The notes beneath the pieces are model-generated. The model was not told the DNA's origin. It worked only from the letters and a program-made list of their open reading frames with translations, and made no database searches. The translations under genes were made by a program, and so were the position numbers. From the NCBI GenBank assembly GCA_028044295.1, contig JAOFSE010000002.1, forward strand, positions 62,001 through 126,000: DNA of 64,000 nucleotides. Direction: 5' to 3'. Positions within the stretch are counted from its first letter, which is position 1. The number at the start of each line of letters is the position of its first letter. Source of the stretch: Sulfurimonas sp. (GTDB taxonomy: Bacteria; Campylobacterota; Campylobacteria; Campylobacterales; Sulfurimonadaceae). Below are positions 1-64,000 of the stretch, one piece after another.

Positions 1-779
1 CTCAAATTGTTAAAAACACAGCTAGCACAATAGCAAGGTGGCAAAGTGTAGGCTTTAACCATGGAGTTATGAACACAGATAACATGTCTATAGATGGTAG
101 AACTATAGACTATGGGCCATTCGCATTTTTGGATGACTACCAGTCAAACTATGTTTGTAACCACACAGACCATGAAGGTAGATACAGTTTTAGAAATCAA
201 CCAGGAATAGCTAAATGGAATCTAGAGCAACTCGCTCGTGCACTCTCACCTATACTGAGCCTCGATAAAGCTACTAAGGTGATAGAGGAGTTTGTAAATT
301 ACTATGAAGATGAATATTTAGATATTATGTATGACAAGATGGGTCTTCATATACGTATAGACACAGATTTAGATCTTTTTGTAGAAATGCTTGAAGCTTT
401 AGAAGCTACTCCAACTGACTACACAAAGTTTTTTAGAATACTCTCTAAGTATGATGGTAATAGAACTGACATATTAGAGTTGGTAGTATTTAAAAAACCT
501 CTGCAAGAGTGGCTAGACAGTTATGATGAGAGATTAAAGCTAGAGACACAAAGTGTTGATGAAAGAAACAAAATGATGCTGGGAGTAAATCCTAAGTTTA
601 TATTGAAAAATCATCTTCTACAAGAGGCTATAGAAAAAGCGAACATAGGTGACTTTAGTATGATTGACGATATGTTAAAAGTCGTACTAACACCTTTTGA
701 TGAACATCATAAGTTTAACTACCTAACAGCCTCAGCACCAGATAATGCTAAAAACATAAAACTCTCCTGTTCTTCTTAA
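1..779 (+). CDS. selO: Protein adenylyltransferase SelO/YdiU family, C-terminal part (5' end outside window)
   Basis: Frame is open from base 3 (QIVKNTASTIARWQSVGFNHGVMNTDNMSIDGRTIDYGPFAF...), typical SelO motif; ends ...LSCSS. Confidence 0.9.
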   Translation, partial: QIVKNTASTIARWQSVGFNHGVMNTDNMSIDGRTIDYGPFAFLDDYQSNYVCNHTDHEGRYSFRNQPGIAKWNLEQLARALSPILSLDKATKVIEEFVNYYEDEYLDIMYDKMGLHIRIDTDLDLFVEMLEALEATPTDYTKFFRILSKYDGNRTDILELVVFKKPLQEWLDSYDERLKLETQSVDERNKMMLGVNPKFILKNHLLQEAIEKANIGDFSMIDDMLKVVLTPFDEHHKFNYLTASAPDNAKNIKLSCSS

Positions 780-807
780 AGCAAATGGTATGTCCTTTGC
801 TTTAAGA
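774..807 (+). terminator. Stem-loop overlapping the 3' end of selO
   Basis: tcttaaagcaaa (774-785) / tttgctttaaga (796-807), perfect 12-bp inverted repeat starting inside the last codons. Confidence 0.6.
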
Positions 808-827
808 GACCTATAAAAAGGTTTTGA

Positions 828-1631
828 ATGATAAAGAAGATTCTCGTATTAATATTAGCTTGTAGTATCTCTCTATTTGGCGATATAAATAAGAATAAAC
901 TAGATCAGCTCAAAATTGGAGCATTGATTGTAAAAGATTTAAATACAAAAAGTATTTTGTACTCGAAATATGCTCAAAAAAGAGTTCGTCCAGCGAGCTT
1001 AACAAAAATCATGACAACCATCCTAGCCATACAACGTGCTGATATGAACCAGCATGTAACAATAACAAGAGCCATGTTACAAGTGAAACCTACAATCGCT
1101 GGTTATCAAGTAGGCGATTCTGTTTTGATGGCTGATTTAGTTAGAGCAGCCATAATTAAATCAGATAATGATGCTGCAAAAGCGATTGCTATTTCCGTTG
1201 GTGCAGGGAATGAAAAAAGATTTATCGCAATGATGAATGATAAAGCTAAACAACTAGGAATGAATAATACTCATTTTATGAATCCATGTGGATTTGACGC
1301 AAGCAAGCATTACTCTTCTCCCGGTGACTTACTGATACTCGCCGAATATGCAATTAGAAGTCCCATGTTCAATAGATTTAGTAAGAGAAGCTCTTATGAA
1401 TATAGAGTACTGAGAAATGGTAAGTTTAAAATGTTTAAAGCGCATACACATAATCGTCTTCTCAATAAATACCAGTATGCAGTTGGTGTAAAAACTGGTT
1501 ATACATCAAAAGCAGGACCGTGTTTAATCGCTCGTGCTAAAAAAGATGGTCAAGATTGTTTGATTGTTATGATGAACTCTCGAGAAAATCGATGGAAAAC
1601 TGCGAAAGAGATTTTTCAGCAGATAATATAA
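828..1631 (+). CDS. D-alanyl-D-alanine carboxypeptidase, S11 family (PBP5/6-like)
   Basis: Signal peptide; SLTK, SDN and KTG motifs. Confidence 0.88.
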   Translation: MIKKILVLILACSISLFGDINKNKLDQLKIGALIVKDLNTKSILYSKYAQKRVRPASLTKIMTTILAIQRADMNQHVTITRAMLQVKPTIAGYQVGDSVLMADLVRAAIIKSDNDAAKAIAISVGAGNEKRFIAMMNDKAKQLGMNNTHFMNPCGFDASKHYSSPGDLLILAEYAIRSPMFNRFSKRSSYEYRVLRNGKFKMFKAHTHNRLLNKYQYAVGVKTGYTSKAGPCLIARAKKDGQDCLIVMMNSRENRWKTAKEIFQQII

Positions 1632-1633
1632 AA

Positions 1634-2272
1634 CTAATTTTTTAAGAAACAACCAACTCCATAAGGCTTTTTAGAATAAAACTTTTTTCCATGTGCTACT
1701 ATGAGAGCGTGGTACTCTTGATATACTTTTAGCAACTCTTTTTTATCTTTTATCTCTTGTGTCAGGGAATCCTGCATCAGCTTTTTCATCTCTTTATATT
1801 TTACTTTTGCATCTACTAGTCCTAGCTCTATGAGAAGTCTCTTTGTGTAAGCATCTATTTTAAACTCACATTGCTCATAACCATACAGAAGTATAGAGTC
1901 TGCTGTTTCTTCACCAATACCTTTTACATGTAGAAGGTCATCTCTACTTGGAGTTCTTCCATCTAGTGCTTTATAGAACTTGATAAAGGCTAAAATATAC
2001 TCAGCTTTTTGATTGTAGTAGCCAGATGGTTTTATGAGAGTTTTGAACTTGTCTATGTTCATGTTTAAAATTACATCTGGGTCTATGGCATTTTCTACAT
2101 GTAGGTTTTGTAAAGATGTTTCAACTGAGGTGAAAGTTGTGTTTTGAGTAAGGATTGAACCAAGTGCTACTTCAAATGTTTTATCTTTTATATTCTCATC
2201 AAAAGTAGGCCACCATCCCTGTGCTCCGTAATGTTTATATAGAGTTTGATAGATGGTGTAGATTTGATTCAT
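1634..2272 (-). CDS. Endonuclease III-like HhH-GPD DNA glycosylase (MagIII-like)
   Basis: LTQNT...LLHVKGIGEETADSILLYGYE...FKIDAYTKRL; HhH-GPD motif with catalytic Asp, no C-terminal 4Fe-4S Cys cluster. Confidence 0.8.
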   Translation of the reverse strand: MNQIYTIYQTLYKHYGAQGWWPTFDENIKDKTFEVALGSILTQNTTFTSVETSLQNLHVENAIDPDVILNMNIDKFKTLIKPSGYYNQKAEYILAFIKFYKALDGRTPSRDDLLHVKGIGEETADSILLYGYEQCEFKIDAYTKRLLIELGLVDAKVKYKEMKKLMQDSLTQEIKDKKELLKVYQEYHALIVAHGKKFYSKKPYGVGCFLKN

Positions 2273-3177
2273 AGGTAGGTTAAAACTTTCACACCTAAAA
2301 ATATTGCTCCTAAAAATACTACAGAAGATATAAACACAAGAGCAGCAACTACTTTAGGAGAACAATCATAAAGCGAAGCAAAATTTACATTCGCAACGGC
2401 TAGTGGCATCATAAGCTCTATAAATATAATCCCTTTTATCATTGGGTCAAGGTCGATGTTGTAAAGAACTAAAAATGTTACAAGAGGTAAAACTATGAAC
2501 TTCACTGACATCACCCAAAGTATGAGTGACTTGCTTAACTCTTTGATTTTTGTACCGTACATGTAGATACCAAACAAAAAGAGTTGCATAGTCATAGAAG
2601 CGTAAGCACCCATCATAAGTGTCTGCATAATAGCCTCCTTTGGTCGGTACTCTATAATACTCAAAGATATTGCTATAAGAGCTGCCCAAAGCATAGGAAG
2701 TTTGAAAACATTTTTAAAAGACTCTTTAGCGTTAAAAGTTCCACGAGAGTAGTAAAAAACTCCAACTGTATAAACTATGAAAATATTTACAAGGTTTATG
2801 ACAGTAGTGTAGGGGATGGACTCTTCACCAAAGATAGCGATACCAAGGGGAATCCCTAAGTTGCCGGTGTTTCCTATAAGTGCAGCCACTGTTGCAATGG
2901 AGCGTTCTTTTTGAGACTTGAAAAGTTTTGTAGCTATAAGTGCTGAGATGATTAGTATGAACACGACTATGACTAAGTAGATAGATGGTGCATAGAGTAG
3001 TGTTACATCTATAGGGCGAATCAAAAGACCCCAAAATGTTAAAAAAACTTGTAAGAAGTAGACATTTATAAGTGTGATGGTTTTATCGTCTATCTTCTCT
3101 TTGAAGCTTCTTTTTGCAAGATAACCCATCAAGATAAAAACATAGACACCTAAAATCGAATATATTATTGAACTCAT
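2269..3177 (-). CDS. AEC (auxin efflux carrier) family transporter
   Basis: Ten-TM-like hydrophobic protein with AEC-type GNTGNLGIPLG; start reassigned to Met10 of the track ORF because of an adjacent -10 box. Confidence 0.75.
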   Translation of the reverse strand: MSSIIYSILGVYVFILMGYLAKRSFKEKIDDKTITLINVYFLQVFLTFWGLLIRPIDVTLLYAPSIYLVIVVFILIISALIATKLFKSQKERSIATVAALIGNTGNLGIPLGIAIFGEESIPYTTVINLVNIFIVYTVGVFYYSRGTFNAKESFKNVFKLPMLWAALIAISLSIIEYRPKEAIMQTLMMGAYASMTMQLFLFGIYMYGTKIKELSKSLILWVMSVKFIVLPLVTFLVLYNIDLDPMIKGIIFIELMMPLAVANVNFASLYDCSPKVVAALVFISSVVFLGAIFLGVKVLTYL

Positions 3178-3202
3178 AGGAGTATTATAATATAATTTCA
3201 TC

Positions 3203-3523
3203 ATGCAAACATTAGAAGATATTAAAAAAATTATAGATGAAGAGTTAGCTGTAATGGTTTACTTTTCAGCACCTACATGTAACGTGTGTCATGCACTAAA
3301 ACCAAAGCTGACAAAAGCTATAGATGATAACTTTGAAGAGTTTAAAACTGTGAGTGTAGATATATCAGTTCAAGAAGACATAGCACCACACTTTAACATC
3401 TTTACTATTCCAACAATACTGATTTTTTTAGATGGTAAAGAGTTTTTGAGAAAGTCTCGTAATATGAGTGTGGATGAGGTTATAAGAGAGATAAAACGCC
3501 CTTATGACATTATGACCTCGTAA
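3203..3523 (+). CDS. Thioredoxin family protein
   Basis: SAPTCNVCHALKPKL (CxxC) and IPTILIFLDGKE thioredoxin fold motifs. Confidence 0.85.
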   Translation: MQTLEDIKKIIDEELAVMVYFSAPTCNVCHALKPKLTKAIDDNFEEFKTVSVDISVQEDIAPHFNIFTIPTILIFLDGKEFLRKSRNMSVDEVIREIKRPYDIMTS

Positions 3524-3525
3524 AC

Positions 3526-4275
3526 TTATTGCATAAAAGCAATAAGTGAAGCAGTAACTGCTACATTGAGAGACTCTACATCTCTTTTCATAGGGATGGC
3601 TATAGAGTCGTTACATAAAAAGTCTACATCTACAGAAACTCCATCACTCTCATTCCCTAGAACATATACAGACTTGTCTGTCTCTTTTACATCATATATA
3701 CTATTTATTGCCTTGGAAGAAAGAGAGTAGATTTTTGTATCTTTAAGTTGTGGTAGTACATCTTCAAGAGCATTACAATAATAAATTGGGATTTTAAAAA
3801 GTGTTCCAGCACTCGCTTTTACAACAAGTGGTGAGATTTTAGCAGATGACTTTTTGGGAAGTATGATTCCATCTACATTACCAGCTGCACATGAGCGAAC
3901 AATCATTCCAAGGTTTTGAGGGTTTTGTATACCATCAAGTGCAATGAGTCTGAACTTATCCATATCTTTTATTTCGTTAGCATCTTGGTAGCTTTGTGAA
4001 ATAATGTCTATGGCAACACCTTGGTCTTGTTTAGCATTTTTACTTATACGACTAAGTGCTTTTTTGTCGTGGTAAAATATTTCTAGATCTCTTTTTTTTG
4101 CAAGCGACTTGATAGTTCTTATAACTTCATCATCTTGGTTTGAATCTGCCATGTGAAGTTTGTATACAGTAACATTTTCATCTTGAAGTGCTTCTATTAC
4201 AACATTTCTTCCATAAAGAGTGATAACTTTTTCAAAGAATTTTTTTCTCATTAAGTACTCTTTTGAATCTTCCAT
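3526..4275 (-). CDS. rlmB: TrmH/SpoU family 2'-O-ribose RNA methyltransferase (RlmB-like)
   Basis: SpoU substrate-binding N-terminus (YGRNVVIEALQ) and motifs NLGMIVRSCAAGNVDG, LGNESDGV, IPMKRDVESLNVAVTASL. Confidence 0.8.
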   Translation of the reverse strand: MEDSKEYLMRKKFFEKVITLYGRNVVIEALQDENVTVYKLHMADSNQDDEVIRTIKSLAKKRDLEIFYHDKKALSRISKNAKQDQGVAIDIISQSYQDANEIKDMDKFRLIALDGIQNPQNLGMIVRSCAAGNVDGIILPKKSSAKISPLVVKASAGTLFKIPIYYCNALEDVLPQLKDTKIYSLSSKAINSIYDVKETDKSVYVLGNESDGVSVDVDFLCNDSIAIPMKRDVESLNVAVTASLIAFMQ

Positions 4276-4284
4276 TGTATTCCT

Positions 4285-5016
4285 TTAGTTTGATTGTATA
4301 TTATATACAATTTCAGTTTTATTTTTAGTAGTGTTAATCTCATGAATACTTAGACCTTCTATTTCAAGCGTCATAAATTTGTCTGTAGAATTGATGTTCT
4401 TCTCAGATACTGCTTTTAGTACTAAACCTCTGTAGGCTTTTGCCCAGTGGCTTACAGTCTTGCCGCCTTTTAAAAATTTTAGTGTTGTATATGGTTTTGT
4501 CACCTTGTAAAATTTGTCATAGTATCCAGCACGAAGGTCGAGAATGTCAGCATCACCTATGAGAAGGTCAAGTTGATAAGTGAACCTATCTTTGTAGAAC
4601 TTATCTGGAACTATATCGCCTATACAATTTCCTTGCTTTACTTTGTAGTTAGCTATAGTGTCTCCACCAAGTATAGGTCCATAGAGGTTTGAGAAGATTA
4701 TAGTATTGTTTTTTACATATTCTTGTGCTTTTGCGGTTAGGGAATTGAACTTTAGGTATTCGTACGCTACTCCATCGTATCTCTCTATAGCGGACATTAG
4801 AGGTGAGTTAAATATGTCACATACATAAGGCTCACAGTCTGAATACTTTTTAAACCCAAACAAACTTTTAATTTTCTCTTCATCTTTAGTTTTAACTATG
4901 TCGTTGTAAGCATTTAAAATACTTTCTCTAGCGGAATTTGAACCTAGTAACTCTTTAGCACTCTCGCATCCACCAGTTTTTTTACCCTCTGCAGGAGAAA
5001 ATAAGACTTTTAACAT
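4285..5016 (-). CDS. YaaA/UPF0246 family (peroxide stress) protein
   Basis: MLKVLFSPAEGKK..., LYGPILGGDTIANYK, DLRAGYYDKFY. Confidence 0.75.
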   Translation of the reverse strand: MLKVLFSPAEGKKTGGCESAKELLGSNSARESILNAYNDIVKTKDEEKIKSLFGFKKYSDCEPYVCDIFNSPLMSAIERYDGVAYEYLKFNSLTAKAQEYVKNNTIIFSNLYGPILGGDTIANYKVKQGNCIGDIVPDKFYKDRFTYQLDLLIGDADILDLRAGYYDKFYKVTKPYTTLKFLKGGKTVSHWAKAYRGLVLKAVSEKNINSTDKFMTLEIEGLSIHEINTTKNKTEIVYNIQSN

Positions 5017-5094
5017 TTCATAGAAACCTTTTCAACAAAAAATAATTTTATATAATTACATTAATATAAATGATATAATAAACAAAATTATACC

Positions 5095-5805
5095 TTGGGG
5101 ATTGTTATGAAACTCTTTTTACTACCTTTTTTGATGTCTTTGTACACACTTTTAAATGCTTCTGCTGTTATAGGCTTCGTTGAGAAAGTTGATGGAAGTG
5201 TTAAAGTCAAACATGAGGGGTCTTTTAAAAAGACTAAGGTTAAAAATGGACTAGACCTCAGAAATGGTGACTTGGTAACGACATCTAAAGACTCTAATGC
5301 AGTTTTAAAACTTGTTGATGGCTCTGTGCTAGCGCTAGCTGAGAGTTCAGCAATCCATTTTACTGAAGGCAGTAATGCCCAACAGACTGAAGGTAAAGTC
5401 TACTATAAAATAACTACGAGAGATGCAAAAAACTCACTAAAGATAAAAACACCATTTGCAATCATAGGTATCAAGGGTACTACATTTGTGATAAATGCAG
5501 GAGAGGATTCGTCTTTAAAACTTCAAGAGGGTTTAGTAGGAGTTAGTAGTCTAAAAGAAGAGTTTAAACTTTACAGAAAAGAAGTACTTCAAGAGTTCAA
5601 TAACTATGTAGATGGTGAAAATGCAGAGTTTGAGAAGTTTAAAAATCCTGATAAAAAACCTGAACCCGTAGTAACAAAAGAGTTTGACCTTGAAGCAATG
5701 CATACTATATCTTTCTCTGACAATGAAGTTCGAGAGAGAGTGCTGAGTAAGGATGATGAAAAAGAGTTTAACTACTTTGAGAAACTTATAAAACCAGCTA
5801 ACTAA
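5095..5805 (+). CDS. FecR-domain exported protein
   Basis: Signal peptide; G...VKVKHEGSFKKTKVKNGLDLRNGDLVTTSKDSNAVLKLVDGSVLALAESS...IIGIKGTTFVI FecR-type pattern. Confidence 0.82.
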   Translation: MGIVMKLFLLPFLMSLYTLLNASAVIGFVEKVDGSVKVKHEGSFKKTKVKNGLDLRNGDLVTTSKDSNAVLKLVDGSVLALAESSAIHFTEGSNAQQTEGKVYYKITTRDAKNSLKIKTPFAIIGIKGTTFVINAGEDSSLKLQEGLVGVSSLKEEFKLYRKEVLQEFNNYVDGENAEFEKFKNPDKKPEPVVTKEFDLEAMHTISFSDNEVRERVLSKDDEKEFNYFEKLIKPAN

Positions 5806-7850
5806 TGAAAGAAAGAATCCTCTATGTAGCTACAGTATTCTTCATACTGATAGTTACTACATTTTTATATCTATATAAAGTAGATCCATTTGAAAAATTT
5901 TCACTTGCTTTTAACGATATAAACTTTGAACTCCAAAGTAAAACTCCCAGTAAAGATGTTGTGTTCGTTGCAGTGGATGAGCCGAGTGTAAATGTATATG
6001 GAAGATGGCCTTGGGACAGAAGTGTTATAGCAAAGGGAATAGAAAAACTAGAAGAAGCAGATGTCCTTCTTCTAGATATGATTTTCTCTGAGACAAGTTC
6101 AAAAGGTGATGACAAAAAACTATCAAATGCTATAGCTAGTGTAAACAATAGTGTATGTGGTTTTTTCCTTAGACATAATACTACTCAGTATATAGGGGAT
6201 AAAGAATTAGAGATACTAAGTGATTCATCACTAGATTTACTTCAGTCACAAATTTCTGAACATAGTAAACCTAATTTTGTACATGCCCCTTATGCTGAGA
6301 TGAATATAATCCCTATTCTCGAGTCATGTACTCTCAGTGGAAGTTTTTCAACTCTAAGTTCTAGTGATCATCTTATGCGTTCTTACCCTATATCTATCTA
6401 TTATAAAAATCTTCTCTATCCATCCTTGGCTATACAAGGATTAAGACTAAAGCTTAATAAAGATATTGAAAGGATTGATGACCTACATGTAAGTATAGGT
6501 GAAAATATAATTGGAGTGGATGCAAAAGGTTTTATCAGATTAAATTATTATAAAAAAGAACAGTATGAGGTTATATCTTTTTTAGATGTTGCACAAGGAA
6601 CTGTGAAACCTGAATACTTTAAAGGCAAGATTGTTATCTTTGGTATAACGGACGTAGGTTCAAGTGATGTAGTAAGTACACCTCTTGGCGCTATGTCTGG
6701 ACCTCTACTACATTACACATTTATTTCAAATCTTTTTCAAGGTCACCTTATAAAAGAGCCTAAAAATATTACTATGATATTTATAGCTCTTATGGTTTTA
6801 ATGCCTCTAATGGTGGTTCTGATTTTTAAGAGAGTATTTTATAGAGTAACTCTTAGTCTTACATCTTACATTGTAGTCTTTGCTTATATCAAGTATCTAT
6901 TTGTATATCAGATGATATACATAGATACCTTTTATCCACTTCTTGGACTTTTGATAAGTATGGTCAGTGTTGAGGTTCTTGCATTTAGTATCCAAGAAAA
7001 CAGTACAAAGTTTTTGCGCAATGCCTTTTCATCTTATCTTTCATCTGATCTACTCAATAAGCTGGTAGAAAATCCTAAGGCACTAGAACTTGGGGGTGAG
7101 TCTAAAGAGTTAAGCATACTATTTAGTGATATCAGGGGTTTTACAAATATATCTGAATCTATGAGCCCATCAGACTTAATCAAGCTTTTAAATAGATACT
7201 TTACACCTATGACTAAGTCAGTTATGGATAATAGTGGCATGCTTGATAAATATATCGGGGATGCTGTTATGGCATTTTTCAATGCTCCTGTTAATGTTAA
7301 AGAGCATGCGGATGCTTCATGTAGGTCAGCTTTAGATATGATAGAAAAACTAAAAAATTTAAATATAGAACTAGAGTCTGAAAATATTGTACCTATACAT
7401 ATAGGAATTGGAATTAACACAGCTGATGTTGTCGTTGGAAATATGGGTTCTGATGAGAGGTTTAATTATACAGTTATTGGTGATGGCGTTAATCTGGCTT
7501 CTAGAATAGAAGGTTTAACAAAAAACTATGGTGTAGAGATATTGATTACTGAGTTTACAGCAAAGAAACTAAACAACACATTTATATATAGGGAAATAGA
7601 ACCTGTGCAAGTAAAAGGAAAAGATGAAGCAGTACTGATTTATGAACTGATGCCTATAAACGAAAAATCAAAAGAAATAAAAATTGCTTATGATAATGCA
7701 ATGAATAGTTATAAAAGTGGTGATTTTGTTGAAGCTGAAATACTTTTTGAAAAGCTGATAGAGGATTATGATGATAATCCATCAAAGTATTTTTTACTAC
7801 ATGTACAAGATAAACACCCTTGGGGTGTTAATAAAATGACAACTAAATAG
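5805..7850 (+). CDS. CHASE2 sensor - class III adenylate/guanylate cyclase
   Basis: N-terminal TM + CHASE2 (DVVFVAVDEPSVNVYGRWPWDRSVIAKGIEKL), three C-terminal TMs, then SILFSDIRGFT...LDKYIGDAVMAFF...FNYTVIGDGVNLASRIEG. Confidence 0.9.
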   Translation: MKERILYVATVFFILIVTTFLYLYKVDPFEKFSLAFNDINFELQSKTPSKDVVFVAVDEPSVNVYGRWPWDRSVIAKGIEKLEEADVLLLDMIFSETSSKGDDKKLSNAIASVNNSVCGFFLRHNTTQYIGDKELEILSDSSLDLLQSQISEHSKPNFVHAPYAEMNIIPILESCTLSGSFSTLSSSDHLMRSYPISIYYKNLLYPSLAIQGLRLKLNKDIERIDDLHVSIGENIIGVDAKGFIRLNYYKKEQYEVISFLDVAQGTVKPEYFKGKIVIFGITDVGSSDVVSTPLGAMSGPLLHYTFISNLFQGHLIKEPKNITMIFIALMVLMPLMVVLIFKRVFYRVTLSLTSYIVVFAYIKYLFVYQMIYIDTFYPLLGLLISMVSVEVLAFSIQENSTKFLRNAFSSYLSSDLLNKLVENPKALELGGESKELSILFSDIRGFTNISESMSPSDLIKLLNRYFTPMTKSVMDNSGMLDKYIGDAVMAFFNAPVNVKEHADASCRSALDMIEKLKNLNIELESENIVPIHIGIGINTADVVVGNMGSDERFNYTVIGDGVNLASRIEGLTKNYGVEILITEFTAKKLNNTFIYREIEPVQVKGKDEAVLIYELMPINEKSKEIKIAYDNAMNSYKSGDFVEAEILFEKLIEDYDDNPSKYFLLHVQDKHPWGVNKMTTK

Positions 7851-7867
7851 ACTGTAAGGAACATGAT

Positions 7868-9796
7868 ATGAAAATAAGTAGAGATTTAGACGCTACAGAA
7901 TTATTAGAATTAATATTTATTTATTTAACTGAAGTTTCATCTTTAAAAGAGCACGATGATATTATGATAGTCTTAGCAGACATGGGTAGAGCTCTAACTA
8001 GTGCTGATAGGTGTAGTGTTTGGATAGCTAATCATGAAACAAAAACAATCTGGACTAAAGTTGCTCATGGAATGGATGCTATAGAATTACCAATGGATGT
8101 AGGAATAGTTGGAAATTCAATTACCTCTGGTGATAAAATCATTATTGATGATGTATATGAGGATGATAGGTTCAATCCTGCTGTTGATAAAAAAACAGGT
8201 TATAGAACTAAGAGTATGATGGTTATCCCTATGTTCGACCAAAACAATAATATAACCGGTGCATTTCAAGTTATAAATAATATTACTGAAAGAGGAGTAT
8301 TTGATAAGAGGGATATGCAGCGTTTAATGCTTGCTAGTACCTATGCAGCTGAGAGTATTATTGCTGCTATGCTTTCTCAAGAGATCGAAGATACGCAAAA
8401 AGAAGTTGTATTTACAATGGGTGCTATAGCTGAGAGTCGATCAAAAGAGACTGGTAATCACGTAAAGAGAGTTGCTGAATACTCTAAAATATTAGCACTA
8501 GCTTATGGTTTGGATGAAGCAGAAGCAGAGTTACTGAAGCAAGCAAGTCCTATGCATGATATTGGTAAGGTGGCTATTGCTGATTCTATATTAAATAAAC
8601 CAGGGAAGTTTACAGATAGTGAATTTGAAATTATGAAGACCCATGCAGAGCTAGGTTATGCAATGATAAAGCATTCAGATAGACCACTACTTCAAGCTGC
8701 ATCTATAGTATCTTATGAACATCACGAAAAATGGAATGGAAAAGGTTATCCACAAGGAACAAGTGGAGAGGATATACATATATATGGGAGAATAACAGCT
8801 ATAGCAGATGTGTTTGATGCACTAGGGTCTGATAGATGTTATAAGAAAGCCTGGAGCGATGAAAAAATATTTAAATTGTTTAAAGAAGAAAGAGGAGAAC
8901 ATTTTGACCCTAACCTAATAGATATGTTCTTTGATAACCTTGATGCAATACTACATGTAAGAGAAAGTTTTAAAGATGTATATATAGAAGAAGAGGAAGT
9001 AGTCGAAAAATTACCTCCATTGCAGACTCTAAAAGTTCTTGGTGCCTATGGAACAAAATCAAAAGACCATGGTACAACTTCATTTGAATTAAATAGATCA
9101 AATGTAATAGACGCTGGGAACTTGCTTAAGCCTTTAGAAGAACACTCAGTAGATATAGAAAATATATGGCTTACACATTCTCATTTAGATCATATAAGTG
9201 ATATTGCATATATATTAGATAATTACTTTGCTTTAAGAAAGAAAACTCTTAATATTAGAGGATTACCTCCAACCATAAAAGCACTCAAGAAACATTTTTT
9301 TAATGATTTGATTTGGCCTGATTTTTCACAAATCAACTTACTAGGCTCATCAGAAAAAGTAGTAAATTATATAGAGATAGAACTTGATAAAGAATATAGT
9401 CTTGGTAACGATGAGAGTATAAAACCTTTTAAAACGGATCACACAGTTCCTAGCTGTGGGTATATATATCAAAAAGACAATTCTTCAATCATAATTACAG
9501 CAGATACATATTCTTTAGAAAATATGATAGATATAGTAGATAAAGATATTAACATCAAGTCAATGATTATAGAGTGTTCGTTTCCATCAAAGATGAAAGA
9601 TCTAGCTAGAGATTCTAAGCATTTAACTCCAAAACTACTTTTTGAAGCATTGAAAAAATTAAAAAGAGATGATATTACTTTATATATAAATCACATAAAA
9701 CCAACATATTTAGAAACAGTAATGTCAGAAATCGAAGAGTTTAAGGGTAAATGGGAACCAATTATATTAAAAGATTCAGATATAGTGGAATTTTAG
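7868..9796 (+). CDS. GAF - HD-GYP - metallo-beta-lactamase/class II cyclic-nucleotide phosphodiesterase fusion
   Basis: GAF-like N-terminus; HDIGKVAI and HHEKWNGKGYP (HD-GYP); C-terminal THSHLDHISDIAYIL (HxHxDH, class II PDE/MBL). Confidence 0.85.
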   Translation: MKISRDLDATELLELIFIYLTEVSSLKEHDDIMIVLADMGRALTSADRCSVWIANHETKTIWTKVAHGMDAIELPMDVGIVGNSITSGDKIIIDDVYEDDRFNPAVDKKTGYRTKSMMVIPMFDQNNNITGAFQVINNITERGVFDKRDMQRLMLASTYAAESIIAAMLSQEIEDTQKEVVFTMGAIAESRSKETGNHVKRVAEYSKILALAYGLDEAEAELLKQASPMHDIGKVAIADSILNKPGKFTDSEFEIMKTHAELGYAMIKHSDRPLLQAASIVSYEHHEKWNGKGYPQGTSGEDIHIYGRITAIADVFDALGSDRCYKKAWSDEKIFKLFKEERGEHFDPNLIDMFFDNLDAILHVRESFKDVYIEEEEVVEKLPPLQTLKVLGAYGTKSKDHGTTSFELNRSNVIDAGNLLKPLEEHSVDIENIWLTHSHLDHISDIAYILDNYFALRKKTLNIRGLPPTIKALKKHFFNDLIWPDFSQINLLGSSEKVVNYIEIELDKEYSLGNDESIKPFKTDHTVPSCGYIYQKDNSSIIITADTYSLENMIDIVDKDINIKSMIIECSFPSKMKDLARDSKHLTPKLLFEALKKLKRDDITLYINHIKPTYLETVMSEIEEFKGKWEPIILKDSDIVEF

Positions 9797-9806
9797 TGAA
9801 AAACTC

Positions 9807-9835
9807 TTGACATTGAAAACAGATTTGTCTATAAT
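9807..9835 (+). promoter_or_regulatory. Consensus sigma70 promoter of the tRNA cluster
   Basis: ttgaca (9807-9812), 17-nt spacer, tataat (9830-9835), directly upstream of tRNA-Thr. Confidence 0.8.
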
Positions 9836-9852
9836 TCTGGCTCAATTTCGAT

Positions 9853-9929
9853 GCTGTCATAGCTCAGTTGGCTAGAGCAGTTGATTTGTAATCAACAGGC
9901 CCGGGGTTCAAATCCTCGTGACAGCACCA
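9853..9929 (+). tRNA. tRNA-Thr(UGU), CCA encoded
   Basis: Cloverleaf: acceptor gctgtca/tgacagc, anticodon loop ttgtaat, CCA. Confidence 0.96.
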
Positions 9930-9975
9930 TTGAAATAGAATATTAGAAACAGTGTTAGACCAGATAATAAATTTC

Positions 9976-10060
9976 GGTGAGATAGTCAAGTGGCCAACGA
10001 CGGCAGACTGTAAATCTGCTCCCTATGGGTTCAGAGGTTCGACTCCTCTTCTCACCACCA
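9976..10060 (+). tRNA. tRNA-Tyr(GUA), CCA encoded
   Basis: Acceptor ggtgaga/tctcacc, anticodon GTA in gactgtaaatc, long variable arm, CCA. Confidence 0.96.
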
Positions 10061-10075
10061 TTTTCAATAGAGTCT

Positions 10076-10151
<76 letters not shown>

Positions 10152-10270
10152 TTGAATATTCTGGAAGCTGAAGTACAATTTCAAAAATTAACTTCATATA
10201 TAGTAGTTTTAAAAATTACTTATATAGCTTTTCATCTAATCAAAAAACTAATTTACTATTAAATATAGAA

Positions 10271-10418
10271 TCATGCAATTATTGCTTAAAACTTGACTAC
10301 CAAAAGCTGTCGTGGCTCAGGGGTAGAGCACTTCCTTGGTAAGGAAGAGGCCGTGGGTTCAATTCCCATCGTCAGCACCATACATAAGTTTTATATAATT
10401 TAAGCAATAATTGAATGA
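10271..10418. repeat. 20-nt inverted repeat (19/20) flanking tRNA-Thr(GGU)
   Basis: tcatgcaattattgcttaaa (10271-10290) versus tttaagcaataattgaatga (10399-10418). Confidence 0.85.
10306..10380 (+). tRNA. tRNA-Thr(GGU), CCA encoded
   Basis: Acceptor gctgtcg/cgtcagc (one T-T mismatch), anticodon loop ttggtaa, CCA. Confidence 0.94.
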
Positions 10419-10468
10419 TTTTTGGGTATAATCCCGTTTCAATTCACAATTTAAGTAGGAGAAACACT

Positions 10469-11668
10469 ATGGCAAAAGAAAAGTTTGAGCGTAATAAACC
10501 GCATGTAAACATTGGTACTATTGGTCACGTTGATCATGGTAAAACAACACTAACAGCAGCAATTACTGCAGTATTAGCAGTATCTAATGGTGCTAAACTA
10601 ATGGACTATGATGCAATCGATAATGCACCAGAAGAGAGAGAGCGTGGTATTACTATCGCTACTTCACACGTTGAGTATGAGACTGATGGTCGTCACTACG
10701 CGCATGTTGACTGTCCAGGTCACGCGGATTATGTTAAGAACATGATTACAGGTGCTGCTCAAATGGATGGTGCTATTCTAGTTGTTTCTGCAGCGGATGG
10801 CCCAATGCCACAAACTCGTGAGCATATCCTTCTTTCTAAGCAAGTTGGTGTTCCATATATCGTTGTTTTCATGAACAAAGAAGATATGGTTGATGATGAA
10901 GAACTAATGGAACTAGTAGAGATGGAAATCCGTGAACTACTTGACATGTATGACTTCCCAGGTGACGATACTCCAATCGTAGCTGGATCAGCTCTTAAAG
11001 CTCTTGAAGAAGCAAAAACTGGTACTCTTGGTGAGTGGTCAGCTAAAATTGTTGAGCTTATGTCTCAAGTAGATGCTTATATTCCTGAGCCTACTCGTGA
11101 AACTGATAAAGATTTCTTAATGCCTGTTGAGGATGTTTTCTCAATCTCTGGTCGTGGAACAGTTGTTACTGGTCGTATCGAACGTGGTGTTATCAAAGTT
11201 GGTGAAGAAGTTGAAATCGTTGGTATCAAAGATACACAAAAAACAACTGTAACTGGTGTTGAAATGTTCCGTAAAGAAATGGAACAAGGTGAAGCTGGTG
11301 ATAACTGTGGTATTCTAATTCGTGGTATAGATAAAGATGCTGTTGAACGTGGTCAAGTACTATGTAAGCCAGGTACTATTAATCCTCACACTAAATTTAC
11401 TGCTGAGATCTATGTACTAAGTAAAGATGAGGGTGGTCGTCATACTCCATTCTTCTCAAACTACCGTCCTCAGTTCTACGTACGTACTACTGATGTTACA
11501 GGTGCAATCACATTACCAGAAGGTACTGAGATGGTTATGCCAGGTGATAATGTTTCAATTTCTGTTGAACTAATTCACCCAATTGCAATGGAACAAGGTA
11601 CTAAGTTCGCTATCCGTGAGGGTGGAAGAACTGTTGGTGCTGGTGTTGTTGCTGAGATTATTGCATAG
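10469..11668 (+). CDS. tuf: Elongation factor Tu
   Basis: [33 protein letters not shown]...; start at ATG 10469 rather than the track start 10415. Confidence 0.98.
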
Positions 11669-11713
11669 TTAGCTTAGGCTAATTTGCAATATCTTTTTAT
11701 AAGGTAAATTAAC

Positions 11714-11866
11714 ATGAGAGAAGCAATTCACTTAGGTTGTGAGAAATGTACTAGACGTAACTATCACACAACTAAAAACAAAAAAACTCATACTGAAAAA
11801 TTTTCAGTAAAGAAATACTGTAAGTTCTGTAAAGAACATACAACACATAAAGAGATGAAACTGTAA
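11714..11866 (+). CDS. rpmG: 50S ribosomal protein L33
   Basis: MREAIHLGCEKCTRRNYHTTKNKKTHTEKFSVKKYCKFCKEHTTHKEMKL; not in ORF track. Confidence 0.95.
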   Translation: MREAIHLGCEKCTRRNYHTTKNKKTHTEKFSVKKYCKFCKEHTTHKEMKL

Positions 11867-11904
11867 TAACAGTTTTGTTTTTTTATTTAGGGCTATAGCT
11901 CTTT

Positions 11905-11980
11905 AGGCGTGTAGCTCCAATGGTAGAGCACTGGATTCCAAATCCAGGTGTTGGGAGTTCGAGTCTCTCCACGCCTGCCA
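11905..11980 (+). tRNA. tRNA-Trp(CCA), CCA encoded
   Basis: Acceptor aggcgtg/cacgcct, anticodon loop ttccaaa, between rpmG and secE. Confidence 0.96.
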
Positions 11981-12044
11981 CACATTTATTAGATGTAGAG
12001 CTTATGAGCTTTATATTTAATTAATGAATATATAGGAAAGTTTA

Positions 12045-12224
12045 ATGAACATTGGTACACACATTAGAAATGCTAGACTAGAGTTAAATAAGGTTATCTT
12101 TCCTACAAAAGGTCAGGTAAAACAAGCCTATATCTCTGTTATCATAGTTGTAACAGTAATTGCAGCTTTTTTAGCATTAGTAGATTTAGCGATGTCTTCA
12201 GTGATGTCAGCAATTTTAGGTTAA
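12045..12224 (+). CDS. secE: Preprotein translocase subunit SecE
   Basis: 59-aa single-TM protein between rpmG/tRNA-Trp and nusG: MNIGTHIRNARLELNKVIFPTKGQVKQAYISVIIVVTVIAAFLALVDLAMSSVMSAILG; not in ORF track. Confidence 0.93.
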   Translation: MNIGTHIRNARLELNKVIFPTKGQVKQAYISVIIVVTVIAAFLALVDLAMSSVMSAILG

Positions 12225-12234
12225 GGGAGTAACA

Positions 12235-12777
12235 ATGGAAGAGACAACAAGTAACCACCAATGGTACTCTATTCAAACTTATGGTAGCGATAGAAAAGTA
12301 AGAGACGCAATCCTTAATATGATTGAGGAAATGGGTTTTCAAGAATTCATAAGTGATGTAATAGTTCCAACTGAGGATGTTATTGAAGTTAAAGATGGTG
12401 ATAAAAAAATTACTGAGCGTTCATTATACTCAGGATATGTGTTTGCTAGAATTGATTTAAATAAAGAGATTCAGCATATGATTCAAGGAATACCAAAAGT
12501 ATCTGGATTTATTGGTGAGAATAATATTCCTACACCATTAAGTGAACATGATATTAATGTTATTCTTGATCGTGTTAACAACCGTGCTGCACCTAAACCA
12601 AAAGTATTTTTTGATAATGGCGAAACTGTTCGTATTATTGATGGTCCTTTTGCTAACTTTACAGCAACGGTAGATGAGTATGATTTAGAACATGGAACTC
12701 TAAAACTAAACGTTTCAATTTTTGGTAGAGCAACTCCGGTTGATATCTCTTATACTCAAGTTGAAAAAATAATTTAA
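12235..12777 (+). CDS. nusG: Transcription termination/antitermination protein NusG
   Basis: WYSIQTYGSDRKVRDAI...SGYVFARI...GETVRIIDGPFANFTATV. Confidence 0.96.
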   Translation: MEETTSNHQWYSIQTYGSDRKVRDAILNMIEEMGFQEFISDVIVPTEDVIEVKDGDKKITERSLYSGYVFARIDLNKEIQHMIQGIPKVSGFIGENNIPTPLSEHDINVILDRVNNRAAPKPKVFFDNGETVRIIDGPFANFTATVDEYDLEHGTLKLNVSIFGRATPVDISYTQVEKII

Positions 12778-12797
12778 ATTAAAAACAAGGAAAAAAA

Positions 12798-13223
12798 ATG
12801 GCAAAGAAAATAGATGGTTATATCAAGCTACAAATTGATGCTGGTAAAGCAAATCCTGCACCACCAGTTGGACCAGCTCTAGGACAACGTGGTGTTAACA
12901 TCATGGAATTCACTAAAGCATTTAATGAAAAAACAAAAGACTTAATGGGTTTTAAAGTACCAACAGTAATTACAGTTTATACAGACAGAAGTTTTACTTT
13001 TGAAACTAAACAACCTACTGCTGCTGCACTTTTAATGAAAGCTGCTAACCTTAAAAAAGGTACTGACAATCCACTTAAAAACAAAGTTGGAAAGTTGACT
13101 AAAGCACAACTAATGGAAGTTGTTGAGCGTAAAATCGTTGATTTAAATACTGATGATAAAGATATGGCAGTTAATACTATATCTGGTACAGCTCGTTCAA
13201 TGGGTATTGAGATAGTAGACTAA
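12798..13223 (+). CDS. rplK: 50S ribosomal protein L11
   Basis: [34 protein letters not shown]. Confidence 0.98.
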
Positions 13224-13287
13224 GCAATTAATCATATACCACAATGATTTAAATTAATGTGGAAGAATTTATACGGAGAATTTGACA

Positions 13288-13980
13288 ATGAGCAAAAGAT
13301 ATAAACAACTAATAGAAAAAATAGATATTACTAAAGCATACGGTGTTACAGAAGCATCTGCTACAGTAAAAGATTTAAAAAGTGCAAAATTTGACGAAAC
13401 TGTTGAAATTGCATTAAACTTAAATGTAGATCCTCGTCATGCTGACCAAATGGTTCGTGGTGCAATTGTACTTCCTCACGGAACTGGTAAAACAGTTCGT
13501 GTTGCAGTTTTCGCAAAAGGTGCTAAAGCTGATGAAGCTAAAGCAGCTGGTGCTGATATTGTTGGTACTGATGATTTAGTAGCAGATATTAAAGCTGGTA
13601 TATTCAACTTTGATGTAGTTGTTGCTGCACCTGACTGTATGGGTCTTGTGGGTCAAATTGGTCGTATCCTTGGACCAAAAGGTATGATGCCTAACCCTAA
13701 GACTGGTACAGTAACTCCAGATGTTGCTACAGCAGTTAAAAATGTTAAGGGTGGACAAGTTAACTTTAGAGTTGATAAAAAAGGTAACATCCATGCTGGA
13801 ATAGGTAAAGCAAGTTTTGAAGCTACTCAAATAGCTGAAAACTTAACTTCACTTCTTCAAGCGATTAATAAGCAAAAGCCAGCTTCTGCTAAAGGTCGTT
13901 ACATCAAGAATGGTGCTCTTAGTTTAACTATGAGTCCAGCTGTAAAACTTGATGTTATGGAACTAGCTGATATAAAATAA
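13288..13980 (+). CDS. rplA: 50S ribosomal protein L1
   Basis: [13 protein letters not shown]...[19 protein letters not shown] at 13288 preferred over TTG at 13282. Confidence 0.97.
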
Positions 13981-14128
13981 TTTAGTGATTTTTAGTGTCT
14001 TAGATTATCTAAGGCACTATAAAGTTACTACTTTGGTAACTGCATTTTATGGACTAAAGATATAGGAGCGAAAGCTTAATTTGCAATATGCAAGCCTGTT
14101 GAAGTGTTGTCTGGAAAGGAGATATTCT
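13981..14128 (+). promoter_or_regulatory. Putative L10 leader (rplJL autoregulatory region)
   Basis: 148-nt structured gap before rplJ: agtgtcttaga/tctaaggcact, agttac/gtaact, ttgca/tgcaa stems; position matches known L10 leaders. Confidence 0.5.
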
Positions 14129-14614
14129 ATGACAAAAACACAAAAAGCTGAAATTATTGAAGTACTTTCAAATGAATTCAAAACTGCTCAATCTGTAATC
14201 TTTTGTGATTACAAAGGTTTATCAGTTTCTGAGCTTGAAGGTTTAAGAAAAATTGCTCGTGAAAAAGAAGCGAAAGTTCAAGTTGTTAAAAATACTTTAG
14301 CAACTATTTCACTTGCAAATGCTGAACTTACTGGTATCGAATTAAACGATACTAATATTTTAGTATGGGGTGAAGATTCTGTTGCTACTTCTAAAGTAGT
14401 TTCTGAATTTGCTAAAACTAATGATAAATTTGTAATTAAGTCTGCTTATGTTGACCGTGAAGCTTCTGATGCTGCTAAAGTTGAAGCATTTGCTAAACTT
14501 CCAGGACGTGAAGAGTTACTTGGTATGCTTGCTGCTACTTGGATGGCTCCACTTACAAATCTTGGATTTGGTCTTGATGCACTTAGACAAAAAAAAGAAG
14601 AAGAATCTGCTTAG
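14129..14614 (+). CDS. rplJ: 50S ribosomal protein L10
   Basis: MTKTQKAEIIEVLSNEFKTAQSVIFCDYKGLSVSELEGLRK; ATG 14129 after aaaggag. Confidence 0.97.
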   Translation: MTKTQKAEIIEVLSNEFKTAQSVIFCDYKGLSVSELEGLRKIAREKEAKVQVVKNTLATISLANAELTGIELNDTNILVWGEDSVATSKVVSEFAKTNDKFVIKSAYVDREASDAAKVEAFAKLPGREELLGMLAATWMAPLTNLGFGLDALRQKKEEESA

Positions 14615-14660
14615 TCAGTTAATTCTTTATTAGAGAATGTCTGAGGAATCAGACCAAATT

Positions 14661-14683
14661 AATGAAGTTAAACTTCATTTTTA
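14661..14683 (+). terminator. Attenuator-like hairpin between rplJ and rplL
   Basis: aatgaagt (14661-14668), loop taa, acttcatt (14672-14679) followed by T-run. Confidence 0.5.
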
Positions 14684-14708
14684 AAATATTAAATTAAGGA
14701 GCCTTATT

Positions 14709-15083
14709 ATGGCTGTAACAAAAGAAGACGTATTAGAATTTATCTCAGGACTTTCTGTATTAGAACTTTCTGAATTAGTAAAAGAATTTGAAGAAAAATT
14801 TGGTGTATCTGCACAACCTGTAGCAATGGCTGGTGGCGCTGCTGCTGGTGGTGACGCTGGTGGAGCTGAACAAACTGAGTTCAATGTTATTATCACTGAT
14901 GCTGGTGCTAAGAAAATTGGTGTTATTAAAGCTGTTCGTGCTCTTACTGGTCTTGGACTAAAAGAAGCTAAAGAAGCTTGTGAAGCACTACCATCAACAA
15001 TCAAAGAAGGTGTTGATAAAGAAACTGCTGATGAAGCAAAAGCTGCTCTTGAAGAAGCTGGTGCAACAGTAGAAGTTAAGTAG
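14709..15083 (+). CDS. rplL: 50S ribosomal protein L7/L12
   Basis: [35 protein letters not shown]... Confidence 0.98.
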
Positions 15084-15100
15084 TTATTTAACTATCACTA

Positions 15101-15124
15101 TGAGAGCTTCGGCTCTCAATTTTT
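15101..15124 (+). terminator. Attenuator-like hairpin with UUCG tetraloop in rplL-rpoB gap
   Basis: tgagagc-ttcg-gctctca followed by atttttg. Confidence 0.7.
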
Positions 15125-15168
15125 GGGCGCTTTTACAATGAGATTTATGTCTCTTTGTAAAAGTGCCC
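15125..15168 (+). other. Long stem-loop in rplL-rpoB gap, possible RNase III-type processing site
   Basis: gggcgcttttacaa...ttgtaaaagtgccc, 14-bp stem with one G-U, inner gaga/tctc pairing. Confidence 0.55.
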
Positions 15169-15269
15169 TTATGTCGTTTATAAGCACTATGAAAAACAAG
15201 CTCTTTTAAAGAGCCACAAAATCTGTTCAAGGACGCTTGAACATGACAATTAACAACTTATCGAGGTAG

Positions 15270-23928
<8,659 letters not shown>

Positions 23929-23949
23929 TTAAATAAAACTCTTTTTCAC

Positions 23950-23982
23950 TTTCTACATGTAGATTTATTCTACATGTAGAAA
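23950..23982 (+). terminator. Post-rpoC hairpin built from two CTACATGTAG palindromes
   Basis: tttctacatgtag (23950-23962), loop atttatt, ctacatgtagaaa (23970-23982): perfect 13-bp stem, then attcttttattt. Confidence 0.75.
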
Positions 23983-24131
23983 ATTCTTTTATTTCCCACA
24001 CAAAACTCCAAATATTAATTTACTCTTAAAATAAGCCAACTTTTATTATATTTTTAATATAATCACGCGTTTATAACTCCCTAAAAATAGAGAGTTAGAT
24101 TCTACTGGAAAAAATAAAGTAAAGGAATTGT

Positions 24132-24506
24132 ATGCCTACAATCAATCAATTGATACGTAATGAGCGTAAACGTGTGATTAAAAAATCAAAATCACCAGCT
24201 CTTGTATCGTGTCCACAACGTCGTGGTGTATGTACTCGTGTTTACACAACTACACCAAAAAAACCTAACTCGGCTTTAAGAAAAGTTGCAAAAGTTCGTT
24301 TAACTTCAGGTTTTGAAGTTATTTCTTATATCGGTGGTGAGGGTCATAACCTTCAAGAGCACTCAATCGTTCTTGTTCGTGGTGGTCGTATTAAAGATTT
24401 ACCTGGTGTTAAATATCACATCGTTCGTGGTGCGTTAGATACTGCTGGTGTTGCTAATCGTATGGTTGCTCGTTCTAAATACGGAACTAAGCGTCCTAAA
24501 AAATAG
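24132..24506 (+). CDS. rpsL: 30S ribosomal protein S12
   Basis: [24 protein letters not shown]...[19 protein letters not shown]. Confidence 0.98.
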
Positions 24507-24604
24507 TCATTATTGACAAATAGGCTTTAAAGCCAAATATTCAAGCTAGCTACAGGATTAATCTTTAGTGATTGATTTTGAGTAAATTTGAAAAAACAAA
24601 TTGA

Positions 24605-25090
<486 letters not shown>

Positions 25091-25101
25091 TCGGATAAGT
25101 T

Positions 25102-27192
25102 ATGGCAAGATCACATAAACTTAATGATGTAAGAAACATCGGTATCGCTGCACACATTGATGCAGGTAAAACAACAACAACTGAAAGAATTTTATTCTAC
25201 ACAGGTGTTGAGCATAAAATAGGTGAAGTACATGATGGTGCTGCAACTATGGACTGGATGGAGCAAGAGCAAGAGCGTGGTATTACAATTACTTCTGCTG
25301 CTACTACTTGTGAATGGGCTGGTAAACAGATCAATATTATTGATACTCCGGGCCACGTTGACTTCACTATTGAAGTTGAACGTTCTATGCGTGTACTTGA
25401 TGGTGCTGTTTCAGTATTCTGTGCTGTTGGTGGTGTTCAACCTCAATCAGAAACAGTTTGGAGACAAAGAAACCGTTATAAAGTTCCATCTATTGTTTTT
25501 GTTAACAAAATGGATAGAACTGGTGCAGACTTCTACGAAGTTGAGCGTCAAATTCGTGAGAGACTAAAAGGTAATCCAATGCCTTTTCAACTACCTATCG
25601 GTGCTGAAGCTGAATTCGAAGGTGTTGTTGATTTAGTTAAAATGAAAGAAATTGTTTGGGATGAAGACGCAGCAATGGGTTCTGCATACCATGAACAAGA
25701 TATTCGTGCTGACTTACAAGAAATTTCTGATGAGTATAGAGAAAAAATGCTTGAAACTCTTTCAGAAGTTGATGGTAACGAAGAGTTTGCTGAGAAATTC
25801 TTAGAAGGTGAAGAAATTTCACAAGAAGAGATTAAAGCAGCAATCAAATCAGCAACTATTGGTATGGCTGTTGTTCCAATGACTCCAGGTACTGCATTTA
25901 AAAACAAAGGTGTTCAAACTTTACTTGACGCTGTTGTTGATTACTTACCTTCACCAATCGAGTCACCTGCAATTACAGGTACTATGATGGATGATGAAGA
26001 AGTAGAAGTTGCAGTCCCTTCAACTGATGATGGTGATTTCGCTTCACTAGCATTCAAAATTATGACAGATCCATTTGTTGGTGTTCTAACATTTATCCGT
26101 GTTTATCGTGGTAAATTAGAAGCTGGTTCATTTGTTCACAACTCTACTAAAGATAAAAAAGAGAGAGTTGGTCGTATTGTTAAAATGCATGCTATCAAAC
26201 GTGAAGAAGTTAAAGAGATTTATGCAGGAGAAATCGGTGCAGTTGTTGGTCTTAAGTCAACTACTACTGGTGATACTCTTTGTAATGGTGAAGATAAAGT
26301 TGTTCTTGAGAGAATGGACTTCCCAGAGCCAGTTATCTCTGTTGCAGTTGAACCAAAAACTAAAGCGGATCAAGAAAAAATGGGTATTGCACTAAGTAAA
26401 CTAGCTGCTGAAGATCCATCTTTTAGAGTTCATACAGATGAGGAAACTGGTCAAACTATTATTTCAGGAATGGGTGAGTTACACCTTGAAATTCTTGTAG
26501 ATAGAATGAAAAGAGAATTCTCTGTTGAAGCTGAAGTTGGTGCTCCTCAGGTTTCTTACCGTGAGTCTATTAAAGACGAAGTTAACCAAGAGTACAAATA
26601 TGCTAAACAATCAGGTGGTCGTGGTCAATTTGGTCATGTTTACCTTACAATCAAGCCGGGTGATGCTGGAACTGGTTTTGTTTTCCATAACAACATTAAA
26701 GGTGGAGCAATTCCAAAAGAATTTATTCCTGCTGTTGAAAAAGGTTGTGCTGAGACAATGAACACTGGTGTTCTTGCTGGTTATCCTATGGAAGATGTTG
26801 ATGTTACTCTATATGATGGTTCATTTCACGATGTTGATTCAAATGAAATGGCATTTAAACTTGCTGCTTCAATGGGTTTCAAAGAGGGTTGTCGTAAAGC
26901 ACGTCCATCTATCTTAGAACCAATGATGAAAGTTGAAGTTGAAGTACCAGAAGAGAATATGGGTGATGTTATCGGTGACCTTAACCGTCGTCGTGGACAA
27001 GTTAACTCAATGGGTGACCGTTCTGGTAACAAAATTGTTGATGCACACGTACCTCTTTCTGAGATGTTCGGTTATTCAACTGACCTTCGTTCTGCTACTC
27101 AAGGTAGAGCAACTTACTCTATGGAATTTGATCACTATGCTGAAGTTCCTAAAAATGTTTCTGAAGAGATTCAGAAAAAGAGAAACGGTTAG
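25102..27192 (+). CDS. fusA: Elongation factor G
   Basis: [24 protein letters not shown]... Confidence 0.98.
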
Positions 27193-27206
27193 AAATAACT
27201 ATCTCT

Positions 27207-27233
27207 TTTATGCTTCCATTTTGGAAGCATAAA
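27207..27233 (+). terminator. Terminator-like hairpin downstream of fusA
   Basis: tttatgcttcca-ttt-tggaagcataaa, 12-bp stem. Confidence 0.7.
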
Positions 27234-27245
27234 GTTTAATAATTA

Positions 27246-27479
27246 CTACGATTTAATCTTTCTTTTTACTTTTACTAAAAACTTTATAATAAGTCTAACA
27301 ACTAAAATAACTGTATAAACTGCCGATGTCCATAGAAGTGGATGTAAGTAGTTTCCTTTTTCAATCATCATTTCTAATCTGGCTATAGGGCTAGTAAATA
27401 GGTCTGAATGTTGCAAAAATGCTAGCAACACTAACAATATCGTGAAATATAGGAGCTCAATTTTTATTTTCTTAATCAT
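27246..27479 (-). CDS. Small membrane protein, unknown function
   Basis: 77 aa with two hydrophobic segments; convergent with fusA. Confidence 0.55.
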   Translation of the reverse strand: MIKKIKIELLYFTILLVLLAFLQHSDLFTSPIARLEMMIEKGNYLHPLLWTSAVYTVILVVRLIIKFLVKVKRKIKS

Positions 27480-27530
27480 ATAGGAATTATAACTGCTATA
27501 ATTAACAAAATAAAATTATCAGGTTAATTA

Positions 27531-28181
27531 ATGAAAACAATATTTAGTTTATTTCTTTTCTCTACACTTATATTTGCAAATAACCCTAAGGTATTTTCAT
27601 CTTTGGGTGATAGTATATATAATAACGTTGATGCAATTGATAACTTAAAGAACTTAACACAGTTCTCATATAAAAAAGATAAGATTCAAAAGTATGTTTC
27701 TGAAGTATCAGCGTTAAAAGAATTAGGTTTTATGATAGAAGCAAATAAAGAAAAAAATAGAGTTACAGAGTATTTAAAAAAAATAAGAAGTTTTAGTGAA
27801 ATTAATCAGTCTTACATTAGAGATGTTAGAATAAACTTTAAAGGTGCTATGAAGACAGATGATAATGATCTTTTTATGAATCTCTTGGAATCAGGTTTAG
27901 TAGATATTAATATGCATAAAAAAGAAATTTTAAACTACTATAAAAAGCATAATGATTTAAATGATACATTAGGCATAGTGTCAAAGGTAGTGATAGAAGA
28001 GAAAAAGAGATTAGAGTCTGTAAAGTCGGCGAGTAAAAATAAAAACTTATCAAAAATTCAAAGAATAAGAGCTAAAGACAAGGCAAAACAAGATGCTTTG
28101 AAAAAATCGCTTGAAGAAGAAGCAATTCGAAAAAAAATAGAGATTAGAAATAATCAAAAACAAGAATTGTCAAACAACTAA
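27531..28181 (+). CDS. Exported protein of unknown function
   Basis: Signal peptide MKTIFSLFLFSTLIFA, charged helical C-terminus. Confidence 0.6.
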   Translation: MKTIFSLFLFSTLIFANNPKVFSSLGDSIYNNVDAIDNLKNLTQFSYKKDKIQKYVSEVSALKELGFMIEANKEKNRVTEYLKKIRSFSEINQSYIRDVRINFKGAMKTDDNDLFMNLLESGLVDINMHKKEILNYYKKHNDLNDTLGIVSKVVIEEKKRLESVKSASKNKNLSKIQRIRAKDKAKQDALKKSLEEEAIRKKIEIRNNQKQELSNN

Positions 28182-28903
28182 CTATCTAAGTTATACCAAA
28201 CATATTCTTGATCAAGCTCTGGTTGTCCCTCTAAAGTATAGTAAGGTTTATATTGTGCTTTGTATGACAAAGATGGACAGTCTTCTACATAGTAGCCTAG
28301 ATAGATCCACCTTTTGTTTGATTTTTGTGCAAAAGTTATTTGATTATATAGCGATAACTTCCCTAATGATAGATGTGTATAATCAGGATCATAGTAAAAA
28401 TATATAGATGATACACCATCTTCTAAAATATCTACTAAGTCAACAGCTATTAGCTTGTCATTTTCATAATATAAAATCTCATAACCAAACTCATTATGCG
28501 CATCTACAAAAGATGAGTAGTAGCTTCTTGGAGTTACAGGAGTATGTTCCCATGACCTTTTATCTTTCATATATAGATGGTACTTTTCAAACAATTCAAG
28601 ATGCTCTTGACTCATCGATGGTCTTTGTATGTATGACTCTAAATGTTGGGCTTTTTTTATAACTCTTCTTTGTGACTTTGAGAATTTAAAGTTGTCTACA
28701 TCTATTTTTATACTTTGACACTCAATACATGTAGCACATGTTGGACGAAAATACATCTTTCCAAATCTTCTATAGCCTCTTTCAATTAACTCTTGGCATT
28801 GTAAAGTGGAACAGTCATTGATGATTTTATAGTGTGTAGTTTGCTCTTTATTATCAAGGTAAGAACATTTGTCATCTAGAGTAAATTCTTTAAGTATATT
28901 CAT
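28178..28903 (-). CDS. bpt: Aspartate/glutamate leucyltransferase (Bpt/ATE family)
   Basis: YRRFGKMYFRPTCATCIECQSIKIDV...SYYSSFVDAHNEFGYEILYY...SIYFYYDPDY. Confidence 0.85.
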   Translation of the reverse strand: MNILKEFTLDDKCSYLDNKEQTTHYKIINDCSTLQCQELIERGYRRFGKMYFRPTCATCIECQSIKIDVDNFKFSKSQRRVIKKAQHLESYIQRPSMSQEHLELFEKYHLYMKDKRSWEHTPVTPRSYYSSFVDAHNEFGYEILYYENDKLIAVDLVDILEDGVSSIYFYYDPDYTHLSLGKLSLYNQITFAQKSNKRWIYLGYYVEDCPSLSYKAQYKPYYTLEGQPELDQEYVWYNLDS

Positions 28904-28929
28904 ATGCGAAGTTTGACATAATTTACTTT

Positions 28930-29259
28930 ATGAAAGAATTATTTTTAACACATAAAACATTAATCTTTAGAACAGTTGGCTCAATTATGCTTTTAGTTGG
29001 ATTTGTTACCTATTTTTGGGTTACTCCAAAAGAGGGTTTGTCTCAAAATGAGATAGCAGCTGCAAATGTAGCAAGAATGGAAGCACGAACAGCAGGTGGG
29101 AGTGGAAGTTCTAAAAAGAAAACGGGGTCTAGTAGCTCTAAAATTTTAGAAGAATTGAAAAATACTCAAAAGAAACAAGTTCAGTATTTGATGATAATAA
29201 CAATAATTTTAGGCAGTGGATTCTTAGGGTATAGCTTTATTAAGAAAAAAGAGGATTAA
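28930..29259 (+). CDS. Small membrane protein with two TM segments, unknown function
   Basis: Hydrophobic N- and C-terminal segments, Ser/Lys-rich linker; -10-like cataat 7 nt upstream. Confidence 0.6.
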
Positions 29260-30353
29260 GCTCTATTTTGAGAGATTAATACACCTTCTATCATTTTATC
29301 AATATCGCCATCAAGTATTCCTGTCACATTAGAGTAAGCTTCATTACTTCTAGTATCTTTCACTTGTTGATATGGCTGCATAACATATGATCTTATTTGA
29401 TGTCCCCAACCAATTTCACTTTTGGCTATTCCAGCAGTTTCAGCTTTTTTAGCTTCTAATTCCAACTCATATAGACGAGACTTCATCATTTTCATGGCAG
29501 TTGCTTTATTTTTATGCTGACTTCTGTCATTTTGACACTGTACAACAACACCAGTCTCTATATGTGTAAGACGTATCGCTGATTCTGTTTTATTTACATG
29601 CTGACCACCGGCACCACTTGAACGATATGTGTCAATCCTTAAGTCTTTATCTTCTAGAGTTATATTTATATTATCATCTACTTCAGGTGAAACCATTACT
29701 GAGCTAAATGAAGTATGCCTTTTTGCATTAGAATCAAATGGAGATATTCGAACAAGTCTATGAATTCCATTTTCAACCTTGAGGTATCCGTAGGCATTCT
29801 CACCTTTTATAAGAATAGATACATCTTTTATACCTGCTTCATCACCAACTTGGTAATCAAGTACTTCAACTTTAAACCCACGTCTTTCAGCCCAACGCTT
29901 GTACATACGTAGTAACATCTCAGCCCAATCTTGACTCTCTGTTCCACCAGCACCTGGATGAATTGATAAAATAGCATTATTAGAATCCATCTCTTCACTT
30001 AGAAGAACTTCAAGCTCCATGTTTAATATCTGTTGTTCTAACTCCTGGGCACCATCAAAACACTCACTTATAGAGTCTTCATCTTCTTCCTCTTTAGCCA
30101 TTTCATATAACTCTTTTGCATCAACTATTGCTTCTTTCGCGATATTGTATTTGTCTAGTTTTCTTTCACACTGAGTTTTTTCTTTTTGAATTGTTGCAGC
30201 ATTTGAAGCATCATTCCAAAAATCTTGGTCATTTTCTAATACTTCTATTTCATCAAGTCTTGCTTGAAGTTTATCAGGTTCAACAACTCCTGTAATATTA
30301 TCCATTTTAAGTGTTAAATTTTTTAAAAGTTCTGTGTACTCGTAATTATCCAT
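29256..30353 (-). CDS. prfB: Peptide chain release factor 2
   Basis: [18 protein letters not shown]...[21 protein letters not shown]; uninterrupted frame. Confidence 0.93.
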
Positions 30354-30404
30354 AAATTAAATCCAATATTGTATAATTATGATTATATTAAACATAGGCT
30401 TAAA

Positions 30405-31226
30405 ATGAAGATTATTTCAAATCCTTTAGAGTTAAAAGAGTACCTACATGTAGTAAAGGGTCCCGTTGGTTTTGTTCCGACTATGGGCGCTTTACATGAA
30501 GGTCATATATCACTTATAAAAAAGGCTAGAGAAGAGAATGATTTTGTTGTTGTTTCTATCTTTTTAAATCCTACGCAGTTTTTAAAAGGTGAAGATTTAG
30601 ACTCTTACCCTAAAAAAGATGATGCAGATAAAAAGATATGTGAGATGAGTGGCATTGATGTTCTGTTCTTTCCACAGGTAGATGATGTTTATTGTAGAGA
30701 CGAAGTGACTTTAAATGCTCCAAATGTAAGAGGGTTCGTTTTAGAGGGTAACAGTCGTCCATCACACTTTAACGGTGTTTTAACAGTAGTTATGAAGCTC
30801 TTAAACATAGTTTCACCTACTCGTGCATACTTTGGTAAAAAAGATGCACAACAACTAAACTTGATATCATTAATGGTAAAGCAATTATTTATGAGTGTAG
30901 AGATAGTTCCTGTAGATACAATTCGAGATAGTGATGGCTTAGCACTAAGTAGTAGAAATGCTTATTTGTCAAAAGCCGAAAGAGTAGAAGCACTTAAAAT
31001 ATCATCTTCTTTATATAGAGCAGGATCATTAGTTAGTAAAAACATACTTGAAACTGATGAGATAAAAAAAGAGATGAGAGAGACACTAGATGGATTAGAA
31101 ATATTTTATGTAGAGATACTTAACCGTGATTTTGAACAATTACTACATGTAGAACTTGGAAATACAGTTATATTAGTGGAGGTTAAGGTCGGTAACACCC
31201 GCTTGCTCGATAACATTTGGCTTTAG
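30405..31226 (+). CDS. panC: Pantothenate synthetase
   Basis: VGFVPTMGALHEGHISLIKKA...FLNPTQF...RPSHFNGVLTVV...GNTRLLDN. Confidence 0.93.
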   Translation: MKIISNPLELKEYLHVVKGPVGFVPTMGALHEGHISLIKKAREENDFVVVSIFLNPTQFLKGEDLDSYPKKDDADKKICEMSGIDVLFFPQVDDVYCRDEVTLNAPNVRGFVLEGNSRPSHFNGVLTVVMKLLNIVSPTRAYFGKKDAQQLNLISLMVKQLFMSVEIVPVDTIRDSDGLALSSRNAYLSKAERVEALKISSSLYRAGSLVSKNILETDEIKKEMRETLDGLEIFYVEILNRDFEQLLHVELGNTVILVEVKVGNTRLLDNIWL

Positions 31227-32972
31227 AGGAGTAAGGTAACCTTCTTCAACCATAATATCAACTGCCTTTTTAAAGACAGGCACAGAAGTTTGGGCTGCAA
31301 ACTGACTTTTCTTTGGTTCAACAACTACCACACCTATAGAGTATTTACTCTTTTTATCATTTGCAAATCCTGCAAAAGCTGTGTTGTAACGTCTTACATA
31401 TTTACCTTTTTCAACAATGTGTGCAGTTCCAGTTTTACCACCTATTATTAAACCATCTGTCTTAGCTTTTATACCAGTACCTTGGTTGACTGTTTTTACA
31501 AGAATCTTTTTCATTCTTGAAGCTGTCGCAGTTTTGATGATTTGAGGTGATTCATCATTTTCTATTTTTGTTTCTCTATTGTAGCTATCTATAAAATTAT
31601 TTATAATTCTTGGAGTAACCATACGTCCATTGTTATTAAATACACTATATGCACGAACTACTTGCATAAGGTTAGCATGCATACCATATCCATATGAACA
31701 AGTTGCTTTGTAAATTTCATTGTTTAATCTGTTTGCACTAGGAATTGATCCTGCTTTTTCATATATAAGATCAGGTGTAGACTTTTTTGAAAAGCCAAAG
31801 CGAATTAGACCTTCATTAAACTCATCCCCTGTAAGTTTCTGTGCAAGTTGAGCAATACCAATATTTGATGAGTGTACTATTACATTTTCAGCGGAAAGCC
31901 AGTCAAACTCATGTTCATCTGTGATAACTTTTTTACCTATTTTAAATCTACCATTATGGCCATTCACTAAATCATAAGGGTTTATAAGACCTTTATCTAA
32001 AAGGAGAGCAAATGTCACAGTCTTTATAACGCTTCCTGGCTCAAAGCTGTACTCAATCATTCCAGAGTTTAAAGATGGATAATCACTTCTTTTGATTTTC
32101 TTTGGTAAGAATCTGTTTGAGCTAGCCATAGATAGAACCTTACCACTCTTTGAATCCATAATTGCAATCATTATTTGTTTTGCACGTAATTCTTCTTTCA
32201 TTGAGTCTAACATTTTCTCTATTCTTATTTGAAGAGATATCGGAATGGTAAGTTTGATATCTAAACCATTTATATTTGGTTTTGAAAAGCTATCTCTATT
32301 AAGTATTATGTAGCTATTTACATCACGAGGACCACGGCGTAATTCATCTTGTTTTGCACTAAGTTCATTTTCGAATCTTTTTTCTAAACCTTTTACACCT
32401 TTTATATATGTATAGCCTTGCTCTTCAATCTTATGTGGATAACCAATTATAGGTGTTAGAAGGTCTCCATAAGGGTATTCTCTACTTTCTCCACTCTCAA
32501 TTATGCTTAGACCATGTAGAGTTGTTCGTCCTGTTCTCTTGTTTTTTCTCTCGACAAAAACCTTATATCTTCTAAGTTCATAAGCTAATTTTTTCAGGTA
32601 CTGAGCTCTTTTTTGAGGAATGTTATAGCTAAGAACTACAACACCTTTTCTTTTGGATAATTTTTTTTCTATTGTCTTAGAGTCTATTCCTGAGTAGATA
32701 CAAAAAAGTTCAATGAAGAGTTCTCTTTTTTGTGGGTCTATATAATGAGTATTTACTATGGCTTTATAAAGTTTTTTAGTAGTTGCTATATGAAAGCCAT
32801 CAGCGCTTATGATTGAGCCACGCACAGATTTTGAGTTATCTTGAGAATATAGTGAGGGGAGGTGACGGGATTTCACTGTTGTGATAAGTATTGCGACTAA
32901 AAAAACCAAAAAGCCAAGAGTGATAAGAGAGTATAGAAGAAATATCTTCTTGCTTTTGTTTTGGTTTATCAT
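31173..32972 (-). CDS. ftsI: Peptidoglycan transpeptidase, class B PBP (FtsI/PBP3-like)
   Basis: N-terminal TM, EPGSVIKTVT (SxxK), SSN, KTGTAH. Confidence 0.85.
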   Translation of the reverse strand: MINQNKSKKIFLLYSLITLGFLVFLVAILITTVKSRHLPSLYSQDNSKSVRGSIISADGFHIATTKKLYKAIVNTHYIDPQKRELFIELFCIYSGIDSKTIEKKLSKRKGVVVLSYNIPQKRAQYLKKLAYELRRYKVFVERKNKRTGRTTLHGLSIIESGESREYPYGDLLTPIIGYPHKIEEQGYTYIKGVKGLEKRFENELSAKQDELRRGPRDVNSYIILNRDSFSKPNINGLDIKLTIPISLQIRIEKMLDSMKEELRAKQIMIAIMDSKSGKVLSMASSNRFLPKKIKRSDYPSLNSGMIEYSFEPGSVIKTVTFALLLDKGLINPYDLVNGHNGRFKIGKKVITDEHEFDWLSAENVIVHSSNIGIAQLAQKLTGDEFNEGLIRFGFSKKSTPDLIYEKAGSIPSANRLNNEIYKATCSYGYGMHANLMQVVRAYSVFNNNGRMVTPRIINNFIDSYNRETKIENDESPQIIKTATASRMKKILVKTVNQGTGIKAKTDGLIIGGKTGTAHIVEKGKYVRRYNTAFAGFANDKKSKYSIGVVVVEPKKSQFAAQTSVPVFKKAVDIMVEEGYLTPLKPNVIEQAGVTDLNLH

Positions 32973-32979
32973 ACAGGAA

Positions 32980-33282
32980 TTATAACTGAGTTCTTCCTAA
33001 TTCTTTATAAGCGTTTAGTGCTTTGTTTCTAATTTCTAGCATAAGTTTCATACTAGTCTCAGCTTTTCCAATTGCAAGAGCAGCTTGATGTAGGTCTTTT
33101 ACTTGACCAGTGGCCATATCAGCTACAGCTAATTCACTCTTTTCTTGAATTTCATTTACTTCATTTAGCGCTGACTTAAGATGGCTTGCAAAAGCTTCAC
33201 CACCAGCTTGCTCTACTTTATTTTTTTGTTTTAAAAGTTCGGCCGTTGAACCGATACCATTAATTTTTCCAAATTCACTCAT
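32980..33282 (-). CDS. fliE: Flagellar hook-basal body protein FliE
   Basis: FASHLKSALNEVNEIQEKSELAVADMATGQVKDLHQAALAIGKAETSMKLMLEIRNKALNAYKEL. Confidence 0.93.
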   Translation of the reverse strand: MSEFGKINGIGSTAELLKQKNKVEQAGGEAFASHLKSALNEVNEIQEKSELAVADMATGQVKDLHQAALAIGKAETSMKLMLEIRNKALNAYKELGRTQL

Positions 33283-33299
33283 AATTCATACTCTCTTTA

Positions 33300-33794
33300 T
33301 TACTGCAATAATGAAATCGCAGAATTTGCCATATTTTTAGCACTCTCAAAAGCAGCAACATTTGCTTGATAAGAACGTGTTGCTTCTACTAAATCGGCCA
33401 TTTCGATAACAGGATTAATGTTTGGATACGCAACATAACCATTTGCATCTGCATCTGGATGGGCTGGATCAAACTTCATCTTAGGTTCTCGATCATCACG
33501 AGAAATCTTATCTACTACTACACTCATTATAGCAGGATTTACTTTTTTTCCAAAATCACCTTCATCTAAAGGGTCCGCATATTTAGCTGAATTTGTCATT
33601 TTGTTTAGTGCTTGGTTAAACTGTTGGTTAAAGTCAATAGCTTTGAAAACTACTTCTTTTCTTCTATATGGTCCACCTTCATCAGTTCTTGTTGTTTGGG
33701 CATTTGCAATGTTTTGTGAAATAGTATTTACACGAACACGTTGCGCACTTAAGCCATAGCCACTAATGTCAAAACTATTTAAAAAATTACTCAT
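33300..33794 (-). CDS. flgC: Flagellar basal-body rod protein FlgC
   Basis: FDISGYGLSAQRVRVNTISQNIANAQTTRTDEGGPYRRKEVVF. Confidence 0.93.
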   Translation of the reverse strand: MSNFLNSFDISGYGLSAQRVRVNTISQNIANAQTTRTDEGGPYRRKEVVFKAIDFNQQFNQALNKMTNSAKYADPLDEGDFGKKVNPAIMSVVVDKISRDDREPKMKFDPAHPDADANGYVAYPNINPVIEMADLVEATRSYQANVAAFESAKNMANSAISLLQ

Positions 33795-33798
33795 TATC

Positions 33799-34227
33799 TT
33801 AGTTCACTTTCTGTGATGCTTCAATCACACTCTTAAATATAGCTGCAGATTTTTTACCTGTGTTAATTACAGCGTTGAACATAACAGAGTTTTTACTCAT
33901 TTCAGTTGTTTCAACATCTAAATCAACAGAGTTTCCATCATTTCTTGCCATATGTCCATCTCTAAAGTATACAGTTGGTTTGTATGAGACATTCTCATTT
34001 TTAAATGCAATATGTGCACCATCCGTCTGAGCCATCTCTAAATGTTTTGTATTATCTAAAATTTTATCTTTCTCGTGAGCAAGATAATCTTCAAAACGAA
34101 CATCTCTAGGTTTGTAAAAAGGAGTATCAGCATTAGCAATGTTTGAAGATATCATGTCTTGACGCATAGCTCTATAATCTAGGGCTTTAGCAAGTAATCC
34201 ATGGGTTCTTGATATCTCTATACTCAT
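33799..34227 (-). CDS. flgB: Flagellar basal-body rod protein FlgB
   Basis: LDYRAMRQDMISSNIANADTPFYKPRDVRFEDYL. Confidence 0.93.
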   Translation of the reverse strand: MSIEISRTHGLLAKALDYRAMRQDMISSNIANADTPFYKPRDVRFEDYLAHEKDKILDNTKHLEMAQTDGAHIAFKNENVSYKPTVYFRDGHMARNDGNSVDLDVETTEMSKNSVMFNAVINTGKKSAAIFKSVIEASQKVN

Positions 34228-34384
34228 GATAATCCTTTTTGAAATTTATATATTTAATAGTCATAAGCAAATAAAGTACCAATAGTATTAGATGTAATAT
34301 TTAAGCATTTTTTAATATGACTTGATAGATAATGTTTACTAAGGTTACCAGAGTAGCCCAATTTTTTAATTACAAGGAGTTCTT

Positions 34385-34822
34385 ATGAAAAGAGCTGGTT
34401 TTACTATGATCGAATTGATCTTTGTTATCGTTATTTTAGGTATTTTAAGTGCTGTTGCACTTCCAAAATTTATTGGTGTTGCTGAACAAGCAGAAGCTGG
34501 AAAGTGTAAAGCATTTATTGGTACTTTAAATAGAACTGTTGGTCCTTCTTTGTGGTCTGATTCAGTACTCAATGGATCAGGTGCAACTAGAGGTACTATA
34601 ACAGGAGCTGCCAATCCTACAGCGGCACAAATACAGACTGCAATTTTAGGGCAGGTCGATGAAATTCCTGCAGAGTGTTTAAACCCTGTTAGTTCTTCTG
34701 CTTCTGGTGACGAGTTTGGTGAATATCAAACATTTACATTTGGTGATGGAACTTATGATTCTAACTTTACTGATGGTAATTCAACTAATTCTCCTAGATG
34801 GACATGGGCTAAAACTAACTAG
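34385..34822 (+). CDS. Type IV pilin-like / type II secretion prepilin
   Basis: Class III leader MKRAG^FTMIELIFVIVILGILSAVALPKF. Confidence 0.82.
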   Translation: MKRAGFTMIELIFVIVILGILSAVALPKFIGVAEQAEAGKCKAFIGTLNRTVGPSLWSDSVLNGSGATRGTITGAANPTAAQIQTAILGQVDEIPAECLNPVSSSASGDEFGEYQTFTFGDGTYDSNFTDGNSTNSPRWTWAKTN

Positions 34823-34843
34823 AGTTTAATATTTAACTTAATT

Positions 34844-34860
34844 CCCAAGTTTAACTTGGG
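34844..34860. terminator. Hairpin between the two prepilin genes
   Basis: cccaagt-tta-acttggg. Confidence 0.45.
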
Positions 34861-34936
34861 ATATAAGTATATTGAAATAAATAATAATCTTTAAATTGTC
34901 GTTGGATAGTTTAAAAATTATTATTCAAGGTCCCTC

Positions 34937-35362
34937 ATGAAATCATCAAACGCGTTTACTATGATAGAATTAATTTTTGTAATTATTATACTAGGGATTT
35001 TAGCGAGTGTAGCTCTCCCTAAGTTTGCAGGAGTTAGAAATCAAGCTGATATAGCAAATGCAAAAGCACAGGTAGCAACTATTCAGACAGCCATCGTAAA
35101 TAAAAGGCAAAGAAAACTTATATTAGGTGTTACTGAATGGATAGTTCCTGGAGATGAAGCTGGCGAGATGAATGAAGGTGGCTTATTTAAAGGTGTGCTA
35201 ACTCAGGCTTTAAATAATGAAAATTCAGTTGGTAATTGGTATACAGCTGATCCTGATAACGGTATATATACATTTATACTTTCTGATGAAGTAGTTACTT
35301 TTACATACGAAGATACTAATGGTACATTTCAATGTACAAATAATTGTACAAAATTTGATTAA
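34937..35362 (+). CDS. Second type IV pilin-like prepilin
   Basis: MKSSNA^FTMIELIFVIIILGILASVALPKF; Ala at -1. Confidence 0.8.
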   Translation: MKSSNAFTMIELIFVIIILGILASVALPKFAGVRNQADIANAKAQVATIQTAIVNKRQRKLILGVTEWIVPGDEAGEMNEGGLFKGVLTQALNNENSVGNWYTADPDNGIYTFILSDEVVTFTYEDTNGTFQCTNNCTKFD

Positions 35363-35373
35363 TTAAAAAATAT

Positions 35374-37215
35374 TTGAACTACTACACTATCTCTCTTTTA
35401 GGCTCTCCCTTAGGTGAGTTTACATACCAATACTCACAACAAATCAAGTTAAATACAAAAGTAAAAGTAATTCTTAGAAATAAAGAAATTCTTGGTGTTC
35501 TTACTTCTACATGTGAGAAGCCTGACTTTGATACCAGTGATATTTTAGAAGTTACAAATGAATTTTATTCAGAGAAGCAGATTGAACTAGCTAAGTTCAT
35601 AGCTACTTATTACATCTGCTCGATTGGTGAAGCCTTAGGGATAATGTTAGCTTTTCACAACGACTCTACATGTAGTGATGTGGAATATGAAAAAGAGTTA
35701 GATATAAAGCTTTCGAAAAAACAAGAGAAAGCTTTAGAGTTCTTAAAAGAGCATAAAATTTCACTTCTTTTTGGTGACACTGGTAGTGGAAAGACTGAAA
35801 TATATATGAAATATTTTCATGATGTTCTACAAGATAAAAAACGTTCTATTTTTTTAATGCCAGAGATTTCACTAACTCCACAATTTGGTGATAGACTGAA
35901 AAAACATTTTGGTGATTCAGTTGTAATGTGGCACTCAAAACTAACTCCAAAACAAAAAAGAGAAGCTTTAGAGAAAATACATAATGGTCACGCAAAGATC
36001 ATAGCAGGCCCTCGTTCTGCACTTTTTTTACCAATCAATGATTTAGGCTTAATTGTTGTTGATGAAGAACATGATGATAGTTATAAATCATCTTCTAGAC
36101 CTCGTTACAATGCCAGAGATATAGCAATATATATGGGGCAACTTCATGGTGTTAATGTAGTTCTTGGGAGTGCTACGCCATCTTTGAATTCGTTTGTTAA
36201 GTTTCCATACGTTAGGCTCAAAGGTGGACATTTTAGTTCACAAAAAGAGTTCGTGTATGAAAAATCTGCTGAGAGTCTAACACCACTGATATATGATGCA
36301 CTAAAACAGACTTTAAAAGCAAAGGAACAATCTATTGTTTTTTTACCAACTAGGGCAAATTTCAAGTACCTTATTTGTCAGGATTGTGGACATACATATG
36401 AATGCGCATTTTGTAGTGTTGGAATGAGTATACATCAAAAATCTCGTGCTCTGAAGTGTCACTACTGCAACTTCTCTCAAGCTATTCCTCAAGTTTGTTC
36501 AGAATGTTCATCACCAAATCTTACAAGCTCACGTCTTGGAACTGCGGAAGCTGTTAAAAATATAGATGAGGAACTAAAAGATTCTAAAGTTGAACAGTTT
36601 GACCGTGATGTCATTACAACATCATCCAAACTCAAAAAAGCACTGAAAAGATTTAATGAGAGAGAAACAGATATACTTGTTGGAACTCAGATGTTAAGTA
36701 AAGGACATGATTACCATGGGGTGACTTTAGCTGTTGTTCTTGGTATGGATAATATACTCAACATGAGTGATTATCGTTCAAGAGAAAAAGCTTTATCTTC
36801 ACTTATCCAAGTTTCCGGTAGAAGCGGAAGAAAACAGGATGCTAAGGTTCTAGTTCAGAGTTTTAATGAAGATTTTTTTAGAAACTATATTGATAACTAT
36901 GAAGAATTTTTAAACGAAGAAAAAGAGTATAGACGAGAGCTATACCCTCCATATAAAAAGCTATGTCGTATACTTTTTTCACATAAAAATGGTGCAAAAG
37001 CAATAGAGTCTATGAATGAGATGCTAGATAAACTACTTCAAGAAAAAAATATTGAAGTGGTTGGTTCTGGAAAGTGTGCCCTTGAGAGAGTTGCAAATAA
37101 GTATAGGTTTGAGATACTTTTACGTGCTGATAAGAGTACAGATATCATAAAAGCTATTTCTACATGTAAAAATCAATTAGCAGAGATCGATATGGACCCT
37201 ATTGATTTTGGCTAA
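35374..37215 (+). CDS. priA: Primosomal protein N' (PriA helicase)
   Basis: LLFGDTGSGKTEIYM, VDEEHDDSYKSS, zinc-binding CQDCGHTYECAFCSVGMSIHQ; TTG start. Confidence 0.92.
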   Translation: MNYYTISLLGSPLGEFTYQYSQQIKLNTKVKVILRNKEILGVLTSTCEKPDFDTSDILEVTNEFYSEKQIELAKFIATYYICSIGEALGIMLAFHNDSTCSDVEYEKELDIKLSKKQEKALEFLKEHKISLLFGDTGSGKTEIYMKYFHDVLQDKKRSIFLMPEISLTPQFGDRLKKHFGDSVVMWHSKLTPKQKREALEKIHNGHAKIIAGPRSALFLPINDLGLIVVDEEHDDSYKSSSRPRYNARDIAIYMGQLHGVNVVLGSATPSLNSFVKFPYVRLKGGHFSSQKEFVYEKSAESLTPLIYDALKQTLKAKEQSIVFLPTRANFKYLICQDCGHTYECAFCSVGMSIHQKSRALKCHYCNFSQAIPQVCSECSSPNLTSSRLGTAEAVKNIDEELKDSKVEQFDRDVITTSSKLKKALKRFNERETDILVGTQMLSKGHDYHGVTLAVVLGMDNILNMSDYRSREKALSSLIQVSGRSGRKQDAKVLVQSFNEDFFRNYIDNYEEFLNEEKEYRRELYPPYKKLCRILFSHKNGAKAIESMNEMLDKLLQEKNIEVVGSGKCALERVANKYRFEILLRADKSTDIIKAISTCKNQLAEIDMDPIDFG

Positions 37216-37298
37216 TTTAATATAATCCAAGTATTTCATTATTTCTAAGTAGAAAATTAGTTTTTTTTGATAAACTAATTCAAAATAAAAGGCTTTCA

Positions 37299-37667
37299 AT
37301 GATAATAAAATTAACAATATGTTTTATATTAGTTTTTATAACTGGCTGTACAACTCATACAGATTATCCAGTTAAAACGAAACAAGCAATAAGAGGATAC
37401 TATGATTGCGTTGAAAAAAAGAGTTTAGATGCTGTAAAAAATAATCTTAGTAAGTTTGATACTGTTGCTACAGTAAAAGAAATTTGTAAAAATAAAAAAG
37501 CAGCTGTAATAGAAGAAATTAAAGAAGTGAGTACATCAGAAAAAGCTCTTTATGAGTACTCTTATTCTTTAGATTCATCTGAAGATTTTAATATAGAGAA
37601 AGCTTATTTTAGATCATTATGTAATTTATGGGATAGTAATGCAACTAAACCAGATGAATGCGATTAA
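37299..37667 (+). CDS. Small lipoprotein, unknown function
   Basis: Lipobox FITGC, 122 aa. Confidence 0.65.
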   Translation: MIIKLTICFILVFITGCTTHTDYPVKTKQAIRGYYDCVEKKSLDAVKNNLSKFDTVATVKEICKNKKAAVIEEIKEVSTSEKALYEYSYSLDSSEDFNIEKAYFRSLCNLWDSNATKPDECD

Positions 37668-37760
37668 ATTTTCTTATATTAATATAAGCTGTTTTTTTAA
37701 GTTTTATATTAGTAAGCTTTACTTATAATTATTCCATCTTATTAGATGAAAAGGATCAAA

Positions 37761-38171
37761 ATGTATAAGTCAATTGTATCAGGAGTAGCAGTAGCTACAA
37801 TGTTAGTTATGTCAGGTTGTTCAAGTAAAGTTAGCTCTATGCCTACAATAGCTCCAGCAGAGTTAAGTGTAAAAGAAGGTACTTATAAAGTACTAGGTCA
37901 AGCACAAGGAACTGCAGAATGTAAAGTTCTACTTGGTATGTTCAATGTAGGTGAGGCATCTTGTCCAACAATATTAGACTCATATGCATCTATGCTTACA
38001 GGTATAGAAGCGCCAGGTGTGAAAAGTGCAGCAATTACTCGTGCAGTAGAGTCATATCCAACAGCTGATGCAATGGTTTCACCAAAAGTAACAATTGAGA
38101 AAACATCATTTGTGGTAATTAAAACTGCAAAAGCAGTGATAAAAGGTAAGGTTGTTGAGTACAAAGAATAG
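37761..38171 (+). CDS. Lipoprotein, unknown function
   Basis: Lipobox MSGC; start moved to ATG 37761 after aaagga. Confidence 0.65.
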   Translation: MYKSIVSGVAVATMLVMSGCSSKVSSMPTIAPAELSVKEGTYKVLGQAQGTAECKVLLGMFNVGEASCPTILDSYASMLTGIEAPGVKSAAITRAVESYPTADAMVSPKVTIEKTSFVVIKTAKAVIKGKVVEYKE

Positions 38172-38187
38172 TTTATTCTTTATACAG

Positions 38188-38216
38188 AGAGATGTAGGTA
38201 TAATATCTACATCTCT
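38188..38216 (+). terminator. Stem-loop after the 37761-38171 lipoprotein gene
   Basis: agagatgtag/ctacatctct, 10-bp stem; note tataat in the loop. Confidence 0.5.
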
Positions 38217-38245
38217 ATTTACCAAGACAGTTTAAGGAATTTAAA

Positions 38246-38632
38246 GTGAAGTTGAAATTAGCAATATTTTTTGTTTTTATTTTCACAGGTTGTGCTATAG
38301 ACAAACCTATTGTAGTTGATAAAAGTAGTTATGATTTAATACCGATAAGTGCGGCAAATAGTTTTGTAATAACATTTTTATCAACTCCAAATCCAGAAAT
38401 AAAAGTTTTTTCATGCAGAGCATCAACAGGTATGCTTAATGAAACGAAATATGCAAACACTACTTTTAAAGCAGTTCAAAATTTCACACTTAGACATAGT
38501 TCTGTTTTAGAAACAAATACTGGATGTATAGTCCGTGCTGATAAATTAGAAGATATTAATAAACTTATCAAAGCATTATTGTCTCTTGGTGCAAAAGAAG
38601 ATAGCGCCTGGTCTAAATTAGATATTTTATAA
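38246..38632 (+). CDS. Small lipoprotein, unknown function
   Basis: Lipobox FTGC; stop overlaps next start (taATG). Confidence 0.65.
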   Translation: MKLKLAIFFVFIFTGCAIDKPIVVDKSSYDLIPISAANSFVITFLSTPNPEIKVFSCRASTGMLNETKYANTTFKAVQNFTLRHSSVLETNTGCIVRADKLEDINKLIKALLSLGAKEDSAWSKLDIL

Positions 38633-39768
38633 TGTTATTTAGATTTATTTTTTTTATATTCTTAGTAGTAAATCTTTACTCTAGTCAAAATAATAGTAGA
38701 TCATTAAAAAGTATAAACCTCTCATCTGTAAATATAAATGGAAAAAATATTGATCTTTATTCAAAGAGTTATGCATTATTAATAGGTGTTAGCAGATACA
38801 AGAACTGGCCATCAATAGAAAGTATTCCTAGTGAACTTGAAAATATCGCTACAGTTCTTCAGGAAAATGAATTTAATGTTAAAACTGTTTTAAATCCAGA
38901 TTCAAGAGAATTGAAATTTGTTTTTGAAGATTTTATAAACAAATATGGATATGATGAAAAAAATAGATTACTTGTTTATTATGCAGGGCATGGAGAAACT
39001 ATCAATGGTAAAGGCTACTTAGTCCCTACTGATGCACCTATACCTGAAAAGAATAAACTGAGAGAGTTTAAAAGAAAGTCACTCAATATGACTAGAATTT
39101 TATCTCTTAGTCGAGAAGCAGAATCTAACCATATGGTTTTTCTTTTTGATTCTTGTTTTTCTGGTACAATTTTTAAAACGCGTTCATTACCAAAAATATC
39201 AAAAAAATTAAATAAAATTGTTGCCGAACCTGTACGTTACTTTATTACTGCTGGAAGTGCAAATGAACCAGTACCTGCGAAAAGTGTATTTTCAAAACTT
39301 TTTGTTAATTCTTTAAGAGAAGGAACAGGTGATATGAATAAAGATGGTTATATCACAGGTAGGGAATTAGGTTACTATTTAAGAATGGAAGTTCCAAAAT
39401 TTACTCAACAAACACCACAGTCTGGAACAATTAATGACTATGAACTAAGTCGAGGAGATTTTATATTTGTCTTTAATTCAGACAGTAGTTCAACAGAATA
39501 TACTAAGAAGAAAGTTCAACATGCTACTCCTCATTCTCAAGGGATAAAGAGATATGTCAAAGCTGGAGCAATTAAAGAATATAATAAAGAATGGAATTAT
39601 TTAGTTGTAACTTTAGATAAGCCAATGAAAGTGAATGATACTATTTACTTGAAAGTTTCAGGTGAATATTACCCAGTTAAAATTGAAAAGATTCAGGGTC
39701 TAAAAGCTTCTGTAGTTACGTCTAATTATGATGAAAATGAAAAGTCTATATATAGGGTATCTAGATAG
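38632..39768 (+). CDS. Exported caspase-like (peptidase C14) protein with EF-hand-like loop
   Basis: Signal peptide; YALLIGVSRYKNW, LLVYYAGHGE (His), MVFLFDSCFSG (Cys); DMNKDGYITGRE at 39331-39366. Confidence 0.87.
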   Translation: MLFRFIFFIFLVVNLYSSQNNSRSLKSINLSSVNINGKNIDLYSKSYALLIGVSRYKNWPSIESIPSELENIATVLQENEFNVKTVLNPDSRELKFVFEDFINKYGYDEKNRLLVYYAGHGETINGKGYLVPTDAPIPEKNKLREFKRKSLNMTRILSLSREAESNHMVFLFDSCFSGTIFKTRSLPKISKKLNKIVAEPVRYFITAGSANEPVPAKSVFSKLFVNSLREGTGDMNKDGYITGRELGYYLRMEVPKFTQQTPQSGTINDYELSRGDFIFVFNSDSSSTEYTKKKVQHATPHSQGIKRYVKAGAIKEYNKEWNYLVVTLDKPMKVNDTIYLKVSGEYYPVKIEKIQGLKASVVTSNYDENEKSIYRVSR

Positions 39769-39769
39769 T

Positions 39770-40351
39770 TTATATTAAATCCTTCTTTTTATCCAAAAAC
39801 CAATAAATCATCATCATAACACCTGTAGTTTTTTGGTATGATTCATTAAACATAAACTCTTTTGCATCTTCAAGTGATATATATATCACTTCAATATCTT
39901 CATCATTAAGTCCACCACCATCGCTTACTTTCATGCTATCATCACAAGAAGCAAAATACATAGTTTGATGTGTTCCGGATATACCAACACTTGTATAGAA
40001 AGAGTTTACTTTTTCTAAGTTTTCTACTGGTATGTCGTAACCACACTCTTCTAATACTTCTTCTTTTGCAATCTGTGCATTTGTTGTGTTTTTATCAACT
40101 ATGCCGGCACAGAGTTCGTACATCATACCATTGGTTTTGTTTTTATTCAGTACAGTTACTCGAAGCTGTTTTACTAAAATAAAAGATTTTTTTTCACTAT
40201 GCCAAAGCAGTACAGCAACACTATCATGGCTAATAACTGCTTCCCATTTTTTTTGTACACCATCTTGAGTGTAGTTGATAAGAATAGGTTTTATAAAATT
40301 AGGATTTATGAGTTTGTCTGTTGAGTCTATTTTATTCACAAAAGCCACCAT
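39770..40351 (-). CDS. NUDIX hydrolase (ADP-ribose pyrophosphatase-like)
   Basis: YELCAGIVDKNTTNAQIAKEEVLEECGYD Nudix box-like motif. Confidence 0.82.
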   Translation of the reverse strand: MVAFVNKIDSTDKLINPNFIKPILINYTQDGVQKKWEAVISHDSVAVLLWHSEKKSFILVKQLRVTVLNKNKTNGMMYELCAGIVDKNTTNAQIAKEEVLEECGYDIPVENLEKVNSFYTSVGISGTHQTMYFASCDDSMKVSDGGGLNDEDIEVIYISLEDAKEFMFNESYQKTTGVMMMIYWFLDKKKDLI

Positions 40352-41513
40352 TGTAAAAGTAGCAAACAGTATCTAGTTTAGCAAATTTTAAATAGTCAGT
40401 TTCATTTTCAAGGTGAAGAGCTATAGTCTCATCATAGTTTTTCTTTAATTTTAAAAAGGCTTTTTTATCTTTACCTTTTAGTTTTTTTGTAGTTACTTGA
40501 ACAACTCTTAGAGGGTTTGTAGCACGGTTGTTTTTTCTAAGTTCAAAGTGTAGGTGAGGTCCAGTAGAACGTCCTGTTGTTCCTACATAACCTATTGTTT
40601 GGCCTTTCTTTACATACTTTCCACGCTTAATACCTCTACGAAAGGATTTCATATGAGCATATCTTGTTTCATAACCATCATTGTGACGAATCTTTACTAG
40701 TTTTCCATAAGCACCTAATCTTCCAGCATAGCTTATTCTTCCACTACCTGCAGCAACTATTGGTGTGCCACGGCGAGCTGCATAATCAACTCCTAAATGG
40801 GCTTTCCATCTTTTTAAAATAGGGTGAAATCTTCTTTTAGTAAAACGAGATGAGATTCTCGCGCCCTTTACAGGACGAGCTAGTAAAAAGCCTTCTACCT
40901 CATTTCCTTTTTGATCGTAGTATCTATCATCATCGTTCAGATATATATAGTGTCTTTTTTTCTTCATCTCTATCATTGCGGCTTTGAGAGTAGGCATTGA
41001 AAAAGGTTTACCTAGACGATATTTTTGATCATAAACCATTACAAGAGTATCACCTTTGCGAAGGTCGCGTTTGAAATTGAGTGAGTACTTGAAACTTGAT
41101 ACAAAAATCTCAGCTAGTTTTTTACTACCAGTCTCTCTTACAATATCTAAATATGGAGAATGTTTTATTTTTAGTGTAAATGATTCTGTTTTTGTACTAG
41201 ATATAATTGGAATAATTTCAAAATTGTACTTTTCTTTATGGTAGTAAAGATGAATTTGAAGTTCATCATTTAGAGGTATAAAAAGTTGTTTGATTTTTTT
41301 CGTATCTTTTAAAACTTGGTAGTTTATCCCTGAACGAATCTCTTGAGTGAGTAGTTGGTCATCTTTATCTAGGTTGTAAAAGAGCTGTTTAACAGGAAGG
41401 TCATTTCTTTCTAGAAACATTAAATATGTTTCACCATTAGCCCAACGAGAAGTCTCGACTTTTGAAGAGTAGAGTGATGTAAAAATAAGTAAAAGTATAA
41501 AAAATCGTATCAT
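40332..41513 (-). CDS. M23 (LytM) metallopeptidase, Csd3/Pgp3-like
   Basis: AHLGVDYAARRGTPIVAAGSGRISYAG...GRSTGPHLHFELRKN; signal peptide from internal Met. Confidence 0.83.
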   Translation of the reverse strand: MIRFFILLLIFTSLYSSKVETSRWANGETYLMFLERNDLPVKQLFYNLDKDDQLLTQEIRSGINYQVLKDTKKIKQLFIPLNDELQIHLYYHKEKYNFEIIPIISSTKTESFTLKIKHSPYLDIVRETGSKKLAEIFVSSFKYSLNFKRDLRKGDTLVMVYDQKYRLGKPFSMPTLKAAMIEMKKKRHYIYLNDDDRYYDQKGNEVEGFLLARPVKGARISSRFTKRRFHPILKRWKAHLGVDYAARRGTPIVAAGSGRISYAGRLGAYGKLVKIRHNDGYETRYAHMKSFRRGIKRGKYVKKGQTIGYVGTTGRSTGPHLHFELRKNNRATNPLRVVQVTTKKLKGKDKKAFLKLKKNYDETIALHLENETDYLKFAKLDTVCYFYNGGFCE

Positions 41514-41605
41514 TAACAAACCTAAAAATAAATAATCCCAAAACCTTATCAAAAATTGGCTTGAATTGCGATATAATCGCGGTATATTATTTAGAAAGTG
41601 AAAAA

Positions 41606-42406
41606 ATGAAGTATATATTTTTAGTTTTATTTATAGTGATTGACATGTTTGGCGGAGTTATTAAGTCAACTATCATAGGTGTAAATGAAGACAAAACAGA
41701 AGCTACTGTAGAAGTTGACTATGTAGATGTTGGTGTGAATGGCTTTGTAGTTCATCAAATATCTGAGGGACGTAGTCAAATTTTAAATAATGCTGTTGTA
41801 AAGAGCTTTAATCCAGACACAAAGATAGCAAAACTTCAACTCGATGAGTATGGTGCATTAGTAAACAATGCACTTCCATCTGGAAAATGGACGGTTAGTG
41901 CAGGTGATACTGTAGTACTTGCATTTGGTTACACAAGAGGACTTTTACTAGCACCTAGTGAAGAGATTTACCACAGAGTAACAAAGAGTGCTAGAGTTCA
42001 ATGGGTTCATCCAGACCTATTTGCAACACTACTTTCATTTAATGGTCATCCAACACCTCTAAGAGAAGACTTTACTAAAATGAGTATAGATAACTCGGTA
42101 GGACTTTTATATATATATCTACACAAAAAAGTTTACACTGCGGATGTTAAAAGTTTTAAAATACTAGCAATATCAGATGCGGATTTAAAACAAGACAAAG
42201 AACCAGGACTTCCTTTTTATACTAGAGTTCCAGAGATTAATGCTAATTGGTTTGGAGCTGGAAGTTGGCACCTAAGTGATTATGAACCTCATTATTATGA
42301 ACTTCTTATTGAGGCTAATCCTAAAAATATGGAGCTTTACAACAATATAAAAGCTCTTGGAGAAGATTTTGATGATTTACTTGAAGAATTTGAGATAAAG
42401 GGATAA
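41606..42406 (+). CDS. PgbA-like (plasminogen-binding N-terminal domain) exported protein
   Basis: GVIKSTIIGVNEDKTEATVEVDYVDVGVNGFVVHQISEGRSQILNNAVV resembles Helicobacter PgbA N-terminal domain; ATG 41606 preferred. Confidence 0.68.
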   Translation: MKYIFLVLFIVIDMFGGVIKSTIIGVNEDKTEATVEVDYVDVGVNGFVVHQISEGRSQILNNAVVKSFNPDTKIAKLQLDEYGALVNNALPSGKWTVSAGDTVVLAFGYTRGLLLAPSEEIYHRVTKSARVQWVHPDLFATLLSFNGHPTPLREDFTKMSIDNSVGLLYIYLHKKVYTADVKSFKILAISDADLKQDKEPGLPFYTRVPEINANWFGAGSWHLSDYEPHYYELLIEANPKNMELYNNIKALGEDFDDLLEEFEIKG

Positions 42407-42408
42407 AG

Positions 42409-43794
42409 ATGATTGATGAAAAACATATAAAACATTTTACTTCTATAGTTGGTGATGATAATATTTATAGCGATAAAGCACACCTTATAGCATATTCATA
42501 TGATGCTACACGTGAGCATTTTGAACCAGATGCTGTTATTTTTCCAAGAAATGAAGATGATATAAGTGCGATTTTAAAACACTGTAATGAACACAAAATT
42601 GTTATAGTTCCTCGTGGTGCTGGCAGTGGTTTTACTGGTGGGGCATTACCTAGTTCTGGTGGAATTGTTCTTGCAATGGAAAAGCATATGAATAAAATTC
42701 TAGAGATAGATATGAAAAATATGGTTGCGATTGTTCAACCTGGTGTTATTAACATGGACCTTCAGCGTGCAGTAGAAGAGGTAGGTCTTTTTTACCCGCC
42801 AGATCCAGCTAGTCAAGACTACTCTACTTTAGGTGGAAATGTAAGTGAAAATGCTGGTGGTATGCGTGCTGCTAAGTATGGAATTACAAAAGACTACGTA
42901 ATGGCTACTCGTGCTGTACTTCCAAATGGCGATATTATCAAAGCTGGAAAGAGAACGATTAAGGATGTAGCTGGGTATAACATCAGTGGTATTCTTATAG
43001 CTTCTGAAGGTACTCTTGCAGTGTTAAGTGAGATTACACTAAAGCTGATTCCAAAACCTAAGATGACTAAAACTGCAATGGGTATTTTTGATAGTGTAAG
43101 TGAAGCGATGGAAGCAGTTTACAAGACAATGGCAAGTGGTATTACTCCAGTTGCAATGGAGTTCTTAGATAACTTGACTATTCGTGCAGTTGAGCAGACC
43201 TACAATAAGGGTTTACCTGTTGATGCAGGAGCACTTTTAGTTACAGATGTAGATGGAAACCTGGAAGAAGATTTAGACTTTCAACTAGCTCAAATAGAAA
43301 AAGTCTTTCGTGAAAATGGATGTAGAACATTCAAAATAGCAAAAGATAATGCAGAAGCAGCAGATATTTGGTTCGCACGTCGTAATGCATCACAATCTAT
43401 AACTATTTATGGAAGTAAAAAGTTAAATGAAGATGTAACTGTACCTCGTGCAGTATTACCTGAACTTCTAGAGAAATTTTATGCTATTGCACATAAGTAT
43501 GATATTAACATTCCATGTTTTGGTCATACTGGTGATGGTAATGTTCATACTAATGTTATGGTTGATGGTTCTGATCCAGAACAGGTAAAAATTGCTTACC
43601 AAGCAATAGAAGAAGTTTTTCAAGCAACAGTAGATTTGGGTGGAACTCTTTCAGGTGAGCATGGTATTGGTCTTGCAAAAGCACCATATATGTCAATGGC
43701 TTTTACAGAAGAGGAGATGAACCTTTTCAAATCTATAAAAATGGCATTTGATCCAAACAATATTTTAAATCCTGCAAAAATGGGTCTAAACTAA
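42409..43794 (+). CDS. glcD: FAD-linked oxidase / glycolate oxidase subunit GlcD
   Basis: IVPRGAGSGFTGGALPSSGGIVLAMEKHMNKILEID...GHTGDGNVHTN...GEHGIGLAK. Confidence 0.85.
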   Translation: MIDEKHIKHFTSIVGDDNIYSDKAHLIAYSYDATREHFEPDAVIFPRNEDDISAILKHCNEHKIVIVPRGAGSGFTGGALPSSGGIVLAMEKHMNKILEIDMKNMVAIVQPGVINMDLQRAVEEVGLFYPPDPASQDYSTLGGNVSENAGGMRAAKYGITKDYVMATRAVLPNGDIIKAGKRTIKDVAGYNISGILIASEGTLAVLSEITLKLIPKPKMTKTAMGIFDSVSEAMEAVYKTMASGITPVAMEFLDNLTIRAVEQTYNKGLPVDAGALLVTDVDGNLEEDLDFQLAQIEKVFRENGCRTFKIAKDNAEAADIWFARRNASQSITIYGSKKLNEDVTVPRAVLPELLEKFYAIAHKYDINIPCFGHTGDGNVHTNVMVDGSDPEQVKIAYQAIEEVFQATVDLGGTLSGEHGIGLAKAPYMSMAFTEEEMNLFKSIKMAFDPNNILNPAKMGLN

Positions 43795-45002
43795 GCTCTT
43801 CTTTTAATAAACAAAAGAGCAAGAGACAAAGCTACATGTAGAACTAAAAACTCATACGAGAGTTCTACATGTAAACCAACTTCACCTAAAGATATCAAAC
43901 TACTTAGCACTCCATCAAAAAGATCTCCAAAACTTACTACATGTAAAAAAATACTCAGTGGATAAAAGAGAGTAAAAAGTGTTGTCCATAAAATAGATAG
44001 TGGATGATAGATACTAAAGTTTGAAAAGATTACTAAAGAGTATGGAAGCATGAAAATATATACCCAAATAGGTAGGAGTGTAAATTGAAATATCTTACTT
44101 CTATTTTTATAGTAGATTAAAAACAAAAATATATAGTAAACCCCAGCAACTGACAACCAGAAGCCAATAGTAAAGAAAAGTTTAGGAAAAATCGATAATA
44201 GTAGAACAACTGTAACAAAGAGTGTCTGCATTGAAAGTACTTCAACACCTCTGTCGTAAAGAATAAAGCCTATAACTAGCATACCAAATGCACGTAGCAG
44301 TGATGGAGGAGAGTCTAAAAAAAGTAGGTAAGTAAGCAGTACGCTGGATACTATTATAAATAGATCTATGTTCGCATTTCTAAAAGGAAAGTACCTGTTT
44401 TGAAAGAATCGGTAGAGAGGTCTTAGTAAAAAGAAAAGTAGGGCAGATAAAACTCCTAAGTGAAAACCACTAATAGCAATAAGATGGGAAATTCCAAGAT
44501 TTGAGAATGTTGTTTGAAGATCTAAATGTAAAGGTTTTGCTGTGTAGAGTGCATAGTATAAACTTGATATATTCTTATCTGCATGTTGACTTGATATATG
44601 TTGATTTAGTATACTTTTAACAGATAAGTCATTTTCTACATGTAAGATTTTAGAGTTCGCATAGAATGTAGTCATATACTCATAGAAACTAATCTTTCCA
44701 GCCCATATTTCGACATCAATTTTTTTAGAATTTATATCCTGAAGTGATTTTTTTGCCGTAGTATAAAAAGTTAAACCATCGTCAGATTTTAATTTTAGTA
44801 CTTGATATGTTCTTCCATTTTTCGATGAGGTTTTTATATACTGTTTTAAAACTTTAGCTTTAAGAAGATGTGAATCAAAACGAGTTAATTTTTTATATTC
44901 ATTGTAGTTTATAAGAAGTGAATAGAAAAGTATAGATGCAGATATAAAAAGAAATGCTAAGTAGTCTCTCTTTGAAGTAAAAAGTGAGACTCTAGCAATC
45001 AT
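43791..45002 (-). CDS. comEC: ComEC/Rec2-type competence channel protein
   Basis: LGISHLIAISGFHLGVLSALLFFLLRPLYRFF competence domain motif; multiple TM segments. Confidence 0.85.
   Translation of the reverse strand: MIARVSLFTSKRDYLAFLFISASILFYSLLINYNEYKKLTRFDSHLLKAKVLKQYIKTSSKNGRTYQVLKLKSDDGLTFYTTAKKSLQDINSKKIDVEIWAGKISFYEYMTTFYANSKILHVENDLSVKSILNQHISSQHADKNISSLYYALYTAKPLHLDLQTTFSNLGISHLIAISGFHLGVLSALLFFLLRPLYRFFQNRYFPFRNANIDLFIIVSSVLLTYLLFLDSPPSLLRAFGMLVIGFILYDRGVEVLSMQTLFVTVVLLLSIFPKLFFTIGFWLSVAGVYYIFLFLIYYKNRSKIFQFTLLPIWVYIFMLPYSLVIFSNFSIYHPLSILWTTLFTLFYPLSIFLHVVSFGDLFDGVLSSLISLGEVGLHVELSYEFLVLHVALSLALLFIKRRA
43833..43873. repeat. Inverted pair of TACATGTA-containing 13-mers inside comEC
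   Basis: tacatgtagaact (43833-43845) and agttctacatgta (43861-43873), perfect inverted repeat. Confidence 0.9.
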
Positions 45003-45005
45003 CTT

Positions 45006-46457
45006 TTAGATTGTAGGTATTGATATAGAAGGTTCTCCCATATCAACATTTGCTGAGCGGGTATCTACATTTTCGTAAACTGTCTCAACACCTTTGGCAA
45101 AAGCTGGTGCATCAACAAAGCGAGTAAGTTTTTTCTGAAAAACTAGTTTAACATGACCAGTTGGACCATTTCTCTGTTTTCCTATAATGATCTCAGCATC
45201 TTCTTCTTCTTTTTCTACATACTCTGAGATAAATTCTTTACCCTCAGCCTTAGCAGCTTTCTCACGCTCTTTTTCTTCTTTATAAAGATAAACATCATCT
45301 CTATAAACAAAAAGAATAATATCTGCATCTTGCTCAATTGAACCAGACTCACGAATATCACTTAGCATAGGACGTTTGTCATTTCTAGCTTCTAGTCCAC
45401 GGTTAAGTTGTGAAAGTGCTACAATAGGCATCTCTAGTTCACGAGCAAGCATCTTAAGTCCACGAGACATCTCTGAAACTTGTAAGTGTCTATCTTGGTT
45501 ACCAACACCACTCATAATTTGGAGGTAGTCAATAACTGCAATCTCTATCTCAGGATGTTGATTTTTTAGTTTTCTAAGTTTAGATCTAAGTTGGTTGATA
45601 TTGATACTACCTTGATCATCTACAAACAGTTTTGCAGAGTTCATCTTGTCTATCGCACCATTAAGAGAAGACCATTGGTCATCATTCATATCACCAACAC
45701 GAAGCTTTTGTAATGGGATTGATGTTTGGATAGAAAGTAGTCTAAGCATAAGTTGTTCAGCTGGCATCTCTAGTGAGAAAAATGCAACACCTTTACCGTC
45801 TTGGATTAAGGAGTTCACAGTGTTTAATATAAAAGATGTTTTACCCATAGCAGGACGAGCAGCGATGATAACTAAATCACCTTTACCAAACCCAGTTGTC
45901 ATCTTGTTTAGTTCATGAAAACCAGTATCTACACCAACTAAGATGTTGTTACCACGAGCCTTCATCTCTTTGATGTACTCCATAGTGTCAAATGTCATTT
46001 TTGGAGAGTCTTTGAAGTCTGAAGTTTGGTTGTCTTGAGTTATTTCATATAGCTTTTTCTCAACTATATCTACAACTTCAGCAGATGGAAGTTCCTCTTC
46101 AACAGTAACTCTTTTTATCTCTGTTGTTAGTGTTAGTAGATGACGTTTAAGAGACTTGTCTTTTATCTCATCTACATATGCTTTTGTGTTTGAGATTGGA
46201 TTTGCTGAGAGGATTTCAAGCATAACCTGTTCATCAAACTTTTTGATTTTAATAAGTTCTTTTTTTATAAACTCTTCATCTATAGGTTGGTCTTTTTGAA
46301 GTAGAACAACCATAGCACCAAAAATATCTTGATGTGATGGTAGGTAAAAGTCATCTTTGTTTAGGGTAGTACTTAACTCATCAAACTGTTGTGGTTCAAA
46401 TACTATTGAACTTAAAATACTTCTTTCAAAGGCTAGGTTATATAGATTGTCTTGCAT
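45006..46457 (-). CDS. dnaB: Replicative DNA helicase DnaB
   Basis: LVIIAARPAMGKTSFILN, FSLEMPAEQLMLRLLS, AVIDYLQIM. Confidence 0.95.
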   Translation of the reverse strand: MQDNLYNLAFERSILSSIVFEPQQFDELSTTLNKDDFYLPSHQDIFGAMVVLLQKDQPIDEEFIKKELIKIKKFDEQVMLEILSANPISNTKAYVDEIKDKSLKRHLLTLTTEIKRVTVEEELPSAEVVDIVEKKLYEITQDNQTSDFKDSPKMTFDTMEYIKEMKARGNNILVGVDTGFHELNKMTTGFGKGDLVIIAARPAMGKTSFILNTVNSLIQDGKGVAFFSLEMPAEQLMLRLLSIQTSIPLQKLRVGDMNDDQWSSLNGAIDKMNSAKLFVDDQGSININQLRSKLRKLKNQHPEIEIAVIDYLQIMSGVGNQDRHLQVSEMSRGLKMLARELEMPIVALSQLNRGLEARNDKRPMLSDIRESGSIEQDADIILFVYRDDVYLYKEEKEREKAAKAEGKEFISEYVEKEEEDAEIIIGKQRNGPTGHVKLVFQKKLTRFVDAPAFAKGVETVYENVDTRSANVDMGEPSISIPTI

Positions 46458-47524
46458 TAATTACCTTCTGACTCTTTAGCAGCAGTTTCAACTTCTTCTA
46501 CAAATCTATCTACAAGCTCATCTTCATCAAGGTTAGCAACAACTTCACCCTTAACCATTACAAGACCTTTACCTTTACCGTAAGCTATAGCAACATCAGC
46601 GTGAGCAGCTTCACCTATAGCATTTACAACACATCCCATAACAGAAACGTTTAGGGGTGCTTTTATATGTTTCGTTCGCTCTTCTATTTCAGCTACTGCT
46701 GTAACTAAGTCAGCTTCAATTCTTCCACATGTAGGACAAGAAATGATGTTAAGACCATCAGGCATAGCACCACTGTCTTTAAGTATTGCACGAGCTACGT
46801 TTATCTCTTCTTCTAACTCACCTGTAATGGAAACACGCATAGTGTCACCAATACCATCAAGTAGAAGTGCTCCAAGACCAATAGAGCTTTTTACAGTAGC
46901 GTGAAAAAGTGTACCAGCTTCTGTAACCCCAAGGTGAAATGGATAGTGATTTTTAGGACGTAGCATACGGTAAGCATCTACGGTTCGCTCAACGTCACTT
47001 GCTTTTAGAGATACCTTAATATCATCAAAACCTAAATCTTCTAAAAACTTTATGTTGTACTCGGCTGAAGCAACCATACCTTCAGCTGTTTGTCCATACT
47101 TGTTTTCAAACTCTTTTTCTAAACTACCAGCATTTACACCAATACGAATAGGTAAAGAACGTTCTTGACAAGCTTTTACAATCTCTTTTATACGAGATTT
47201 TTCACCAATATTTCCAGGGTTAAAACGTATACAGTCAACAACTTTTGCAGCTTCAAGTGCAAGTTTATAGTTAAAGTGAATATCGGCCACAAGAGGTAAA
47301 GAGATTTGTTCTTTGATTGATTTTAATGCAAGTGCATCTTCCATATTTGGAACAGCAACTCTTACTATATCAGCACCAGCAAAATGAAGTCTATTTATCT
47401 GCTCAACTGTCTCAGCAACATTTGCTGTTTGAGAGTATGTCATAGATTGTGTACTTATAGGAGCGTCACCACCAACGGCAACATCCCCTACAAAAATTTG
47501 TTTAGTTTTTACTCTATTTATCAT
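46457..47524 (-). CDS. ispG: 4-hydroxy-3-methylbut-2-enyl-diphosphate synthase
   Basis: [27 protein letters not shown]...[12 protein letters not shown]...[13 protein letters not shown]. Confidence 0.95.
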
Positions 47525-47620
47525 AGAGTGATTCTATCCTTTTTGGTATAAGAGAGTGCTTATGAGTCAAACTTAACTTTTAAGTGTTAATTGTTTGTGA
47601 AACTTAGATAAAATTTCACC

Positions 47621-47752
47621 ATGAGTAAAATAGAAAAAACAAAACGAATTACATTAATAATTTTAGGACTTAGTATGTCTGCATATCTTATGTACAGTGG
47701 CATAGAGATACTAAACTACGAAGAGAACAATCAGACTAAAGTCCAAAAATAA
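47621..47752 (+). CDS. 43-aa single-TM small protein, unknown function
   Basis: MSKIEKTKRITLIILGLSMSAYLMYSGIEILNYEENNQTKVQK; -10-like taaaat 6 nt upstream; not in ORF track. Confidence 0.5.
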   Translation: MSKIEKTKRITLIILGLSMSAYLMYSGIEILNYEENNQTKVQK

Positions 47753-47773
47753 AACTTTGGTATAATTTTCCTA

Positions 47774-48793
47774 ATGGCTTACATAAAACTAAACAAAACA
47801 AACTTTTTTAATAACCTTAACATCATCAAAGAGCATACTAAAAGTGTAGAAAAAATAGCACTTGTTCTAAAAGATAATGCTTACGGACATGGTCTTACAG
47901 AAATGGCTTCATTAGCAAGTGAGTATGGTATAAAAAGAGCAGTTGTTCGTACAAGTGAAGAAGCAAAAAAAATAGAAGAGTTTTTTGAGTATATTTTAGT
48001 GCTTAGTGATACAACTGTAGTAAAAAGTGAAAAAGTTAGATATACAATTAACTCTCTAAATAGCATTAGTAAATTTTCTAATGGCACAAAAGTAGAGTTA
48101 AAAGTTGATACTGGTATGCATAGAAATGGTATATCAAAGAGTGAGTTAAACGAAGCATTTAGTAAAATAAAAGAAGTAGGACTTGTTTTAGAAGCTGTTT
48201 TTACACATCACTCCAGTGCAGATGAACTAACAAGCGAGTGGTTCTCCCAAAACTGTAATTTTAAGATAGTAAAAGAAGAAGCAAGTAAGTTAGCTGAGGA
48301 GTTTGGATTTACTCAGTTGAGGTTTCATTCTTCAAACTCTGCATCACTATTTCGTCATAGTAATTTCGATGAAGATATGGCTAGAGTAGGCATAGCAGCT
48401 TATGGATGTATGAGTCTTCCAAGTTCTTTACGTGTAGAAGGTTTTAAGCCAGTTCTTTCTCTATATGCACAAAAAATATCTTCTAGAGATTTACAAAAAG
48501 GCCAAAGAGTTGGTTATGGATCGACTTATGAATCTTCTAGGGACTTAATCATTAGTAATTATAACTTTGGTTACGGAGACGGTTTTTTAAGAAGTTGTTC
48601 AAATAACTACTCGACACCAGAGGGTATAGAGTTAGCTGGTCGTGTTTCTATGGATAACAGTTCATTTGTAAGTGATAGTGATGAACTTCTTATTTTTAAT
48701 GATGCGATTGAGATAGCTAAAAGTGCAGGGACTATAAGCTATGAAGTTCTTACATCACTAAAAAGTGACATAAGAAGAGAGATTGTAGGCTAA
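47774..48793 (+). CDS. alr: Alanine racemase
   Basis: IALVLKDNAYGHG, LKVDTGMHRNG, RVGIAAYG, VGYGSTY. Confidence 0.92.
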   Translation: MAYIKLNKTNFFNNLNIIKEHTKSVEKIALVLKDNAYGHGLTEMASLASEYGIKRAVVRTSEEAKKIEEFFEYILVLSDTTVVKSEKVRYTINSLNSISKFSNGTKVELKVDTGMHRNGISKSELNEAFSKIKEVGLVLEAVFTHHSSADELTSEWFSQNCNFKIVKEEASKLAEEFGFTQLRFHSSNSASLFRHSNFDEDMARVGIAAYGCMSLPSSLRVEGFKPVLSLYAQKISSRDLQKGQRVGYGSTYESSRDLIISNYNFGYGDGFLRSCSNNYSTPEGIELAGRVSMDNSSFVSDSDELLIFNDAIEIAKSAGTISYEVLTSLKSDIRREIVG

Positions 48794-49182
48794 GAGTTTA
48801 TCTTTATGATGGCATTTTGGTAAATAACACCATCAACTCCTAAAAGTGCAAGTTCTTCTATTTCAGAGTCTTCGTCTACATGTACTATTATTTTTGCATC
48901 AAAAAGATAGTTTTCTGCTAAGTTTTGAGCAGTCTTTGCTAACTCTTTTTGTAAAACAATGTAGTTTACATGTAGAGCAGATGCGTAAGTTATCTGTGTA
49001 ATGTTTTCTACATGTAGAGCAATACTGACAGAGTTTTTAGTAGCAAACTTAATAAGCTCAAGATTTTCCTCATTAAACTCTACAAAGATGGTTGAGTTTG
49101 CAGGAGTATTTTCTATAGCATCCATACTATGAATATGGTAAAACTTCTCACTATCTATAAATCTATGTCCAAAAAATATCAT
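48790..49182 (-). CDS. Conserved hypothetical protein
   Basis: Uninterrupted ORF in a compact operon-like run; start at internal Met preferred (overlaps next gene otherwise). Confidence 0.55.
   Translation of the reverse strand: MIFFGHRFIDSEKFYHIHSMDAIENTPANSTIFVEFNEENLELIKFATKNSVSIALHVENITQITYASALHVNYIVLQKELAKTAQNLAENYLFDAKIIVHVDEDSEIEELALLGVDGVIYQNAIIKINS
48967..49020. repeat. Direct pair of tacatgtagagc elements
   Basis: tacatgtagagca at 48967 and 49009. Confidence 0.9.
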
Positions 49183-49412
49183 TATGCTTGCTCCAAACAC
49201 TCATCTGAGCAGTAATATTTATTACTACTTAAAATTGCTTCATCAAGTTCACAGTAAATACTACATGTAGAACACTCTACCATTTCATTACTATCATCTT
49301 TTTTAGACTTTTTAGTAGCTTTTTTAGGCTTAGTAACTGAAGGCTTTTTCTTTATAAATAAAAAATATACAGTTAGTATAACTCCTACTACAAGTAATAA
49401 CTTTAGTATCAT
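49182..49412 (-). CDS. Membrane-anchored small protein with C-terminal Cys motif (PP0621-like)
   Basis: N-terminal TM and [26 protein letters not shown]. Confidence 0.65.
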
Positions 49413-49990
49413 AAATCTTCTCCTATCAGAAGGTAGTGTCTGTTTTTAGTCTTTATAATTTTGTAAGGAAGTTCAGACGAGACTTCATTGTAAACATTTT
49501 CACCCTTGTAAAAAAGTAGTTTACTTTTTTCATCTCGAAAGTTCTCACTGAGTTTTAAAAGCATATCAGTTTCTGTGACTGCTCTTGAAGTTACCATATC
49601 AAATATCTCAGGCTCCATCTCTTCAACTCTTTTTTTCACAACTTTTACATTTTTTAAGCCTAAGTCAGCTTTCACAAACTGTAAAAAACTAGCTCTCTTT
49701 GCTAAAGGTTCAACAAGTGTAACTTGTGTGTCTGGTAGTCCAATCGCTAGAATCATACCAGGAAAGCCAGCACCTGTTCCTATGTCTAAAAGATTTTTAA
49801 CCTTAGGCAAAAAACTAACAGGAAAAACAGCATCATAGATAAACTCATCTATAGTTTGCTCGTCTTTTGCACCAGTCAGGTTATGGATTTTGTTCCATTT
49901 AAAAAGAAGTTCTTTGTACTTTTGTATATTTGAGAAGAAGTTATCTGGTAGTTGGAGGTTATCGCTCTCTATTTTAGATTTTAAACTCAA
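49409..49990 (-). CDS. rsmG: 16S rRNA (guanine-N7) methyltransferase RsmG
   Basis: [16 protein letters not shown]...[37 protein letters not shown]. Confidence 0.93.
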
Positions 49991-49998
49991 AATATACC

Positions 49999-50562
49999 CT
50001 AAAGAAGATGACCCATGTCATCTTTTTTAACATTGAGATAATCTACATTGTGCTCATTTGATTCCATAATTATTGGAACTCTTTCAACTACTTCTATGTC
50101 GCTGATAGATTTTACTTTGTCAGGATTATTTGTAAGAAGTTTTATCTTGTGGATGTCAAAATGATGAAGGATATATGTAACAACTTCATAAGTTCTTTCA
50201 TCAGCAGCAAAGCCTAGTTGATGGTTTGCTTCTATGGTGTTTAGACCTTTGTCTTGTAGAGCGTAAGCGTTTATCTTATTTAGTAGACCGATATTTCTAC
50301 CTTCTTGACGAAGGTATATAACCATACCGTTACTCTCTTGAGCTAGCTTAAGTGCGTACTCAAGTTGGTCTCTACAGTCACACTTTAAACTACCTATTGC
50401 ATCACCAGTTAAGCACTCTGAATGAACTCTAACAACTGGAACTTCATCTAAAGTATCTTTATAAATAACTAAATGTTCTTTGTTGCCTTCTTTGAAAGCT
50501 TTTACTTTAAAATCACCAAATCTAGATGGTAAATTTGCTACTTCTGAAATTTCTATATTCAA
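49999..50562 (-). CDS. ribA: GTP cyclohydrolase II
   Basis: [28 protein letters not shown]...[22 protein letters not shown]. Confidence 0.93.
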
Positions 50563-50633
50563 TTAATGTACCCTAATTTTAACTTTAAAACGGTAAAATA
50601 TTTTTTTATTATTATAGCTAAAAAAGGTTTATT

Positions 50634-51611
50634 ATGTTTCAAAGATTTCGTAGAACTCGTTTAAATGGACATCTTCGCTCACTCGTGCGTGAGACACATG
50701 TTAATGTGGAAGATTTTATTTATCCACTTTTTGTTCGTTCAGGTAAAGGAATAAAAACAGAAGTTTCTTCAATGCCTGGTGTTTTTCAGATGAGTTTAGA
50801 TGAGATATTAAAAGAGTGTGTAGAGCTTAAAAAACTTGGACTTTACTCAATCATACTTTTTGGAATCCCTGATGTAAAAGACTCTATAGGTTCAGACTCC
50901 TTATGCGAACATGGAATAATTTCTACTGCTATAAAAGCTATAAAAAAAGAACATCCAGATATGTTTGTAGTAACTGACCTTTGTTTTTGTGAGTATACAG
51001 ACCATGGACACTGTGGAATCATTGATGATGAAAAAGAGACTGTAAACAATGACGCTACATTAGAAATCTCAGGTCAACAAGCTGTAATCCATGCAAAAGC
51101 AGGAGCTGATATGATAGCTCCATCTGGAATGATGGATGGAATCATAGAGACACTTCGTGATTCACTAGATGAGGCAGGATTCGAGAACTTACCAATTATG
51201 TCTTATTCGACAAAATTTTCTTCAGGATACTATGGACCATTTCGTGATGTTGCGGAGTCAACTCCGAGTTTTGGTGACCGTGCATCTTATCAGATGGATC
51301 CAGCAAATAGACGTGAAGCTGTAAACGAATCTATATCAGATGAACTTCAAGGTGCTGACATACTTATGGTTAAGCCAGCACTTGCATACTTAGATATTGT
51401 TCGTGAGATCAAAGATGCTACTTCTTTGCCAATGGCAGTTTATAATGTTAGTGGAGAGTACGCTATGCTTAAGATGGCAGGTGCTAATAACCTCATAGAT
51501 TATGACAGAGTAGTCATGGAAACTATGGTTGCCTTTAAACGTGCAGGAGCAGATATAATTATTTCTTACCATGCAAAAGAAGTAGCTACTATGCTTAAAG
51601 GTAAAATTTAG
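50634..51611 (+). CDS. hemB: Delta-aminolevulinic acid dehydratase (porphobilinogen synthase)
   Basis: [55 protein letters not shown]. Confidence 0.95.
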
Positions 51612-51659
51612 GTATAATTACAGCTTTTTTCGAGAATTGCATAGGCAGAAGGATAATAG

Positions 51660-52580
51660 TTGAGACATTTTTTAACACTTAAAGATTTTACTAAAGACGA
51701 GATATTAGAGATAATAGACATCGGTCTTGAGATAAAGAAAAATCTTAAATCAAAAATATACAAAAAAGAGCTGGAGAATCAGACTCTTGGTATGATTTTT
51801 GAGAAAAGCTCAACTCGAACACGTGTTAGTTTTGAAACTGGGATGTTTCAACTAGGCGGTCATGCACTTTTTCTCTCAAACCGTGATATCCACTTAGGAC
51901 GCGGTGAACCCATAAAAGACACAGCTAGAGTTATCAGTAGTATGTGTGACATGGTTATGATTAGAACGTTTGAACACTCTATGATAGAGGAGTTCGCATC
52001 TTACTCTAAAGTACCTATTATAAATGGACTTACAGACTCTTACCATCCGGTACAACTTTTAGCTGACTATATGACACTAGTAGAACATAGTGCAAGTGAG
52101 AACATAGTGTGCGCGTATGTAGGTGATGGAAATAACATGACACACTCATGGATGATGCTTGCAGCTAAACTTGGGTTTGAACTTCGCATAGCTACTCCTG
52201 TTGGTTATGAGGTTGACCAAACTGTTTTAGCTGATGCGCAAGAGCTAGCTTGTGAGAGTGGAGCGAAGATAATCACATATAACGACCCTAAAGAAGCAGT
52301 TAAAGGTGCTACAGTTGTTACAACAGACACTTGGACTTCAATGGGTCAAGAAGAAGAGAAAGAAGAACGTATCAAAATTTTCAAGGGCTTTATGGTTGAT
52401 GAGAATATGATGAGTTTAGCTCAAAGTGATGCAAAGTTTTTACACTGCTTACCAGCTTATAGAGGTTTAGAAGTAAGTGAAGAAACATTTGAGAAACACT
52501 CTAAGATTGTTTTTGATGAGGCGGAAAATAGGCTCCACGCTCAAAAAGGTCTTATGGTGTGGTTAGATAAACAACGTTAA
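51660..52580 (+). CDS. argF: Ornithine carbamoyltransferase
   Basis: [20 protein letters not shown]...[13 protein letters not shown] start. Confidence 0.93.
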
Positions 52581-52582
52581 GA

Positions 52583-53542
52583 CTAGTAGTTTAGTCCAGT
52601 TGCAGTTCTGATTTTTTCAATAGTAGGCATTGCAACTTCTGTTGCTCTCTTTGCCCCAAGTTTTAAAATTTCTCTAACTTCATCTTGATTATTTTCAAAG
52701 TATTCACGTTTCTCTCTGTACTCTTTAAAGTACTCCCACATAACTTCTGCTAAATATACTTTAAAGTGACCGTGACCTTCTCCACCAGCTTTGTATCTAT
52801 CTTGAAGAGCAATTAGGTTTTCACCTTCCAAAAATAGTTTTGCCATATTGTAAACATTACATGTCTCAAACTCTTTTGGTTCTTCCATGGCAACATTTTC
52901 AGTAACAATTTTTTTAATAGTTTTTAGTTGTTTTTTTTCTTCACCGAAGATGTTCACTATATTTCCATAAGATTTTGACATCTTTTGTCCATCTATTCCT
53001 GGAACAGTTTGAACCTCTTCTTGTACTTTAAACTCGGGCATAGTTAAAATATCGCCATATTGATTATTGAACTTTGTAGCTATATCTCTAGCTATTTCAA
53101 CGTGCTGAATTTGGTCTTTTCCAACAGGAACAATTTCTGAACCAAAAAGCAATATGTCAGCAGCCATCAAAACTGGGTAAGAGAACAGTGAATGATTCGC
53201 AGGTATTCCTTTAGCTGTTTTATCTTTAAAGCTGTGAGCACGTTCTAGTAGACCCATAGGAGTAAATGAAGATAGTGTCCAGTATAGCTCTAGTACCTCT
53301 TTTACATCTGACTGAATCCAAAATGTAGATTTATCAGGGTCTATTCCTAAAGCAAGGAAGTCAGTTGCACATTGCATAGTTAATTTAGATAAATCTTTTC
53401 CACCACTTGTCATTGCATGGTAGTTTGCTATAAATGCAAAAGTTTCACTATTACCTTGCGCTTCAACCATCTGTTTTATAGAACCAAAGTAGTTCCCAAT
53501 ATGTAAATCACCAGATGGCTGTATGCCAGTTAAAACTCTCAT
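52583..53542 (-). CDS. trpS: Tryptophanyl-tRNA synthetase
   Basis: TGIQPSGDLHIGNYFGSIKQMV ...GQKMSKSYGN. Confidence 0.95.
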   Translation of the reverse strand: MRVLTGIQPSGDLHIGNYFGSIKQMVEAQGNSETFAFIANYHAMTSGGKDLSKLTMQCATDFLALGIDPDKSTFWIQSDVKEVLELYWTLSSFTPMGLLERAHSFKDKTAKGIPANHSLFSYPVLMAADILLFGSEIVPVGKDQIQHVEIARDIATKFNNQYGDILTMPEFKVQEEVQTVPGIDGQKMSKSYGNIVNIFGEEKKQLKTIKKIVTENVAMEEPKEFETCNVYNMAKLFLEGENLIALQDRYKAGGEGHGHFKVYLAEVMWEYFKEYREKREYFENNQDEVREILKLGAKRATEVAMPTIEKIRTATGLNY

Positions 53543-53657
53543 TAATGCAACTCCGAAATAAATTTGTAAATTTTTTTGACATTATACATTTTTTATATAT
53601 ATTTTGCTATCATATAAATATACAGAGTAGATGTACTACTCACTTAAAGGATTTATT

Positions 53658-53987
53658 ATGAATGTACAAGTTCATGCAAAAGACATTACACTTCAGGCTA
53701 ATACTAGAGCTCACATTGAATCAGCAATAGATAGTTTTTCAAAATATTCATTAGATATTACATCAGTAAATGTTCATGTAGCAGCTGAAAAAAAAGGAGT
53801 ATCAATTGAATTTGATATTCATGTAGCTCACGCTCAACCAGTAGTTATTTCTCAGTCAGATGATAACCTAGATGCTGCTATTGATTTAGCAATTGACAGA
53901 GCTACAAAAGCACTTCGCCGTCTTCATGAAAAAGTTGTTTCTCATTCAAATGAGTCTGTAAAAGATTTAGAAACTTTAGATAGTTAA
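53658..53987 (+). CDS. hpf: Ribosome hibernation-promoting factor / RaiA family
   Basis: MNVQVHAKDITLQANTRAHIESAIDSFSKY...AIDLAIDRATKALRRLHEKVVSH; ATG 53658 after aaagga. Confidence 0.88.
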   Translation: MNVQVHAKDITLQANTRAHIESAIDSFSKYSLDITSVNVHVAAEKKGVSIEFDIHVAHAQPVVISQSDDNLDAAIDLAIDRATKALRRLHEKVVSHSNESVKDLETLDS

Positions 53988-54409
53988 TGTATAACTGGAT
54001 TATCTGGTTTCACATAATCTCATTAGTGTCGTGGTTCGCGGCACTATTTTATATGCCTCGCCTTTTTGTTTACCACGCTGAAAATATTGAAAATGAAGGT
54101 TTTGTTGAAGTAGTTAAAACTATGGAAATGAAAATTTATAAGTATATAGGTCTTCCAGCTATGTGGGCTACCGTTTTAAGTGGTGCATACTTGGCTTTTG
54201 AAATTGGGTTTAGTGGTAATGGTTGGTTACACGCTAAAATACTTTTAGTTGTTATTTTAATGGCTTATTTTTTCTCACTTGGTCGCTATAGAGTTCAGTT
54301 TTTAAACTCTACATGTAAGAAGGATGGAAAGTTCTTTAGAATGTATAATGAAGTACCAACAATACTACTTTTAGTAATTGTGGGTTTGGTTATTTTTAAG
54401 CCGTTCTAG
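53987..54409 (+). CDS. hemJ: Protoporphyrinogen oxidase HemJ-like membrane protein
   Basis: WIIWFHIISLVSWFAALFYMPRLFVYHAE, four TM segments; start overlaps hpf stop. Confidence 0.85.
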   Translation: MYNWIIWFHIISLVSWFAALFYMPRLFVYHAENIENEGFVEVVKTMEMKIYKYIGLPAMWATVLSGAYLAFEIGFSGNGWLHAKILLVVILMAYFFSLGRYRVQFLNSTCKKDGKFFRMYNEVPTILLLVIVGLVIFKPF

Positions 54410-54421
54410 ATTAGTAACTAA

Positions 54422-56626
54422 TTAAAATTTTAATTTTTTGTTACCAAGTATTGTAGGTTCTTGCAGATGCATATCCCCCATTTTAAATGATTCATCTTTG
54501 ACGTTTACAAAAACTTCATTATAAATCATTTCCATGTCATTTCTTCCTTTTAAAAGGGAATCCATAATATAGTAAGAAAAGAGTCTATGTCCTGTTTTCT
54601 CAAACATATTAGAGTATTGCGTGCCTTTTCCTGCATAGATAACAACCATTTTTTTCTTGTTAAAAGTTATTTTTTTAGGCATTAGACGTGTTGCAGCAAC
54701 ACCTTTTATTAAATTAGATCCATCATTACCACCACTAAAACAGCTATCAATAACCGCAATAACTTTAGTTGCTTTTGAACTTGATAGTAGTTTAAATATA
54801 TTTTTCATTTTAAAAAATGGATCATCACTTGCGAACTCAGGTTCTACATCACTAGGTAAAAGGTAAGCTTCATTTTTTTGACTAGGTACAGGCACTCCGT
54901 GACCATTATAGTAAAAGTATATAGTGTCACCTGAATTTACTTGACGTAAAATTCTTTTCATCTTATTTCTAATCCTACCCATAGTGGCTTCTTGATCTAT
55001 AAGTATTAAACTATGATGTTTCTCAATACCATACTTTCTTTGTAGTAATCTACTAAATAAGCTTGCACTTTTTTTAGAGTATTTGACATTTTCAGTATAT
55101 TCATAGTCTTCAATACCTATGGCAATAAGCCATTTTTTCTTATCAGGAGCATGTTGTTTTATTGCGTTTAAACGTTGCTGTAAATCTAACTCCTGATGGG
55201 AAACAGTTTTTTTATAATACTCGTTAGTGTTGGGAGGCTTATGAAGTGCGTCACTTGTAATATTAAATTTTTTATATAAGTTAACTTTTGCGATAGTTTT
55301 GTTAATGATGTCATTAGTCAGTGAATTTTTGTATAAACCGATTAAATTATTTTGAGTAAATATTGATTGATTTGTTAAATAGTCTGTTGCTGCTTGTAAA
55401 GCTTTATCTTGTTTATTAATAATATAGGTCTCTGTGAAGTAGTCTGGTTGAAGACCAATATTATGAAACTTAATCCCATTAGCTATAGTATACTGCGCTA
55501 TTGTAAGTTTGATATTATCACTACTGTTTAGAGGAAATATTGTTTGAACACTACCTTTACCAAAAGTTTTCGCACCAATTATTTTAGCTCTTCCATGTGC
55601 CTGCAGTGCTCCAGAAACTATTTCAGAAGCAGAGGCACTTCCTTGGTTAGTCAAAACAACTAAAGGTAAGTCAGTTAAAGTAGTGTTAGATGTTGCTGTA
55701 TAGACCGTATTGTCAGACTCATTTTTAGCTTCCATTGTTACAATGTTTCCACTGTTTATAAAGGAATCTACAACACCTACCGCTTCTCCCATAAGCCCAC
55801 CAGGATTATCCCTTAAATCTAAAATAATACCTTTTACATCAGTTTGATTGTCTGTTATGATCCGTTTCATATCTTTAATTACTTTCTTATCAAAAGATGA
55901 TATTCGGATATAAAGAGTATCATTTATTTTTTTAGAAACTACAGACTTTATTTTAATTAAACTTCTAACTATGATTATTGGAATTATTTTGTCATCTCGT
56001 AAAATAGTTAGAGTTATAGGATCTCCTACTACACCACGCATTAAACTTACAGCTTGATCAATTGATATATTTTCAGAAGAAAAGTCATTGATTTTTAAAA
56101 TTTTATCACCTGATTGTATTCCTGCATGAAATGCAGGAGTTCCATCAATAGGTGAAATTACAGTTAGTATTTTATTCACAATTCCAACTGTAATGCCTAA
56201 ACCTCCAAAATTATTAGACTTGAATAAACTTTGAAGTCTGTCTAATTCTTTTTTAGAAATATAACTGGAATGATTATCAAGTGCAGCGAGTGTTGAACTC
56301 AATAGTATGTTTACAGCATCTTCTGTAGAATAGTTTTTACTTCCTAGGTAATCTATTAAGAGTCCTAGTTTATCTAAGCCTGTGTGTGAATTTTTAAAGT
56401 TATTGATTATTCTTTGATGATCACTGATAGTAAGTATTTTTGTTGTATTAAGAAAATTTTCTATACCCTGTAATACAATTTTATTTTGTGTTAGTGGTTT
56501 TGGATGATATGTTTCTATTAAGGTTGTTGCTTTTATGTACTTTTTTAAATGATTTATTTTATCAACAGATGCAAGTAAAAAATTATTTAAAAATAAAATT
56601 ATAAACAATGCACTTATGATTTTCAT
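54422..56626 (-). CDS. Exported PDZ-S41 C-terminal processing protease fused to a C14 caspase-like domain
   Basis: Signal peptide; PDZ (GGLGITVGIVNKILTVISPIDGTPAFHAGIQSGDKILKIND); S41 (GIILDLRDNPGG, NQGSASASEIVSGAL, GAKTFGKGSVQ); caspase (KWLIAIGIEDYEY, IYFYYNGHGVP, VIAVIDSCFSGG). Confidence 0.88.
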   Translation of the reverse strand: MKIISALFIILFLNNFLLASVDKINHLKKYIKATTLIETYHPKPLTQNKIVLQGIENFLNTTKILTISDHQRIINNFKNSHTGLDKLGLLIDYLGSKNYSTEDAVNILLSSTLAALDNHSSYISKKELDRLQSLFKSNNFGGLGITVGIVNKILTVISPIDGTPAFHAGIQSGDKILKINDFSSENISIDQAVSLMRGVVGDPITLTILRDDKIIPIIIVRSLIKIKSVVSKKINDTLYIRISSFDKKVIKDMKRIITDNQTDVKGIILDLRDNPGGLMGEAVGVVDSFINSGNIVTMEAKNESDNTVYTATSNTTLTDLPLVVLTNQGSASASEIVSGALQAHGRAKIIGAKTFGKGSVQTIFPLNSSDNIKLTIAQYTIANGIKFHNIGLQPDYFTETYIINKQDKALQAATDYLTNQSIFTQNNLIGLYKNSLTNDIINKTIAKVNLYKKFNITSDALHKPPNTNEYYKKTVSHQELDLQQRLNAIKQHAPDKKKWLIAIGIEDYEYTENVKYSKKSASLFSRLLQRKYGIEKHHSLILIDQEATMGRIRNKMKRILRQVNSGDTIYFYYNGHGVPVPSQKNEAYLLPSDVEPEFASDDPFFKMKNIFKLLSSSKATKVIAVIDSCFSGGNDGSNLIKGVAATRLMPKKITFNKKKMVVIYAGKGTQYSNMFEKTGHRLFSYYIMDSLLKGRNDMEMIYNEVFVNVKDESFKMGDMHLQEPTILGNKKLKF

Positions 56627-56631
56627 GTTAG

Positions 56632-58131
56632 CTACTTCTCACCACGCTTTTTAGCTTTAAAAAGTAGTGGTGTCCCTGTAAAGTTAAAAGCCTCTCTTAA
56701 CTTATTAGTTAAGTATCTTCTATATGTAAAGTGAAGTCCCTTTGGTTTGTTCATAATGATAGCTATTTTTGGTGGACGAGTTTCATACTGCGTTGCAAAG
56801 TAGATACGTATAACTTGACCATGCATAGATGGAAGTTGGTGTCTTCTCATAGCCTTATCCATAACTGCATTTAATTCTGAAGTTGTAATACGTTGAGAGT
56901 AGTTGTCATTTATTTCTAAAATCATATCGTGAAGCTTATCAACTCTTTGATGTGATTTCGCAGATAGTGTAATAATAGGCGCATAAGCTAAGAATTTAAA
57001 TCTATCTCTTACAGTTTGAATAATCTTGTCATGTTCTTCACGTTTTGAAATATCCCACTTGTTTAAAACAATAATACATGCAAGTCTATTACTGTCTACG
57101 AGACCCGCGATCTTCTCATCTAAATCTAAAAATGGTTCACTTGCATCAAGAACTACTAGAGCCATATTTGAGTTTTCAAGCATTTCAGTCGTTCTCATAA
57201 GAGCGTACTTTTCAATTCCTAAAATTTTACCACGACGACGAAGTCCTGCTGTATCTACAAATGTTAGCTGTTTACCCTTATACTCGATACTCTCATCAAT
57301 AGGGTCTATAGTAGTTCCAGACACTGCACTAACAACTGATCTCTCTTCACCAAGTAAAGCATTTAAAAGTGAGCTTTTACCAACGTTGGTACGACCAATA
57401 ATAGAGATTTTGATATGGTTAATATCTTCCTCATCAAACTCTTTAATTTTGTCATTCTGTGCAAAAATAGAGTTTTCATCATCAACATGACCATCCATTT
57501 CAGCTTCATCCCAGTAAGTAAATCCATCATCTTCTTCAGACTGCTCTTCTACATTTGCAAAGAAATCTTCATCACTTAAATCTTCACGAACAACACTTAT
57601 ATCTTCTGCACTCTCGTCTTCTTCGTCTTCTTTGATGATATCAGAATCAGGAATCTTAGATGCAACCCAATCAAGAAGTTCTACAGTATGTCTATTGTGC
57701 GCAACTGAAATACCAAAAATAGCATCAGTTCCAAACTCATAAAAATCCCAAAGTTTTTCTTTCATTTTGTCGTTGTCAATTTTATTTACAACAAGTGCTA
57801 CTTCTTTACCAAGTGTTTGTAACTCGTAAAAAAGTTTTTTATCTTCTTCTTCTGGTAAACCTTTTCCATCAACCATATAAAGGATGATGTCAGCTTGGTA
57901 AGCAGCTTTAAGAGACATCTCTTTTATCTTGTCAAATAGTTCACAACCTTGGTCTAGTCCACCAGTGTCAAGTAAAAGGGCTTCCTTATTTATGATTGCT
58001 ACATGTCTTCTTTTAACATCTCTCGTTGTACCAGCAATATCAGCAGTAATAGCATCTCTTTTTTTAACTAATCTGTTAAATAGTGAGCTTTTTCCAACAT
58101 TTGGACGACCGATAATTGCAATTTTTTTCAT
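56632..58131 (-). CDS. der: Ribosome-associated GTPase Der (EngA)
   Basis: Two GTPase domains: IIGRPNVGKSSLFNRL and IIGRTNVGKSSLLNALL, KH-like C-terminus. Confidence 0.95.
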   Translation of the reverse strand: MKKIAIIGRPNVGKSSLFNRLVKKRDAITADIAGTTRDVKRRHVAIINKEALLLDTGGLDQGCELFDKIKEMSLKAAYQADIILYMVDGKGLPEEEDKKLFYELQTLGKEVALVVNKIDNDKMKEKLWDFYEFGTDAIFGISVAHNRHTVELLDWVASKIPDSDIIKEDEEDESAEDISVVREDLSDEDFFANVEEQSEEDDGFTYWDEAEMDGHVDDENSIFAQNDKIKEFDEEDINHIKISIIGRTNVGKSSLLNALLGEERSVVSAVSGTTIDPIDESIEYKGKQLTFVDTAGLRRRGKILGIEKYALMRTTEMLENSNMALVVLDASEPFLDLDEKIAGLVDSNRLACIIVLNKWDISKREEHDKIIQTVRDRFKFLAYAPIITLSAKSHQRVDKLHDMILEINDNYSQRITTSELNAVMDKAMRRHQLPSMHGQVIRIYFATQYETRPPKIAIIMNKPKGLHFTYRRYLTNKLREAFNFTGTPLLFKAKKRGEK

Positions 58132-58192
58132 TTTAGTACCTTAGTATATGTGAAGAGATATTTAGTAGTTTATTTGAAATTATAGCGAAATT

Positions 58193-58606
58193 TTAGTCTA
58201 AAACCATCCATATATATAGTTCGCTTGTGTAGTCATTCATCCATGCGGATTCTATATGTGCAGTAATATTTGAAGAGGTGTTAAATGTAGAGTCTACATC
58301 CATATGTATACTTGCATTATTATTACTAAGTTTTTCATTCTTTTTTATACTTAATGTTACTTGTACATTTTGTTGCAGTGATAGCTCTTCTAAGGCTCTA
58401 GATATTGCTATTTTTCTTTGAGTGGAAATTTTTTGATCGTGTGTTCTGGAAGCTACACCGATTGCACCAGTCTTATCGTCCTGGTTTGGGTTTAAGACCC
58501 AAGAGGGTCTTTTTATATCTTTGAGTACAGTGACTCTCTTAGGTGTAGAACAACCAGTAAGAACTAGTATAAAAGTAACTGCTAAAGATATAAAGAGTTT
58601 AGACAT
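58193..58606 (-). CDS. LPP20-like lipoprotein
   Basis: Lipobox LTGC; PSWVLNP...GAIGVASRTHDQKISTQRKIAISRALEELS. Confidence 0.65.
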   Translation of the reverse strand: MSKLFISLAVTFILVLTGCSTPKRVTVLKDIKRPSWVLNPNQDDKTGAIGVASRTHDQKISTQRKIAISRALEELSLQQNVQVTLSIKKNEKLSNNNASIHMDVDSTFNTSSNITAHIESAWMNDYTSELYIWMVLD

Positions 58607-58610
58607 TTAT

Positions 58611-59186
58611 CTATTCAAACTCTTTTTCTAGACCTTCTAAAGCATTTTTAGCTTTGAACTGTTGCCATAATGCTCTCTCATTGTTATAACTACTTTTGAT
58701 GTTTTCTCTAATTTGCTTATTTGCATCTTTTGAAGAAACAGTCACTAGCATATAGATAGCACCTGAAGGAGCAGTCCACATATCAATCATCTTAGAACCA
58801 ACTAAGTCAACTTTAGCAACTTGTTTAGTAACAGCTTCACTTGCTTGATCTACAGTTTCACTACCACCAACACCTGTTGTCCCAGTGTAAATACTGATTT
58901 TGTCTTTTACAAGAGTTTTAATTTGTTGAGCTAAGTCTGAACGACCATTAGCAAGAGCTACTCTTCTCATCATAGCCATACCAGCAGCACTTTTATGAGC
59001 TACACCAACACCAGCGTAAGCATCGTCTGCAGTTGGAACACAAGTCCACTTAGGTGCAAGTTGACCTTCTTGTTTACAGCGAAAATCTGCTTCTTCTTCT
59101 AGAGGCTTTGGTTCTGCTTTATTACAACCAGCCATTATTAGTGTAACTATTGTAGCTAATGCTACTGATGAAATGGTTTTTATCAT
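58611..59186 (-). CDS. LPP20 family lipoprotein
   Basis: Lipobox MAGC; YAGVGVAHKSAAGMAMMRRVALANGRSDLAQQI. Confidence 0.75.
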   Translation of the reverse strand: MIKTISSVALATIVTLIMAGCNKAEPKPLEEEADFRCKQEGQLAPKWTCVPTADDAYAGVGVAHKSAAGMAMMRRVALANGRSDLAQQIKTLVKDKISIYTGTTGVGGSETVDQASEAVTKQVAKVDLVGSKMIDMWTAPSGAIYMLVTVSSKDANKQIRENIKSSYNNERALWQQFKAKNALEGLEKEFE

Positions 59187-59265
59187 TTAAATCTCCTATG
59201 ATTTGATATATAAGGATTGTATCACTATTAATCTTAAATAATATTTATTAACGATAGTGAAAAAA

Positions 59266-60204
59266 TTATTTTATCCCAATAAAATTAAATAAACCTAATT
59301 TTTTTACTTTATAACTCATATTGATAGCATTTTGTTTTTTAGCATCTTCGTAATCTTTTCTTGAACGAGCAATGAAGGTATGTTGCTTAAATGCTAGGAT
59401 ATTTTTGCTTTTATCAAAGAGAGTAAATTTAACAAGTGATGATGTTTTGTTAAATGAGTAGTCTTGTTCCTCTTTACTAGTAGAGGTGATTAGAAGTCTT
59501 AATGAGTTTTCAACATTAGTGTTCTTGTCCATACTTATATTTTTTTCATCAATATACTTAACTATTACCGGTGAGAAAATTCTTGATCCAACATCTGTAA
59601 GTACATATATGTTTATACTATTTTGTAATGAAGTGTAGTTATTATACATATTTCTTAAGTATTGCACTTCAACTTTATTGTTATTGAGAATATTTCTATA
59701 CCCTACTAATGAAGCTACTTCAGAATATGAAGCCATTAACTCTTCTAAGGCAATAAATCTTTGAATATCATCTTTACCAGCTAACATCTCACTTTGTAGT
59801 TTAAATCTATTGAACTTTGATGTTGATATTGGAGATATTTTGTTTAGTACTTTTATTTTTTCAATTCCAATAAGTACTAAGAAATTACCTTTAAACTCTT
59901 TAGTTTTCATTGTTTCAATCTGTTTTAGAGATAGCTTGTTTGATATCTCTGATGATTTTTTTAGTATCTCTACATAGTTATCATTATCATCAAAAACGGA
60001 TGTTACATGTAGAGATAAATTTTCTCTTAGAGAGATAGTAGCAATATCTTGTGCCTCTTGAAATGTTTTTGCTTCTCCAACACCGTATATATATTCACTG
60101 TCTTGAGAGGGGTTTGTAAACCATGATGGTTTTACTAAAGGTTTTGGTGCAGAACAAGCTGTAAAAAGTGTGATGATTATGGAAAGAGTAATAAGTTTAT
60201 ACAA
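59266..60204 (-). CDS. LPP20-like lipoprotein
   Basis: Lipobox FTAC; PSWFTNPSQDSEYIYGVGEAKTFQEAQDIATISLRENLS. Confidence 0.7.
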   Translation of the reverse strand: MYKLITLSIIITLFTACSAPKPLVKPSWFTNPSQDSEYIYGVGEAKTFQEAQDIATISLRENLSLHVTSVFDDNDNYVEILKKSSEISNKLSLKQIETMKTKEFKGNFLVLIGIEKIKVLNKISPISTSKFNRFKLQSEMLAGKDDIQRFIALEELMASYSEVASLVGYRNILNNNKVEVQYLRNMYNNYTSLQNSINIYVLTDVGSRIFSPVIVKYIDEKNISMDKNTNVENSLRLLITSTSKEEQDYSFNKTSSLVKFTLFDKSKNILAFKQHTFIARSRKDYEDAKKQNAINMSYKVKKLGLFNFIGIK

Positions 60205-60271
60205 GATGTTTCCCTTAAGTTTTTATTTGAATTATTCTATCAAAAAAGAATTAAAACAGTATAATCAATTT

Positions 60272-60715
60272 ATGAAATATTACTCTTATGAAGATTTTAA
60301 AATCGATACTAATAAACTTATATATCAACTAAAAGACTTAGGTATAGATTCTATTGTTGGGATTGCTCGAGGTGGACTGACACTTTCTCATGCAGTAGCT
60401 GAAGGGTTAAATATTAGAGACGTACAAAGCATCAGAACAGAGCTATATGACTCTACATGTAAAAGAGACGAGCTTAGTATTTTTGGTGAGTGTAATCTAA
60501 AAGAGAAAAAGAAGGTTTTAGTTTTAGATGATATTTCTGATAGTGGCGATACTTTAGTTGCAGTTATGAAACACTTAGAAGATGAATATAAAAATATTGA
60601 ATTTATTTCTGCCACACTGTTTTATAAAAAAACATCTAGCTACGAACCAAGTTTGTGGATGAACGAGGCTAATGATTGGATAGAATTCTTTTGGGAAAAA
60701 GACTTTAAAAATTAA
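60272..60715 (+). CDS. Phosphoribosyltransferase family protein
   Basis: SIVGIARGGLTLSHAVAEGL...KVLVLDDISDSGDTLVAV PRPP-binding loop; start moved to ATG 60272. Confidence 0.82.
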   Translation: MKYYSYEDFKIDTNKLIYQLKDLGIDSIVGIARGGLTLSHAVAEGLNIRDVQSIRTELYDSTCKRDELSIFGECNLKEKKKVLVLDDISDSGDTLVAVMKHLEDEYKNIEFISATLFYKKTSSYEPSLWMNEANDWIEFFWEKDFKN

Positions 60716-60718
60716 AGC

Positions 60719-61471
60719 CTATTTTCTTTTAGCTTTTATCATCTCGTAAGCTTGATTTATCTCTTGAGTTTTTTCAGTTGCTTCTTGCATATAAGCCTCG
60801 TCTTTACCCTGTGACTTTATAATATCTGGATGATACTCACGAACTTTTTTACGGTAAGCTTTTTTGATAACACTCATGTCATCATTTTCACTTACACCTA
60901 GAAGATCATATGCGTCAGATATATTCGCTGATGGATGAACATTTTTCATCATCTGCTCAAACTGATCAAATATAGCATGGTAAGCATCTGGGTCAAATTC
61001 AAAAGCCTCAGCAATTGTTACTAAAACTTCATCCTCTCCTTTACTTACTTCACCATCGACAAATGCAAGTTGAATTAAAAAGCCCATAAACTGTTGTTGT
61101 TTTGACTTGTCTCTTTTTATAGCATTACTTAAAGTATGGGCAACTTCTTCAAGGTTATCAAATCTGTCTTTTTCTTCGTTGAATATCTCTTTTAAAATAT
61201 CTTTAGTTTTTTGTGGCTCTGGAAAAACAGCAGAGATGTCATCAAACATTATGCTGATAAGTTCAGCTTCAAGAGCATCTACTTTTCCATCGGCTTTAGC
61301 CACTTTGGCAACAAGTGCTACAAAAAGACCTAAATCACTTTTTGCTAAAGACTCTTTAGAAACAGAAAAGTTTTTTAATGCTTCTTGTGAGTAAGCAGTA
61401 TATTGTGAGTAACTTTTAAAAACTGAGTAAAAAACGTATCCTAAAATCGCAAAAATTATTAAATTCATCAT
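60719..61471 (-). CDS. TerB + DnaJ domain membrane co-chaperone (DjlA-like)
   Basis: N-terminal TM, TerB-like region, C-terminal DAYDLLGVSENDDMSVIKKAYRKKVREYHPD (HPD). Confidence 0.85.
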   Translation of the reverse strand: MMNLIIFAILGYVFYSVFKSYSQYTAYSQEALKNFSVSKESLAKSDLGLFVALVAKVAKADGKVDALEAELISIMFDDISAVFPEPQKTKDILKEIFNEEKDRFDNLEEVAHTLSNAIKRDKSKQQQFMGFLIQLAFVDGEVSKGEDEVLVTIAEAFEFDPDAYHAIFDQFEQMMKNVHPSANISDAYDLLGVSENDDMSVIKKAYRKKVREYHPDIIKSQGKDEAYMQEATEKTQEINQAYEMIKAKRK

Positions 61472-61534
61472 TGTTAGACCTTATGTATTGTATTTATTTT
61501 GATAATTATAGAAAAGAGAAGTTAATAGATGGTT

Positions 61535-62326
61535 TTATTTATAAACCTCGTGTTTAACTCTTGAAGCTGTTATTTGACCTATCCAAAATATTTCACCAAT
61601 AAGTGCTTCACTCATATAACCATCAGAATCGAAAGCTACTAGTAAATCTACTATAGAGTCATCTTCATCTGCTGGCTTTACATGTAAGTTATATATCTCT
61701 TTAGTATCTTTAGAAAAGTTCAATCCTGCTAGTTTTTTCTCTTCACCTTCTAAAAATGAGAGAGTAACTTTATTTTTATTGTTATATGCACCTACAGCAA
61801 GAAGCTCATACTCTTTTGTTTTAGCATTAGAGTTTTCTCTAGCATTTAAAAAAGCTGTTAGCGAGTCAGAAGCCACATAGGTGTCTAAAGTTTTTTCTTT
61901 ACGTGATGTTTCATTGACATCCTCTATACACATCTCAAATTTTATTGCATCAAATTTAGTTTTAGAAACTATTTTTTCCTTATCTTCAACTAAATGAACT
62001 TTCTTCTGTGAGTGATTAAAAGTGTAGTTCTGAACTCTACTTTTTCTATCATTTCTTTTTATTTTTACAAAACTATCAGGAATATATTTCCCATTAACTA
62101 TCCTACCTATACTTGTAAACCTTTCAACTCTATTTGAAGTCAAAGTTGCTGCAACACCGATTATGACAGCATCAAGATGAGCCTTGTACTTATCTTCATC
62201 TACCTCTACATGTAGGTCTGCGTAACCAACTTGTCCGAACATCCCTACATTTACATGATACTTCGAAAAAAATCCACCAGCATTTACTAGAGAAAGACCT
62301 AAAATAAGTAGTACAAAAAATTTCAT
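61535..62326 (-). CDS. DUF3108-like exported protein
   Basis: Signal peptide; FTSIGRIVNGKYIPDSFVKIKRNDRKSRVQNYTFNHSQKKVHL. Confidence 0.6.
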   Translation of the reverse strand: MKFFVLLILGLSLVNAGGFFSKYHVNVGMFGQVGYADLHVEVDEDKYKAHLDAVIIGVAATLTSNRVERFTSIGRIVNGKYIPDSFVKIKRNDRKSRVQNYTFNHSQKKVHLVEDKEKIVSKTKFDAIKFEMCIEDVNETSRKEKTLDTYVASDSLTAFLNARENSNAKTKEYELLAVGAYNNKNKVTLSFLEGEEKKLAGLNFSKDTKEIYNLHVKPADEDDSIVDLLVAFDSDGYMSEALIGEIFWIGQITASRVKHEVYK

Positions 62327-63370
62327 TTATATATTTCCAAAGTAAAAATCTAAGTTTAATCTTATCATGTAATTAGCTTTATAATCATACTGTCGATGAA
62401 AACTAACACCTGGTTGCACTTCATAAGAGAACCATTTTCTCCATACACTTTTACGCCAATTTAGAGTAGTTGAGTAATCATTTATACCAGAATATGGTGT
62501 GTCATATTCATCAACTTTATATTTCGTATTTCCACTAAAAGACTGAGAAAGACTGAGACCACTTTTACCTTTAATAGTATGGTAGTATGTAGATGAAAGA
62601 CTATAGTCCATACCATCTATGTGAGACTGTGATTGACGACGAAGACCAAACCTTAGCATGGAAGTATCTTTTAATTTTCTATCAAAGTAAACAATTGAGG
62701 TTTCCCTCCAATCATCTTTTATAGAAAATTTAAACTCCTGGATAGGTTCTATAGTCCATTTTCCTGTGTTAAATACTTTAGAATATCTAGCCCTTGCATA
62801 TAAGTTTAGACCACTCGTACCTATAGAATATCTTGACTTAATACCATGATATTCTGGTGAGAAGTAATTGACACCAATATCTGGTAGATTTTCAATGTCA
62901 TCTTCTGGATTTGTTTCGTCTATATAGCTATCTTTAATATTATCTATAAAGAGATTGAAGTTCTTCTTTGTTCTGCTAAGTGGAATATGGGCTCTGATTT
63001 TATAGTTATATCTTGTAGATTCTTTTGATTGAAGTAGCGTTGACAAACGAAGTCTTATAAAAGTCTTATTGGTCTCATTTAAGAATTTTTCATTTTGAAA
63101 AAACTCATCAATGGCATTTTCATTGCCACTATAAAAAGCTTTATCAAGTCTATCTTCTAAATCGTTACATGTAGAATCACTTAGTGAGTCACTGAACATG
63201 CCTCCTAAACTTTTATCTATATAATTAAAAAGGGTATTTACATCTTGGGATATGTTCTTTTGTTTAGTATCTATATATTCTTGAAAATCATATTTTTCTT
63301 GTACTTCTTGAGCATGAAGAGTAGTTAAAAATAGTACATGTGCAAAAAAAATTGTTATACGAAAAAACAT
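62327..63370 (-). CDS. Exported, probably outer-membrane beta-barrel protein of unknown function
   Basis: Signal peptide ...LHA^QEV; alternating aromatic/polar strands; terminates 1 nt from the DUF3108-like gene start. Confidence 0.55.
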   Translation of the reverse strand: MFFRITIFFAHVLFLTTLHAQEVQEKYDFQEYIDTKQKNISQDVNTLFNYIDKSLGGMFSDSLSDSTCNDLEDRLDKAFYSGNENAIDEFFQNEKFLNETNKTFIRLRLSTLLQSKESTRYNYKIRAHIPLSRTKKNFNLFIDNIKDSYIDETNPEDDIENLPDIGVNYFSPEYHGIKSRYSIGTSGLNLYARARYSKVFNTGKWTIEPIQEFKFSIKDDWRETSIVYFDRKLKDTSMLRFGLRRQSQSHIDGMDYSLSSTYYHTIKGKSGLSLSQSFSGNTKYKVDEYDTPYSGINDYSTTLNWRKSVWRKWFSYEVQPGVSFHRQYDYKANYMIRLNLDFYFGNI

Positions 63371-63442
63371 ATGACTTTCCTCCCCTACCTATATTAATTA
63401 TATCGACATTTTTATTAAAATAAGATGGGTATAATTTCGTTT

Positions 63443-64000
63443 ATGAAATTAATTAAAGAATTAAATAGTGGTGTGAAGTATATGCTTTTAGCATCTTTTC
63501 TTTTCGCATTTATGGGAGCATTTGCTAAGCTTGCTTCCGAGAGCATACCATCACTTGAAGTTGTATTTTTTAGAAATATTTTTGGTGTAATTATCATAGG
63601 TTATGCAGTGTACAAAACACCAATGGTACACAAAGGTGGTAGACCTTTTTTACTCTTTTTTCGTGGGTTTATGGGTTTTATTGCAGTTCTTGCATATTTT
63701 TATAATATCGCAAATATACCCCTGGGGGATGCTGTTACTTTTTCTAAAACATCACCTATTTTCACAGCAATATTTGCATGGGCTTTTTTACAAGAAAAAT
63801 TGACACTAAGTGCATGGAGCGCAGTTTTTATAGGTTTTATCGGAATAATTTTGATTACACAACCAACAGGTTTTTCTTTTACTAAGTATGACATTCTTGG
63901 TATCTTTAGTGGAGTAGGTGCTGCTCTTGCATACACTTCTGTAAGAGAGTTGAAAAAACATTATGACACGAGAGCAATTGTACTCTCCTTTACACTCACA
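63443..64000 (+). CDS. EamA/DMT superfamily transporter (3' end outside window)
   Basis: Open frame MKLIKELNSGVKYMLLASFLFAFMGAFAKLASESIPSLEVVFFRNIFGVIIIG...; not in ORF track because it runs off the window. Confidence 0.85.
   Translation, partial: MKLIKELNSGVKYMLLASFLFAFMGAFAKLASESIPSLEVVFFRNIFGVIIIGYAVYKTPMVHKGGRPFLLFFRGFMGFIAVLAYFYNIANIPLGDAVTFSKTSPIFTAIFAWAFLQEKLTLSAWSAVFIGFIGIILITQPTGFSFTKYDILGIFSGVGAALAYTSVRELKKHYDTRAIVLSFTLT

Follow-up and report, generated by a model that had tools for sequence, protein, structure and literature searches.

The operon and its surroundings

The window analyzed here is a 64,000-nucleotide stretch of a Sulfurimonas sp. genome (assembly GCA_028044295.1; 1.91 Mb in 34 contigs, 94% complete). 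Near its left end, three genes follow one another on the plus strand. The first (5107..5805) encodes an exported FecR-domain protein of 232 amino acids, and the second (5805..7850) a putative membrane-bound class III adenylate cyclase of 681 amino acids with a CHASE2 domain. The third (7868..9796) encodes a protein of 642 amino acids, a candidate double-headed phosphodiesterase (PDE), in which a GAF domain, an HD-GYP domain and a class II cyclic nucleotide PDE domain of the metallo-beta-lactamase (MBL) fold are joined in that order. The FecR stop codon and the cyclase ATG have one base in common (TAATG at 5803-5807), and 17 nt, with AAGGAA inside, separate the cyclase stop from the ATG of the third gene. 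A sequence-only reading of this DNA had described three consecutive genes, the one starting at 5805 overlapping the preceding stop, and had assigned them to FecR, CHASE2 cyclase and HD-GYP plus class II PDE families. The open reading frames were found there, all on one strand, and domain searches bore out the assignments, all above the Pfam gathering scores (FecR, 48 bits; CHASE2, 141; Guanylate_cyc, 95; GAF, 45; HD_5, 109; PDEase_II, 60).

The FecR, cyclase and fusion genes appear to form a tight operon and are predicted to be co-transcribed. The arrangement is not due to chance, since full-length orthologues (63-74% identity) are present in about 25 genomes of the same genus. Intergenic gaps of about -32 to 60 nt are retained in most relatives, where the proteins are 55-80% identical. 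On the 5′ side, on the opposite strand, lie two genes that by their sequence are probably of the yaaA type and for an RNA methyltransferase. On the 3′ side, tRNA-like sequences are followed by EF-Tu.

The FecR protein and the cyclase

The FecR gene probably starts at ATG 5107 rather than at the listed TTG 5095. We prefer this start because GGGGAT stands directly upstream of it and a hydrophobic, signal-type segment begins there (residues 4-22 by hydropathy). Pfam shows PF04773 alone in the protein (at about 5272-5538). The gene adjoins the cyclase gene on its 5′ side in most related loci. An anti-sigma function, as in FecI/FecR signaling, was considered and rejected: a reading of the open reading frames at 1-12000 made no ECF sigma factor apparent nearby.

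In the cyclase, CHASE2 (PF05226, 141 bits) occupies residues 19-330 (about 5859-6794) and the catalytic domain (PF00211, 95 bits) lies at about 7104-7631. Crude hydropathy puts hydrophobic segments at residues 5-23, 322-340 and 371-389, and hence CHASE2 between membrane helices. The roles of the metal-binding and purine-specifying residues are well established for class III cyclases. The metal-binding aspartates are found in FSDIRGF (440-446) and KYIGD (482-486), as aligned with CyaB of P. aeruginosa (3r5g) and bPAC (5mbg). As in both enzymes, Lys and Thr occupy the purine-specifying places, which is the pattern of adenylate cyclases, and the Asn and Arg are present as well. With these residues in place, the 681-residue protein is very probably an adenylate cyclase. 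It is the sole PF00211 match and the sole CHASE2 match in the host genome. Class I cyclases as a hidden source of cAMP were rejected, as none was found in the host or in 59 relatives (60 genomes searched).

The GAF and HD-GYP half of the fusion protein

The third protein matches PmGH of Persephonella marina (4mcw) over residues 11-370 with 352 bits, and over the HD-GYP region with 218 bits. For PmGH, which combines GAF and HD-GYP, PDE activity on c-di-GMP has been demonstrated, and the protein holds a tri-iron centre (PMC4159591). The two have the same organization (GAF, long helix, HD-GYP), whereas the solved PmGH chain, of 369 amino acids, has no MBL domain and its second-shell residue D183 is Ser in the window protein. 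The HD-GYP domain (8423..8917, residues 186-350) carries all eight PmGH metal ligands (E194, H198, H230, D231, H259, H285, H286 and D314). It also has the E194-T195-G196 signature of the trinuclear, PmGH-like subgroup, the GYP motif itself (G293-Y294-P295), and R323 and K326, the equivalents of the PmGH substrate residues R314 and K317. The eight ligands and E-T-G do not vary among 37 fused, 11 split and 29 Bacillota relatives, and GYP is invariant too. We consider it highly probable, on this conservation, that the domain is active on c-di-GMP. The genome has 45 GGDEF matches, as against one class III cyclase, so c-di-GMP appears to be in use in the host.

The GAF-HD-GYP half resembles free-standing Paenibacillus proteins (about 54% identity) more than it does the HD-GYP of a second kind of fusion described below. 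The Paenibacillus genes have no cyclase within about 6 kb. In Peribacillus (L058:5974-13104), one operon combines GAF-HD-GYP with a CHASE2 cyclase and a FecR protein of great length; no MBL was found in it.

What does the GAF domain (7967..8353, residues 34-162; PF01590, 45 bits) read? At E<=0.001 its matches in the PDB are PmGH, the GAFs of PDE2, PDE5, PDE6 and PDE10, the cGMP-specific PDE entry 5w10, and the cyanobacterial-type adenylate cyclase 1ykd. Apart from PmGH, then, every match is a GAF of a cyclic mononucleotide (cNMP) PDE or an adenylate cyclase. In PDE2 and PDE5, only one of the two GAFs is known to bind nucleotide, and it is the one matched. Residues D107, G111, Y112, T114, N137, F145 and D149 are invariant in the 37 fused relatives, and the D-x-x-T-G-Y-x-T stretch and N...F...D are kept. 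The NKFDE motif is incomplete (NN...F...DM). As a control we took the only other PF01590 GAF of the genome, which belongs to a kinase cluster. It matches the same solved cNMP GAFs about equally well, and the motif was thereupon dropped as proof of cAMP binding. The result is better worded as predicted membership of the cNMP-GAF family than as binding of cAMP.

A literature precedent is stronger evidence for cAMP reading than the structure matches. Tlr0485 of Thermosynechococcus, likewise a GAF followed by HD-GYP according to its description, is reported to hydrolyze c-di-GMP and to be activated by cAMP (Enomoto 2020, cited in PMC8846402). Unlike the window protein, it is described there without a class II PDE. 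Taking precedent and family together, we lean toward a GAF that reads cAMP.

The class II PDE domain

The C-terminal domain (9020..9793, residues 385-642) scores 60.2 bits with PDEase_II (PF02112), against a curated cut-off of 23.7. The HxHxDH motif noted in the sequence-only reading is TH-S-H-L-D-H at residues 436-442. It supplies H437, H439, D441 and H442, to which H525, D546 and H609 add the His, Asp and His of the dinuclear site. Across 71 sequences the seven ligands are invariant except for D441, which is E in three. Loss of metal ligands had been named as grounds for abandoning the two-headed proposal; the HD-GYP and MBL heads both have full ligand sets.

Yeast PDE1 (4ojv), a stand-alone eukaryotic enzyme, is the top solved relative by sequence (E 1.9e-12, about 21% identity), with the FNDLIWPD block common to both. 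It is also ranked first by Foldseek (E 5.6e-16, TMq 0.79) for the model of the domain, which has a pLDDT of 95.9. YhfI and RNase Z come close behind, and Apyc1 and PhnP are also found below. The domain as RNase Z was rejected: it scores 45.9 bits with the NCBIfam RNase_Z model, far below the cut-off of 292.95, and PDE1 comes first by both sequence and fold. The domain is likely to be a cyclic mononucleotide PDE. The AF2 model of the whole protein has a pLDDT of 86 and a flexible linker at 374-383; its pTM is low (0.45), and the relative placement of the two heads is therefore not readable from it.

Two other loci (L057:9303-10846 and L029:2640-4116) have a tandem MBL pair. The second copy has Glu for the Asp of HxHxDH (THCHMEH) and is perhaps regulatory or altered in its metal.

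Linkage of the MBL domain to cyclases

In 99 related genomes, the MBL and a PF00211 cyclase occur together in 44 and are both missing in 41; the 14 discordant genomes divide into seven and seven. The association (Fisher p 2e-13 overall and 2e-7 within the genus) is uncorrected for kinship. A CHASE2 gene lies within 6 kb of 29 of the 54 MBL genes, where about 1% per gene is expected. The other 25 are made up of 16 in genomes with CHASE2 elsewhere (on other contigs or further off) and nine in genomes without it. That the MBL is inherited together with cyclases speaks for a cyclic mononucleotide as its substrate.

The linkage takes several forms. The window has FecR, a type 1 cyclase and the GAF-HD-GYP-MBL fusion. 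The same order with the last gene split in two is seen in G034, G055, L052 and L054. In G046, G017 and G049, the neighbor of the fused gene is a cyclase of the distant type 2, accompanied by TPR-like and FecR genes, and in G075 and G092 an unfused MBL lies directly behind a type 2 cyclase. In L057 the order is GAF-HD-GYP, cyclase, MBL, MBL. Because the linkage persists even where the cyclase has been exchanged, it carries more weight than would conservation of gene order by itself.

The MBL can also outlive the cyclase. In seven genomes of the same genus, some of them incomplete, the MBL is present and a class III cyclase was not found. An intact MBL is without one in G015 (99% complete) and G027 (93%); in G009, also one of the seven, the MBL is truncated (L210:5744-6307). 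Five of these genomes were among the 60 searched for class I cyclases, and none was found in them. A lone MBL occupies the corresponding chromosomal position, next to the yaaA/methyltransferase genes or EF-Tu, at L183:6729-7520, L184:7166-7969, L185:4358-5149, L186:148-963, L187:138-1010, L188:149-940 and L211:84-776. In a tree of MBL domains such lone copies nest inside the fused clade, which is the ground for saying that the domain outlives its partner. The likely course of events at these loci is a loss of cyclase and HD-GYP that spared the MBL. For the same reason, a stand-alone MBL as the ancestral Sulfurimonas state was rejected. Retention of the MBL suggests a wider role for it or a supply of cAMP from another source.

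A mirror-image fusion

Ten genomes, mostly of other families, encode a protein of about 757-808 amino acids in which the MBL domain is N-terminal, followed by GAF and HD-GYP (L174:7774-10173, L177:4848-7175, L176:7008-9281 and seven more loci). A CHASE2 cyclase lies within 6 kb in nine of the ten. The GAF is of the same cNMP type, with an NKFDE motif fuller than in the window's GAF. In the HD-GYP domain, the place of E194 is taken mostly by Tyr, otherwise by His or Phe, and the Tyr subgroup has an insertion of more than 100 amino acids inside the domain. Of the HD-GYP subgroups defined in PMC4159591, the mirror domain resembles the one to which the window's domain does not belong. In the MBL tree, the Sulfurimonas-type domains, fused and unfused, form one clade (100/100) and the mirror type falls outside it. 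Since the HD-GYP of the mirror fusion is of another subgroup, the fusions look independent, and HD-GYP and MBL would have been joined at least twice.

A possible relay from cAMP to c-di-GMP

We propose, with about even confidence, a self-limiting relay. CHASE2, in the periplasm, would sense an outside signal, probably in partnership with the exported FecR protein, and set the output of the cytoplasmic adenylate cyclase. The cAMP made would bind the GAF domain of the fusion protein and gate, most likely activate, its HD-GYP domain, which would degrade c-di-GMP. The class II PDE on the same chain would hydrolyze the cAMP and so end the signal. The sequence-only reading had held that the protein could cross-wire cyclic mononucleotide and c-di-GMP levels. 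That two-messenger reading is plausible and supported in part. The clues favor one direction, from cAMP to c-di-GMP, over a symmetric cross-wiring, because the GAF resembles those that bind cAMP or cGMP and because of the Tlr0485 precedent.

The wider proposal, which we put forward tentatively and hold a little less firmly than the relay, is that a single polypeptide degrades c-di-GMP under gating by cAMP and itself carries the off-switch for that cAMP. It would be fed by the only adenylate cyclase of the genome from within the same operon, and would have been built at least twice in Campylobacterota with the heads in opposite order. In this proposal, cAMP acts on c-di-GMP directly, without a CRP regulator. 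None of the CRP type was found in the genome: a Pfam search gave three proteins with a cNMP-binding domain, none with a DNA-binding domain. One is a transporter of the MMPL type, another a membrane protein in which Fer4_5 scores weakly, and the third is small and encoded next to a putative permease gene. Two of the three are possible cAMP readers, since they keep the GE...R motif of the phosphate-binding cassette. The large membrane proteins of this genome at L215:3042-5441 and L214:2961-5690, one the MMPL transporter and the other the protein with the weak Fer4_5 hit, carry the cNMP-binding domain at their end and are possible further readers of cAMP.

Other explanations

The two heads may instead be independent hydrolases on one chain. 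The MBL would remove the cAMP of the cyclase, the HD-GYP would remove c-di-GMP, and the GAF would read some other small molecule. One stimulus would then lower both messengers with no direct gating by cAMP. The breadth of the GAF similarity, as revealed by the control GAF, speaks for this, as does the occurrence of the GAF-HD-GYP half away from any nearby cyclase in Paenibacillus. The ligands of GAF domains do vary, being GDP in the case of DcpA (PMC8846402). Yet the mirror fusions also have a cNMP-type GAF, with the fuller motif, and Tlr0485, which has the same layout, is described as responding to cAMP (PMC8846402). We judge this explanation unlikely, while giving it more weight than any other alternative.

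It is improbable that the MBL acts on another phosphodiester (e.g., 2′,3′-cyclic nucleotides, pGpG or an RNA end) and is linked to the cyclase indirectly. The fold is common to RNase Z, PhnP and YhfI, and the domain persists alone where no cyclase was found. Both its best-scoring family and its highest-ranked solved relative are nevertheless cyclic nucleotide PDEs, not RNase Z, and the domain adjoins cyclases in several arrangements.

An ordinary neighborhood of unrelated genes is a very improbable reading. In a scan of the operon region against shuffled sequence, promoter-like and terminator-like sites were at the level of the shuffles, and the sole perfect promoter lies at 9807, ahead of the tRNA genes. 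The short gaps are kept in most relatives, however, and the same partners have been fused recurrently.

A Pycsar-type defense module, with a class III cyclase as the source of cCMP or cUMP, or an Apyc1-like counter-defense enzyme is the least credible alternative and was rejected: the cyclase domain does match PADLOC PycC models (up to 96 bits) and the MBL has Apyc1 structures among its matches by fold, but the PycC likeness is confined to the catalytic domain, the operon contains no effector gene and its proteins match no defense effector model, and the CHASE2 sensor, FecR partner, adenylate-type residues and conserved place beside yaaA and tRNA/EF-Tu genes all argue against it.

Relation to known systems

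As a rule, cAMP and c-di-GMP influence each other indirectly, by way of CRP and transcription. To our knowledge, proteins by which one messenger directly controls the other are few (Bd1971, Lcd1 and Tlr0485). At this locus two adjacent genes encode a probable maker, a likely reader and a probable eraser of cAMP, together with a probable eraser of c-di-GMP. A relay of the proposed kind would provide a possible answer to the role of cAMP in Campylobacterota, and the protein is compact enough to be offered for in vitro study of a pulse-like, self-terminating signal.

The cluster as such is known. Adenylate cyclases of Campylobacterota have CHASE2 and are mostly clustered with a cAMP-hydrolyzing PDE, FecR and a TPR protein, for which one pathway has already been proposed (2022; PMC9239204). 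The phylum, the CHASE2 cyclase, the FecR protein and the cAMP-type PDE in one cluster are the same as here, whereas the window locus has no TPR gene, and the main text of that paper mentions neither a PDE joined to GAF-HD-GYP nor the mirror-image form. No protein with the two hydrolases together turned up in the literature searched.

Other systems resemble parts of the window protein. Bd1971 of Bdellovibrio is a cAMP-sensing c-di-GMP PDE (PMC6717892) and thus also places c-di-GMP breakdown under cAMP control in one protein; it does so with a cNMP-binding domain and EAL, not GAF-HD-GYP, and has no cAMP-hydrolyzing domain. Lcd1 is described as a cAMP-activated GAF-GGDEF protein (PMC8846402). Rv1339, an atypical class II PDE (PMC9293780), is likewise a bacterial cAMP PDE of the MBL fold, but it is stand-alone and of the PF12706 group. 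In two Bacillota metagenome-assembled genomes (L085:1-6910 and L087:673-7110), genes for FecR, a CHASE2 cyclase and an MBL of another family (GVRGS type; PF12706 in L085), with one further gene, form a cluster divergent from the GAF-HD-GYP orthologue; the circuit may be the same one, with another PDE in it.
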